Assembly (NCBI GenBank): GCA_033439265.1
Contig: JAVTVX010000004.1
Coordinates: forward strand, 13,095,701-13,159,700
Direction of reading: 5' to 3'
DNA from: Dillenia suffruticosa
Lineage: Eukaryota > Streptophyta > Magnoliopsida > Dilleniales > Dilleniaceae
DNA length: 64,000 nucleotides
The notes beneath the pieces were generated by a model. It made no database searches. It was not told the DNA's origin and saw only the letters and a program-made list of their open reading frames with translations. Below are positions 1-64,000 of this stretch, in pieces. A program made the position numbers and the translations under genes. Positions within the stretch are counted from its first letter, which is position 1; every line of letters starts with the position of its first letter.

Positions 1-439
1 TCGCCTGGATGAGTGTTTTAGACCGTATGTCGACTTCCAAAGTTGACAGACTTTATCTACCTGACCTACTAGAATGAATCTAGAGGGTTGCTCCAAGCAT
101 ATCTCCTCATCCAAACTTCTATTATAGAAAGTAGTCTTTATGTCAATCTGGTATGACTCCAAATCCATGTTCTTGAGAACCTACTCGTTTCCAATGGTCT
201 TTCCATGCTCAAGCAAATCAATTAAGTTCTGACCTCGTTGATTCTTGTTGATTCTCATCGATTCATTCTCTTCATCTATGACATTTAATAAATGGTTCTT
301 CGTAAAAACCCAAGAGAGCCTCTAGGACTGTTTTAATTTTTCATCGTCCTCAAAAGTCATAATGAAAGTCTCACCCTCATTCGGGAAACAACATTTAAGT
401 ACACACCCTCAATACTTCTATGAAGAGAGAGAACCTTTT

Positions 440-785
440 CACCTTTAGATGAATCGCTCCCACTAAAACCAAAATTTGTAATGGATTCTTGTGTCCCACC
501 GTTGGGCTTACCTAAGCTACTAGACTCATCCATCTAATAGAAGTTAAAGTCCCGATGGATTTTACTTCTTGATGGATTGCTCCCATTGGAATGAAGATCC
601 GTAATGGATTCTTGTATCCCATTGTGGAGCTCACTTGAATCACTAGATTCATCCATCTCATATAACGTAAAGTCCCGATAGATTTCACCTCTCGATGGAT
701 CACTCCCACTATGACAAAAATCCTTAATTGGTTCTTTGGTCCCGCTGCTAGGCTCATCTGAGCTATTAAGCTCATCCATCGAATA
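440..785 (-). repeat. 123-bp tandem repeat in the copia-1 integrase-RT linker
   Basis: About 2.7 copies of a 123-bp unit lie head to tail. The unit is exactly 41 codons long, so the repetition keeps the reading frame. Each unit begins with an MDE(S/L) motif and carries an acidic, serine-rich stretch followed by a Gly-Ser-(D/N)-Pro-Ser-Arg motif. Two units are nearly complete (779 down to about 534) and the third is partial and more diverged. It lies between the integrase and reverse transcriptase regions, a part of copia polyproteins that tolerates length change. Confidence 0.8.
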
Positions 786-3700
786 GAAGGTAGAGTCCTA
801 ATTGACTAATCTCCTTTAGGGAAATCACTCTTAAGGAATGTGGTATCACGAGGTCAACCTCAGTAACAGTGTCGTCTGTATGTTCATCAAAGAACACATA
901 CTCTCTGAAATGTTCTAAGTATCTTATTAAAGATACATTTCTTTTCTCGTAGGCATAACTTGCTATGTGGATACGAGAAATCGTGATCATATGCGGCACA
1001 ATCCCATAACCTCAAGTGGTTAAGGTCAGACTACCTCTCTGTCCAAAGCTCAAATGAGGTATTGACTGCGGATTTTAATGAGATATGGTTGAGGACATAT
1101 GCTACAGTCAATAAAACATCTCCCCAATAAGAGATGAGAAAATTGGCCTGCCCCATTATATATTTCACTATATTCAACAAAGTTCTATTTCTCTTATCGA
1201 CTACTTTATTTATTTGAGAAGTAGTAGAACTAGTCATATGTCTCGTAATACTCTTCTTAAAATAGAGTTCTCTAAATAGTTCTGACAAATACCCGCGCCC
1301 GTGATCGGTATTTAGAGTCTTCACTTTCAAATATAATTGATTTTAAATCTCCCTAATAAACCTCCTAAAACATTCTAATACCTCAAATTTGTGCGAGATC
1401 AAATAAATTTAACAGAAACATGTGTAATAGTCTATAAATATAATAAAAATACATAGCTCCGTTTCAGACTCTTATACTCATATGGCCACAGATATGAGAG
1501 TGGATCAATCGCAATAGAGTCCCAACTCTCATTGTATTGTCAAATAGTTTTCTTGTAATTTTGTCGACTAAGCAAAAATTAACATACGAGCAACTCGAAT
1601 CTGGCCAGTGGGTCCAACAAACCACATGCTGCTAATCGGTTCAACCTCTCTTACCCAATGCATCCAAATCTACTATGCCACACATTTATATCATTAATCA
1701 ATGTAACCAGATATAGAGACAATAGAAGAATAACAAGAAATACCATTAAAAATAATAATATCCGGTGCATACTTATCATGGATAGTACCAGAACAATTGA
1801 AAGAATTGTTGTAACTAATAGAAACATTAGAGTTTCCAAAAAATGCAAAGCATATCCTCGACAATCCAAATAATATATTGAAATTAAGTTTCATCAAATA
1901 TCTGAAACATAAATAACGTCATTTAAATATAGAATTTGTCCATATTGCAACTCAAACTTGCAAGTGTCAATCCCTTTACTGACGATGACAAATGCTCAAT
2001 TCCTCATGTGAATCCTCTTAACATGAGGACTTACTCAGTGGAACTCTAAGCATGCGCTCTTGTCTTGAGTTAAGTGGTCGATGGTCCCTAAGTTTACAAT
2101 CCTCAAATGAGAGAAATCAGTGAACTACACGATAAATGAGTCAAAAGTCAAACCACATAAAGAAGAACTTTCCTTCTACTCATCACAATCACGAGCGAAA
2201 TGACCAAGTCTACCTTAAACGTAGCACTTCGCATTGATCTTATCAAATTTCTTCTTCTTACGCTTTTTTACTTTGCTGCTGGATTTCTTGGATAGTTTCA
2301 TTTTGCCTGGATCTCGAATCTTCTTCTCATGCCCATGCTATTTTGTTAGGTACTAGAGAGCCTTTACTCGACTCCTCCACATAAGTATGACCCAAGTACA
2401 ATCTTCTCACCTCTAGGCACTCTTTCTCGAGCTCACTATACTTGCTCACATCAACGAAAGTATGAATACTCTTGTCGGACATGACACAGGTTTTCATGGT
2501 CTCTCATGAATTAGGTAAAAGACTGGATCACACTCAATACCTAAAATTCATCTAAAATACTCACTCGCATTAATTAACTCAATGATCATATTTGACATTT
2601 GCATTAAATGTTGTATCATTGTATGATCAGTCATTTTCTTCAGCATCCTCACCTTAGGAGCTGAAAAGAGTATCATAATACTCTTTTGGAGTGAGCCAAA
2701 CCGACATTACCATAGGATAATGCTCATAGAATGAAATCATGTAATCGAGCTTGCTACTGATAAGGATTGCCCTAAATTGGCTATCCTTTTTATTCAATGC
2801 ACAATAGACCTCCTTATCCCATCTATATTGAGGTGTGGTACCCTCCCCGGGACCCACCGTCTCACACCTCAAAATCTTATACAGATCTTGCTACTCGACA
2901 ATAAACTGAATCTTCCGGTGAAAAAATTCATTATTGTCACCATTTAGTATTTTCCTTATAACAATCTATTACGACAGTCTTCTATATAGCTAGAGACTTA
3001 GTGACTTATTGATATTTATTCTCACATTTTATATACCATTTGAATCAACAAATCCAAAATGATTTGAGTATAGACCCTAATTTGAGTATATGAGTCAACA
3101 GATATCATACACTACAAATCGGAATCGTATCTTACCATTCGGAGTTGGATTCGGCATACAAAAACCCACAAAAATTCATAAATATGGGTGTGACACTGTC
3201 AAAAATTTGAAGAAAATCAATCCGGCATGACACCACGTGCCGCTAGAAGTCTTACGCGCCGGTGGCGTAAAGCCAAGCGCCATCACGTACCAGCAACAGC
3301 ATGCTGATGCACCAAACGTGCAGAGTGTCTAGCATGCGCCTGCACACGGGTGGTAGCATGCTGCTGCACGTGCAGGATGCGAAGCACATCCTGCATAGGT
3401 GGAGAGGGTCGAACTAGAGACACAGAGTAGGTCGGACTCAAATTTGGGCCAAATTGACCCGGGTCCCATCCTTGATGTTCACGCGCCTTTGTCGCACATG
3501 AACTTCACACGCCCCTCGTTTTTAACTCACGCTACTATGTACGTGTGTAATGCACGCGCTTGCGGGTTAGGCCGAGTCTTTTTTGCCCGACAGGCCTACA
3601 ATTGGTCCTTTCGCCATTTAAACATCCCCATCACGGCCCTCCACGACCAATGGATAAAATTGTCATTCCACCAACCAAATCACACAATTCATATGTCAAA

Positions 3701-4028
3701 ATATAGATCTGTGCATGAAAAACATTTCTAGACTATTTTTACAAATCGATGTGTCTTTAAATTTGACAAATCTAAAGTTTTATATCCGTAGGGTTGAAAA
3801 CTTCGATCGGACTTTTCATGGCATTAATGTACTCAAAAAATTCAACAAAAATTATTTTCATGATCCATGGATCATGGGCATTCTCGTGATATTCTCAAAT
3901 TCACAAAACTTATCCGTGATTTGAATCTTAAATTTTGTACCCTACATATTTTGTCACGCCCCGGACCGGGATCGTAAACAGTCGCCCGTTGTCCTGAATG
4001 CCGGCTGTATTTTTACAAAAAATCGGGT

Positions 4029-4036
4029 AGAATCAC
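4029..4036. repeat. hAT target site duplication, left copy
   Basis: AGAATCAC lies immediately outside the left end of the hAT element. The identical 8 bases lie outside the right end at 7062-7069. Eight base pairs is the standard hAT duplication length. Confidence 0.85.
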
Positions 4037-4038
4037 CG

Positions 4039-4053
4039 AGTGAAGTAACCGGG
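4039..4053 (+). repeat. hAT left terminal inverted repeat
   Basis: AGTGAAGTAACCGGG matches the reverse complement of 7047-7061 at all 15 positions. The perfect match suggests the ends are fairly young even though the transposase frame is broken. Confidence 0.85.
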
Positions 4054-4330
4054 CTTGTTTGGGCCCGAAAACAGGCCCGGCTGGCCCTGGTAAAGCCCGG
4101 ACCCGGAACCGGCCCGTGCTACAAAAAACCGGCCCGGCCCTGAACCGTTTACTGTAGCGGGCCGGGCTGGTTCCAAAAAAATTTGAACCGGGAACCGGCA
4201 CGGAACCGGAACCGGCCCGGGCCCAGAACCGGCACGGAACTGGCTGGAACCGCCGGTTCAGGCCCGGAATAGGCTCGGCCCGGTACAGAACCGGCCCGGC
4301 CCGGCCGGTTCCGGTTCAAATTTTCCCCCT
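4045..4330. repeat. GC-rich subterminal repeats of the hAT element, left side
   Basis: Dense, irregular repetition of GGCCCGG, CCGGCCC and GGAACCGG words on both strands. In hAT elements such as Ac and Tam3, short subterminal motifs are transposase binding sites, so these are likely bound by the element's own transposase. The matching right array is at 6885-7050. Confidence 0.75.
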
Positions 4331-4589
4331 TTTTTTGAATTTTGAAAATTTTCCAATTTTACCCCTCCCAACAGCTATAAAACGGCTACTTTTGAGATTA
4401 TTTTGGTCCATAGGGTCAAAAAAGTTTCCTATAAATATCTTATACCCCATTTCCAAAATCTCCATAACAAAATCTCTCTTTCTCTCTCACATCTACATTT
4501 TCTCAATATTACTACATTCTCTCAATTTTCATTAATTTTCCATTATTATTTCCTTTGTATTACCATTTTTTATATTATTTCTATCATTT

Positions 4590-4805
4590 TCTACACTATT
4601 ACCTACACCATTTCCATCAATTTTTACACCATTTCATCACCTTATACACCATTTTCATTTTCTCCATTATCTATATTTCCACAATTATTTACATTTCCAC
4701 CAATTTCTACACAATTTTTATTCTCTTATACCACATTAGCTACATCATTTTTTATACCATTTCCATCAATTTTTACACAATTTCATCACCTTATACCCCA
4801 TTATC
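4590..4805 (+). repeat. Degenerate repeats in the hAT leader
   Basis: A pyrimidine-rich AT tract repeats phrases such as CCATCAATTTTTACAC and TTTCATCACCTTATAC. Two good copies lie near 4612-4655 and 4760-4800, about 145 bp apart. It precedes the transposase and probably belongs to its 5' untranslated region. Open frames across it are low-complexity and not taken as genes. Confidence 0.5.
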
Positions 4806-5036
4806 TACATTGATCAAGATTTGAGAAGATTTCAAGGATGGGAGCTCATTCAAGATTTTGTGAAAAACAACTGCGATATTTATCAAATCGGTACATTTAA
4901 ATTTTTTACATATTTATTTTTTTTGCATTTGCATTACATTTGCATTATCTTTTTAAAAAATTTAATCTTAAATTTTCTTTAAAAAATTTTATCGTATATA
5001 TTATTTTAAAAATTTTAATCTTATTTTTTTTATAAA

Positions 5037-6626
5037 ATGCCCGGAACACACTTTTCACAATCTTCTCAACAATCTCCTCTTCCTCCATTTTTTGAAATTC
5101 CCGATCATATAGATATTGAAACTTTTTTGGAAGAAACTGAACCTAGTAACACTGAATCTAACACAACACAAACTAAAAAAAAATGATTTTAATATATGGA
5201 CATTTTTTGAAAGGAAAAATGATGAACAAAAAGCAATTTGTAAAATTTTTCATCAAAAATATAAATTTTCCGGTGCACATATAGCTAGAATAATTTCAAA
5301 TGTTGTTTATGATTATGGAATAAGTGATAGAATTTTTTATATTTCATTTGATAATGTTTCGGCTAATACTATTGCGGTTAATAGTTTAAAAAATTTTTTA
5401 AAAACAATTTTAAATGAAACTTTTTTTCATGTTAGATGTGCATGTCATATAATTAATTTATGTGTTAAGGATGGTTTAGTAATGAGATAACTATTTTTAC
5501 AACCTATTTGTGATTTAATTCATCAAATAAGAAATTCTGCTGTAAAAACTCAAGAAATAAGACAATTATGTATTTTACATAACAAAAATATAAAAAATTT
5601 AAAATGGAATGTGACATTAGGTGGAATTCAACATATGACATGTTACAAGGTGTTCTTCCTTTTCAAAATATTTTAATTGAATTTGTAAATTCAAATTACG
5701 AATATGGTTTTATTGATAATACCGCTTTTGAATTTGCGTCTACACTTACAAAATTATTGAAAATTTTTTATTTATGTACAAATTTATTTTCTGGATATTA
5801 TTATCCAACTACTCATTTAATTCTATCAAATCTTTGTAAAATTATTTATGTATTTAATGAATTTGAAAATGAAGAAAAATTTGGTGAAATTGTTTTTTCA
5901 ATGAAAACAAAATTTTTAAAATATAATGAAGAAATTCCAATTTTATATTTAGTTGTAAGTGCATTAGATCCACATGTTAAGATTGAAGGTACTGAAATGT
6001 TAATAGATTGTTTTGCACAAGTTTTTCCATCAGAAATGTCTATTAACCCATATTTTTTAAAATAACAAATATCTCATACTTTACAATCAATATTTGAATT
6101 ATATGAAAAGGAAATTAATAATTTAAATACTAATAATATAGCTAGTAGTAGTAGTAATAGTATTCAATCATCTTCATTTTCATTTAATCCCTTACACATG
6201 TTAGGAAAAAAATAAAGAATTTCTTCATCATCATTTAATGAATTACTTTTATATAAACAAACACCTAAATTATAATGTTTTGATGATATAGATTTATATG
6301 ATATATTAGCTTGGTGGAAAAATAATGCATCATATTATCCAATTTTGGCCCAAGTGGCTAAAGATGTACTAATCCCTCCGATATCCACAGTACCATCCGA
6401 AAGTGTTTTTAGTGCAGGTGGTCGAGTGCTAACCGAAAAACGTATAAATTTAGCGGACGACACTTTAGAAACTTTAATATGCATTAAAGATTGGAAGGAT
6501 GCAGAAAAAAGAATGCAAGGAATTATCAAAATCTCGAAAAATGATGAACAAGAAGTAGAAGAAGAAGAAGAAGAAAAAAAAAATAATAATAATATTTTTC
6601 TTTTGTTTAAAAGTCATTTTAAATAG
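5037..6626 (+). pseudogene. hAT (Ac/Tam3-like) transposase, decayed
   Basis: The start at 5037 opens a short acidic leader (MPGTHFSQSS...) that ends at a stop before the next block. The remaining blocks lie in different frames. The block at about 5180-5490 holds NIWTFFERK, remnants of a BED-type region, ISFDNVSANT with the expected catalytic Asp, and the CACHIINLCV motif typical of hAT. The next block (5604-6064) begins with the conserved RWNSTYDML stretch and includes SALDPHVK. The last block (6345-6626) is a good hAT C-terminal dimerisation domain with STVPSESVFSAGGRVL and an acidic, lysine-rich tail. Most of the region between the BED remnant and the DNVSANT motif appears to be missing, so the copy is frame-broken and internally shortened. 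It is unlikely to make active transposase. Confidence 0.85.
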
Positions 6627-6884
6627 AAAAAAAATCAAAATGATGTAAATATCAAAATAATGTAAAAAAAAATAGTGGATTTAAAAATCCAAGTGATGAG
6701 ATTGGTAGTGGACGTACACCGAATTCGGTGGAACCACTATAATTTTTAATTAAAAGTGAATTATCAAAAGTTAATTAAAAAAAAACAAAGTTAAAAAAAA
6801 TGGAGTTATAAAATTAAAATGGAATTAAAAAATAGAGTTACAAAAAAATTTAGAAAAATGCAATAGAGAAGAAAAAAAAAAAAT

Positions 6885-7050
6885 GAACCGGGTCCGGCCC
6901 CGAACCGTCGGTTCCGGTTCAGCGGGCCGGGCCGGTTCTACAAGAAAAAAATTGGGAATCGGCCCAGCAGGCCCGGACTGGCCTAGGAACCGCTGTCGGC
7001 CCAGCCCGCGGTTCCTCGAACTGACCTTGAACCGGCCCGGGCCCGACCCG
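6885..7050. repeat. GC-rich subterminal repeats of the hAT element, right side
   Basis: GGCCCGG, CCGGCCC and GGTTCCGG words repeat in inverted relation to the left-hand array, next to the right terminal repeat. The strong GC composition contrasts with the AT-rich DNA on its inner side. Confidence 0.75.
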
Positions 7051-7061
7051 GTTACTTCACT
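7047..7061 (-). repeat. hAT right terminal inverted repeat
   Basis: CCCGGTTACTTCACT is the exact complement of the left terminal repeat. It is followed directly by the second target-site copy at 7062-7069. Confidence 0.85.
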
Positions 7062-7069
7062 AGAATCAC
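7062..7069. repeat. hAT target site duplication, right copy
   Basis: AGAATCAC, identical to 4029-4036. Confidence 0.85.
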
Positions 7070-9159
7070 CCCATATTTCGGAGGAAGCCCAAGTACAATT
7101 AATTCTATATAAATCATAACCATCCTGTAAAATAAACAAATGACCATCCCGGTCTCTCCAAAATCAACCAATCCCACATCCAAAATCCAGAATAACGCAA
7201 ACCTATACAAATTTCCAGCAACCTAGCCACAGAGCTCTACTGCCATGCCCCTGTCAAAGGTATGGACAGCCGCCAGTCACTCCTTCTGTAATTTAGAGGT
7301 GGTACCGAACCATCTTAGAGTACACTTTTAAGACATAACACATTCCTAAGTACATACACAACGAATAAGAAATGTCTCAATGCAATGTTATGCAATGACA
7401 TGAGAGTTCCACAATTTAAATGTCTATATTTATACAGTTATTCCAGAATTACACAATGGTCATCTATAGATCTCAGAATGCATATACATTACTAATACAA
7501 ATTTTGCAGCAGAAATATATAATGACTTCTCAAGTCCAAACCAGATCTCCCAATAATATTGAGTGTCCTAAAAGCAACGCTTCTTGTCAAGTACTAGCTC
7601 TGAAACAAGAAGGGAAATGAGGGGTAAGTACTCAGGGAAGAATACTGAGTGAGTGAGTGGGTCAATGTAATCGTTTAATATGAAGTGTGAAGCTAGAGTG
7701 TCAAAGCATAAGTAGACGAATCATATTTCAAATTATCATACTTTTCATTTCAACAATATATCATTAGCATGTATTTTCAAGTCAAATATGCATCCAAAGC
7801 ACTGCTACTAAAAGCATAGAGTTGCCAACCGAAACTGTCCTAGTAGAGGTCTACCGTGACCTATGACAAGCATACCGGTGGTGTAATATGCAAGTTTATT
7901 TAAAATACTCTCTACCCCGGCATTGACGACGGATCTTGTCCAGATACTAGACTTGGAGAGAGTATCCAAATCCTCCCCCTTTCGGGTCAACCTGGCTAGT
8001 ACCGTGTCGTTAACCAAATCACGACAACTCGTGGGATACCCTAAGTCTAGGCATATCCGGACATTACCAAAACGCCTCTCACGGTGTCCTTCGTAGCTAC
8101 GAAAAAATACATACCAAATCCCTTAAGGCCAAATCTAAAATCGTATCAAAATGTGCCGAAATCAAGTTAACAAATCAAATGCAACATATAGCATAAAATG
8201 ACACATTATACATTTCAACCATATAGATGCATAATTTCGATCTTTCAACACAGTTTTTGGACACTCCATCGGTTCACAAAAATCAATTTCAAAATCAGTC
8301 AAAACATTTCAAACACGCTACAAATCATGCTCATTTATCAAATATTTTAAAATAGGGTTTATACATTAAACAAAAGTATTGAAATAAATCTCACTCACTG
8401 TTTTGGGGAGGATAGCGTACTCCCCAATAAAATCACAACACGTAGAATCAAAACTCCCCACAATCGAATCACCAAGAAAGCCAACATAATCAAATCATCA
8501 GGATTTTCATCAAATTTCTGACTATTTTCTGGGTTTATCATTTTCCTTAAGTTCGTACAAACCCTAAATTTTTCAATTTATAAATATACACCAATGTCAT
8601 CAATTTCGTTCCATTTTCAAAGTATCGAAGTCTATTTTCATAATATAAACGTATATTAATTTCCTATATGCAGGAAAATTTATAATGAAAAGATTGTATC
8701 GATCCTTAAACTCAAATCCCAAATTCTGAATGTTTTTAAGCATTCGTCAAATCAAACTCTAAGAGAAGCTATTCGAATCAAGTCCGTATGATTCTATCAT
8801 CCAGAATAGCTCAATTTGTATAAAATCCTATATTTGACTTAATTAATTTCATATAATGTCAAACAATGCATTTCAATCTATTCTAACATTCATCCTAACA
8901 TATGCAATACACTTTTACTCTAATTTACCCTAAATTCATCCAAATAAATCGAGTGAGTTAGAAATCCTCACGTAGGGTCTCTCGGGTTGCAGATCTAGTT
9001 TTCGTTTGGCCATCAGATTAATTTAAAACATGTAATATTTTAAATTTTGAAACCACGTTAATGACTAAATCAATTTCTAACACAAAACCACATCTAACAC
9101 AGCCGTTACCTATAGTGAAGGATTTCTACGAGAATGGTAGATAGCTCTCAAAGGAAAAA

Positions 9160-9650
9160 GCCAGTCGCGGGCTTGCGGGCCGATGGGCAGGCGGGCTGGC
9201 CCGCTGGTGGGCTCGTGGGTCAGCAGCTCGGCTTGCTGGCAGCGGTGGGCTTTGTGGGTCGCAATGGGCTTGTGGGTTAGCAGTGGGCTTCATGGGTCAG
9301 TAGTGGGCTTTGCGACCTGGTGGGCGCTTACGGGCTAGGACTCGCGCTTGCGAGCTGGATTGCGCTCGCGAGTGGATCGCGTGCTATGAGGCTTACGTAC
9401 TCGCGCAGTGGGTCGCGCGTTGGAGTGCGCTCGTGCTAGGGTGCGCTTGCGCAGTGGGTCGCTCACTGGAGCGTGTTGTGCTTTCACAGAGGGTCGCACT
9501 GGAGCGCACTCGCGCTCGTGCTGGGGCACACTCGTGCTAGTGTTGGGGTCGCGCTGGAGTGCTCGCCCGAGGGCGATCGCGTGTGTACTGCGCTATCGCG
9601 CGTTGGTGTACTCGTGGTGGTGGTGCGCGACAGAAGCGCATGACGGAGGA
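9160..9650. repeat. GC-rich degenerate minisatellite within the gypsy-type LTR
   Basis: Phrases such as GTGGGCTTGTGGGTCAGCA and GCGCTCGCGCTCGTG recur with irregular spacing in an otherwise AT-rich setting. The tract grades into purine-rich GAGAGA sequence at 9650-9880. Several long open frames cross it on both strands but have arginine-rich or serine-rich low-complexity translations, so none is called as a gene. Confidence 0.65.
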
Positions 9651-9956
9651 GACCAAGAGGGAGATCGCGAGAGAGAGTGAACAGCGGAGAGAGAGAGAGA
9701 AACTGAGAGGGAAGGATAGAGAGAGAGCGGTGGCGATGGCCGTTGGGTGGTGGCGGGTCGCGGCGGAGAGGCATGAAACAGTCGTGGAGGAGGGTGGCGG
9801 CCCGGGAGGTGAAGGGTCGGGGAGAGAGAAAGAGGAAGAGAGAGAGAGGGAAAGAGAAAATCTGACAAGGGGGAAGGAGTGCCCCGTTTCGGGCCGAAAT
9901 GCGGCATTTCCTCCTTCCTCTCTCTCTTCTTTTTTTTTTCTTTTTTTTTAAAGAAT

Positions 9957-10068
9957 ATATATTTCAAAACCAATACATTATTCAGGAATCGAGTGTCGGT
10001 GTTATATTTAAAAAAAATAATATATATTTCAAAATCAATACATTGTTCGGGTATCGAATGTCGGTGTT
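9957..10068 (+). repeat. 65-bp tandem duplication near the LTR right end
   Basis: The stretch beginning ATTTCAAAACCAATACATTA at 9961 is repeated at 10026 with a few changes. Both copies include GTGTCGGTGTTA- or ATGTCGGTGTTA-like ends, so the LTR terminus itself appears duplicated. Confidence 0.7.
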
Positions 10069-10123
10069 ACACATTTTATGACCAAAAATATTTCTGAAAA
10101 TTTTTTAAAATAAATCTAATGTT

Positions 10124-10632
10124 GCGATGATATCAATATTAGATTTTTTACACAACATGTGCATGTGAAAGCGTATCAAATTAAAAGTTTAAAATTTTGG
10201 GATAAATACCTCAATGTGTACGCTTCCAAGAAAATCAACTGATCAATGAACTCTCTCGTACGAATCGCTCAGTCCCGGTGATCATGAAATTGAATCACCA
10301 TCACTAATCCATGATATCTCAACCCAATGTCCGATGATCCAAATGGTAGAAGGAATTTTTCTATACGAAAATTTTTCAAACCCTCATTTTTCTCTATAGA
10401 AAATGTGTTCCAATCTCTCTACAATGTGAAGAGAAAATCTCATTATTCATCTTCACTCACGTGGAAAGTGCCCTCTTTAGTGATCAAACATAGGAAAGAT
10501 TGGAAGGCATAGAGGCTTTTCTGTTAGATGGGTGTTAGATAATATGAGAGTAGTAGAAAGATATGTTTCTATTATTACAGATAGACGAAGAGAAGGGATT
10601 GAGGAGAAGTCGCCTTCCTCTTTGCTTTAAAA

Positions 10633-10666
<34 letters not shown>

Positions 10667-10752
10667 AAACGGGCTTTTTGCCTTGGGATAGTTAACAAAA
10701 AAAAAAATTAGCCCTATATTTGAAAGCCCCCACGTGGGCATAACTACCAACA
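10124..10752 (-). mobile_element. copia-1 5' LTR and primer-binding-like site
   Basis: On the minus strand the LTR starts TGTTGG at 10752 and ends near 10137. It is followed by TTGATATCATCGC, a degenerate match to the initiator-Met tRNA primer site TGGTATCAGAGC. The copia-2 LTR (18451-18828) has the same start (TGTTGG) and the same relation to its primer site, which supports the reading. A CT microsatellite lies within it at about 10637-10665. Confidence 0.55.
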
Positions 10753-11144
10753 ATTGCTAAATTATTTACTTCTAATACTTTTTTTTAAACATAAATAACA
10801 ATATATGCTTTTGGAAAGTAATAACATATTGCGTTTCTTATTGAATATTCCCTTTTTTAATCAAATTGGTTGATATATTGAATCTCGTGCAAAATCTACA
10901 AATGCTGACATATTTCGGCCAGAGTTTAACTCTAAAAAAATAAAATAATAAACAAATAAGTAGAAGTGAGGAACATTTTTTTAAATGTATAATTTTTTGA
11001 AAAGCCAACAGATTAAAAAAAATTAATTTGATTTTAGTAACATATCTCGCTAGACTACATTTATTGTGAAAATTTTATTGGCTTCATCATATTTGTTGTG
11101 ATAACTAATACTTTTGTAGTTGATTCTAAAATTCCTCTAAATAA
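10753..11144. other. AT-rich intergenic DNA, nothing recognised
   Basis: No coding region, RNA gene or repeat end could be supported here. It lies between the copia-1 LTR and a CACTA-like terminus. Confidence 0.5.
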
Positions 11145-11720
11145 TCACTACAAAAAAACATGATTTTAGCGACAAAAAATTGTCGCTATTTTGTAACGGA
11201 TTTAGCAATGAAAAAATTTTTCCTCGCTATTTTGCAACAAAATTTGCGATAAAAACCTTTCGTGACTAAATTAGCAACGGATACATTATTCGTATTTAAA
11301 GTTGTCGCTAATTAGCGACGAAAAATTTTTCGTGACTAAATTCGTAGCTAATTGGTGACGAAAAATTTTGCGTTGCAAAATCGCCGCTAACTAGCGATGA
11401 ATAATTATTTCGTAACTATATTTTGCTACGGATATTGTTATCAATCGCTAAATTTAGTGATGAAAAATTTTCGTTGTAAATTTCGTTGACAATTAGCTAC
11501 AAAAAATTTTCGTCTCTAATTAGTTACAAAAAAATATTTGTTATAAAATTTAACAACGAATTTGAAAATTCGTAACTAAATTTATCGCTAATTAGCCACT
11601 AAAAAGAAATTTGTGCTAAAATTAATCGCAAATTAGTTAAAACAACTACTTGTAACTAAATTCGTTACTAATTTAATATTGATATTTCCAAATTCATGAC
11701 TAATTTTGTAACTAAATTTC
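11145..11720 (+). mobile_element. CACTA-like transposon end with subterminal palindromic array
   Basis: It starts CACTACAAAAAAACATG, a typical plant CACTA (En/Spm) terminus. About 570 bp of reiterated short inverted motifs follow (GCGAC...GTCGC, TAGCGACGAAAAATTTT, TTCGTGACTAAATT). These resemble transposase-binding subterminal repeats. No matching right end and no transposase were found, so this is a partial or non-autonomous element. The same motif family recurs at 28.0, 30.2, 33.7, 39.6 and 43.0 kb. Confidence 0.7.
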
Positions 11721-12930
11721 TTTTATTTTCAAGCGTATTTCTCTTTTTAATCTATTTTGAATAACAAAATCGAATTGAATATATAATAAATATTATAATT
11801 GTCATCAAATTGACAATTTTTAACAATAAATAATTCAACCCATATATAGCAAACAATTTTTAATTAGTCAAGACTATCAAGTTCATCATTCATATTTTTC
11901 ATCTTCTACGTCCGTTCGCTTTGCTCATATAGTTCAAACGTTTTTGAAAGTTCAATTGTTTAATATCATTCGTTATCGTTATCAATAAAAAAGACAATAG
12001 ACCATACATTCATATTTATTGATATATTTCGTCTAGTAAGAAAATCAAACATAATTTTTGGATTACGGCAATTGTGAGATAGATGGCTTCTAATAGGCGG
12101 TTGTCCATTTATACACTATTCTATGGTTTAAAATAAATAAAATAAAAAGAAAAAGAATAATAAGATAAATAAAATAAAAGAAAAAAATAAATAATAAAAT
12201 ACAAAATACTATTTTTTTAAAAATTAATTTAATAACGGATTTATAATTCTATATTAAAAATCATATTTACAATTTTATAATATTTTAAAATAACATATTA
12301 TTTTTTTCTTTATTTTATTTTTTTAATTCTTTTATTATCTTATTTTAAATTAAGATTTTATTATTTTATAACAAATTATCATTTTATATTATTTTATTAT
12401 TATCAATAAAATGTGAGTGAAAAATAACAAATTAAAAAAATTATATTAACAAATCATATTAATATAGTAATTAAAAATTAAAATATATATAATAAATAAA
12501 AAATATAATAACATATAATATATTAAATAAAATGTAAATAATAAAATTTTACTTTAATTATTATTTATTAAATTAATTTATTATTCACTCCTGACTATTA
12601 GATAATCTCAATGGATTGTGGGGAATCCATTTCGATTACCATATATGTATGTATAATCGGTAATCTCATTTTAATACTTAACTAAGGCGGCATATATATG
12701 TTAATCCACCACAAATTAGTATTGTCTTATCTTTACATATCATACAAACATTAGAAGTGATTGATCGTGTGAGAGAACCAATTTCAAACTTGTCCGATAT
12801 ACCTTCAACTATAAACATAAGAATTTTGAATATAAAAAATAAAATTCAAATGTTAATAAATATGAATATTATATCATATATACTCTCTATATGATTACAA
12901 TTACAATCACAATTTCAATTACTATTACGA
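11721..12930. other. AT-rich stretch, probably CACTA interior and copia-2 3' flank
   Basis: Long runs of A/T with TAAAATAAA-type words at 12120-12560, then about 340 bp of ordinary AT-rich sequence before recognisable copia-2 coding. No gene is supported. The 3' LTR of copia-2 should lie hereabouts but I could not match one to its 5' LTR. Confidence 0.4.
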
Positions 12931-15900
12931 CCTATGCAATCCAAATATTCTAATATGTCTCATAAACATGTTTTTAGGTATTTGTTTCATAAAAGCAGGC
13001 ATATAACTCAGTGTCATTTCTTTCTTTTCAATCATGTTTTTGACAAAATTGAATTTTGTGTTTATACGGTTGGTTTTACTATCATATTTGGAGTTTTTAG
13101 TATAAACAACAGTTGACTCATTGTCACAGAGTCATGGCCCCCACTAAATTGCTTATTATTCCCAAATATTGTAAAAAATCTATACAGCCAAATTTCTTCA
13201 TGAACTGTGGAGGTATAGGTCACAAATTCTATTTCCATCATAGAAAGAGATACACAACTTTATTTCTTGCTATTTCATGAGATAACGTTATCATTGAGTA
13301 AGCAAATATAATCACAGGCATATTTTCTCTCATTTAAATCACCTCTCTAATCACTATTTGTGTATCATTTCAATACTATATCATTTACATAATAACGAAA
13401 GAAATAATTTACAGTTTAGTTTAGCTATCTCAATTTCTGTTCACATCAATCCAATCATTCTTTTTTGGATTGGATAGATATCTATTGACCAAACTCATAA
13501 TATGATAAATATTTGGGAGAATACAAATCATAGCGTACTTCAAGCTCTCAACTATGCTAGTATACTGTATTCTGGACATTTCATTTATTTATCAGGAGTT
13601 TTAAGGCATTTTGTATTGATTGAACTATCGACTTTAGCTACTGTAGTATTAATGGGTTTGTAGTTTTCAACTTTATATCGTTTCAGACCTTTTATAATAT
13701 GAGAATCTTGATATAAACTTTATAATCTCTCTGAACGATTTTTATGAGTTTTAATTCCCAATCTATCTCAAACCATATCGTTTATCTCAAAATTGGAAAA
13801 CAATCATTTCAAAATTTGAAAAATATACTCCTTATCACTTGTGGCTAACAGTATGTCCCGATATATAGAAATAGAATTACAAACTTGTCATTAGATTTCT
13901 TAACATAGATATAATGGTTTTCGTTCATCATGACGAAATCGTAAAAGATCATATCTCTGTGAAATCTTAAATACTATAGTCTCAAACACTGTTTAAAACC
14001 ATAAATTAATTTACTTATTTTACATACTTTGTCTTCCTAGCCTTTTAATGACAGAACACTATGGTTGTGCCATATAAAGTTCTTCCTCAGGTTCTCCACT
14101 AAGAAATGTAGCCTTCGCATCCATATAATATAATTCTAAATCAAAATTGTTACTATTGGTAACAATAGGCAAAAGGAGGTAAATCTCACTACTGGGAAAA
14201 GATTTTCTCATACTTAACACTCTTTTACTGAGTGTAACATTTTGCAACCAGTTGAGTATTACATCTCTCAGTAGTTCCATCTGCCCTATGCTAAATTTTG
14301 AGAACTTAATTGTTCCCAATAACTTAGTGCCATAGTAGAAATTCAACCAATTCCTTAAATGTGGTTGGACCTCATTGACTCTAATTTTTCTTCTATTGCC
14401 TTTTCCAATCATCTTTGACGGAACTAGATAGAGTCTCATCTATGTTTTAAACTCTTCTTCATCTTCTAAAAAAATAATAAATACCTATTCTTTAATATCA
14501 AAATAATAATTTGACATATTTTTTCTAACACTTTTCTGAGTTTGTAACTCAGTTGGATCGGTAAAATTTAAATCTCTCCCTCTTGGATGAATATCATTCC
14601 AATGATCCACTATGGACAGAGCCACCATTTGAATTAACTAATTCAAATAAAAGTTCTATGTCATTCATGTCACTTTTACTAGGAAATTCTTTCTTCATAA
14701 ATTTGACATCCATGATCCAATCTCTATTATAGTATCATCTTCTCGTTCACCAACAAACTTTTAACTTTTAGACCGGTTGAAATATCCTATAAAGCTACTC
14801 ATACTTTTACGGGGACCCATTTTTTCAAACATATTAGAAATCTTAAATACAGACGGTTGATCCCCAAGATTACAGGTTATTCAGACTCGGTTTTCTACCG
14901 GTTCAAAATTCATATAATGTTAATGACACTGATTTTAAAGACACTTTGTTCAAAATATAATCTACAGTTAACAAGATTTCTCACTAAAAGGAAATCGATA
15001 AGTTAATCTATACTATCATGGATTTTGTCATATTCAACAATATCTTAATCTTTCTTACTATAACAATATTTTACTGAGGTGTATAAAAAATAGTCAAATG
15101 TCGGATTATATCTCTTTCATTACACAGATCCTTAATTTGATTCGATAGATATTCACATCATCTATTTATTCGATTCTCTAACTCACTCATATAACGTCTA
15201 AGACATTCAAGTATTTCAGACTTGCGAGAAATCAAATAAATACGATTAAATTGTGTGAAGTTATCTATGAACATAATGAAACACAAAATTTCATATCTTT
15301 TTGTCTTTATACTCATTGAGCCACAAATGTTCGAATGGATTAGCAGTAATAGAATTTAGTCCAAATGGCATTTTTAAATGGTTTTCTCATAATTTTGTAA
15401 ATATGATAATATTCAATTTAATAGTTAAATATTCATGCATTACATTGCAAAATTATGAAATCATTTACAAGCTGTTGAGAACTAACACATGTTATTCAAA
15501 TGCAAATTCACATTATCTCTCTGAAAATTCAAAATATAGTTATATTTAAAAAAAAGAGCAAAACAGATATTAAAATTTGTCAAATTTATAGCACGTGGAG
15601 AATATCATGCACTATGAGAGTTTGGCCATTTTGTAATTTTAATTTACAAAGTCCAACTCTTCTAATCTCTGTTCTTACATTGTTCCCCACATAACTCAAT
15701 CTCCTATCAAATGACACTTAACGAAAAAATAACAAATGTCTCTTAATTTGTTCTTATATTTAGAGTTGCTCTTTTGCGATTCATCTTCATTCTCCTTTCC
15801 TCTTTTGCTTTTGTTATAGTCCCTTTCATATTTAAAGTTCGAAGCTCTCCTTAGAACTAGATTCTGCAACAAAAATATTAGTTGTGGATCTTGTAATACC

Positions 15901-18436
15901 AATTCGCTTATCCTCAAACTCAACGTGGCGAGCAACATCCGAGAAAGTTTTCATACTGTCATTGTGAGTCTGCTCCCACTTGGTAGGAAGGGATCTGATC
16001 TAGGTTTGAATTTTTTGTTTATGGGAGAGGATATCACCAGTTGACTACTATCTCTCTAATCATAATAGACATGATCTTTAATTACTATTTGATACTGTGA
16101 CCATTTCACTTTTATTCAGTATCAAACCTTATAGTCATTTGTTTAAAATGAGTCACTGGTACCTCCATGTTTTACCCTGAGGTATACTCTGATGTCATGA
16201 GTAGTTGCATATTGGTCATACTCAGGGATCATACCATCAATCATAGAACTAATTTGGATCGCACGAATAGTAGAATCTATCATTTTTCATGCTTGGTAAA
16301 TATTTTGTTCTCTCATTTGTGGAGCAGCATTGCCCATACTAAGGTTCAACATGATATGCTTGATATCTTCCAAGATATCTTGTTCTTTCAGCACATATCA
16401 AAATTTTTGACATCATATCTCACGATCGTCGCCATTCAATTTGTCATATCTATTCAAGCCAACAATAATAGATTTCGATATTATGATTTAGGTTTATAAG
16501 AGAGTGGATACTAACACTAACACTCATATTATACATATAATTTTGTTTTTCAAAATTAACATTCATGACATATCAACATTAGGTATAAAATCGAAAATTC
16601 ATTAAATTATCAATCATCATCTATGGTTCTAATATATCACCATCACAAATTTCATTTAAAGTTATAAAATTCAAAAAGTTTTAGGTAAAAATTATTCAAA
16701 TTCTTCCTATAAAATCTCCCACTTAAATATATAAAGTATTTAAATAATATTACAATTTTGGATGAGAATTACTTAAATTTTACCAATCTAATACCCTAGT
16801 TTTCTTTTACATGCATGATCATATGAAAAATAATAAACATTTTCAATCAGATTCTCAATAGAAACTTTATATTAAAAAAATCTCAAAAGTTTCTAAATTT
16901 TGATCATATTTCAAACAAAAAACTATAGTGCAAAAAAAATACAAATTTATTATTTCAATTCACAATATATCCATTCGAGCAATCATATTGACCATCCCCT
17001 TGAATTGTGTATCCCTGGGTGGAAAATCTCTTTATAGCACGTGCTAGTACTATTTATACTATGAGATAACTTTTTCTTTATTTGGCTCTCTAGATTCTTG
17101 ACCTTCCACATTTTTATTAATATGGTTCTCACATTGTCAAGAATTATACTTCTTTTCTAGACATTCATCTTATCAACCATGCTAACTCAATAAAAAGTTA
17201 GAGTATTTCTTAAAATATATACATCAGAGGATGACTTAATCTAAGAAATTTCAGATGAGTAAATATGAGAGATGGTCCATCTTATAAATCAATATTGGAC
17301 CCAAAAACATTATACGCTTTTGAACTTCTTAATACTCTAACTTTCACCTGAAAAACTCCAACATTCAGTTCGAATATCATCATTGCTCTTGAAAATGGGA
17401 ACAATATTAGATTAGATACACAGCTATCCATAATATTATAATAAATCTCAAAATATTTATTTTAAATATATTTACTCAAATTTCAAACAATTATATATTA
17501 GAAAAACTAATTTTCAAGTATAAATAAATAAAAAAAATTTCAAAACAAATGATGACTGAAAAACAAATTTTCACTCGGATAGCCAAAATTAAGAAAATAA
17601 TTTTCTCAACTCATATAAAAATTTTTAGAATTTTTGTGAACTGAAAATAATTTTTCTATAATTTTAAACAATTTCTAAATTTAAAAATTAATAAAAAATA
17701 TTTTTCGACTCTGAAAAATAAATTAAAAATTAAAGAAAAATCTGGAAGAATAAAAAATTGTTTCAATGAAAAATTTCTACCGAAACAGGGCCTTCACGCT
17801 CCCCCACGTGTCGTTGGAGTGGGCTGTCCATAATGGACACGCACCCACTCTCCTTGGGTGGGGGTGTGCATGTCACGGGCCGCCTTTCAAGAGGCGGATG
17901 GTTACGAAATTTTGGCTACCCCCTTATTTTTGACATCTTTGAGTTCAACGGTGCTCTCAAATTTTCAATCGAAGTTCTCTAGCTTGGGGGTGGATTTCAC
18001 TTGCCGTAGTCGAGAGTGGAAATGGTCTTGTGGAACTGTTCATCTTCTTCTACAATGCATGCAATTTTTTAGTTTTTGTCCCAAAATTTAAATGGTCATA
18101 TTTTTGTCAATTCTAAACCATTTTTTACATTTGTTATATGGTTGAAAATCATTTTTTAAGAGAAATTTAACCATATAAATTTTATATCATGCAATATAGT
18201 CTTTTTATAGATTTGAGTACATTAAATTTCAGTTAGACTTTGCAATATCTTGTGATGTACTCATCAGATGTATGCCAAATTTTGCAAATTAAATCCTCAT
18301 GGAATAAGTATCTTATTATGTAAAATTGAGAGCATTTCGTGAGGCCTATATCAAGTTGCCATTAATATAGCATAAAAAAATTATGGAGTTTTGCATTTTT
18401 TTAATACACAACAAAGAGATGGAAAACACCCTAAAT

Positions 18437-18449
18437 GGCTCCGATACCA
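18437..18449 (-). other. copia-2 primer binding site (initiator tRNA-Met type)
   Basis: On the minus strand the sequence TGGTATCGGAGCC lies one base from the LTR end. It differs from the usual plant initiator-Met primer site TGGTATCAGAGCC at one position. Confidence 0.75.
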
Positions 18450-18450
18450 A

Positions 18451-18828
18451 TGAAGATTTTTAAATAAACCAACAAATAATTTTTCACATGCGGAAATTCT
18501 CAGATTTATATTGAATTAGAATCACTTATCTCTTTTTTACGGTTGGAAATTCTAGGTCGCGTGGATGTCACAAAATCGGATCACGCTCTATATTCCACAA
18601 TCCAAATGCCTTATTAGAGTAATGATTAATAATTTTCAAATCCTCTCATTTCTCCATCTCAAACGTAAGAAATAAAATCTCTCTATCTTCTGCCCAAAAA
18701 ATTGGTTTCACATGCCTATTTTCCTTTGTTTTCACGTATGTGAATTAAGGCAAAAAAAAAAAGAATGGGGGAGTGTTTGAAAGGGTTGGGTCTACCCACA
18801 TGAGCGGACCCACCCGGTCTTTCCAACA
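18451..18828 (-). mobile_element. copia-2 5' LTR
   Basis: A 378-bp segment bounded by the primer site on the left and by CCAACA on the right, so on the minus strand it starts TGTTGG. The next five bases, AAACC (18829-18833), would be the target duplication. The partner copy was not located. Confidence 0.65.
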
Positions 18829-18845
18829 AAACCAATAAACTGTAG

Positions 18846-18988
18846 TTGCTCCAATGGCTAGTATTGGAACCGTGGCTCCTTTTAGTGCAAGTTATTCACC
18901 CCTTTTCTCTTTTTATGGTTAATATCGAAAATTTTTTCTGCCAACAGATGCAATTCTGCTTCCAGAGCAAGCAATTGCACATGATTTT
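18846..18988 (+). pseudogene. Host gene, first visible exon (with in-frame stop)
   Basis: The frame reads through MASIGTVAPFSASYSP, then a TAA at 18920-18922, then DAILLPEQAIAHDF to a GT donor at 18989. The same frame is open on both sides of the stop, which favours one exon with a nonsense change. Alternatively the exon begins at 18948 after the good acceptor TTTTTTCTGCCAACAG and has no stop. The upstream TGTAG at 18841-18845 could be an acceptor, so this may not be the true first exon. Confidence 0.5.
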
Positions 18989-19096
18989 GTACTTTAACAT
19001 TTTTTCTTTAATTCATTTTTTGGAACTTATTGTTCTTTTCATTCATCATTCATGCTGGGCACTTGGTTTTGGGGTTGGTGAAGATTTGTGAGACAG

Positions 19097-19267
19097 ATTC
19101 AATCAGTATTCAAACGTAAAGCTTGCATAGAAGACATAAAACCATCCTTCCATTTAACAAAGCGTTTAGTACAGACAGCCCGAGAAACTGTTGGTGATTT
19201 TGGGGAAGCAGTTGAGAATGATGCCGCAAAAACAGGTGTTTTGGATGGAACTGTTCATCCATGTGAA
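19097..19267 (+). CDS. Host gene exon, 57 codons
   Basis: Acceptor GAGACAG at 19090-19096 and donor GAA|GTTTCC at 19268 bound 171 bases in phase 0. The translation begins IQSVFKRKACIEDIKPSF, is mixed polar and charged, and ends GVLDGTVHPCE. It has no low-complexity sequence and looks like conserved protein. It joins in frame to the next exon at 27817. Confidence 0.65.
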
Positions 19268-20099
19268 GTTTCCTTCTTGATTAAATTAGCATACTTTCTC
19301 CTTTTTTTTGCTTCATTTTCTTGAAGAGGCTTGCAAGATCTGCTTACCTAAACTTTTGTATGTCTTAGGGCTCACTGCTTAAGATCATGAATTTGTATTC
19401 TCTAGTATTCTCTTTACATGCCTGTAATGTTTGATCTAGCACAGCACTTATGACGTGTTTAAACCTCTCTCATATATATATTTTTTAATTTTTTAATTTT
19501 TCCTTCTCACTCCACATGAGTTGTTTAAACTAACATCAGTCTCTCCTTTTTGTTTTGGCTATTATAGCTATCTTAGTTATTGCCATACAACTTCTTTGAT
19601 CTGATTTTGGTATTTTTTTTTTGGTAAAATGCTATGTTATTGGCAATTACAATGTAATGCATGGTTTTGTCCCAAAGAATCATGCTTATTTATCTGTTGG
19701 AAATTAACAAACGACACTATTGGTATTTCCAAAATGACCATTCAATCATTGATTTAATGACGCAAGAAATTGTACAATAGAAAGAAAAAGAAAATAAAAA
19801 CACTAAAAATTCTACAATTAAAACAAATTGTGGAGAATGATAAGGAGAAAAATATAAATTAGATGCTTATTTGGAAATGTGCATCTATAGCAATCCCTTT
19901 TCCTACAACACAATTTCCCCAAAATCTCTTTTTACTTTCACAATCCCCTTCCATATTTGTCTTCGGCAGTGGCTGAAATTCTAGTTTTATGTCTAGATTT
20001 GCAATGTGAGCAACTAGACGACAATGTGCCAATTTTTCCAAGACCTAGGTGAAAAAAGTTTCAGACTGTTAGCTTCTTTGACATCACTAATAATGACCA
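19268..20099 (+). other. Intron DNA before the Tat-like element
   Basis: AT-rich intron sequence of the host gene. A 60-codon minus-strand open frame at 19859-20041 has no recognised motif. Nothing else could be supported. Confidence 0.45.
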
Positions 20100-20699
20100 C
20101 TCCTCAAAATAACCTGGATGCAAAGCCGAAGATGATGACTGAAGGGTCAAGAGTGGTTGGCTTCTCAAGAGGGTAAGACTGAGAGGGTCGAAAGGAGTGC
20201 TCGACTGAGAGAATACTTAACCGAGGGACTGAGAGCATATTCAGTCGCTTATGAGCGATATGGTCTAATGGGCTCAGTTAGTTCCGGTTTTGTAGGAATG
20301 CGCTATTGGACCATATACTATCATTTTCCTTTACTTCTAAGGTTTGCTCGAAAGAGTAGCATTAAGAGTATAATTGAGATAATGAGAATTGTGTAACCCG
20401 AAAAAATATGGAGCGAAAACAGTTTTGGATAAGTGGAATGGGCGTGAAAGTGAAACCAGCACAGGAATGGAGTATTAAATACGATACGTACTATTTCAGT
20501 ATTTGCAAATTTTTGGGTATTTGCCTCTTTTAAAGTGGCCTAAGATTAGTTTGAACCATTGCGACTTCTGCTTTTTGCCATTCTGCTTTCACTGAATGGA
20601 GAATTAGGGTTTTGAAACTATAGATAGAGAGAGACCCATGAGAGAAATTGCAATGTCAAATAGCTCTAGTTCACAATCATCTTGGTTTTGACGATATCA

Positions 20700-22850
20700 A
20701 AATTATGATATCCTGAGATGAGTGGGGTGAAGTTGTTAATGTTATGGATTTGGAGGATGATTATGTTTTTGAGACACCAACAGAGGAGGATAGGGCGAAT
20801 AGATCACCTGTATGAAGTGTACCAATGTATAAGCAGTGCATGAAGTATAGTCTCCACCTACTATATACGGGCCCTTATGCTTGGATTTTGACATGTTGGA
20901 ATATTTTTCCAACTATATTGATTTCCAATGCTTGGTGGCTTATTGTGGCGATAGTGAGTCTATTAGGTTTCTCCCGATTGAAGTTTGATTTTGAGATTTT
21001 ATTTTCTATTTTTATCTTGAAAATGTGCTCTAAGTCTTGTACTGATGGATGGTTTTTTTTGTGAGTCAAACTGGAGTTGGGTTGGAAATTCTTCTATAAG
21101 GAGATGATTAATAAAAATTGGACGCGAAAGTTTTTTTTTCATTAAACTTTTGAAAAGGGAGACAATTCCAGTATTGTCCGACATTAGGGAGGAGCCTTTC
21201 CTTGGGCTAAAGACCCCTAGTCCTTCCCATCATTCTAGATTCATATGTTTAGTCTCTAGTTTTTGTTCTGCAAAGGATAGGTGTATTTGGGTGGAGTTTC
21301 TTTTGGATAAGCAGATGTTGTCTTTAGTAGATTGGCAGTTGAGGGAGAGGAGGAAGATAGAAAGGCCTCTTTTGATTAGGAAAAGGAGTATGAAACTTGT
21401 TGATGTTGTCCCCTATGTTGAAGGGGGGATCTAGTCAAAGGTACCACGGATAAACATATGAGGCTAAAGGCTAAAAAGGAAGAGTGAGAGGCAGGGAGTG
21501 CATCAGTGCAGAGCACTTAGTCAAGTGATGCCCTCCTTATTTCAACATTCGGGTGGGAAGAAAAGAAAAGTTTTGATACTTCCAAGTCTAAGCGAGGGCT
21601 GGTGAAACCGAGAGACAAGGCTCGTTGAGTATGGCTAAGGCTTCCCTTCAAGGAGGAGCTAGAGGTAACTTTTCCTACATCCCTGGTGTTATCCCTTAAG
21701 GGGGTTAGGAAAGGAAAGATTGAATAGAGTTGCATTAGAGATGATGTTCAGATTTTGGAAGTGGATACCAAGAGGGATACTTTGGGTGAAGCCGAGGGGG
21801 CACCCCTTGGGCGCGTTGATCGGGAGGTTGGAGCTAGATTGTGTCATGCCTTTCCTGAGGCCCTGTACATTTGGAAGGACATGAGAAAGGTGCCAGAGAG
21901 GACTGCTCTCTTCCTTCTATCTACTTTAGGTTGTACGATGGTAGGAAGGACCTTGAGGAGTGATGCACGATAGCAGTCAGCGCCGACAATCACTATTACT
22001 TTAATATAGATGTTAAGAAGGCGAAGAGGGTGGCTTAGCAGATGGATTACTATCGTGACGAGTTAGTGCTTAATAGTTTGTCACTGGAACAGGACGAGAA
22101 TGCCTCCACATCTTTTTGACTCGAGGTATGGATTATTTTTCTGAAATATATTTTATTTGCATTTCTTGTTCGGTTTCATTTGACTAGTGTGTTTTGTGAA
22201 GACTATAGGTTTAGCTGAGTTTCAGAGGTTAAAGGAGCAGCTAATTAAGCACTTGGAATACTATACGAAATAGTTTAGCAGGGAGGTCTCCCAATTACAT
22301 GGTGTTTTGGATCAAAAAGAAAGGAGATGGAGGAGGAGAAGGTAGTTAGAAATGCTCAAGACAATAGAAATGAGAAGGTTGAGTGCCTTAGGACTAACCC
22401 AAGATTGACACTCTGGCGGTTTGAGGCTCTAATGAAGTGTGAGAAATTGGAGGTCGAAGCAAAGGTGCATGAGGCATAGCTACAGGCTGCTAAGAAGTTG
22501 GCTCAAGCACCAGAGTAGTCGCTTGTCGCTGTAGAACAAAAGATTGTCGCTTTTGGGAAGACCATCGCTGAGACAATTGATAACTACAGGCGTGCCCAAC
22601 GTAAATTATCTGAAAAACTATAATGTGCCAAGGAGGTCATCGGTCGAGTAGGATTAATAGAGGCTAAGACTGTAAGTGTTGATGGTGCTGACCTTGGAGT
22701 GTCAAGTTTGGGCCCCATAAATGTTGGTTCAGGTGGTGCCCCTCAAGAGGTGGTTGATGAGGGTGTTGATGCTGCGACCCTTTGGGCTATTGTTGAGTCA
22801 TTATGTCAAAATGCATATTATCTTGCTCCTCATCCATTGTAGAATTGAAT
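20700..22850 (+). other. Antisense-ORF region of the Tat-like element
   Basis: The plus strand shows coding-like texture, opposite to gag at 25 kb. Recognisable pieces include WVEFLLDKQMLSLVDWQL, which matches WIERLLDDEMLLLADQLL at 63392-63446 in the second element, followed by a lysine-arginine-rich stretch. Tat-lineage elements such as Grande and RIRE2 are known to carry an open frame in this position and orientation. The function of that protein is unknown. This copy is decayed. Confidence 0.55.
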
Positions 22851-23082
22851 TTTGTTGTTTTCTCTCGATTAGTGTTAGACAATGTATGTTTCATGGTGAA
22901 ATGGATGGATCCGATTCCTTGATCTGCGCTTGTTTTGATTGCGCTTGTGTTGCTTGATTGACTATATACCGAGAGTATTAGAACTCCCTTAAGATGTCTA
23001 AATTGCTAGAATAGGGATCATACTTCTTTGTACAACATGATCATCATTGATGTTTAATCAAAATAATTTAAGAGAACTTGGA

Positions 23083-23466
23083 TGGCATAGCATTGAAAGT
23101 GTGTTAATTGGAATTGTGCCAAGAGAGAGTTTACGGACATTGCACCAAAAGTACTTATTGGCATTGTGCCAAGAGAATATTTGAAGGTATTACATTGAGA
23201 GAGTGTTCATTGGCATTACGCCAAGAGAGTGTTTGAAGGCATTGTTGCGCCAAGAGTGTTTGAAGGTATTGTGTCAAGAGAGTGCTCATTGGCATTGCCT
23301 TAAGAGTGTGTTTGAAGATATTACACCAAGAGAGTACTCATTGACATTGCGCCAAGAGAGTACTAATTGACATTATGCGAAGAGAGTGTTTGAAAGCATT
23401 ATACCAAGAAAGTGCTCATTGGTATTGTGTCAAGAGAGTTTGAAGGCATTGCACCAAGAGAGTGGA
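23083..23466 (+). repeat. About 26-bp minisatellite in the Tat-like element
   Basis: Around 14 diverged copies of a unit like GGCATTGCGCCAAGAGAGTG followed by TTTGAA or CTCAT. Two sub-types alternate (ending TTTGAA or TCAT), giving a higher-order period near 52 bp. It sits between the antisense-ORF region and gag, where pol would be in a complete element. Confidence 0.85.
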
Positions 23467-24899
23467 TTGTATATGCTCGGCTGGGAATTTTATCTCATAT
23501 CATTGATATGCTTGAGGGTGTTTGATACTCATGAGCTATTATTGATTATATGTGTTTGTTATGATCATGATGTTATGAAAAAGACAGTGAAACATGAGAA
23601 TGTTATTATTAGAATAACTATGAAAATCTTGAGTCAACATATTTAACCTATGACCTCAAGTCACGAATAAAACGACAACAGATAATGAGCAAAGTTTACT
23701 AGACCAGAGTAGGAGATGACTCAGGGTCACATATGAGAATCTAGATTCCGAGAGGTGTTCTAAATTTGATCTTCTTGTGTCTAGTACTCAAAAATGTTTC
23801 TAAAGCATTCAAGTTGGCGCATCCCAAGATAACATTGTAAGCTAACTATAATTTGATCATATTGAATGTCGTTGTAGTAGTTGCATGATTAGGTGGTGTT
23901 CCGAGAGTGATAGAAAGAGGGATAGTGCCTTTGGGATAGAGCCACTCGCTCGAGAGTCCTTTTGTGGGTCCAACATGAGGTTGGAGGTATGTGTGATCAA
24001 AACCCATCTATTGGAATATATCCCAATAGAGGAGATCGTAGCCCACCCCTTGGTTAATAAAGATTCTCCTTATTGTATATCGGTTTATCTTGATTGCTAT
24101 GACCAACAAGTCATGGTGATTCAGATTGACCCCTATCAGGTAGACATCATCGAAGCCTATCATGGGCTTTTTCTTTTCTATCCTTTCTCAACATGGGTTG
24201 TGAGAACTTCTTTAAAGGCAGGTGTCTCGACTCTCTAGAAGATTAGCAAGAGTATATGTTCAGTCTGCCCCTACTAGGTGTCTATTCGGGTCATTGGTCT
24301 TGGTATAGGAGAAGCTTCATTAAAAGAGGGAGATGCGGAGAAAGGGTATCTGTCTTGTATCTGAAGAATTACCCTGCTGGCTTGGTTTCGGGCGACTCCT
24401 GGGAGTGGTAGTTCATTTGACTCATTTACTCATGGTACCGCACGTGGACTTCAAGGATAGTTGCTCTCTCGTTCCATACTAATGAAACTCTAGAGTCTAC
24501 GATCCTGAACCAAGGCCTTAAGCTCGTCCTTTAGCTTCCTGCATTCTTTTGTTTGGTGGTTGCAATCTCTATGGAAGTGACGCTATCGAGTCATGTCATT
24601 TTTTGAATCATCTCCTGGGAGACATGGGGTCATCTAACGAAAAACTTGTTTCTGATCTTAAGATTTGACTAGATATGTCATTCAAAGGAGTGTAATTGGT
24701 AAACCTGTGATGAGGGGGTGGTCCTGTTCAGTTCTTCTTAGGTGATGGTTGCCAAGGTAAGCGACTAGTTCACTTTTTCCTACCTTGTTTCAGTGCTTAT
24801 TGAATGCCTTAGCTTCCTCCACAATGATGCATTTTTCTGCTCGAGTATAGAATTCTTGAATAGTAGTTAGAGGGGTTTTGTGATGGAAGTTTTCATCCC

Positions 24900-25870
24900 C
24901 AAGGGCCGTAGGCCAATGAGTAGCATTGCTAGTGAAATGAAGTGATCTAAATCAGAGACTTTCATCATTTTGTTCTTAAACTTGTCTAAAAAATCCTTAG
25001 GGGTTCATCATCTCTTTGTCATAGAGACAAGAGAGAGGTTGACTTCCTCTTAGCTCTTTGACTGATCATAAAATGTGTTTCGAACTATTGCCAGAGTTAG
25101 GAAATGTTCTTGATGCTGAATGGAGGGAGTGAATTAAACCAAGTCAGGATGTTTCCCTTTAAAGTTGTAGAAAAGTACTTGCACATGGTGGCATCTGGCA
25201 TGTCTCTCAAGATCATAACTATCATGAAGTAGGCAGCATGATCTCGAGAGTCAGTGGTGTTGTCATACCTCTCCATAGGAGGTGGGAACACATCTTGTGG
25301 CATGGGCTTAGTGGAGACTTTAGGATTAAAAGAAAAGAGACTAGTGGCATATGCAGTGGCGTCCCCTTTGCTTATACTAACGTGTTTCAACTCGACAGCT
25401 ACGAGATCCTTAACCTGCTTCCTTAGGTCGTTAGGATCATGTTGGGAATTGATCGAGGGCTCTTAGTTTCTTCAGGGATAGAGTCTATGCATGCGCAATT
25501 GCTCTAATCTTGGGAAGAGGACGATCCTTCATATCGACACGACTAAGCTCTTATAACTGTTTATTCATTCCTTGTATCTTCGATCCAAGCCTCTCCATTT
25601 CTGAGTGATGGAGTTGTCAGGAGAGGTCAAAATAACAGGTGGAACTGGCTAGTCTTGGGGTTGGTCCTATGGTTGTATAGCGAGCAAGTGAGGATCTTCC
25701 TTGGGAAGCGTTTCTATTTGATGTGGAGGGCGAATAGTCGGAGTGTCTGGCTGGTTTTTGGGAGGTGTTGGTAGAGGGGTGTTTGTAGGATTGGACGTCT
25801 ATCTTCTCGCAATGGACATGGCTTTTTAAGTGCTAGCGTTCCTTCTTCTTGATGGCATGGCAATTGAAAA
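24900..25870 (-). other. Gypsy gag region of the Tat-like element
   Basis: A minus-strand segment (25390 to 25097) carries YDNTTDSRDHAAYFMIV, CKYFSTTLKGNILTWFNSLP and FSIKN, a very typical plant gypsy capsid (retrotrans_gag) signature. It is part of the fossil at 20100-26765. Confidence 0.8.
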
Positions 25871-26765
25871 GACAGTAAGACTGGACATGGAATATGCTAG
25901 CTAAGGAATCGGTCTATTCCCATAGACAACGTCAATTTGATGGAAGTGGGTTTGCTCTATAGACCTGAGTGTGAAATTGAAGTAACGAGGAGTTTTCAAG
26001 GTCTTTGAAAGTGATGAGAACAACAAATACTATTGGAGGCTACTTTGGCAGGGAGATTTCGACGCTCAAGTCAGAGAAAGTGGTTTTAAAAAATAAAAAA
26101 CAGAATGAGAAGAGTTATGAGATACCCTGTGTTATCTTTGTGTAATAACTATAGAGTTCCTAAGAACATACCTGGATGGCTTCTGATGCTGAACATATAT
26201 AGCATGTGTATGATAAGTTATGTACGAGTTTAGGGGTATAGAAATTATAGTTTTCTTGTAAAGAAATTATCGAGTAATTTTTGAAATTACAGAGATTATA
26301 GTTAATGATATCTAACAGATTTAGTATCATTTTAGATAAGGAAAGTTCATCTTGTCATGGAAGCTTCCTGCCTTATCGAGAGTGACTACATATATATGTT
26401 TCTTTATTGGGAGATATTTTTTCGAGATCAGGAAAGATTCAAATCCAATTAAGCTAGATTTAAATTAGTTAGAAATTTACTTTTTTAATGGATCGTTTCA
26501 AATTGTGCTTATTACGTGATGGAATGAATTATGTTTGTATTAATGGGACATATCCATTGAAAAGTAGGATAACCGAGAGACTCAAGCACTGAGAGCCGAG
26601 ATGATCAAGTGGTCAGGAGTAGCTGGCTTCTCAAGAAGGTAAAATTGAAAGAGTCGAAAGGAATGCTTAACCAAGAGAGCAGTTAACTGAGGGACCGAGT
26701 GCATGTTTAGTCGCTTATGGACAGTATGGGCCGTTGAACCATATACTTTCACAATCAACAATCAA

Positions 26766-27816
26766 TTCCAAAGCAATAAAAGTATACCCTAATACTCGTG
26801 TATTGTGCACAAGAGCATTCTGCCCTACCAAATCAATAAATAGAAACATTGTCGCATGGTTGGTGATGTGTGGTCAAGATACTTGAGGCAATGCAATTTG
26901 AAAATCTTACCATTTCATCGTCAACACGGATTTCTAGTTTTGACATTTTACGCATAATTGGATAGGAGGCCATTGTGTGCTTATTTTTTTCTTTATTTTA
27001 AAATTAATGATTGGACATCTAGGCAACATTGTAGCATAGTAGTTTTATTTTGTGATCACCGCATCCTTTTTTATGACAATTTATTGATATTTCAATGGAT
27101 TGACACCTTTCAAATGGTTTTTGAATGACCCTTTTGATATTTACATTCTATTAGTACCTCTGAACACGTCAAATACATAGTAAGTACTATGAACCTTATC
27201 AAACTTTCAAAAGATAGGTGTAAGCAATTGACGATATGATATCATTCCCTATCTACTGAATTTCACTCGAATGGATCCTTTAGCTGTGAACATGGTTGGC
27301 AACTGTTCTCCCTATAAGAACGATGGTGATAAATATGTCAGCAGGATACAATGGTCTCATTTTTTTTATTATACCAATCGATATCTGGAATCGTACTCTA
27401 ATTAATCCGATCTGAAACTTGAAGTGATCCATTTAAGGGGATTACTCTCTCAACATGTTTGTTCCATATTCCATTTGCGAGTCGAATTCGTGACCTTGAT
27501 TAAAAAATTTAACACCACATCCTACTATATCACTAACCGTTGATATAGTCTCATCTTTTGACGCACACTATTTTATGTTTGGCACATCCAATTGTTATTA
27601 AGAGTGAATTTGAAAAAAAATTTTATATGGTGTTGAATGTTGCGATGTTGTTTGGACTTTATTAACATCTTAGTGAGGTACTAGCTACTCTGACTTTTGA
27701 TATACATTTTGATTAATACAGCGTTGCTGTGTAATTTACTAGGAATGTTCTTGTTAATCATGTTAACCTGCTGGAAATTTTTTGCTTTGCATAATCTTTA
27801 ATGTGTCTCCATTTAG
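26766..27816 (+). other. Host intron remainder
   Basis: Ordinary AT-rich intron DNA between the Tat-like element and the next host exon. It ends in a pyrimidine-containing tract and TTTAG acceptor at 27812-27816. No other feature seen. Confidence 0.45.
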
Positions 27817-27949
27817 GGTTTTTCTTCATATGGGGGTGGTGATGATGAAAAAGGTCTGGCATATCTAGAGCAATGGGCAAAGAAAGATTCAAGACCTTTA
27901 ATGCTCAATTTGAAGTGCTTTGTCCGAGGCAATCTCGGTGGACAATTCT
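27817..27949 (+). CDS. Host gene exon containing the GGGDDEKG motif
   Basis: It begins in phase 0 after the ATTTAG acceptor and reads GFSSYGGGDDEKG, LAYLEQWAKKDSRPLMLNLK and CFVRGNLGGQF. The end is either a GTAACA donor at 27950-27951, a GTGGAC donor slightly upstream (one base after CTC), or the insertion point of an LTR starting TGTAACACC at 27950. If the last is right, the exon was cut by the insertion and resumes at about 32945. Confidence 0.6.
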
Positions 27950-28325
27950 TGTAACACCGAAAAAAAATGACTATCAGAAATAGGCTTTCAGCGATGGAAA
28001 ATCTACCGCTAAAAGCCTATTTTTAGTCGCTGAAAAGTATCAGGGATGAATTTTTCTGTCGTTAAATCCGTCACTGATAGTGACCCTACTAATTATTAGC
28101 AACGGAAAAAATCTGTCGTTAATTTGTGAATTCTGAAAAAAAAAAAATAGAAGTTTGCTTCAACCCGCCCACACAGCCAAATTGCCTCCTGTGAGTTTCG
28201 AACCTACAAGCTAGCCACTAGACCCAATGTTATTAGAATCGTGCCGCGTATTGACTCCTAAAATTCAAAAATATGGTTGAACCGATTGGACTATGGATCA
28301 ATATGGTCGAACTGTTGATTTTTTA

Positions 28326-28354
28326 ATAATAATTATATATATATATATATATAT
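28326..28354. repeat. TA microsatellite
   Basis: Uninterrupted run of TA dinucleotides inside the CACTA-like element. Confidence 0.85.
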
Positions 28355-29108
28355 ACATAATCAATAATTATTTTTAAAACTCGTATTAATAATTAAAAAC
28401 TAAACAACTAAATTATAAAATCATATAAAATATAAATTAAAATCATAATATAAAAAATTGATAATTTCATCATCTCATAGAAATTAAAAAAAATAAAAAA
28501 CAATTTTAAAAGTACGAATATTTCCGATCAATAAACTTCATATAATTTCATAATATCCTACACCTACTAATCCCAACGTGTTACATGAACATAAAATTAA
28601 TTTCATCTTGAGCAGCATCAACTCCAATTGAAAAAGTGAACTTGTCAAATGTATAATATGATCATGAGGTAGAAAAAGAAAAAATAATTACTCACAATTG
28701 ATGATACTGCAGAAATGATTCAAACAAGGTCCTTACTTGTCAATTGTTCACAATCACATTATTCACAAACTATGTCTTAATTTGTCAAATGCTCACATAG
28801 TTCACATTGATGCTGCAGAAATAAAGCACACAACTAAACCATACTAATTGATGCTGCAGACATTGTTCAAATGTTTACATTGTTCACAAACATTGTTCAC
28901 ATTGATGCTGCAAACAAATCTCAAGTAGGTTGTTAAGGAGACAATTAAACAATGCTAATCTAGACAAATCTCAAATGTTTTACATTAATTCCTTATACTT
29001 GCGGTTACAGAATAGAGAATATTACACATTCCTTACATGTTCACAATTAAACTATGCTAATACAAAGGTGATGCACATTGGAGAGACAGAGAAGATTGCA
29101 CATTGCAC

Positions 29109-29112
<4 letters not shown>

Positions 29113-29148
<36 letters not shown>
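29113..29148. repeat. GA microsatellite
   Basis: Near-perfect run of GA dinucleotides. Further impure GA-rich tracts follow at 29420-29650. Confidence 0.85.
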
Positions 29149-29151
<3 letters not shown>

Positions 29152-30839
29152 TTGGATATTGGATCGTAATAGTAGAGCCGTGACTCCAAAATAGAGAGTG
29201 ATTACCTGTGATTGAAATTGAAGATTATTGAAATCGAAATCGAAATTGAGAGTGAGAAGACGAAATTGAAGGCTTTTATTATAAAAACCCTAAAAATTGG
29301 TACTTTAAATTCAAAATCCTAAAAATTAAAATCTAATCCTAAATATGTTGAAACTTGAGTGATCGACTTTATCTTACTAAAGAATTGATGAACATCAAGC
29401 CTGGAGCCATGGACTGTGAATTGCTGAGCCCGAGAATTAGTAGTGAGAGTGAAGTCGAAGACGAAGAGAGAAGACGAAGATGAAGACTGTGAGAGTGACA
29501 GAAAGCAGTGAGTGAAAGAGAGCGGTGGAGTCAGAGAGAGCAAGAGAGAGAGCAGTGATAGTGAGAGCGAGAGAGAGTAGTGATGGTAAGAGTGAGAGAG
29601 AGCAGTGAGGTGAGGGTAAGGGTGAGGGTGAGGGTGAGGGAGAGATGAAGATGAAGATCGTGAATGTGAAAAGAGCGACAAAAAACAGAGAAAGCAACTT
29701 TTTTTTAGGTTTTAACTCTAAACTGCGGTTTTATTTAAAGTTGATGGTTTAAGCGGTTCATGTTGGAACCACCGGTTCAGTTGTAAAATTGTATTTTTAT
29801 TCAACCGAACCGCAAAATTGTTTTGAGAAGGGTTGAATCGACTGAACCGACGGTTTAGTCCGGTTTTTATAACATTGACTAGACCAACTTAGTTATCTAC
29901 TGATATTTCTTTTTTTTTTTCTACTTATTATCTTTATCTCATATTTTTTAATAATTATAAAATTATAATTTATTATAAAATAATAAAACAATTTTATTTT
30001 AGCTTAAAATAAAATAATAAAATAATTTGAAAAAATAAAATAAAAATAAAAAGAATTATTAAATAAAATTTAAAAATTTAAAAATAAAAAAATAAAAAAA
30101 TAAAAATACTAATCTGTTGGTAATCTATCATTAATGGCTGTATATATATACTTTTTTTTTTTTTATTTTTTGTCCTTCACCAATTCACCGACGGATTAGC
30201 GATGGAATATTTCCGTCGCTAAAAATTCCGTCGGTGATAAATTTACAATTATTTTTTATTTTTTATTTTTAGGATTTAGTGACGCAAATATTTTCGTCGT
30301 TAATCCGTCGGTTTTCAATCCATTTCTAATCCGTCGTTATTACTGACGGATTTTTTCCTATCGGTATTTATCTATCGTTGATATTGATTTTTCTAATAGT
30401 GAATCCAACTGTGATGTTGACTTTAAAGAATCATTTGAGATTTCTATATCTTGTAAAATGTAAGAAAATAATTAATTTTGATGAAAGTGTAGATTTTGGT
30501 TTTTGAGTTTCACGAAAACTTTCTTAATTTCTTGATTGATAGACTTTTGATTTTTAAATTCTCGGTTATCTGGAATATTTTGTTTGATTGATAAACTCTT
30601 GATTTTTAAATTCTCAGTTATCAAAATATTTTGTATTAGGTAGAATTTAACTTTTTTTTGTAAGAAATTTATTTGCTCAATAGAGTTTTAACATTCGATA
30701 CATTGTTCTTCCAAATTTTAACTTCCTACTCGGTGGTAAATGTTTAAACTTATTTATCTCTCTCTCCCTCGGTACACTCTATTATGTTTTAATAATTGTT
30801 ACCTTTTGGTATATTATCCATTTTTTTCTCGGTACATCA

Positions 30840-31040
30840 TTTTCCTTTTACCTGTAGGTAGTATCAAGACATTTACATCTCTCAGTTTTACACTTGAGTC
30901 TCTCAGTTTTCCTGGTGTTGGAGCACCTTTTCCATCTGCTCACCTCTCGGATTCCTTGCTTGAATACTAGTAGTCGTAGAGATTTGAACACCAGTACTCC
31001 AAGTCCTCTAGAAAATTTTTTACCATTAGGCCACAAAAAA
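30840..31040 (-). mobile_element. Probable tRNA-derived SINE
   Basis: On the minus strand a box A-like TGGCCTAATGGTA (31033-31021) is followed about 30 bases later by a box B-like GGTGTTCAAATC (30992-30981). That is the internal RNA polymerase III promoter spacing of plant tRNA-derived SINEs. A unique body follows leftward. I could not find the 3' tail or target duplications, so the length is a guess. Confidence 0.45.
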
Positions 31041-32944
31041 CCTTTAATTATATAATACATAATTTATATTATATCCCATATTTTAAACATTCTACATTTA
31101 TTTATTTTTCATAAATTTTGATTTTCACGCCAACATTCCTTTCTTATTTATCAAACGTATCTTTCTCGGCAAAACATAATCTGAAGTACTTAAAATCTAT
31201 AGAATTGACCTTCCTAGCAAGCCAAAAAGACATAGTGGACACATTGGATAATTTAGAAGTGTAAGAAGATTATTAAACAAATATTAGAAATGGATTTAAA
31301 GATAAAAAGAGGGATGAGACTCCAAACCACCCAAACATTTTCACTTCAGTTTTCTAGGTTATTCTCCTCTCTTCTCCTAAAGTCAATTGATTTATCACCA
31401 AAACTCAAGATTAGAGATTCCAAACTATTAATCTAACTTCTCAAAATTAGATTTTAACTTTGATTTTGAAGAAAAACTTAAGGATTTAGAGTTGTCACAA
31501 AAGTAGAGAATCAAGAGTTTTGGTATAAGCCAAACCAAAGGGGTTTTTTGGAGATGAAATTAAAGTATTATGATCTTTTTATTCTAAGTTTTAATTTATC
31601 TAACTACTTGTCTATTGGATTTGGAAGATTTAAAATCACATTAAGTGAGAAAAAAATAGGTTTTGAATGTTTAGGTTTTTGGGTTTACTTGAATTGATTG
31701 ATATCGATGATTGTGGTTATTTGATAATTTCCCTTAAGGTTGGACAAATCTGATCGAGGCAAGACCTTTATTTTGAAGAAATTTGAGAGTAACTATCCTC
31801 TCCAACACAGTGATAGATAGATTGTTATGTTTGTGAATGTGAAAAATGTTTTTCTTGGCTTTTCTAAAATGAATTTTTCATAATTTGAATTTATAAAATA
31901 TTTTGTAAATGTGGAGCGTTTTTAGAACTATTTGAATTTGTGTCATGTTAAATTTTCTTATGGATATTGTTCATAAATTTATGAATCGGGAATTTTGCTG
32001 ATTTTTTATGGCACATGATATGATTTTTACAAAATGATGCATGCCTGGTATGTGACTATCCATATAAATGTCATGACCAGTTTAATTTTCCACAGTCTGA
32101 TTCGATGGAGTGGTGTGGTTGGAGTTTGTTAGACTTGAGGGTAGATGTGGTAGAGAGATACCTCCTAATTCCCTGTCAAGCTAATTTGGTTGGACAATCT
32201 CGGAAGTTTCGAGCTAACGTCAAGGCTGCAGGTAATGTTTATGATTAGTAATAATTGAAAATGTCTTATCGTTTTCCCCATTGGTCCGGGCCAAGTCTTT
32301 GGTGGGAGGATTTTAAAACAAATCCTTAGGTTTTAGAAATGTGCATATTGAATACTTATTATATTTCAAGGAAATTATAACATTTATTGAAAAATATTAA
32401 GATGACCACATGATAATTTTGTTGAATCAGAAATGTGATTTTAAAAATATTGTTTGACATTCTTATACTTATCACTAATTTCCTTACACAATTATACCAT
32501 TACACTTTATTTACCGAATATTTTTATACTCATTTCTTTATTTTTATTCTTTTCAGAGAAAGTGTAGGAATAAAGGCCACTTCATCGCTAGCTAGATCTA
32601 GACGAGGAGAGAGTCTTCCCAAATCACTATTGGTATTAGTTTTTCCTAATTGTGGATTTTTGAAACATGTAGACGTATCCATCGGTGAGTATTTTAAAAA
32701 TGTATATTTTATATATGCTTTTTAAAGTTAGAACTTATATTTTAGAATTTATATTTTGAAATGATAAATATTTATTTGTTCCTTACATATTTTAGATTTA
32801 GATATTTTATATGTTGGATTTCTTAATTGGGAAATGGTATCATCGTAGCCTTACGGGAACTTGGAGTGTATATTGGTGATTGTATGTATTTTTAGATCAC
32901 GTGGTGATTGTCGCATACTTGGACTTGAGGGTCGGGCATGACAG

Positions 32945-33032
32945 TTCCTGAATCAGAACAGTGCGAGTCTTTGAGGCTGGCAATCACTGAAGTTCCATTA
33001 CCTGCTTATTGCTCTTTCCTCAAGTGTTTCAG
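32945..33032 (+). CDS. Host gene exon (VPESEQCESLRLAITEV)
   Basis: The coding phase is clear: CCT GAA TCA GAA ... AAG TGT TTC AG, then a GTACG donor at 33033. Upstream sequence is CATGACAG, which is both a usable AG acceptor and the end of a gypsy-type LTR. It joins in phase to 34549. The phase from the exon ending at 27949 does not fit with the GTAACA donor but would fit with a GTGGAC donor a few bases upstream. Confidence 0.6.
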
Positions 33033-33642
33033 GTACGTTTCTCATTTCTTTATTTGGCATCTCTTTCTTACAAGTCATGCATCTTTCTTTTTTCTTTTTC
33101 TTCTGGCTTTAAAAAGGTCGATGGTACAGGCCATAGGCCCATGATCGAAGCGGGGAAAAACCAGTACTTCAGATCTTCACCATAAGATCTTCGATTGGAT
33201 GTTGATTCAGTTCTTTGAAGGAAAGACTTGGAAGGATACAAGGCGTTAAATTTCTAGTGGCGAGAAACGTCATTTTTTTTCTCTCCTAATAAGTTGTTTA
33301 GGTGTCGGCGTACATTGTTCTATATGTTGTAAATTGAGTCTGATAAATCAAAGTTCCAGTGGTGGCTTACTGTTTTCCTTCTTGTCGAGGCTTTTTTAAT
33401 TTCATTCACATTATTTCAATCATTCCTCATTTTTATTTTTCAATTATTGCATGGTAACGGAGAGGATTAGACTTGGCAAGTAAAATAGTTGGCAAATAGA
33501 CTCCTACTTGATATGACACGATGCAGGACAATAACTTGAATTAAATGTATTTTGGATCAAAATTGATGAATATGCCCGAAAGGATATTCATCTTCTATCA
33601 CATTTTACGTACTATTTATCTTCTTTTCATTATAAGGAAATA
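33033..33642 (+). other. Host intron DNA
   Basis: Ordinary intron sequence before a CACTA-derived insertion. Nothing else recognised. Confidence 0.45.
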
Positions 33643-34264
33643 CACTATCAACGACAAAAAATTATTGACAAAAAAAAAATTCATCAGTAATAGCGACGGA
33701 TTTGCAATAGATTAACGTCAGACTAAATATCAAGAAATTAACGACAAAAAAATTTTCGTCGCTAATTCATCACTAATATGTTAAACAGAAAAAAAAATTA
33801 TATGAATCTATTAGCGATGGATTATAGACAAAATTTTTAGTGACGGAAAATTTCCGTCGCTAATCTATTAGTGTAGTGCTGAAGGGTAAAAATAAAAAAA
33901 AAAATATGTACAGCTATCAGCGACAGCATGAGGCCGCATGCAAACGGGTGCATGGGACTGAGGGTTCCAATTTTTAGTGACGGATTTTTTTCCATCGCTA
34001 ATTCACCACTGAGCATGTATCTTAGGGCTCAATAATCAATGACTGAATTTTTTATCGGATATTTTTAGCGACAGATTTTTTTCCATTGCTAATCTGTCAC
34101 TAATATTAGTGATGGATTGCTGTTTCGTCGGTAAAAATTAATGAGATGGTATTTTATGATTGATTTAGTGACGGAAAAAATCCGTTGCTAATACTCTTTA
34201 ACGATAAAATTTTTACTTTCAGTTATAAAAATTTCTATCACTGATACCTAAATTTTTAGTAGTG
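33643..34264 (+). mobile_element. Short CACTA-derived element (622 bp)
   Basis: It begins CACTATCAACGACAAAAA and ends AATTTTTAGTAGTG, with palindromic words such as GACGGAAAATTTCCGTCGC and GACGAAAATTTTTTTGTCG-like repeats throughout. It has no coding capacity, so it is a MITE-sized non-autonomous member of the same family as those at 11145 and 27955. No 3-bp duplication was apparent (ATA and TTT). It lies in a host intron. Confidence 0.65.
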
Positions 34265-34548
34265 TTTCATTCTTGAACATCGAAATTGTACATTAAACTA
34301 TACTAAAAAAAGAGCACATTTATAGTTCTTGAGATATTTGTGTTGTGACATAAAGATTTTGAAACTAAATTTGTTTCCGTGCTGCTCGGCATCTTGGGGT
34401 ATGTGAAACACCTCTTTGTTACTAAATAAAAGAGCACCCGAAAGCCTCTTCGCAACTTACATCTCAATTTTACGAATCCAAGCTACACTCTTCTAGCTAT
34501 AGCAATTGATGCTATTAACTCCTTTTTCCAATTTTTTCCCTTTTACAG

Positions 34549-34592
34549 TGAGATCCATAAACAGATCTCCGCAAGTTCGGCAGCGCAAAAAG
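34549..34592 (+). CDS. Host gene exon, 44 nt
   Basis: Bounded by TTTTACAG and a GTTGTT donor. It reads EIHKQISASSAAQK in the phase required by the exon ending at 33032 and leaves one base for the next exon. Small but phase-consistent on both sides. Confidence 0.6.
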
Positions 34593-34854
34593 GTTGTTGC
34601 TTTTTTTTGTTATTAATAATGATAAGTACGGCATTGATAAATATGGCATGCATGGGGCACAAGAGGATCTATGAGGTGTGACCCCTACTTTTTTGTTAAA
34701 TTTATCTTCAGAAATGGTTTGCCATTTAACTGAACATTAAAAATTTATTTTGACTCGGCACTTGAATCTTGTATGAAATTGGAAAGATGATTCTATATGG
34801 CATTGGAAATATCATATGTCGTTACTATTGTATTTACTATTTTTGGTTTGGCAG

Positions 34855-34904
34855 GCCCTAAATCCAAATCCCTTCTATATGTCTCAGTCATTTCAGCAAA
34901 TTAA
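34855..34904 (+). CDS. Host gene last coding exon
   Basis: After the acceptor TTTGGTTTGGCAG the frame reads GPKSKSLLYVSVISAN and a TAA stop. The following roughly 420 bp up to the copia element at about 35330 has no coding pattern I can support and may be the 3' untranslated region. Confidence 0.55.
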
Positions 34905-35329
34905 ATCAGTATCTTCATCTCATCTTGCTCAGCGACATCTTTGTCTCATTTCCAGTTGTCTAAGTTACAGTGCTGATTTTGTCCAGTCTCTTAATCCCAT
35001 TCAATTAGAAAAATAACACCACTATTTATATTTTCTGACGTCAAAATTGGCCTCATGTACGGCCTTTCTTGAACTCCCCTGTTGGCACCTGAAGTCTGCG
35101 TCTTACTTTTTGGGTGTCATATCGTCAACGGATCACTACCATCACTGGCCTCTTCTCTTTCTTTTCCGGCAATGTCTTCAAACAAGGCTGTCTTCTTCTT
35201 GTTGTTCTAGCCTCTTCACTCTTCCTTGCTGGGAACTTCATTCTGGTTCTCTGTAGCTACCCCAGCCTATTCATTGAATCTTTTCTGATCATGAGCTGCC
35301 TCAGATCTCCATCAATATGTCATCAGGTG

Positions 35330-38300
35330 GAACCTTTAGTACAAAAGAGTTTTGAAGAACGTCCCAAGAGAAGAATGTGTTGTATCTTGATACCGATGCA
35401 AACAATCATATATGTGCGAAAAAGGGCTTCTTTGTTCAGATTGATGAGTCAGTGGATAGTATCATCACTTTTGGTTCCAAAACTCGGGTGAAAAGAAAAA
35501 TTACAGTTTTGATTCGTTTGAAAGTTGATAACACCAATTTATTTTAAATATTTATAATGTGCTTAACATGAAAAGAAAAATTTTGAACTTGGGAAGACTC
35601 TTGGAGAAGGGTTATGATATTCATTTGAAAAATTATTTTTTGTCCATTAAAAATAAAAATGGGAGACTGATTTGAAAGGTGCACATGAGAAAAAATCATT
35701 TGTTTGTGCTTGATATACAAATAACGTGGTTAAGTGTTTGAAAAGTTGTGTAAAAGCTTTCTCTTGGTTTTGGTGAAAGGCTTACCCCATATTAATCATC
35801 TATATCAATTTTGTGAAGGGTGTCTTTTCTTCAAACAAACAAGAAAGAGTTTTCCAAAGTAAGATACAATATGGATGACACAGCTACTAGCTCTTATCCA
35901 CTCTGATGTGTACAGATTCATCGGGACATCTTCTTTTGGTAAAAATAATTATTTTGTATTATTTATTAATGATTTTAACAGAAAATTTTAAATTTATTTT
36001 CTTAGAAAAAACTTAACTGTTTAGTGCTTTCAAAGAATTCAAAACACTTGTTGAAAATCAAAATGGGCACATGATCAAAGCTATCCACTCAGAATCGAGG
36101 AGGAGAGTTCAGTTCCTATGAACTTGAGGTCTTTTGTGAAGAGAACGACATTAATCATCCAATGACAGTCCCAAAATCTCCGCAACAAAACGAGTTACTG
36201 GGAAAAAGAGCCATACCATCCTTAACGTCGCAGGAAGCATGATGAAGAGCAAGCATATGCCTACAAAATTTTGGGTCAAAGCTGTTGCATGTGTAGCTTA
36301 CTTGTTGAACTGATGTCCAATTAGAGTGAAATCAAGTCTAGTGTTCAGAAGTATTGCCTATGCACATGTGCTGGACGAGAAGTAGTCAAAACTTGATGGC
36401 AAGAGTGAGAAGTTCATCTTCACCGGGTATCATCTAAATTCCAAAGGCTACAAGCTCTTCAATCCAACCAATATCAAGATTGTGATAAGTAGATATATAA
36501 AGTTCAAGAAAGAAATGACATGCGATTGGAATACTCGGACAGAAAAATACAATTTCTTTCTAATTTCTTGATCATGAAGAAGATGGAGAAACCATAAAAT
36601 AGCTCACATCACCTACTCCTTCAAGTCCATCATTCCTAGAAGAATATTCAACTGAAAGGCCAATAAAGAAATTCAAAAGCGTCCAACGTCTATAGGAAGA
36701 AACCGTGAAGGTAACCGCCAATTTTTGTCTTTATGTTGATTGTAAACCTCTAGATTTTGAGGAGGCTATCCAAGACACAAAATGAAAGAATGTTATGGAT
36801 AAAGATATTAAAACTATTGTGAAGAATGACATATGAGAGCTTGCCACACTTTCACAAGGCCATAAATGCATCGGTGTCAAATAGGTTTACAAAGTAAAGA
36901 AGAGTGTCAAAACAAAGGTGGAAAAGTTAAAGCAAGATTAGTGGCAAAACATTACAAACAAAAGACCGGCATAGACTATAATGAAATCTTGCTCCATTAG
37001 TTCACATGGAAACCATTTGCTTGATCATTTCATTGGTTGCCCAACATCATTAGAAGATCTATCAAATAGATATAAAATCAGCATTTTTGAATGGGGTTTT
37101 GGATGAGCAAGTTTGCATTGAGTAAGCACCGGCTATATTGTACAATGAGAAGAGAACAAAGTCTTAAAGTTGATGAAGACCTTGTATGGCTTAAAGTAAG
37201 CCCCAAGGCCTTGGTATAGTGCCATTGACAAATATTTCCGAAAATATGACTTCATCAAGTGTCCACATGAACATGCTCTTTATGTCAAAATGAACAATGG
37301 TAACATAATACTTGTTTGCATATATGTGGATAACTTGATATTTACGGGCAATAATGGACGAATTTGTTAAAACCCTTAAATTAATACTAATTCTCCGAAT
37401 ACAAACAAATTTATAGAAATAATGATATCATGTCGAATCCCATGAAAACTATATTAACTTAACTTATCAGTTATTACTAAAATAAAATGGTAAGTTTATA
37501 AAATAAATTGTTAAATTAAAAATTAATAATCAAAAATTAAAAGACAAAAAAAGAACGTAAAAATACTGAAAATTAGAGAAGAAATTCAATTTACCAAACT
37601 TTGATAAATGATTCATACATTTGATTGTTTCACTAATTATGGGTTAGAAAATATTATTCTTACTATTCAAACGTTTAACTTTAAATTTATTAGAATAGTC
37701 GTAATAAATTTTGTATTTTTTTATATCAATTGACTAAACCCAGTATCTAATAAAAAATTATCATTAATCGACTGAATACAATAACTTTTCATATTAATAT
37801 AATGATAGTATTAAGTTTTATAATAGTAGTTAAACCAAAAATATAAATAATTGGGATAACCGTAATTATTTAATTTTGTTCCATCAATTCATTAGGTTAA
37901 GCATGAATGTCGATAAAAGACCCATAAATATAAATAACCTAGTTTCTATTTATACCATTCATTCATGATAATTACGGATCATTGAAATTCTGAATAGCAA
38001 TAAAAAAATTAATATTAAATTAAATTATCAATTAATCAATATCAATTTTTTATATAAATAAATCAAAAATCGATAAATATTTGAATTAAAAATATAAGAA
38101 ATTAAATAAAACACATAATGTCACAATAAAAACAATCAAATGAAAATTTCTCTTGAATCATAAGAAAAAAACTAGTTACTCATGATAGCAATCATATTAT
38201 TGAATAAACAAAAGACAAATTTACTTTAATGAAAAAGGAAAATAAAACCTAAGAAAGATTGTGCTATGCGTGTGCCCTACCAATTGTCCAGCCGCCACCC

Positions 38301-39541
38301 GATAAGAGATATATATATATAGCCCGTAGGCCTCCCTAGGTGAAGTGGGAGTGGTCTCTTGCTAAATCTAGATCTAAAAAGATTTTTCAATCAACCTCTC
38401 CAAAATAGGAAAAACAATTAACTCCTCTAAATAATTTACTTGAAGTAAAAATTTCTAGTATAGATAAATTTTTCACTCTAGATGCTTTCTTCTTTCTTTG
38501 TAAGCCCAAATAATATATTGAGCAATTAGCTCCAAAATTACTTTTTTAAACCCATTTTGATCTAATTTTCAATTTTATTCCCCCTAAAAATAAAAAATCA
38601 TAAAACAATCTATTAGAGTACTAACCAATCAAAAATCATACCATAATATCAATAATAAAATTGATATTTTGTACATTATTAAATAGCACGAAATTGTAAG
38701 AATATTTCAAGAAAGCCAGACAAAGGAATTTGAAATGATAGATTTAGGGTTCATGTCTTATTATCTTGAGGTGAAACAAGTGGAAGATGGTATTTTAATC
38801 TCCTAAGAAGGCTACACGAAAGAAGTGCTCAAGAAATTTGGTGTTAAAAATTATTCGGTTGCTATACCTTTGGAATGTGGTGAGAAACTGTCCAAGTTCG
38901 ATGACTCAAAAAAGGCAGATCCAACTTATTTCAAGAGTCTTGTTGGAAGTCTACATTATTTGACTTGCACAAAAACAGATATTCTTTTTGCAGTTGGACT
39001 CATAAGCCATTTCATGGAAACTCCTATAACATTTCACTTGAAACCAGTTAAAAGGATATTGTAGTGTCTCAAAGGTACACTTGACCTTAGTTTACTTTAC
39101 ACGCCCTTCTAATGATTTCAAGTTTGTAGGTTTTACTGATAGTGATCGGATCGAAAATGTTGATAATAGAGATAATAGTATCGGGTTTGTTTTCTTCATT
39201 GGTGATATGACTCTTACATGGAGTTCAAACAAGCAATCCATCGTGACCCTCTTAACATGTGAAGCAAAATATGTTGCAGTCACTTCTTATGTCATGAACT
39301 ATAGCTTAAAAGTTTGTTGGAAGAACTCCATTTTTCACAAATGAACTCCACGAAAGTATGTGTTGACAACAAATCAGCAATCGCACTCTCCAATAATCAG
39401 ATTTTTCATGAAAAAAGCAAGCATATACACACAGTATCATTTCTTAAGAGAATGCATTGAGAACAAAGAGGTGGAGCTCAAATATTTGAAGTCTCATGAT
39501 CAAATTGCACATATTTTCAACAAGCCTCTTCAGAGTGAGTT
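35330..39541 (+). mobile_element. Ty1/copia retrotransposon fragment (copia-4)
   Basis: Plus-strand copia domains in order: protease region near 35380-35500, GAG-pre-integrase and zinc-binding region near 35770-35860, integrase at about 35870-36400, and reverse transcriptase at about 36700-37360, with a YVDNL catalytic-type motif. Further reverse transcriptase follows at 38700 (motif KEFEMIDLGFMSYYL), and RNase H to 39541. LTRs were not found. A 1.3-kb AT-rich insertion (37368-38688) lies in the reverse transcriptase region, and the right end is cut by the CACTA element. It is broken, with several to many breaks. Confidence 0.8.
37368..38688. mobile_element. AT-rich insertion inside copia-4
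   Basis: About 1.32 kb, unrelated to copia coding, flanked by CGAATTTGT (37359-37367) and CGAAATTGT (38689-38697), a 9-bp candidate target duplication with one difference. It has no coding region. A start near TGTTAAAACCC and an end ATAGCA would give TG...CA ends, so a solo LTR or TRIM-type element is possible. A non-autonomous DNA element is the alternative. Family not identified. Confidence 0.5.
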
Positions 39542-39550
39542 CACCAAAAT

Positions 39551-39910
39551 TTGCGACGAATAAATTTTTCGTCGCAAAATTTCCAACGAAAAACAATTTA
39601 TTGCAAAATTTATGACGAAAAGAGTGGCGTCGCAAACTTCGTCACAAATTTTGCGACGAATGTTATTTCGTCGCAAAATTTGTGACGAATATTTTTTCGT
39701 CCCAAATTTTGCAACGAAACAATATTTGTTGCTAATTTTGCAACGAATAATACTTTTGTCGCAAATCACAAACGAAAAATAATTTGTCGCAAATAAGCGA
39801 CGAATGTTTTTTGTTGCAAAATTCGTCGCAACTCAAAATTTACAATACAATGAGCATAGTTTTCAGGGACAAATTTTGTGACGAATATATATTTTGCAAC
39901 GAATATAAAT
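39551..39910. repeat. Left subterminal palindromic array of the CACTA element
   Basis: Ten or more copies of AAATTTGCGACGAA or its complement TTCGTCGCAAAATTT, often back to back. Open frames across it merely translate the repeat. Confidence 0.8.
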
Positions 39911-40188
39911 TTTATTAATATATTTTGACAAATTTGCCTGCTCACCGAACATCATCAACAATTAATCATCCAAATCGTTTTTAATATAAAATTTAAGCAA
40001 TCTATACTCATAATTATAACTATCTATTCAATAAAATCAATGTATTAAAAATTTAACAAGAAATCACAATTATAATATCAAATAAAAAAGCAACATCAAA
40101 ACTAAATATTAAAATATCAATAACCATACATAAAAAAAAATAAATGTAACAGTAAAATAACAGTTCACAATTTCAAGTATGACTTCCA

Positions 40189-40221
40189 CCATCACCATCA
40201 TCATCATCATCATCATCATCA
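40189..40221. repeat. CAT/ATC trinucleotide microsatellite
   Basis: Run of CAT triplets (ATG on the minus strand) just downstream of the PTTA transposase relic. Confidence 0.8.
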
Positions 40222-40324
40222 AAGAAATCATCACCCTCATCACCATCACAAGCATTATCAGGAAGAGAAATAGAAGGGGAATCTGATTCGGAGTAGAGAC
40301 TAACTGAAAATACTCCATGATTAA

Positions 40325-40716
40325 CATTTGCTACGTGCGGATCTCGTGCAATTCTTGCGTGTGCTTTGCTTGAAATTCACTGAATGCCTGATCTCTTTGC
40401 AGTAGCAAGTCCTTCAAATGGCTCACCTCTTTATTCAATTGATTTATTTGTGCTCTAACTGCTGGTAGGGTGGAAGAAGATGAACCGGCGATTTTGTATG
40501 TTCTGCTCAAAGATCTAGCGCAACTACTCTACCCCCTTTTTGTCCACCAGTCACCTCGAGCCATGTATTCATGTTATCAACAGATGACTCAGATCCGCCA
40601 GCATCATCACTAGCACTCGAACTTCTATATGCTACCTTATCATATTTCTCCTACATTGTCATGAGAAAAATTAAAATAAATTTACAATAATATTATAATA
40701 CAAACACATAATCTTG

Positions 40717-40754
<38 letters not shown>

Positions 40755-42040
40755 GGAAAATAAAAAATTTTGTAACATAAATTATGAGACCATATACGAT
40801 CTAAATTATGAACATTCATATTAATATTGAATAAGTTGAAATTTTAGGAAAAAAAATAAAAGAGAATCTCTAGCAAGTAATCTATTAGAAATCAAAGAAT
40901 CAAGTTAGCAATAAAAATAAAATTGTGAGAGACTAACATAAAGAATTCATCTTCCTACATTGTTATGATATGTTCAACATAAAATATTCAAATCAATATT
41001 GAAAATGTTCATAAAATAATTGAAAAATTTGAAATTACAAACCTTAATTGCTCTAACTCTCTCCCCGCTCCAAGTCTTATCTTTTTTCTAAAATATGCGC
41101 GTGAAAGCATCTATGAATGAAGACTCGGTCCCCATTTCCTTGGTTTAAAATAAAAAACACTATTAGAAATAATGAAATAATTTAAATTAGATAAAAAAAA
41201 TTAGTGTTTGTATAAAATTACCAATCTATTTTTATATTCACCGATATTGATCGAGCCTCCCGCATACGTCGAAGACGATTCTCCTGAATTATAAACTCGA
41301 TTTTTTTTATTCTGCTCACTCCTTCGTTTGCTCTCCTCCGATTCCCAAAAATTCAGAATCCTGCCCTAATTTTGCTTGGTGATGCAGTTGGACTTTTTTA
41401 CATGTCTCTTTGCATGATTTAGAACGTGTCGAATGTGATCGCCACATTTTTTCTTAAAAATTCTTCTTACTTCCAACTCTTCAGTCTCGTCCCAAGTGAA
41501 TACTCGCTGCAATGGAAAGAAACCAATAACTTATAAAGTTATTAACTTAATTTCATATATAAACTGATTGTGATAACTTACCTTGAACTCGTTCCACCAT
41601 AGTTCTTTTGTTTTATCTGGAGTGCTTGTGTAAGACGTCGAAACCCCTTCTCAATGATTATTCACTATTCTATTTAACTCGTGAATAACATGTATAGAAT
41701 TTGTAAATTTATCGTAAAGTTTCAAACAAACAATGTTAAATAAATATGATAGTTAAAAGAAGAAATTATTTTATAAATAAAAGAAATAATACATCTATAA
41801 TTTTAAAATTTAGTACTTACGAATCTCCATAACGGGCTATTAACTCTCGATTGTCTTCTCTATCTCCATACGACTGTTCCACCGAATGGACTGCAGAAGG
41901 TACATTGCTAGCGATGTGTTGAGAATGCGAAGGGCCTGCAACAGAAGGGGGAGGCGAAGATACATTGCCGGCAAGAGAATGTGATTGCGAAGGTGCCGAA
42001 GTGGACTACGATGGTGAAAAGCGTGAATTTCCATCAGAAT
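40325..42040 (-). pseudogene. Plant PTTA/En/Spm-type transposase (Transposase_24 family), decayed
   Basis: Five minus-strand exons can be read. A Ser/Pro-rich segment at about 42030-41828 ends in a GTAAGT donor. A segment ending TKELWWNEFK at 41582 is followed by GTAAGT. A segment at about 41513-41222 has RVFTWDETEELEVRRIFKKK, SNCITKQN and AGGSINIGEYKNRL. A segment at about 41135-41042 has MGTESSFIDAFTRIF and SGERVRAIK. A segment from 40655 leftward has EKYDKVAYRSSS, WLEVTGGQKGGRV and a heptad-like tail (INQLNKEVSHLKDLLL). This is the standard exon and motif order of the CACTA accessory protein. In-frame stops follow KQN, RIF and VALDL, so it is not functional. It lies inside the CACTA element, between its arrays. 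Confidence 0.8.
40719..40751. repeat. TA microsatellite
   Basis: Run of TA dinucleotides in an intron of the PTTA transposase relic. Confidence 0.85.
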
Positions 42041-42959
42041 TTCGTTTATGGATGAAATTTTTTTTTCATCCCAGAATTTGGGACGAATTTTTTTTTTGTC
42101 TCAAAATCAGGGACGAATTTTTTTTTCATCCCTGAATCGGGGACGAAAAATTTTTTTTGTCACTAAAATTTACGACGAAAGAATGATTTCATCGCTAAAT
42201 TTCCGATAAATATATGTTTTCGTAGCAATTTGTAGCAAATTTAACGATAAATAATTTTTTCCTTTACAATTTACAATGATTTTTGCAACAATACTTATGG
42301 TTTCTGATAAATAACTCTTTGAATACACTAAAATAGAAACTAAATCGATAAACTATTAACAATATTTACGTACTATGATATAATTATAAAAAAAATTCAA
42401 TGTATTGATTATTAGTTAACAAGTATTTCTACTTTAACTCTTAATTTAGTTAATTGAATATTTAAACAAATTTATAAAATAGAGTTATCAGTGCTAGAAA
42501 TGAAAAATTAAACAAATAATGAATAGAAAATGAATATACTACTAATATTCTTTTGTAACAATTTAAAAGATTTGTAAAGTTATAGAAAATAAATGTACAA
42601 ATTTAAAACATTATACTATATTATCATTTTTTATATAAATAGATAATGAATGAAAGATTTTATATAAGATTTTTTGAATATTTTAAGATTTTTATAAGCT
42701 CTAAGTGTATAACACCGTTTTCAAATCATTTTTTATATTAGAAAATGTTTATAATACTAGAAAATATTTCTAATTACTGAAAAATTAATTTTAGCGACGA
42801 ATTTTGTCACAAATGTTATATTTGTCACTAATTTGCAACAAATTTAGCAACAAATAATTGAATTTGTTGCGACGAATATAAATATTTGTCGCTAACTTTG
42901 CTACGAATTTAGAAATTCGTCGTAAATTTAGGAACAAATTCATTTTCGTCCCAAATTTA

Positions 42960-43310
42960 GGGACGAATTAAGAAGTTTGTCGCAATATTTTGAGACAAAT
43001 TTTTTTTTTCGTCTCGAATTTAGGGACGAAATTTTCTTTCGTCGCAAATTTAGGGACGAATTTCTCATTCGTCGCAAATGAAGGGACAAATTTTATATTC
43101 GTCGCAAATTTAAGGACGAAGTTTTTATTCGTCGCAAATTTTGGGACGAATTTTTATTTCGTCCCAAATTTAGAGACGAATTTTTAATTCGTTGTAAATT
43201 TTGCGACGAATTTTTAAATTCGTGACAAATTTTGCGACGAATTTTTAAATTCGTTGCAAATTTAGTAACGAAATTTTTATTCGTTTCAAATTTGCAACGA
43301 ATTGTGTTTC
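42960..43310. repeat. 30-bp palindromic tandem array, right side of the CACTA element
   Basis: Roughly ten units of about 30 bp, each built as GGGACGAA, T-rich spacer, TTCGTCGCAAATTT. The period is so regular that the plus strand translates as a 10-residue repeat (NLGTNFSFVA-like) for six units. Each unit is itself an inverted repeat. These are probably accessory-protein binding sites, as described for TnpA and En/Spm subterminal repeats. Confidence 0.8.
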
Positions 43311-43512
43311 AAAAAATTTTCGTCAAAAATTTGCGACGATTTTTGTAACGAAAAGGTTTTTAGTTGCTAAATTTGCGAGGAAAATATTTTTGTTGCTAAA
43401 ATTATGGTTAATTGGTGACGATAACATTTTTTGTTGTTAAATTTGTTTCAAATTTGCGACGAATATTTCTCGTTGCTAAAATTCACCGCTAAATTCTTCT
43501 TTTTTTGTAGTG

Positions 43513-44105
43513 AAAAAACAATATTTCTTGTGATTCAAAGATATTTACATGTAATTTTGTTTCTTTAATTGCTAGATTTCTTGATGTGCTTACTTCTGGC
43601 ATTCAATAGATGTATTAAATATAGGTTTAGCTTAAAATAGTATATGAACTCATCTTAGTACCCAGATGTAACAAAATTTCAAATTTCAAGCAATTCATTC
43701 TCTCAAAACGAAAAATAGTTCTTAACTCCTACCCTTTCCTCTCTCTGCTTTTATGAGTTTGAATGTTTTGTTTTGTCTTTTGTTTTTTTGTATTTTGTTT
43801 TGTTTTGTTTTTGGTTTTTTTTTTTTTTTTTGGAATTAATAAGTTCAAATGTCAGCAAGATTTTAAAAATTTAGTCCAGAATTTTTGAATACATCACCCA
43901 ACATAGTTCACGCTAATTAAAAACGTAAGAGAATGAATATTGCCCTTTGCACTACTCCGATATGGAAACAGCAGCCCCGACTCCCAACCGAAAGGAAATG
44001 AAATATCTGAAAATGTTAACTCTTCTGAGCATTGGTTGAAAAATTTATAGTAATAATAAATAACCAAGAAAAATACAAAATTTTATTGATTTGTCTTCAA
44101 TACAA
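43513..44105. other. Intergenic DNA, nothing recognised
   Basis: AT-rich sequence with a T/G-rich TTTTGTTTTG tract near 43770-43830. No coding, RNA or transposon feature could be supported. Confidence 0.45.
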
Positions 44106-44600
44106 GTAACACCTAAAATCTTGCACTATAACTGAAGGCAAGGGAAGCAATTTGATGGTATGTAAAACTGCAAACAAGTAGGAGAATCCGAAGAACCAGT
44201 TCTATCGCAAATAGCACACAAAATATGTCCATTTTTAAATCCATTTCCCAGCATCCTGACATCAAAGCTGACCTTCAAGCTGCTTTGAGATGAAGGATCC
44301 GATCGCATGTTCCTTCCTGGCACCCAAGTGACATAAATTTCTCTTCAGTAAACACGTAAACATCAACTCGTTGAAAATCAATTGATGGAGAATGACAACT
44401 TGTAGTTGGAGTCCTTGAATAGTTTTAAGCTATGGAGGAGATTTAGTAGCAAGCAACAGAATGTGCAACCGAATATGCAATCCTTGCTTGCCTTAATTGA
44501 AGGGGCATGAGGCAGTGCAGTATAAGGTAGACCCTTGATGAGGCCAACGTGTTCAGTGCAAACTCGGGTGGGTACACTGTCTTTAGTTTGCAACAATAAA
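44106..44600 (-). pseudogene. LEA2/NHL-like relic (copy C)
   Basis: Minus-strand fragments in different frames resemble the intact NHL gene next door, in the same order. They are a cysteine-rich stretch (ALPHAPSIKASKDCIFGCTF) like the membrane-proximal region, then DFQRVDVYVFTEEKFMSL matching HFDEIEVYVFGEDTLLSI, then SSLKVSFDVRML matching SDWKLSFRMRLTVWG. No single frame is open throughout, so it is a decayed duplicate. The resemblance is short and judged by eye. An unrelated short gene is the alternative. Confidence 0.45.
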
Positions 44601-45609
44601 CGAGATTCTCAATTTTATGATATCCTCCTGTATTGGGGTTGAACTCATAATTAAATTTAGCGAATGGCGTGGTTGCTTCTCTCCCTGGTCTTTAGGGATG
44701 GCAAGTTCTTTATCATTGATCATAGTCAGTCAGAAATTGGTTTCTCTCTTAAATGTGCTTGAATGCCACATGCATTGCAATCATAATTTTTATTTTAGTC
44801 TATTGCATTTTAATATAAATTGGAAAAAAATATTATTTTGTGAGGAGGCTGTACCTGTATTCGATGTATTTTTTTTTTCTTTTTAATTTCTTATTTTAGA
44901 AAAATTACATAAACTAGAGAATAGAGATAGAAAATCCACATGCAAAAGAAGTAATGATTTTTTGAGAGGTGTTTCAAGGGGGACACATGAACCCTCATTC
45001 AAGACAAATCGTGGGCTATAAGACTGTTGATACCGTATAAAATACGCGTTGGCATTGAACCCTGCGAAATGTGGGACAAACCGATTCATACTTGTATTTT
45101 TGGTGCTTCTTTAAATTATCCTCATTTTATTGAATTAGTTTATAACACTTCAACTCAAGGTTATAAGTGTATTTTTATTTTTTATTTTTTTATTCTTTTC
45201 AATTTAAAGAAAGCTTGGATAATGGGTTAGGATTGCTTTTGCTTGTATCACAATCTTTACTCAGTTCCGGGAAAGTTCTTTGTGCGGGGGGAGTGCTCGC
45301 CGTATCTAAAGGCCACAAAAGTCATGAACCGACAATGTCTTCATTTTAGTTATTCTGCTCTACATATTTATTAGCACACGTTGACTTGAGAACCAACATT
45401 TTGATTATGCTCGACTTTGGGTGGGCGAATGTCTATGCAAAGTATGTAAAGGGTAATAGGGAATAAAAGAAATCACGATCTTGTTGGATCAAAGCTTGGG
45501 TATTGCAAATTATGACCAATTATCATGTGACACAATTACATGTCATATGCTTCAAACATAAATTACTGATTCCGAATAATCCAAATATTTGATAATGTTT
45601 TACATTACA
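44601..45609. other. Intergenic DNA between NHL copies
   Basis: Short open frames on both strands, none with recognisable motifs. A patch near 45260-45330 (GTGCGGGGGGAGTGCTCGCC) is locally GC-rich without an evident function. Confidence 0.4.
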
Positions 45610-46327
45610 TCACCGGGCTAAACACATGTTAGGCCAAGGGGAACTCAACTTACCCTCAGCTTTTGCAACCAAAAACTCAACATCCAAGTCCTCGCAAAAA
45701 GCATCAAACTTGAAATGGTCTTTCATCATTGTACCAGGCCCATATGTACCCCAAACAGTCAATCTCATTCTGAAACTCAGTTTCCAATCACTTGTTTGAC
45801 CCAAATCACTCATAACAGATTTTATTTCAAATGTTCTCTCCGTCTCTGCACCCAAGTAAAATGAGTCCACTGCAACTATAGAAAGCAACGTGTCTTCCCC
45901 AAAAACATATACTTCAATCTCGTCAAAATGGATTTGCAATTTGTTTTGGTTGTTGACTTTTATTTTGGCAATCCAAGTGTAAGAGCTTGAGTTGTGTGCG
46001 CCGGGAGTTATGGAAATTGAATCAACCACCAATTCTGGAGGACCGGAGGATCCGTAGAACATAAATATTGCGGGAAGGACGATAACTATTAGGACTACAA
46101 AGAGGCAGCAAGAACAGCAACTGCCATAGGTAATTGCATCATCTCTGGACCAAGAACAATATCTTCTAGTTGTAGACCTAGTTATGCCCCCCATGGTTGT
46201 GTTTGTTGTATCCGTTGGAAGTCGAATGTATGAGTGGCGCTGGCGGGGTATAGGCTCTTCCGTGGAGTCATCCATCTCAAAAGCATCGTTGTTAGCCATT
46301 TCGAGTTGATGTTGGGATGATGAATCC

Positions 46328-46329
<2 letters not shown>
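45610..46329 (-). CDS. LEA2/NHL family (NDR1/HIN1-like) membrane protein
   Basis: An intact single-exon frame of 239 codons. Order: acidic then basic cytosolic N-terminus (1-68), cysteine cluster GSCCSCC (69-75), one hydrophobic membrane span (about 76-92, LFVVLIVIVLPAIFMFY), and an extracellular or apoplastic LEA2 beta-sandwich region (about 98-215). That region includes the family-typical NNQNKLQIHF and IEVYVFGEDTLL segments. Size and architecture match plant NHL proteins, which are plasma-membrane proteins tied to pathogen and stress responses. The start at 46329 sits two bases from a GA microsatellite. The ATG at residue 11 (46299, MANNDAFE) aligns with the start of copy B and is a credible alternative. 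The frame extends 32 codons further upstream through the microsatellite, as Ser-Leu repeats that are unlikely to be real protein. Flanked on both sides by relics of the same family. Confidence 0.85.

Positions 46330-46330
<1 letters not shown>

Positions 46331-46392
<62 letters not shown>
46331..46392. repeat. GA microsatellite in the NHL 5' leader
   Basis: About 31 uninterrupted GA/CT dinucleotides, ending one base from the NHL start codon on the minus strand (CT-rich leader). CT-rich leaders are common in plant promoters, but this length directly against an ATG is unusual. Confidence 0.9.
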
Positions 46393-46398
<6 letters not shown>

Positions 46399-46834
46399 GG
46401 CGCTTTTGCTGACCTTTATCTTCACATGGCACAGACAAGATAAATTGTCTCACAGCTTATCATCTTGGTTGGATAACATTTAAAAAATTTCACCTCTAGT
46501 CCTTATTGATCAATTGATTTGCTTTTAATATTTTTATGTTTTAGGTGAAGGATGGGGTTAGGTAAGGCCAAGTCACACTCTTACCAATTCAAAATACCCA
46601 AGGGGGCATGGATTTTATTTTGATTTTTCTTAATTACAGTGCAAAAATACCATATTCAACTCTAGCAAAATGTAGTCCATTTTGGCCACCACTAAAATTG
46701 GGAAAAAAAAAACTTTTATCATATACTTTGATTAAATAAAAATATCTGCAAATTGCATCCAATAAAATAAAAGATTTTACATTAAATTATTAGGGGGGAA
46801 AATCATAACATTGAGTTATTCAAACATATAAACG

Positions 46835-46995
46835 TGTTTGGAGGCTCAGGGAAGTCAACTTACCGTCGTCCTTGTAGAAAACGTCAAACTTTCCAATAGT
46901 TGTCCAAAGAGCCACTCTCTTCCTAAAACTTGTTTCCCAAATCTCTACATTGACCTCCACTTTGAACACCATCTACATTGATGTTTTCCATATAA
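46835..46995 (-). pseudogene. NHL/LEA2 copy B, 3' piece
   Basis: Minus-strand reading VFKVEVNVEIWETSFRKR, VALWTTIGKFDVF and DGKLTSLSL aligns with the C-terminal third of the neighbouring intact gene (SFRMRLTVWGTYG ... KFDAF ... EGKLSSPW). It is followed rightward by an old copia LTR at about 47030. The matching 5' piece lies 12 kb away at 59147-59392 on the same strand. Confidence 0.7.
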
Positions 46996-49071
46996 CTCAT
47001 CACAAATTGCGCTTCTAATGTTCATGGAAATTATGATAAAGAAAATATTTATACAAATTATGATATGTATAAAAAAAAGAAATCTCCAAAGTTAATAAAA
47101 TATTATCTCAAATATTTGATATGCCCACATATTGTAATAGAATGTTGACACGTTATGATATTTGGAGTTATACAACTCGATATATATAGAAAAATACTAG
47201 TAATAGAAAGAAATGTCTCATCTAATGATATCATATGGTCTCATGCGTATTCTTGAATAATATTTACAACATATAAGCTACCGTATGGAAGTTAACATAT
47301 ATGTTAATATCCCCCTCTAGCTGAAAGTGATTAGAAGTCTCTTATCTTGAGTTTGCCGAGTAAATCTTGAAACTGCCAAGTTAAGTATGATTTAGTGAAA
47401 ATATTGCAATTTGAAATCGGGAGGAGATATCAATAGCCGAATAGTGCCATGTATGATAGGATGTCACAAAAAGTGACAGACAATCTCAATATGTTTGGTG
47501 TGCTCATGGAATACATCATTATATGCAATTTGCATGATACTTTGATTATCATAGTGAAGTGGAATAGCCGAGAAGGAAGTGCCACCCATGTCTTTGAGGA
47601 GCCATCATAAACCAAAGGAGATCAGAAGTGGTATCAATAAGAGTTTGGAATTCTACTTTTGTATTGGAGCAAGAGATATTAATTATTTCTTGTTATGCCA
47701 AGAGATAAGGGATGTACCAAGAAAGAAATAATATTCGGTAGTGGAGCAATGATTAGTTAGGCCTTTGGCCAAGCCAACATCAGAATAAAACCGAAGTTCT
47801 AGTGGAGATGAGTTAGAGAAATGAAAACCATGAAATAGAGTACCTCGAATGTAGCAAAGGATAAGAAGAACGGCCAAAAAGTGAGTAGCCTGTGGTGTAC
47901 TCATGTCTCATGAACTAGCTTACAATATGAATAGTGTGGGCAATGTCGAGACATGATATAGTGAGATAAATAAGACATGTAACTAGTTGATGACAGAGAA
48001 TGGTATCAATGAGAAGAGTCTCATCAGTGGCTAAGAGATGAGCATTGGTTTTAAGAGGGGTGCTGATCGTTTTAGTATCTGTGATCTCCGCAAAGAAGAT
48101 AAGATCGGTAACATATTTGGTTTAGGATAAAAAATATCCAGACTTAGTGATATAACCTCAAGGCCCAAAAAATAAATGAGAGTATCTAGATCTTTCGTTT
48201 TAAAGTGCTGATAGAGAAATGATTTAAGAGTAGAGATATCATTAGTGTCATCACCAATGGTGATCATGTCATTGACATAGAGAAGAAAAAAAGTAGTCCA
48301 TTGATTTATTTTTTGAACAAAAAGGACATGATCATAATTGGAATAAAACCCAAGGTGGCCAATTGTGATGCTAAATTTAAAAAACCATAACCCAAGTGTC
48401 TATTTAAGACCGTATAAGCTTTTGCAAAGATGACTAATCTTATTTGGTAGATGATCATAACCTCTTGGGGGTTGTATATATACTTTTCAGTGAGATCATT
48501 ATTGAGAAAGGCAATCTTGATATTTATTTGAAATAACAACCAAAATTTACTAGCAACAACAACAATAAGATGCGGACTAAGGTTAAATAAGGTATAGGGA
48601 CAAATGACATTTCGTAATCAATGTTGTACTCCTGTGTGAATCATTTTGTTACAAGTCGGGTCTCGTATCAAACAACAAACTCATCTTCTCAAGTCTTTAT
48701 TTTATAGACCCATTTGCTCCCAACAATATACTTTCATGGAGGGAATGTCTGAAGTATTTGTGCGAGCAAGAGCCTATAGTTGTTTTGTCTTTGCTTGCTA
48801 CCATAGAGGGTTAGTACTGACCTTACGATGGGTGCGAGGTTCATATAGTAAAAGTAAGTTAGTTTAGGAGCACAATTATATAATCATATTCATGAGATTA
48901 TAAGAGTACAAGACATGTGCTACCAAAAACTTTAAGAATATTGTAGTTATGAATACAATTATATAATCATTCATAAGGAATTATATTACCATTGATTGGA
49001 GCAGTAATACAGTTGATAATACAGTAAGAGTTTTTTCTCTCCAAAACATTTCTGGACATAAGGAAGATATG

Positions 49072-49076
49072 AGAAG
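49072..49076. repeat. Target site duplication AGAAG, left of the gypsy element
   Basis: The five bases before TGTCATGCC are AGAAG. The same five follow GGCATGACA at 56754-56758. Confidence 0.8.
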
Positions 49077-51750
49077 TGTCATGCCCCGACTCTCGAATCG
49101 AGCACGTGACAACCGTCGCATCACCCTGACAAACAGGTAAACCCAACTCGTACACCGAGATAACACAAGACATTCATCAATATGCATCTTGTCTTCTAAA
49201 CAATACAACAACATGCAAAGTATCCACTTGATCCATCTCTATTTCAAAAGACATGTATAAGGTTGATTAGACCATTTCTAAATCTAATAAATTTTCATAA
49301 TTTCGAAAAAAAATCCAACAACGTAAAATATAAAAAATTTAAGTAGAATTTAAGGTTTTTAAAAAAATCCAAATGGGGGGTATAGTTTTAATTATAATTC
49401 AAAAAAATACTCTCCATAATTCATCCAAGGCAAGAACTGGTACCAATAGTAGGAATCTCCTCAAAAACTAACTTGAGCTCGGTAAGATGTAACACTAGGA
49501 TTGACTAGATCTCCTAACTTAAAATTCTTCTAAAAAATGAAAGAAAGAAGGGTGATTACAAAAATTTTTAGTGAGTGGAGTGCAATGACATAATTGTGAC
49601 AATAAATGAGAAACAAGTATATAGATGTCAAATCATGAATTCAAATAGTTTATCAAATAATATAATTCCAATGATCATAGAATTAAAAAAAAAGAATGAA
49701 TGCATCCAAAATTTCCATATTTTCTAAAGATTAATGGGTCTCCTTAAATAAACCACTTCCACCCAAAATTTGGCTTAATCCGAGTGGAAGCTCAAAAAGA
49801 GATTTTCAATTCATTGGATTCACAACATTATATCTCCATTTCTTGATATTGACTCATAACTCACCAATGATACAACTGGATAGTATGATGGGGGTGCATG
49901 AGGTCGCGTCTACTATCCTTTGTCAATAATCCCTAACCACGGTATCCTGTCGGGTCGTTTTATGGAGGGAATGACTATAACTATTTACATCACATATATT
50001 ATCTTTTCACAACTATTCAAATGTCATTCAATCTGCCATAATTTCAACAAATGGTTATCAAATCATATTACAATATTTAAGAATAAATTCTTTAATAACA
50101 TATGATACATATTTATTCGTAAATAAAATGAATGCATACATATTTCAAATTTTCGTTTTGAGATATTTCACAATCACAAATATTTGTACAAAATCATTTA
50201 AAATCATTTAAAATCATTTAAAACAATTTATAAATGAATTTTGAAATGATTTTATTTATTAGAGTCACAACGGTCCGTCCACTCACCTTTTGGGAGAGTG
50301 ATCACTCCCAAAATTTTCAATCAAATGAGAATTATCTCTCATTTAACTCTTCCAATACCTTAATCTAATTTATTGGTTATAATTTAATCATTAAATCACA
50401 TATTAACACAAGAACAATCGATTTCTCTTTAATATTTTCATAATTTTAGTTTTTCAATTCAACACAATTAGAAGATAGTATGGCCACTTCAAGTCATTGC
50501 CTTAGACGTTTTACAATAATAGACAACTAATTTTTTCAATTTATTTTGAAATTAGATTGTGTAGCAATTTCAGGGATTAATTATCCAATATGTAAGTTAA
50601 CCATTTTCTAACTTATTTACACTTCCTAATATATAAAATAAGTCGCATTAAGCTTGAAACATGGTTCAGATGACACAATAAGCTATTGCACATAATTTGT
50701 CCAGACTTGGCCACTAACCCTTGGTCATAATAACATATTCCTATTTTCAGCATGTTGAAAATGAGATTTTAGCACCACTTGATCATCATACATAAATATA
50801 GTCAAGCGTAGGATAATGGATTCTAAACACAAGATATTAAACATATCGCATTTTCAATAAAAAACATTGCCAGCTACTAAAACATACCCATTCATCCATT
50901 GTACAAATCTCAATATTTTATAAACTCTAAATCCGAATTATCACAATTGGGATAATAAGATGCACAATTTCCACAACAAAATTAACAAAATATCAAACCT
51001 AGAAATTGTAGAGAAAATAAAATTTCAAACCCTAATTTACAAGTCGGAATCCCCAATTTATAGGTATCAGCAAGTGAGAAAACAACTCACCCTCAGTCTC
51101 TCTAGAAAACATTAGATTCTACAGATCAATATAGTAAATCAACAATCTATATCAGAGCCCCTAACTTTCATAGTAGAGAGATAAAGAGAGAAATAGAGAG
51201 AGCTAACATCGGAAGCATTGCTGATAAGTTCTCAAAGAATGATCTCCTTGTTGCTATAGGAAGCATTGATGATCAAACTCAAAAGCTGGTTAATCTCAAC
51301 CTGGAAGCGAACGTCTTCATCTCTGCTATTGACTCGGAAAGAGAACGAATAAAGAGAGGGAGAGAGGGCTTTTTCTTGTGCGACAGTCACAAGACGACTA
51401 ATTTCCCTTTTTTTGGTTATGTTGTTGTGAAGCTCTTTCTCAATCAAAGCATCATCATCGGTGTGAAAATTGGAAAGAAGCCAGAATTTGGGTCGTCCAT
51501 GAGAGAGGGAGAGATGGGGTTGTGTTTTGAGATGCTATGGGTTGTTGTTGGATTTACAGACAAAGGGACCCAACCAAGAAAAAAGACAACAAAAAAGTGA
51601 AAAGGGGACGGAGAGAGAGAGGGAGAGAGAGAGACAAAAGAAGATAGGGGTGGGTTTCAAGTGAGTAAAAAGGGAAAGTAGGGCCTTCTCCTATTGTCAG
51701 AGTAGCTCTTTTGTCAATTTTGAACTGTTTTCATTCTTTATCCGATCATT
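49077..51750 (-). mobile_element. 3' LTR-type region of the nested gypsy element
   Basis: It starts TGTCATGCCCCGACTCTCG. The stretch near 50275-50320 (CCACTCACCTTTTGGGAGAG) corresponds in position and sequence to landmarks in the LTRs at 3952 and 27950-32943. Short open frames at 51232-51600 are not supported as genes. The right limit is only an estimate, since no clean terminus was found before integrase begins. Confidence 0.55.
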
Positions 51751-54700
51751 CTTACTTTTTCCTTGGTGGCTTCAATCAACTCTACGCTTTCAATTTTTCT
51801 CTCACCAAGCTCATCCCAACATAACGGAATCTAGCATTTCCTTCTGTAAAGGGTCTCATAGGGTGACATCTCAATATTAGCTTGGTAGTCATTGTTCTAT
51901 GCAAATTTAATCAATGAGAGATGTCGATCCCAACTATCTTGAAAGTTCATAACACATGCTCTAAGCATGTATTCTAAGGTTTGAATAGTGTGCTTGGACT
52001 GTCCATCTATCTGGGGATGAAAGGCTATACTAAGTTTTAACTTAGTCCCCAAAGCAGCTTGCAACTTGGGCCAAAATTGAGAAGTGAACTGAGGGTCATA
52101 GTCCGATACAATAGATATCGTAATACCGTGAAATTTCACAATCTCATTGATATACAACTTGTCCATCCTCTCCAAGGGATAAGAGTTCTAAAATTGGCAA
52201 AAAATAAGCCAATTTGGTGAGATGGTTCACAATCACCCAAATGGCATCACGATGGCTCGGAGTGTGTGGCAAACCGACTATGAAATCTGTAGTAATGTGT
52301 TCTCATTTTTATTCAGGAATTTGGAGCGGTTGGAGAACACCAGCCGACCTTCGGTGCTTAGCTTTAACTTGTTGGTACACTAAACATCTAGCCACAAACT
52401 AGACAATCTCTTTCTTTAATTCGGACCACAAATATGACTCTTTGATGGTTTGGTATATCTTGGTACTTCCCGAATGCATAGCATAGGCCGAGAAATGTGC
52501 TTCTTCAAGTATGGTCTTCCGGAGATCCTTATCATTCGGGATACAAATGCATCTCTTATAATTTACAATCCAATCCTCCCGAATTTGGAATTCATCGCCT
52601 TCCCTCTTGTGGATCTTCTCAACTATACCCTTCAACTCCTCGTTGATTGCTTAAACCTCTCGAATACGATCCACCAAAGTAGGCCTCACCATAAACTTGG
52701 CCAAGAGGGTACCATGATCATCCTTAGTCAATTTGACTCCAAGTACTCGGAGTTTAACTATATAAGAAAAGTAAGAGTTTTCTTGAGATTCCATACTAGA
52801 AGAAGAGGACTTCCGGCTCAAGGCGTCGGCAACCACATTAGTTTTCCCGAGATGGTAGTCTATCACTAATCATAATTCTTGATTAACTTTAGCCATCTTC
52901 GTTGTCTCAAATTGAGTTCTTTCTGTGTAAGAAAATATTTCAAACTTTTGTAATCGGTAAAGATTTTGCATGTGACCCCATATAGGTAATGCCACCAAAA
53001 CTTTAAGGCAAAGACAATGGCAGCTAATTTTAAGTTTTGAGTAGAATAGTTCATTCCATACTTCTTTAGCTAGCAAGAGATATAAACAATCACCCTATCA
53101 CCTTGCATTAACACGTACCCTAATCATTGCTTGCTGATGTTACTATATATGACAAAATCACCGTTGCCACTAGTAGGAAGAGCAAGGATAGGAGCAAATA
53201 TCAACATTTGCTTAAGCTCTTGGAAACTATCATCATACTTTTCATTCTATTCAAATTTCACTCCCTTCTGAGTCAAATTAGACATTGGAGTCACTATTTT
53301 CGTGAATCCCTCTACAAATTTCCCGTAGTAACCTACTAACCCAAGAAAACTTCTCGCCTTAGTGACGTTCTTGGATTGCTCCCACTTTGGAATGACCTCT
53401 ACCTTCTTTGAGTTTACAAAAATTTCATCCCCGGTAACCGCATGCCCTAAAAAACTAATCTCCTTTAGACAAAACTCACATTTAGAGAATTTGACATACA
53501 ACTTTTCTCTATCAGAGTTTGTAATACAATTTGGAAAATCGAAATGTTCTTCATCACTCTTGGAATCCACCAAGATGTTGATGATGAAAAATATGACAAA
53601 CTTGTCAAGGTAAACATGAAACACTTGGTTCATGAGATTCATGAAAGTTATAGGAGCATTCATCAATTCGAAGGGTATCACCAAAAACTCATAGTACCCA
53701 TACCGCGTCCTAAATGAAGTTTTGTAGATATCATCACCCTAAATCCTCAATTAGTGGTAATCAGATCTCAAATCTATCTTTCAAAACATACTAGCCGCTT
53801 GAAGTTGATCGAAAAGATCATCATTTCTCGGGAGAGGATACTTGTTCTTGATCATTGCCTTATTAAGCTACTGATAGTTGATGCATAACCGGAGAGTTCC
53901 GCTCTGTTTCTTCATAAAGAGAATTAGAACACCCAAGATGAGATACATGGTCGAATGAACCCCTTGTCTAAAAACTCTTGGAGTTAAATCTTCAGCTCCT
54001 TCAACTCCATGGGTGCCACTCGATATGGAGGGATTGAAATTGATGTGGTGCAGGAAACCAAATCTATGACAAAGTTGAACTCCAGGACTGGTGGCAATCC
54101 CGAAAACTCTTCAGGAAAAAAATAAAAAATTCATTCATTATGGAAATATCATTCAAATTAGAACTCTCTACCATGGTGTTAATAATATGGGTTAAGCAAA
54201 TCTCGTACCATTTGTGTACTGGTCTCTGTGTTTCAAGGGCCAAAATCACACAGCTCTGTAACACCCGACGCTTGCTAGCAAAGACAAGTGTTGGACACCC
54301 CGGTTTCCAGAATTCTACTTCCACCGTGAAGCAATTCACTGATACCCGATGAAAATGTAGCCAATTCATACCCAGGATGGTATCAAAATCGCTCATTTCT
54401 AATAAAATCAAATATGTTTCAAGAGTTATCTCACCGACCTTTATCTCACAATTCTTATATATGGTTTCTCTAATCAGTTGTTCCCCTAAAGGAGTGATAA
54501 CCAACAACTCTTCCACAAGTAGAGTTAGAGGCCTATCAGAATACCTAGCAAAACTTGTGTTCACAAATAAAATATTAGATCCAGTATCTATTATCTCACG
54601 AGTATCAATATCAAAGATTTTTGTTATACCTATTAATATAGACTATAAAACAATTATTAGTTGATATATAAATTATATGATTTATATGTGACTCTCCATA

Positions 54701-56622
54701 ATAATTCATTACACTACACAATCATGAATGTTTCATATATTTACCTACCCTGAGAATCCAAACTATTAATATAGCCATAACATCTACTATCCATGCACAA
54801 CTAATACTCTTAAAACTGACAGTTCTGGACCCAAAGATCATGATTCAAATTTACAATCCAACATATTGAGTCGAGAAAATCCCTACATCCAATCTTATGC
54901 TTATACTAATGACCATACAAAAATCATATCATCAATATATTTCAAATCATAATTACCTATCACCTATCACCTACATCACATTTCTAAATTATCTAATTCA
55001 AGTTTCAAAGGGTTTTATCTGTGACCACGTCTAGATTGGCTTGAGGCTCTTTATTTGTCATGGTATAAATTATCGCATGAGCCATTGGTTGGGGATATTG
55101 AGTAGGCTTGGCTACAGTGTTGCTTTCCGTCCCTATTCTCAGAGTTGTACTTGTGTGAGATGTTGAAATAGTACTTGAGTAACCTTTGGAGCCATTAGAA
55201 GGACTCCGAACTTATTGACTCCCTTATCTTTCCAAATTCAATTTGGGACAAGAGTATTGAAAGTGACCCTCCTTTCTACAATGATAACATATTCTAGGTC
55301 CCTTACACAGATCCAAATAATATCCCTTACAATTTGAGCAAAGATTTCCTTTACTTCCTCTTGATCTTTCTCCTGATTCAATACTAACGCTAAGAGCATT
55401 TAGTTTTATGAACAATTAGTTTTGAGGAGTGCTAATCAATATCGAGAAAGAACCACCACTATAAAAGCCAGTGCCCTTACTCTTCTTGGAGCTTTGGCCT
55501 AATATGAATCTGTCGGACTCATCTTCTTCCCATGATACTCCCTAACCTTGCCTTTTTCAAGTATCATTTGCTCGGCCCTCAAGGCCAACCGTAGCACATT
55601 TTGATATGTGTGATCCTCCGAAACCGATATTCTCTCTCGGATATTTAGATGCAAGTCATCCTCAAATTTGAAATACCTATATTTCTCGGAGGCTACTATT
55701 TCCAGAACAAATGAGGCTAAACTTCTAAATTTCGTTTCATATTCTGCCATCGACATACTTCCTTGATGGAGAAGGAGGAACTCTCCTTTTTAAATCCTGA
55801 TCAAGTCGGGTATAAAACTTCTAATAGAATTCTCTAAAGAATTCATTCTAAGTAAGGGGTGTAGCTACTGTTTCTTTCACACCATCCCACCAAGTACTAG
55901 CATCATCATCCTATAATCTCATGGTCATCATAAGATTCATCTCATCATCAATTCTCATGTCTATTACAACTTCTAAGACCCTCTTGATCCATTTTTTGGC
56001 CACCGAAAGATTGTTAGAACTTGAGAATATCTCACACCCAAGTTGTCTAGTTTCCTTCAACAACTTGGATAATTCAATGGGTGGTCGAGTAATCGGTATA
56101 GCCGCCGAAGTAGGAGGTGCTACCGACACCGTAGAAAGGACTGGTGGAACTAATGGATTAGGAGATGAGGGTGGAACTTGGACTTGAGATGGTCTTTGGA
56201 GATGTACTTCATATGGATTCCACTACTTAGTTCATTGCCAAAGAGTATCAAGTGGTGGTGGAGGAATCCCGGTTGGAGGAACCGGACGAGTAGACGCCGA
56301 CGATGGTAGAGCATGCGAGGACAATTCATCGTCGTGCTCCTAAGGAAGAATCACATTTATATTTCTCATTCTTCGACGTGGAGGCATGATAATCTACAAA
56401 AGAAAAACTACGTTTAGTTTACTACTTTAAGAAGATATTAGATACCTATGTCTAGAGGTATGTTATTGTCTTAGAACTCATAGGGGGCTTTTAAAAACCA
56501 TTCGAAAATATTTTGAATATCCAAACTTTTGGAAATTTTTGAAAACCTTTAGAAACGTTTGGAAGAATTTATTTAAATTTTCAAAATATTTAAAATCAAC
56601 TTGATTATGATACCAATAAAAT

Positions 56623-56753
56623 TGTCACGTCTCAATCCTTGGATCGAGCACGTGACAACCGCCGCGTCAACCCAGTATACGAGTAGGGCTTACCCGTTTG
56701 CCGAGGTGACGTGGCGGTTGTCATATACTCTATCCAAGGGTCGAGGCATGACA
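56623..56753. repeat. 131-bp near-palindromic LTR segment
   Basis: It begins TGTCACGTCTCAATCCTTGG and ends with a sequence whose complement is TGTCATGCCTCGACCCTTGG. The arms continue to pair for about 45 bases each (including ACAACCGCC on each arm), around a centre containing GTAGGGCTTACCCG. It lies between the gypsy primer site and the target duplication, in the place of the 5' LTR. Confidence 0.7.
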
Positions 56754-56758
56754 AGAAG
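56754..56758. repeat. Target site duplication AGAAG, right of the gypsy element
   Basis: Identical to 49072-49076. Confidence 0.8.
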
Positions 56759-59146
56759 GGCTTGAACAATGTCTAGAATATATCAATGTTTCCATTCAAC
56801 TCAACCATTTTGTTGATAGTGTCCTTAACAAGATTTTTCGATAAATATACCTTGTTGGGTAAGAAAATGAGTAAATAATTTTTTCTTATATTTCATGGCA
56901 TTATTGGTACGGAATATTTTGATTTAGTAAGAGAACTGAGTCTTAATCATATTTGGAAAACGAGAGTAAATAGAAAATAATTCAGACCTATGACGTATTA
57001 AATAAATTCATGTATAATGAGAAAAATTATCAATAAAGATAACATAATAACATGAACCTCTCATGGTGTCATGAGGGATAGGTCTCCAAATATCATAATA
57101 AATCAATTCAAAATGTGTTGAAGAGATAAAATCATTATTAAGAATGGGTAAAAATATGACCTTTTGAAAGTTGACATGTGACACAATCAAAAGTCTTAGG
57201 CTTGATTTGTCTATAAGAATCACTAGAGATGAGGGAGCTCAATTTGACGTCAGAAGGATCACCAAGATGAGAATACTAGATAGTGGATGAAACAACAGCA
57301 ACATCTGGTTTGGATGGAAGACAAAAGGAAGAGAGTTGGAATAGTTGACCAACCTTACACCCTGTTTTATGGATCTCCCTTGTCTGTGGATCTTGCACAA
57401 TATAACCACAACTCAAAAAAATATAAGTCAAAACTAAGGTAACATAGTTGTACAACACATATGAGATTTAAGAATAGTTTAAAGAAAAGAAAAGTAATCA
57501 ACAAGAATAAGTTACATGTTTTGACAGTATCTATAGTTTGAACACGTATGGTGAAATTATCAGCAGTATGAACCACATGAGAGATAGGACAAGTAGTAGA
57601 AGACTCAACCATAGATGTGTCAGAAGTTGTATGACCATGACATATAAAATCAAAGTACCGTGAAGAAGGGATACTTGGATGGACAAGCCGGGTGAAAGAA
57701 GAGGGAGCATTAGAATCTGATTAAAGTTGTCAAAGAAGTTTTCAAAAATTTGTCAAAGAAAACTTGGAAAATATGCTCTCTTGTAGACACTCATTGGTAG
57801 TAGTAATAGTGCAGCTCTCTTGTGGAACCTCAGTGGTAGCAGTAGTAGTAGAGGTATGCCAAATATGAGAAAACTTAGAGTAGTTATCTTGTCTAGAAGT
57901 CTATTGTTCATGGTGTGAATAGTGACATGGCTTTTGACGAGGTGTTGGTGTTGTGAGATGGAATGTGGATCATGACATGGCAAAAAGTAGGCCAAGAGAT
58001 CCAACGTTGCAACTGACATGGTGATGTGGGCCTAGGTTGTGACATAGCACCTGATGTGGCTTGATGATATGGCTACTGACATGGTAGAGTGGGCCTAGAA
58101 TTCTCACGTGGTAGATGACGTGTCTGTTGATGTACCTGATGACATGGCTACTGACCGGATTGGTGACGACCAATCAGGCGACAACACGTGGCAAAGGTTG
58201 TAGGATTGTGTTGAAGGATTGAAATGGCATTGTTTTGTACTCGTTGACTCAAAACGACATCGTTTGGTTTTTTTTCAACCTCCAGATGGTGACTTTTGCC
58301 AGAACAGACCAATAACTCTTCGATGACGCATGTTGGCTGTCACCGTTGTAATCCCTAGGAGAAAATTTAGTATATACCAATTGACTACCAAATAAACTGA
58401 TGAGTAGCAAAAGATTGGAAAATATGCTCTAATCACAAGCTTTAACATGACGTTAATAACTATTGTTTAGAATTTCGAATAGTGCATGAGGGTATGTGCT
58501 TGGCAGGATAAGGCCTAGATTTGCATAGCCAAAAGCGTTAAGTGTGCCAAACACAATGATGTGCTCGAAGGCAAATCTCACGATGTTGTATCAGTGGTGC
58601 ATGGGTGGGTGGACAATATGTATGGAGGCTATTTTAGCTAGAAACCAAGATAAGTTGCAACATAAAAAATAGGTTCTTGTTTTCTTATATAATCTACTCA
58701 ATATAATTATATTGAGAGAGTTATATTAAGGGAGAAAAAATGAGGGTTTTTGATTTATATAAAATGCTAGAGATATTTTCTCACTGATGTCATATAGAAA
58801 ATAGAGAAACATAATTTGAGAGAGAAACTTCTCAACATTTTATTGTGTAAAATACATTGAATAAAGTGAGATATTTATATAAATTAGGGCATGTGCATAA
58901 AATCAAAATCCTAAACTTAAGTTAATCAAATATTTTCCAAACTATATAATATGTCATCATATTTTGTCAAAAATGTTGACATTTTATAATATTTAGGGTA
59001 ATATAATTTCACATATATAGAAAAATGTTAGTAATTGTAAGAAATATCTCAATAATGGTGTCATATGATATCATGTACATCCTCTGAGAATATTTACAAT
59101 ATATATGTTACCATATGTAAGTTAACATATATATTAACTTGGAAGA

Positions 59147-59392
59147 TGGAGATAGAGGGAAGGATTGAAGACCAGAAAGAATAGAAAAGGGCAGCGAGGG
59201 CAACAAGCACAGGACCCAATTGCTTCGTCACTCAGAATTTTGCAGGAACATAGTCCTCTAGTCGGCGGACGTAGTTGTGCTGGCCATTATTGTTGTTGTG
59301 TCAATTGCAAGTGGAATGTAAGAAGTGTGATTGTGGTGAGCTGGAGGGTTTTCCTCGGGGATGTCAATTTCAAAACTGTTATTGCTAGCCAT
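59147..59392 (-). pseudogene. NHL/LEA2 copy B, 5' piece
   Basis: From an ATG at 59392 the minus strand reads MASNNSFEIDIPEENPP, HNHTSYIPLAIDTTT, closely parallel to MANNDAFEMDDSTEEPIP and RHSYIRLPTDTTN of the intact gene. A frame change then gives LCSCKILSDEAIGSCACC, parallel to YCSWSRDDAITYGSCCSCC at the membrane-proximal cysteine cluster. The copy stops where copia-3 begins at about 59138. It is broken by that insertion, a stop after TTTSAD and a frame shift. Confidence 0.7.
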
Positions 59393-59689
59393 TTAACTTG
59401 GAGTTAGGTTGCAACGAAAATAAGTAGGAACATTCATTGATAAATAGTTTTCTCTCAAATGATTTAAAATTGTTAAAGTTCTGATTTCAAGTTTTGTTCC
59501 TTCTCAATTATTGGGCACGGTATATGACCACTATTGATGAAGAGGGGCAATTTACTCGATTAAAGTGCCAATAAGATTGAGAATGTGGAGAACGTTTTTC
59601 AGGGCTTCACTTCATGACTTAATGCTTATGACGATGAATTCCTCTATGGGAAAATATTAATATTAGAGGTAATGGGAGAAAATGTTCCT
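59393..59689. other. Upstream flank of NHL copy B
   Basis: Probably includes the old promoter of copy B. No motif or gene could be supported. Confidence 0.4.
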
Positions 59690-60640
59690 GCTTGGAAACG
59701 TGGGATTTTGGAGTTGATAGTGATGATTCTACAGATGCGAGGAAAATTAACGGAGTGATATACAAAAGGTTTAGGGAGAGAAGGCAGATATTGTTGATGG
59801 AATTAAAATAATTGATGTTGAGGGGGATTCTATCCCACGCCCAATAGTGCAGATTTTGTAGAAGAAAGAATAGAGGCTCCGCAAGCTTGGAAAGTAACTC
59901 TCATTATCAAATTGTTGGGATGCAAGATTGGCTTCAATGATTTGGAGAGTAGGTTGTTTTCAATATGGGCTAGAAAGGGAATTCTGACAATTATAGACTT
60001 GGGGGATAAGTATTTTCCAGTAAGATTTGAAAATTATGATAATTCTTTAATTGGAAGTCCATGGATGATTTATGATCACAATGTTACTGTCAGGCAACAG
60101 GAGCCAAATTTTGATCCTAGTATTGCCAAAGTAGCTGTTTGGGTTTGTTTTCCAGAGTTACCAATGGTGTGGAACTAAATCTAACTAGATTGGATAATAG
60201 AACCACCACACCCAATTATAACCTGGAACAAGATGATGAGTTTCCATGGCAGGGATACCCAATTTCTAGAGGAGTGGATCATGCCTCTAAACCTGGCTTG
60301 GAGGATATGCACGAAGTTCTGGTTTCTGCTCTTCTATTATTCTATGGATAATCAAATTTGTGTGTGGAATTGTGGAGGATCGAGAGATGATTCCTTTGTT
60401 ATTACCACGAAAAGCATTATGGTGCAGTAGAAGTCTCAAATTTTGGGGTTGCTAGAGACAAGTGTTCCTACTAAGAGAGCTAGTGAAGCCTTCAAAGCTC
60501 TTGGCTTTGATAATTTTAATGTTGTTGAGTGTAGACGCTTTGTATGAGGAATCTAGACAGGACAGATACAAGGCAAGATGTCTATTACTAACTTGAAAAT
60601 TGAATTTCAATTTTGCCAGGTGGATGTCAACGTTTGAAAT
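59690..60640 (+). mobile_element. L1-type LINE fragment (ORF1 DUF4283 and start of ORF2 endonuclease)
   Basis: At 59912-60175 the frame reads LLGCKIGFNDLESRLFSIW, KGILTIIDLGDKYFPVRF, GSPWMIYDHNVTVRQ and VWVCFPELP, a DUF4283 domain typical of plant LINE ORF1. Upstream 59790-59910 has the usual GDSIPRP lead-in. Only about 170 bp later, from an ATG at 60344, comes MDNQICVWNCGGSRDD and LGLLETSVPTKRASEAF, the start of the ORF2 AP-type endonuclease with its WNCGG and catalytic LLET motifs. The ORF1 zinc-knuckle region and the rest of ORF2 (reverse transcriptase) are absent. In-frame stops follow MVQ and RRFV in the endonuclease. It is a truncated, internally shortened copy. Confidence 0.8.
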
Positions 60641-60658
60641 GAGGAAGCTTAATTGTGT

Positions 60659-61796
60659 TGTAACATCCCGTCCCAAAAGAAACCATTAAAAGTATGCATT
60701 TGCATTTTTTTAATATGTTTAATTTTTTTGCATTGCATAATGATATTGTTTTATTGATATTTATTGTGCAATGCAGTCCTTGATTGTAAGATTTTATAGC
60801 TTTATAATAGGATTGAGTACACAACTAAGATTAGTTTAGAGATTCAAAAATTTAGCGGGATCCACTAGTGAATGAGAATCGTTGGATTAAGTTAGCAAAG
60901 GAAATAACATTAGGGTTTGGTGTGAGTCCCCAAGGGAACCCACAAGACGACTTGTCACAACACCACAAGAACACAAATTATGGTTTGGTGGGATCCACAA
61001 TGCGAGGCACAATCTATCACATTATCCTCTTTCCATACTTCTTTAAACATACACTAATAGGAGACTCACACCCCACTAGCATAGCCCCACTTTCTACCTC
61101 GTTTATCTCTCATCACACAAGAACAATCCCATTTTCCCTACCCCTTTCACAAACTAAGCTGAAAACTCTATTAAAGTGTCCTTAACGCTCAAAAATAGAA
61201 GGCTCCATACATACATACCACATGCATAGCACAAAGAAAGCTTAATGTTTCAAAGTTAAAAATAGTATGTATAAGAAGACAAAAGAACCTTGGTGAGGTA
61301 ATATTGGACTTAATGTTTCAAAGTTAAATTTCTCTTCTATAAGAAGACAAAAGAAAATATTAAACATAGGAAACAAGCTTAGAGTGATTGAAATTCAATA
61401 CATGCTTTTGTATAGGAAGTTTGGAGGTTCAAGAGAAAAGAGAAGATTTGAGTGAAATTTAAAACTTAAAAAAAAGATAAGTATAATGCATGTATATGTT
61501 TGTTTGATATATAAGTCATAATCATGTATAATATATTTTTTTAAGCTATTATTGTAGAAAAATAAGAGTAGAGTGGAAAAAAAATCATTTTTGAGTATGA
61601 GGTATGAATTATTATGAATTCTACACTACTTGACAACTTGACCACATTCTACCGTTCGGTTCATAACTTTCTCCGCACAACTTCAAATTGAAAAAAATTT
61701 TTCTCTCATGTCAACTTCATTTTCTGAGATTTCAAATGACATATCACTCAAAGGATTTCATTGAAATTTGAATTTTTAATACTAAACTGCCATATG
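60659..61796. mobile_element. Gypsy-type LTR fragment
   Basis: It starts TGTAACATCCCGTCCC, a common plant gypsy LTR terminus, and continues with non-coding sequence. A 105-codon open frame at 60868-61185 has no recognised motif. No matching far end was seen before the Tat-like LTR begins at about 61797. Partial or solo LTR; boundaries uncertain. Confidence 0.45.
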
Positions 61797-64000
61797 GTGA
61801 ATTGATGGGGGAACTCTGACGCTCAAGTTAGAAAGCGATTTACGAAATAAATGGAAAATAGACTAAAAGAAAGCTTGTTATGTCGAAAATATATGATCAT
61901 AAGTAGGAAAATCTACAAAGCTCATGCTGATTGACTTAACAGGGTATACATAATTACCTCATGGGAAAGACATATGTATGCGGGACGTTAAAACCTTAAT
62001 TACCATATGGAAGGTTCCCAAGATTATTGAGATTACGACGAAAGGAATCCAAAAAATTTCAAATGCAGTCAATTATGAAAGTTTGGAGAGCTATAGAGCT
62101 TTCTTTTTGTGATCTAGAGTCTCTTTTCTATTTATGAAAGATTCTGTTCGTATTTTGGAGAAGAGTGAATATTTGTCTCATAGGGTCGAATGACGATTAT
62201 CGGACACCGAGAAGGTATTGTGACCAGTCAACTATATATCGAATAAGGCTTGGTCAGTGAATACCGAGCAGCTATGGGCTGCGTCCACCCAACTGGGAGA
62301 TAAATCTCGTATTGACAACACACTTTAGCCAATATGCCTCATGGGTCTTGGGCCCGGAGAATTTCAAGCCTTGTAGCAATGATAGGTCTTTCAGATCAAA
62401 CGGTTAATCGATTGAGCAACTGTCGACTGAATTGGCAATAGGAAGAAGGGGAGTAGTTCTGGGCTAATTATGAGTCCAATGTGATTTGGGTCGTTCTGCC
62501 CATGTATTTTCACTTGCCTTCGCTCCTATAGCCACTTCGAAGAAGGGGCCTCAGGAGTGCAATGCAGAGGGAACCTTTTAAATCTTGCGAATCAAGGATT
62601 TTAATGCGGCATGTGCTGTTTCGGTTACCACGAACCATCTACAACATAGTTTTTATTCTGCACGTCTATTGATTGCCTTCCCACTACAACTTTTACTTTT
62701 TTGATAGTTAGATTTCTCAACAATTCAGCTTTTCATGAGGTTCGTCTGAGAGAAATGGCCAAAGGCTCGTCGTTTGGTTCTTCTCTCGATATCAGAGATA
62801 TTGGGAGCTCCATGTCGTAGGAAGAATTGTGTGACATTCAGAGTTTCATGCTTTTAGGGGATAACTTTGAGGTTGTTTTGGCGACTGATGCCAACAGGGC
62901 TAACATGGCCTTGGGGAATCAAGTCCTAATGTACAAACAATCGATAAAGTATGGTTTGAAGGTGTCGTATACCGATCCCATCGCTAAGGTTTTGCTGCGC
63001 TAAAATATCTTTCCTAGTTCACTGATTCCCAACACTTGGCGCTTGGTAGTCGCGGTTATTTCTTGTATGAGTTTTCACCATTTGCGCTTTGATTTTGAAG
63101 TTTTAGTGTCTATATTTTCACTGAAAGCTATGGAAAGAGGGATTTCACTAGAGGTTGGTTTTGTTTGTAGACTCAGCCAAAGTTGAGTTGGAAGTTCATT
63201 TATAATAAGCCCACTGCCATAGTTGGATGCACAAGTATTTCTTTGTGAAGTTCCTAGAGAAAGGTTTGATGCCAAAGCTTCCAAAGCTTAATGATGGCCC
63301 GCTTGTCAGGCTGAAGCCTTATTGGGATTACCATAATTTGAGCTTTTTCTGGTCTGTGGGCAAATATTGTGAGGCTTCTTAGAGAAGGGTGTGGATTGAG
63401 CGTCTCCTAGACGACGAGATGCTATTGTTAGCAGATCAATTGCTTGGAGAGAAGAGGAAGGTCGAGAAGCCTTTGCTGCTCGAGAAGAAGAAGAAGAAAC
63501 TTGCAAATTTTTTGCGTTCTACTACTGAGAAGTACCTGAGAGAGATCTCCATTGCTCGTCGGATGATGGAGAAATCGAAGGGAGCCCCAGATGCATCAAA
63601 AGCTTGTTCACCTGACTCGGATCCACTTGCCTCTCTTAAGACCAAGAGGAGGGGAGTGGAGTTGCAAGAGTTGTCTAAGGAAGAGGTCAACAAGAGCCTT
63701 GAGGAGAGGTTTTCAACTATCTAGGAACTAGCCCAATGGTTTATCGATGAGTTAACGAATATCGAGAGTGGTGAGTTCAGGATGAGTGTTCTGTTGATGG
63801 TACTATTGAGAATTCCCCAGAGAGATAAGGAGGCGATGTTCTCGGGGTTAGCGAGTGTAGGGGAAGTTTCCCCTGGGCATCTTGAAGACGTTGGCCTTGA
63901 GTTGCCAGAGGGCCCTGGAGCATGGCCATCTTCTGTTATTCCATTGTTGCCCATGGGGAGGGATAAATGTGTGGTGTTAGAGGAGGAGGTATTCCCCCCC
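61797..64000 (-). mobile_element. Second Tat-like gypsy element (LTR and antisense-ORF region), runs off the window
   Basis: The left LTR begins around 61797 with GGGGAACTCTGACGCTCAAG, parallel to GGGAGATTTCGACGCTCAAG at 26038-26060 in the first Tat-like element. It extends to roughly 62700. The plus-strand region from 62755 (MAKGSSFGSS) to the window edge corresponds to the antisense ORF of Tat-lineage elements. It includes WIERLLDDEMLLLADQLL and a long Lys/Glu-rich segment. Pol and gag would lie to the right. A fossil with several breaks. Confidence 0.65.
62755..64000 (+). other. Antisense-ORF region of the second Tat-like element
   Basis: Coding-like plus-strand texture from an ATG at 62755. 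The best-preserved block at 63389-63724 reads MWIERLLDDEMLLLADQLL, then EKRKVEKPLLLEKKKKKL, and a charged, probably coiled-coil tail. It is homologous to the block at 21285-21430. Tat-lineage elements carry such a frame near the 3' LTR on the strand opposite to gag-pol, and its role is unknown. This copy is broken. Confidence 0.55.

Follow-up and report, generated by a model that had tools for sequence, protein, structure and literature searches.

The window (the whole stretch of DNA analysed, 64,000 nucleotides from Dillenia suffruticosa) holds one open gene of a tandem array, two widely separated pieces of a second and the remnant of a third, and two nested LTR retrotransposons lie between the pieces of the second. 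The gene features are the following.

45610..46329, minus strand: copy A, an open reading frame of 239 codons for a predicted LEA2-like, membrane-anchored protein
46850..47024, minus strand: 3' piece of copy B, with residues 177-230 of A at 46955-46850
59140..59394, minus strand: 5' piece of copy B, corresponding to A residues 11-91 and shifted in frame twice relative to A
44007..44544, minus strand: what is left of gene C, the third member of the array, seen as six short matches to its open C35 copy

Counted from the Met at 46299, the start that the other copies match, copy A has 229 codons. Against the Pfam LEA_2 model (PF03168), copy A scored 24 bits (E 5.5e-5) and just missed the curated cut-off of 25.4 bits. 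Two further family members reached 17.3 and 18.2 bits, and no LEA_2 match at E up to 1 was obtained for B' of C13 or for C'' and D'' of C35 (one prime marks C13 copies and two primes C35 copies). Three of six members thus match weakly, three do not match, and none carries the domain above the curated cut-off. To the eye, the alignment of the six suggests a short N-terminal part, a hydrophobic Cys-rich segment and then the domain. On these three weak matches the array genes may be called LEA_2-like, not clean LEA_2/NHL members, so the NHL/LEA2 label of the preliminary description is kept in a weaker form, and the defence role named there is putative. Searches with copy A found no relative by sequence among solved structures and no match in NCBIfam, a prokaryote library. 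A GA repeat of 34 units (46330-46397) stands directly before the copy A reading frame; C13 genes A and B are preceded on the same side by runs, read as Ser-Leu runs in translation.

Frame-tolerant alignment to copy A gave a score of 115 for the 5' piece (59392->59142, residues 11-91) and 63 for the 3' piece (46955->46850, residues 177-230). Shuffled controls stayed below both scores. For the 5' piece the maxima were 41 (60 shuffled DNAs) and 44 (60 shuffled copy-A proteins), and for the 3' piece 35 (60 shuffled DNAs) and 42 (120 shuffled proteins). The pieces, 12 kb apart, cover non-overlapping parts of A, in order and both on the minus strand, which bears out the earlier proposal that they are homologous to A and represent different parts of one gene. 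The 3' piece had been placed at 46835-46995; its identity holds, and the host homology on this side to the C13 and C35 blocks is wider, from ~46588 to 47020-47024. In tblastn with copy A as query, the 5' piece was weak (best single stretch 25.8 bits, equalled by 9 of 200 shuffled queries) and the 3' piece was unlisted at E up to 10. Gene B of C13 was a stronger query, matching the 5' piece at 82.7% over 254 bp; as protein stretches, its two parts reached 74% and 71% identity, and the 3' piece 74%. A DUF4283 match (59933-60169, plus strand, E 3e-7) lies beside the 5' piece.

Comparisons were made within the genome of which the window is part (G000; 596 Mb, 37 contigs). A protein search of it returned 11 matches, of which the best outside the window were two further arrays, on C13 (L009) and C35 (L010). 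On C13, gene B is open and uninterrupted (229 codons), gene A has one stop, gene C a frame shift and a stop, and gene D several stops. On C35, the open genes are C, with 303 codons and an unusual C-terminal end, and D, with 220 codons; a stop and frame shifts interrupt gene A, and gene B is degraded to fragments, its 5' half not being found in L010 or L014. In the window, on C4, A is open, B split and C a remnant, and a search for gene D at E up to 1e-3 gave no match. The C remnant came to light only when the open C35 gene was the query; for copy A as query, its bit score was reached by 121 of 200 shuffled queries. Each array gene is therefore open in a single block, namely A on C4, B on C13 and both C and D on C35. 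Other open family members lie on C4 at 4.89 Mb and on C18 at 5.115 Mb. At the level of sequence, these comparisons support the reading that the window carries the remains of a row of LEA2-like genes duplicated in tandem, with gene B as a split duplicate.

Collinearity is not confined to the array. Four stretches of the window match L017 (C35), C4 outside the window matches L014 (C35) over 938 bp, and C13 and C35 match on both sides of the array. No direct C4-C13 match outside the array was found for L015 or L016 against the window, and the lone such match in the stretches compared (L034 against L009; 289 bp, 68.5%) is possibly a repeat. We infer that the blocks on C4, C13 and C35 derive from polyploidy.

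The sequence between the two pieces of gene B consists of an outer copia-type and an inner gypsy-type element.

47030..47309, minus strand: copia 3' LTR, outer tip (~60-75 bp) missing; host DNA adjoins directly
48148..48742, minus strand: copia RVT_2 reverse transcriptase (Pfam), in two frames, 48148-48489 and 48557-48742, above cut-off
49072..49076: gypsy target-site duplication AGAAG, left copy
49077..56753, minus strand: nested Ty3/gypsy-type element, from Pfam domains and the LTR end at 49077
52360-52533, minus strand: gypsy integrase zinc-binding part (Pfam)
53001-53243, minus strand: gypsy RNase H (Pfam)
53439-53912, minus strand: gypsy RVT_1 (Pfam)
54310-54642, minus strand: gypsy protease (Pfam)
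56615: gypsy primer-binding-like site, 9/12 match
56622..56753, minus strand: gypsy 5' LTR remnant, 132 bp, one imperfect palindrome
56754..56758: gypsy target-site duplication AGAAG, right copy
56825..57106, minus strand: copia integrase core, a weak rve match (18.9 bits, below Pfam's 32.6) that ends beside the gypsy insertion
58793..59139, minus strand: copia 5' LTR, complete at ~347 bp, judged by other copies in the genome

The outer element has integrase before reverse transcriptase, an RVT_2-type reverse transcriptase and paired LTRs, and is thus of Ty1/copia type, the rve part being below cut-off. Its LTRs are 80.4% identical over 271 compared columns (K80 0.23). The inner element shows the Ty3/gypsy order of protease, RVT_1, RNase H and integrase, together with LTR ends, a primer-binding-like site and a 5-bp duplication; an integrase core was not found, the zinc-binding part alone being matched. 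The AGAAG flanks agree in 5/5 positions at a fixed boundary (chance 0.002). The gypsy domains are bracketed by the copia RVT_2 and rve matches, with all coding matches on the minus strand. The copia frame beside the gypsy breakpoint presumably corresponds to a copia integrase motif, and since this integrase-like reading runs up to the breakpoint, the gypsy element lies inside the copia element, as had been proposed. The end of the gypsy 3' LTR is that of a long and very common LTR family (1898 candidates for query 49077-50400, 40 scored).

Remains of other mobile DNA were also observed in the window. A ~30-bp unit with the core TTCGTCGCAAATTT is repeated in tandem and inverted arrays at 39545-43514. 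Sequence at 11305-11583, in L010 and in L012 is related to these arrays, which are probably end repeats of a DNA transposon. A hAT-like transposase fragment lies at 5583-6062 on the plus strand (Pfam hAT-like_RNase-H, E 5e-9). A tRNA search found none.

The split of gene B was real, as the preliminary description had it, but the parting was not clean. The pieces leave a gap of ~85 codons in A (92-176), in place of which only ~72 nt of host DNA remain. On the open C13 counterpart, the left piece matches L009 to ~6125-6128 and the right piece begins at L009 6345, so that up to 219 bp are gone. In C35 gene B, a 59-bp deletion (L010:1972-1973) begins at L009 6125, the position at which the left piece of the window ends; this may be damage shared with the window, or coincidence. 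If shared, the window's own loss is ~160 bp, and the remaining bases are too few to tell.

The left LTR is also incomplete. With the right LTR as query, the genome yielded 41 matches, 39 of them outside the window, 40 of 163 candidates having been scored. Nine of the 10 copies tested from these 39 possess the 3' tip as found in the window's right LTR, a result that none of 200 shuffles reached; the copy without it is L025, and two of the tested copies (L019 and L020), 5 kb apart, may belong to one element. The window's left LTR lacks this tip, the score there being reached by 94 of 200 shuffles, and gene sequence takes its place; extension of this LTR beyond 47025 was likewise non-significant (56 of 200 shuffles). 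A single later deletion across the LTR-gene border would account for both the lost tip and the lost core. A 5-bp match, TGGAA, flanks the copia element (47025-47029 and 59140-59144), with a chance probability of 0.025 for 6x3 boundary choices and 0.17 for 17x9. It was considered as the copia target-site duplication and set aside after the LTR family comparison; we judge it to be probably chance because the LTR tip that should adjoin it is missing.

Relative timing was assessed from synonymous and LTR divergence, all times being relative only. The tandem pair was the most diverged (dS 0.72 for A-B', 0.83 for A'-B'). Among copies of A, dS was 0.27 (A-A'), 0.22 (A-A'') and 0.25 (A'-A''); C'-C'' gave 0.19, and B-B' 0.44 over 97 codons. 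LTRs often diverge faster than synonymous sites, and for this reason the copia insertion, with an LTR K of 0.23, is probably younger than the multiplication of the blocks. The copia element is absent from C13, and its left junction is absent from C35; absence on C13 agrees with this dating, and an element confined to the C4 block must have inserted after the blocks separated. The gypsy LTR ends gave a K of 0.42 direct and 0.33 inverted (87-88 sites), larger than the copia value and against the nesting order; these ends are short, transition-rich and undatable, and nesting outweighs them. The proposed order of duplication, copia and gypsy is thus supported by nesting, dS and the copia LTR K, and in full it holds as tandem duplication, block multiplication, copia insertion, and then gypsy insertion and border deletion, the last two in either order. 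What is ordered here is two single insertions, nothing more, and not the two transposon waves suggested earlier.

The scenario that best explains the locus, to which we give a probability of roughly 85%, is that of an array remnant in which a copia-type element would have inserted into copy B at ~59140, after the array had spread onto three chromosome blocks. A gypsy-type element would then have entered the copia integrase gene, and a deletion, later than the copia insertion, would have taken both the left LTR's outer tip and ~160-219 bp of the gene core. That the pieces are chance or unrelated matches might be suspected from the weak tblastn result with A alone, but the shuffle tests speak against it and the C13 counterpart (82.7% over 254 bp) refutes it, leaving this reading with next to no credence. 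Two copia insertions in gene B, followed by recombination that removed the stretch between them and left a hybrid element without target duplication, would explain the missing core and the lack of a convincing target duplication; this is very improbable, as one gene would have had to receive two insertions ~200 bp apart, and the loss of the LTR tip would stay unaccounted for.

A less remote, though still unlikely, alternative is that the core of gene B was lost first and that copia inserted later at the deletion junction, with TGGAA as its duplication. The exact 5-bp match at one boundary pair favours this order, for a true target duplication would mean that the core was gone before the insertion, and the C35 deletion at the end of the window's left piece makes earlier damage possible. 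Such a history, however, requires the insertion point to lie no more than a few bases from the junction and does not account for the missing LTR tip. The dN/dS point estimates, which carry no interval, were ~0.33 for B-B' (97 codons), below 0.53 for A-A' and 0.61 for A-A'', and give no hint of a long-dead gene. We therefore retain the copia insertion into copy B with a later border deletion.

Two further claims about the locus are altered by comparison with the other blocks. The insertion had been taken as the cause of gene loss; C35 lost gene B without this element, and earlier damage is possible, so that the insertion may or may not have killed the gene. Nor has the genome lost this gene copy, given the open gene B on C13. 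One tandem array has been sorted over three blocks, each gene open once, and forms a small example of reciprocal loss. A stricter version, in which each array gene was kept as exactly one working copy and transposon hits and point mutations were the means by which the surplus was lost, seems to us doubtful.

The pattern is like the fractionation and reciprocal gene loss described after polyploidy, where different members survive on different duplicated blocks (PMC9157103, among others); here it concerns one four-gene tandem array on three blocks of one genome. Tandem and proximal duplicates are reported to be in excess among plant pseudogenes (PMC7935947), and splitting by nested elements, as present here, is not treated in the part of that survey on which we draw. 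The closest likeness is to maize p1/p2, where nested LTR retrotransposons (nine elements, 68 kb between the parts) separate a tandem copy, the order follows from nesting and one LTR is shortened at its end (PMC2686159). A 5-bp target duplication was found in the maize case (PMC2686159), whereas the outer element here has no convincing one, and this locus has two elements over 12 kb and a lost gene core. A gene split by nested elements is thus of a known kind and counts as ordinary decay in a plant genome. The locus serves as a worked case of how an intact counterpart elsewhere reveals the extra cost of a split, in gene core and LTR tip, and how that counterpart, together with comparison across the LTR family, reveals a neat 5-bp target duplication as probably chance.
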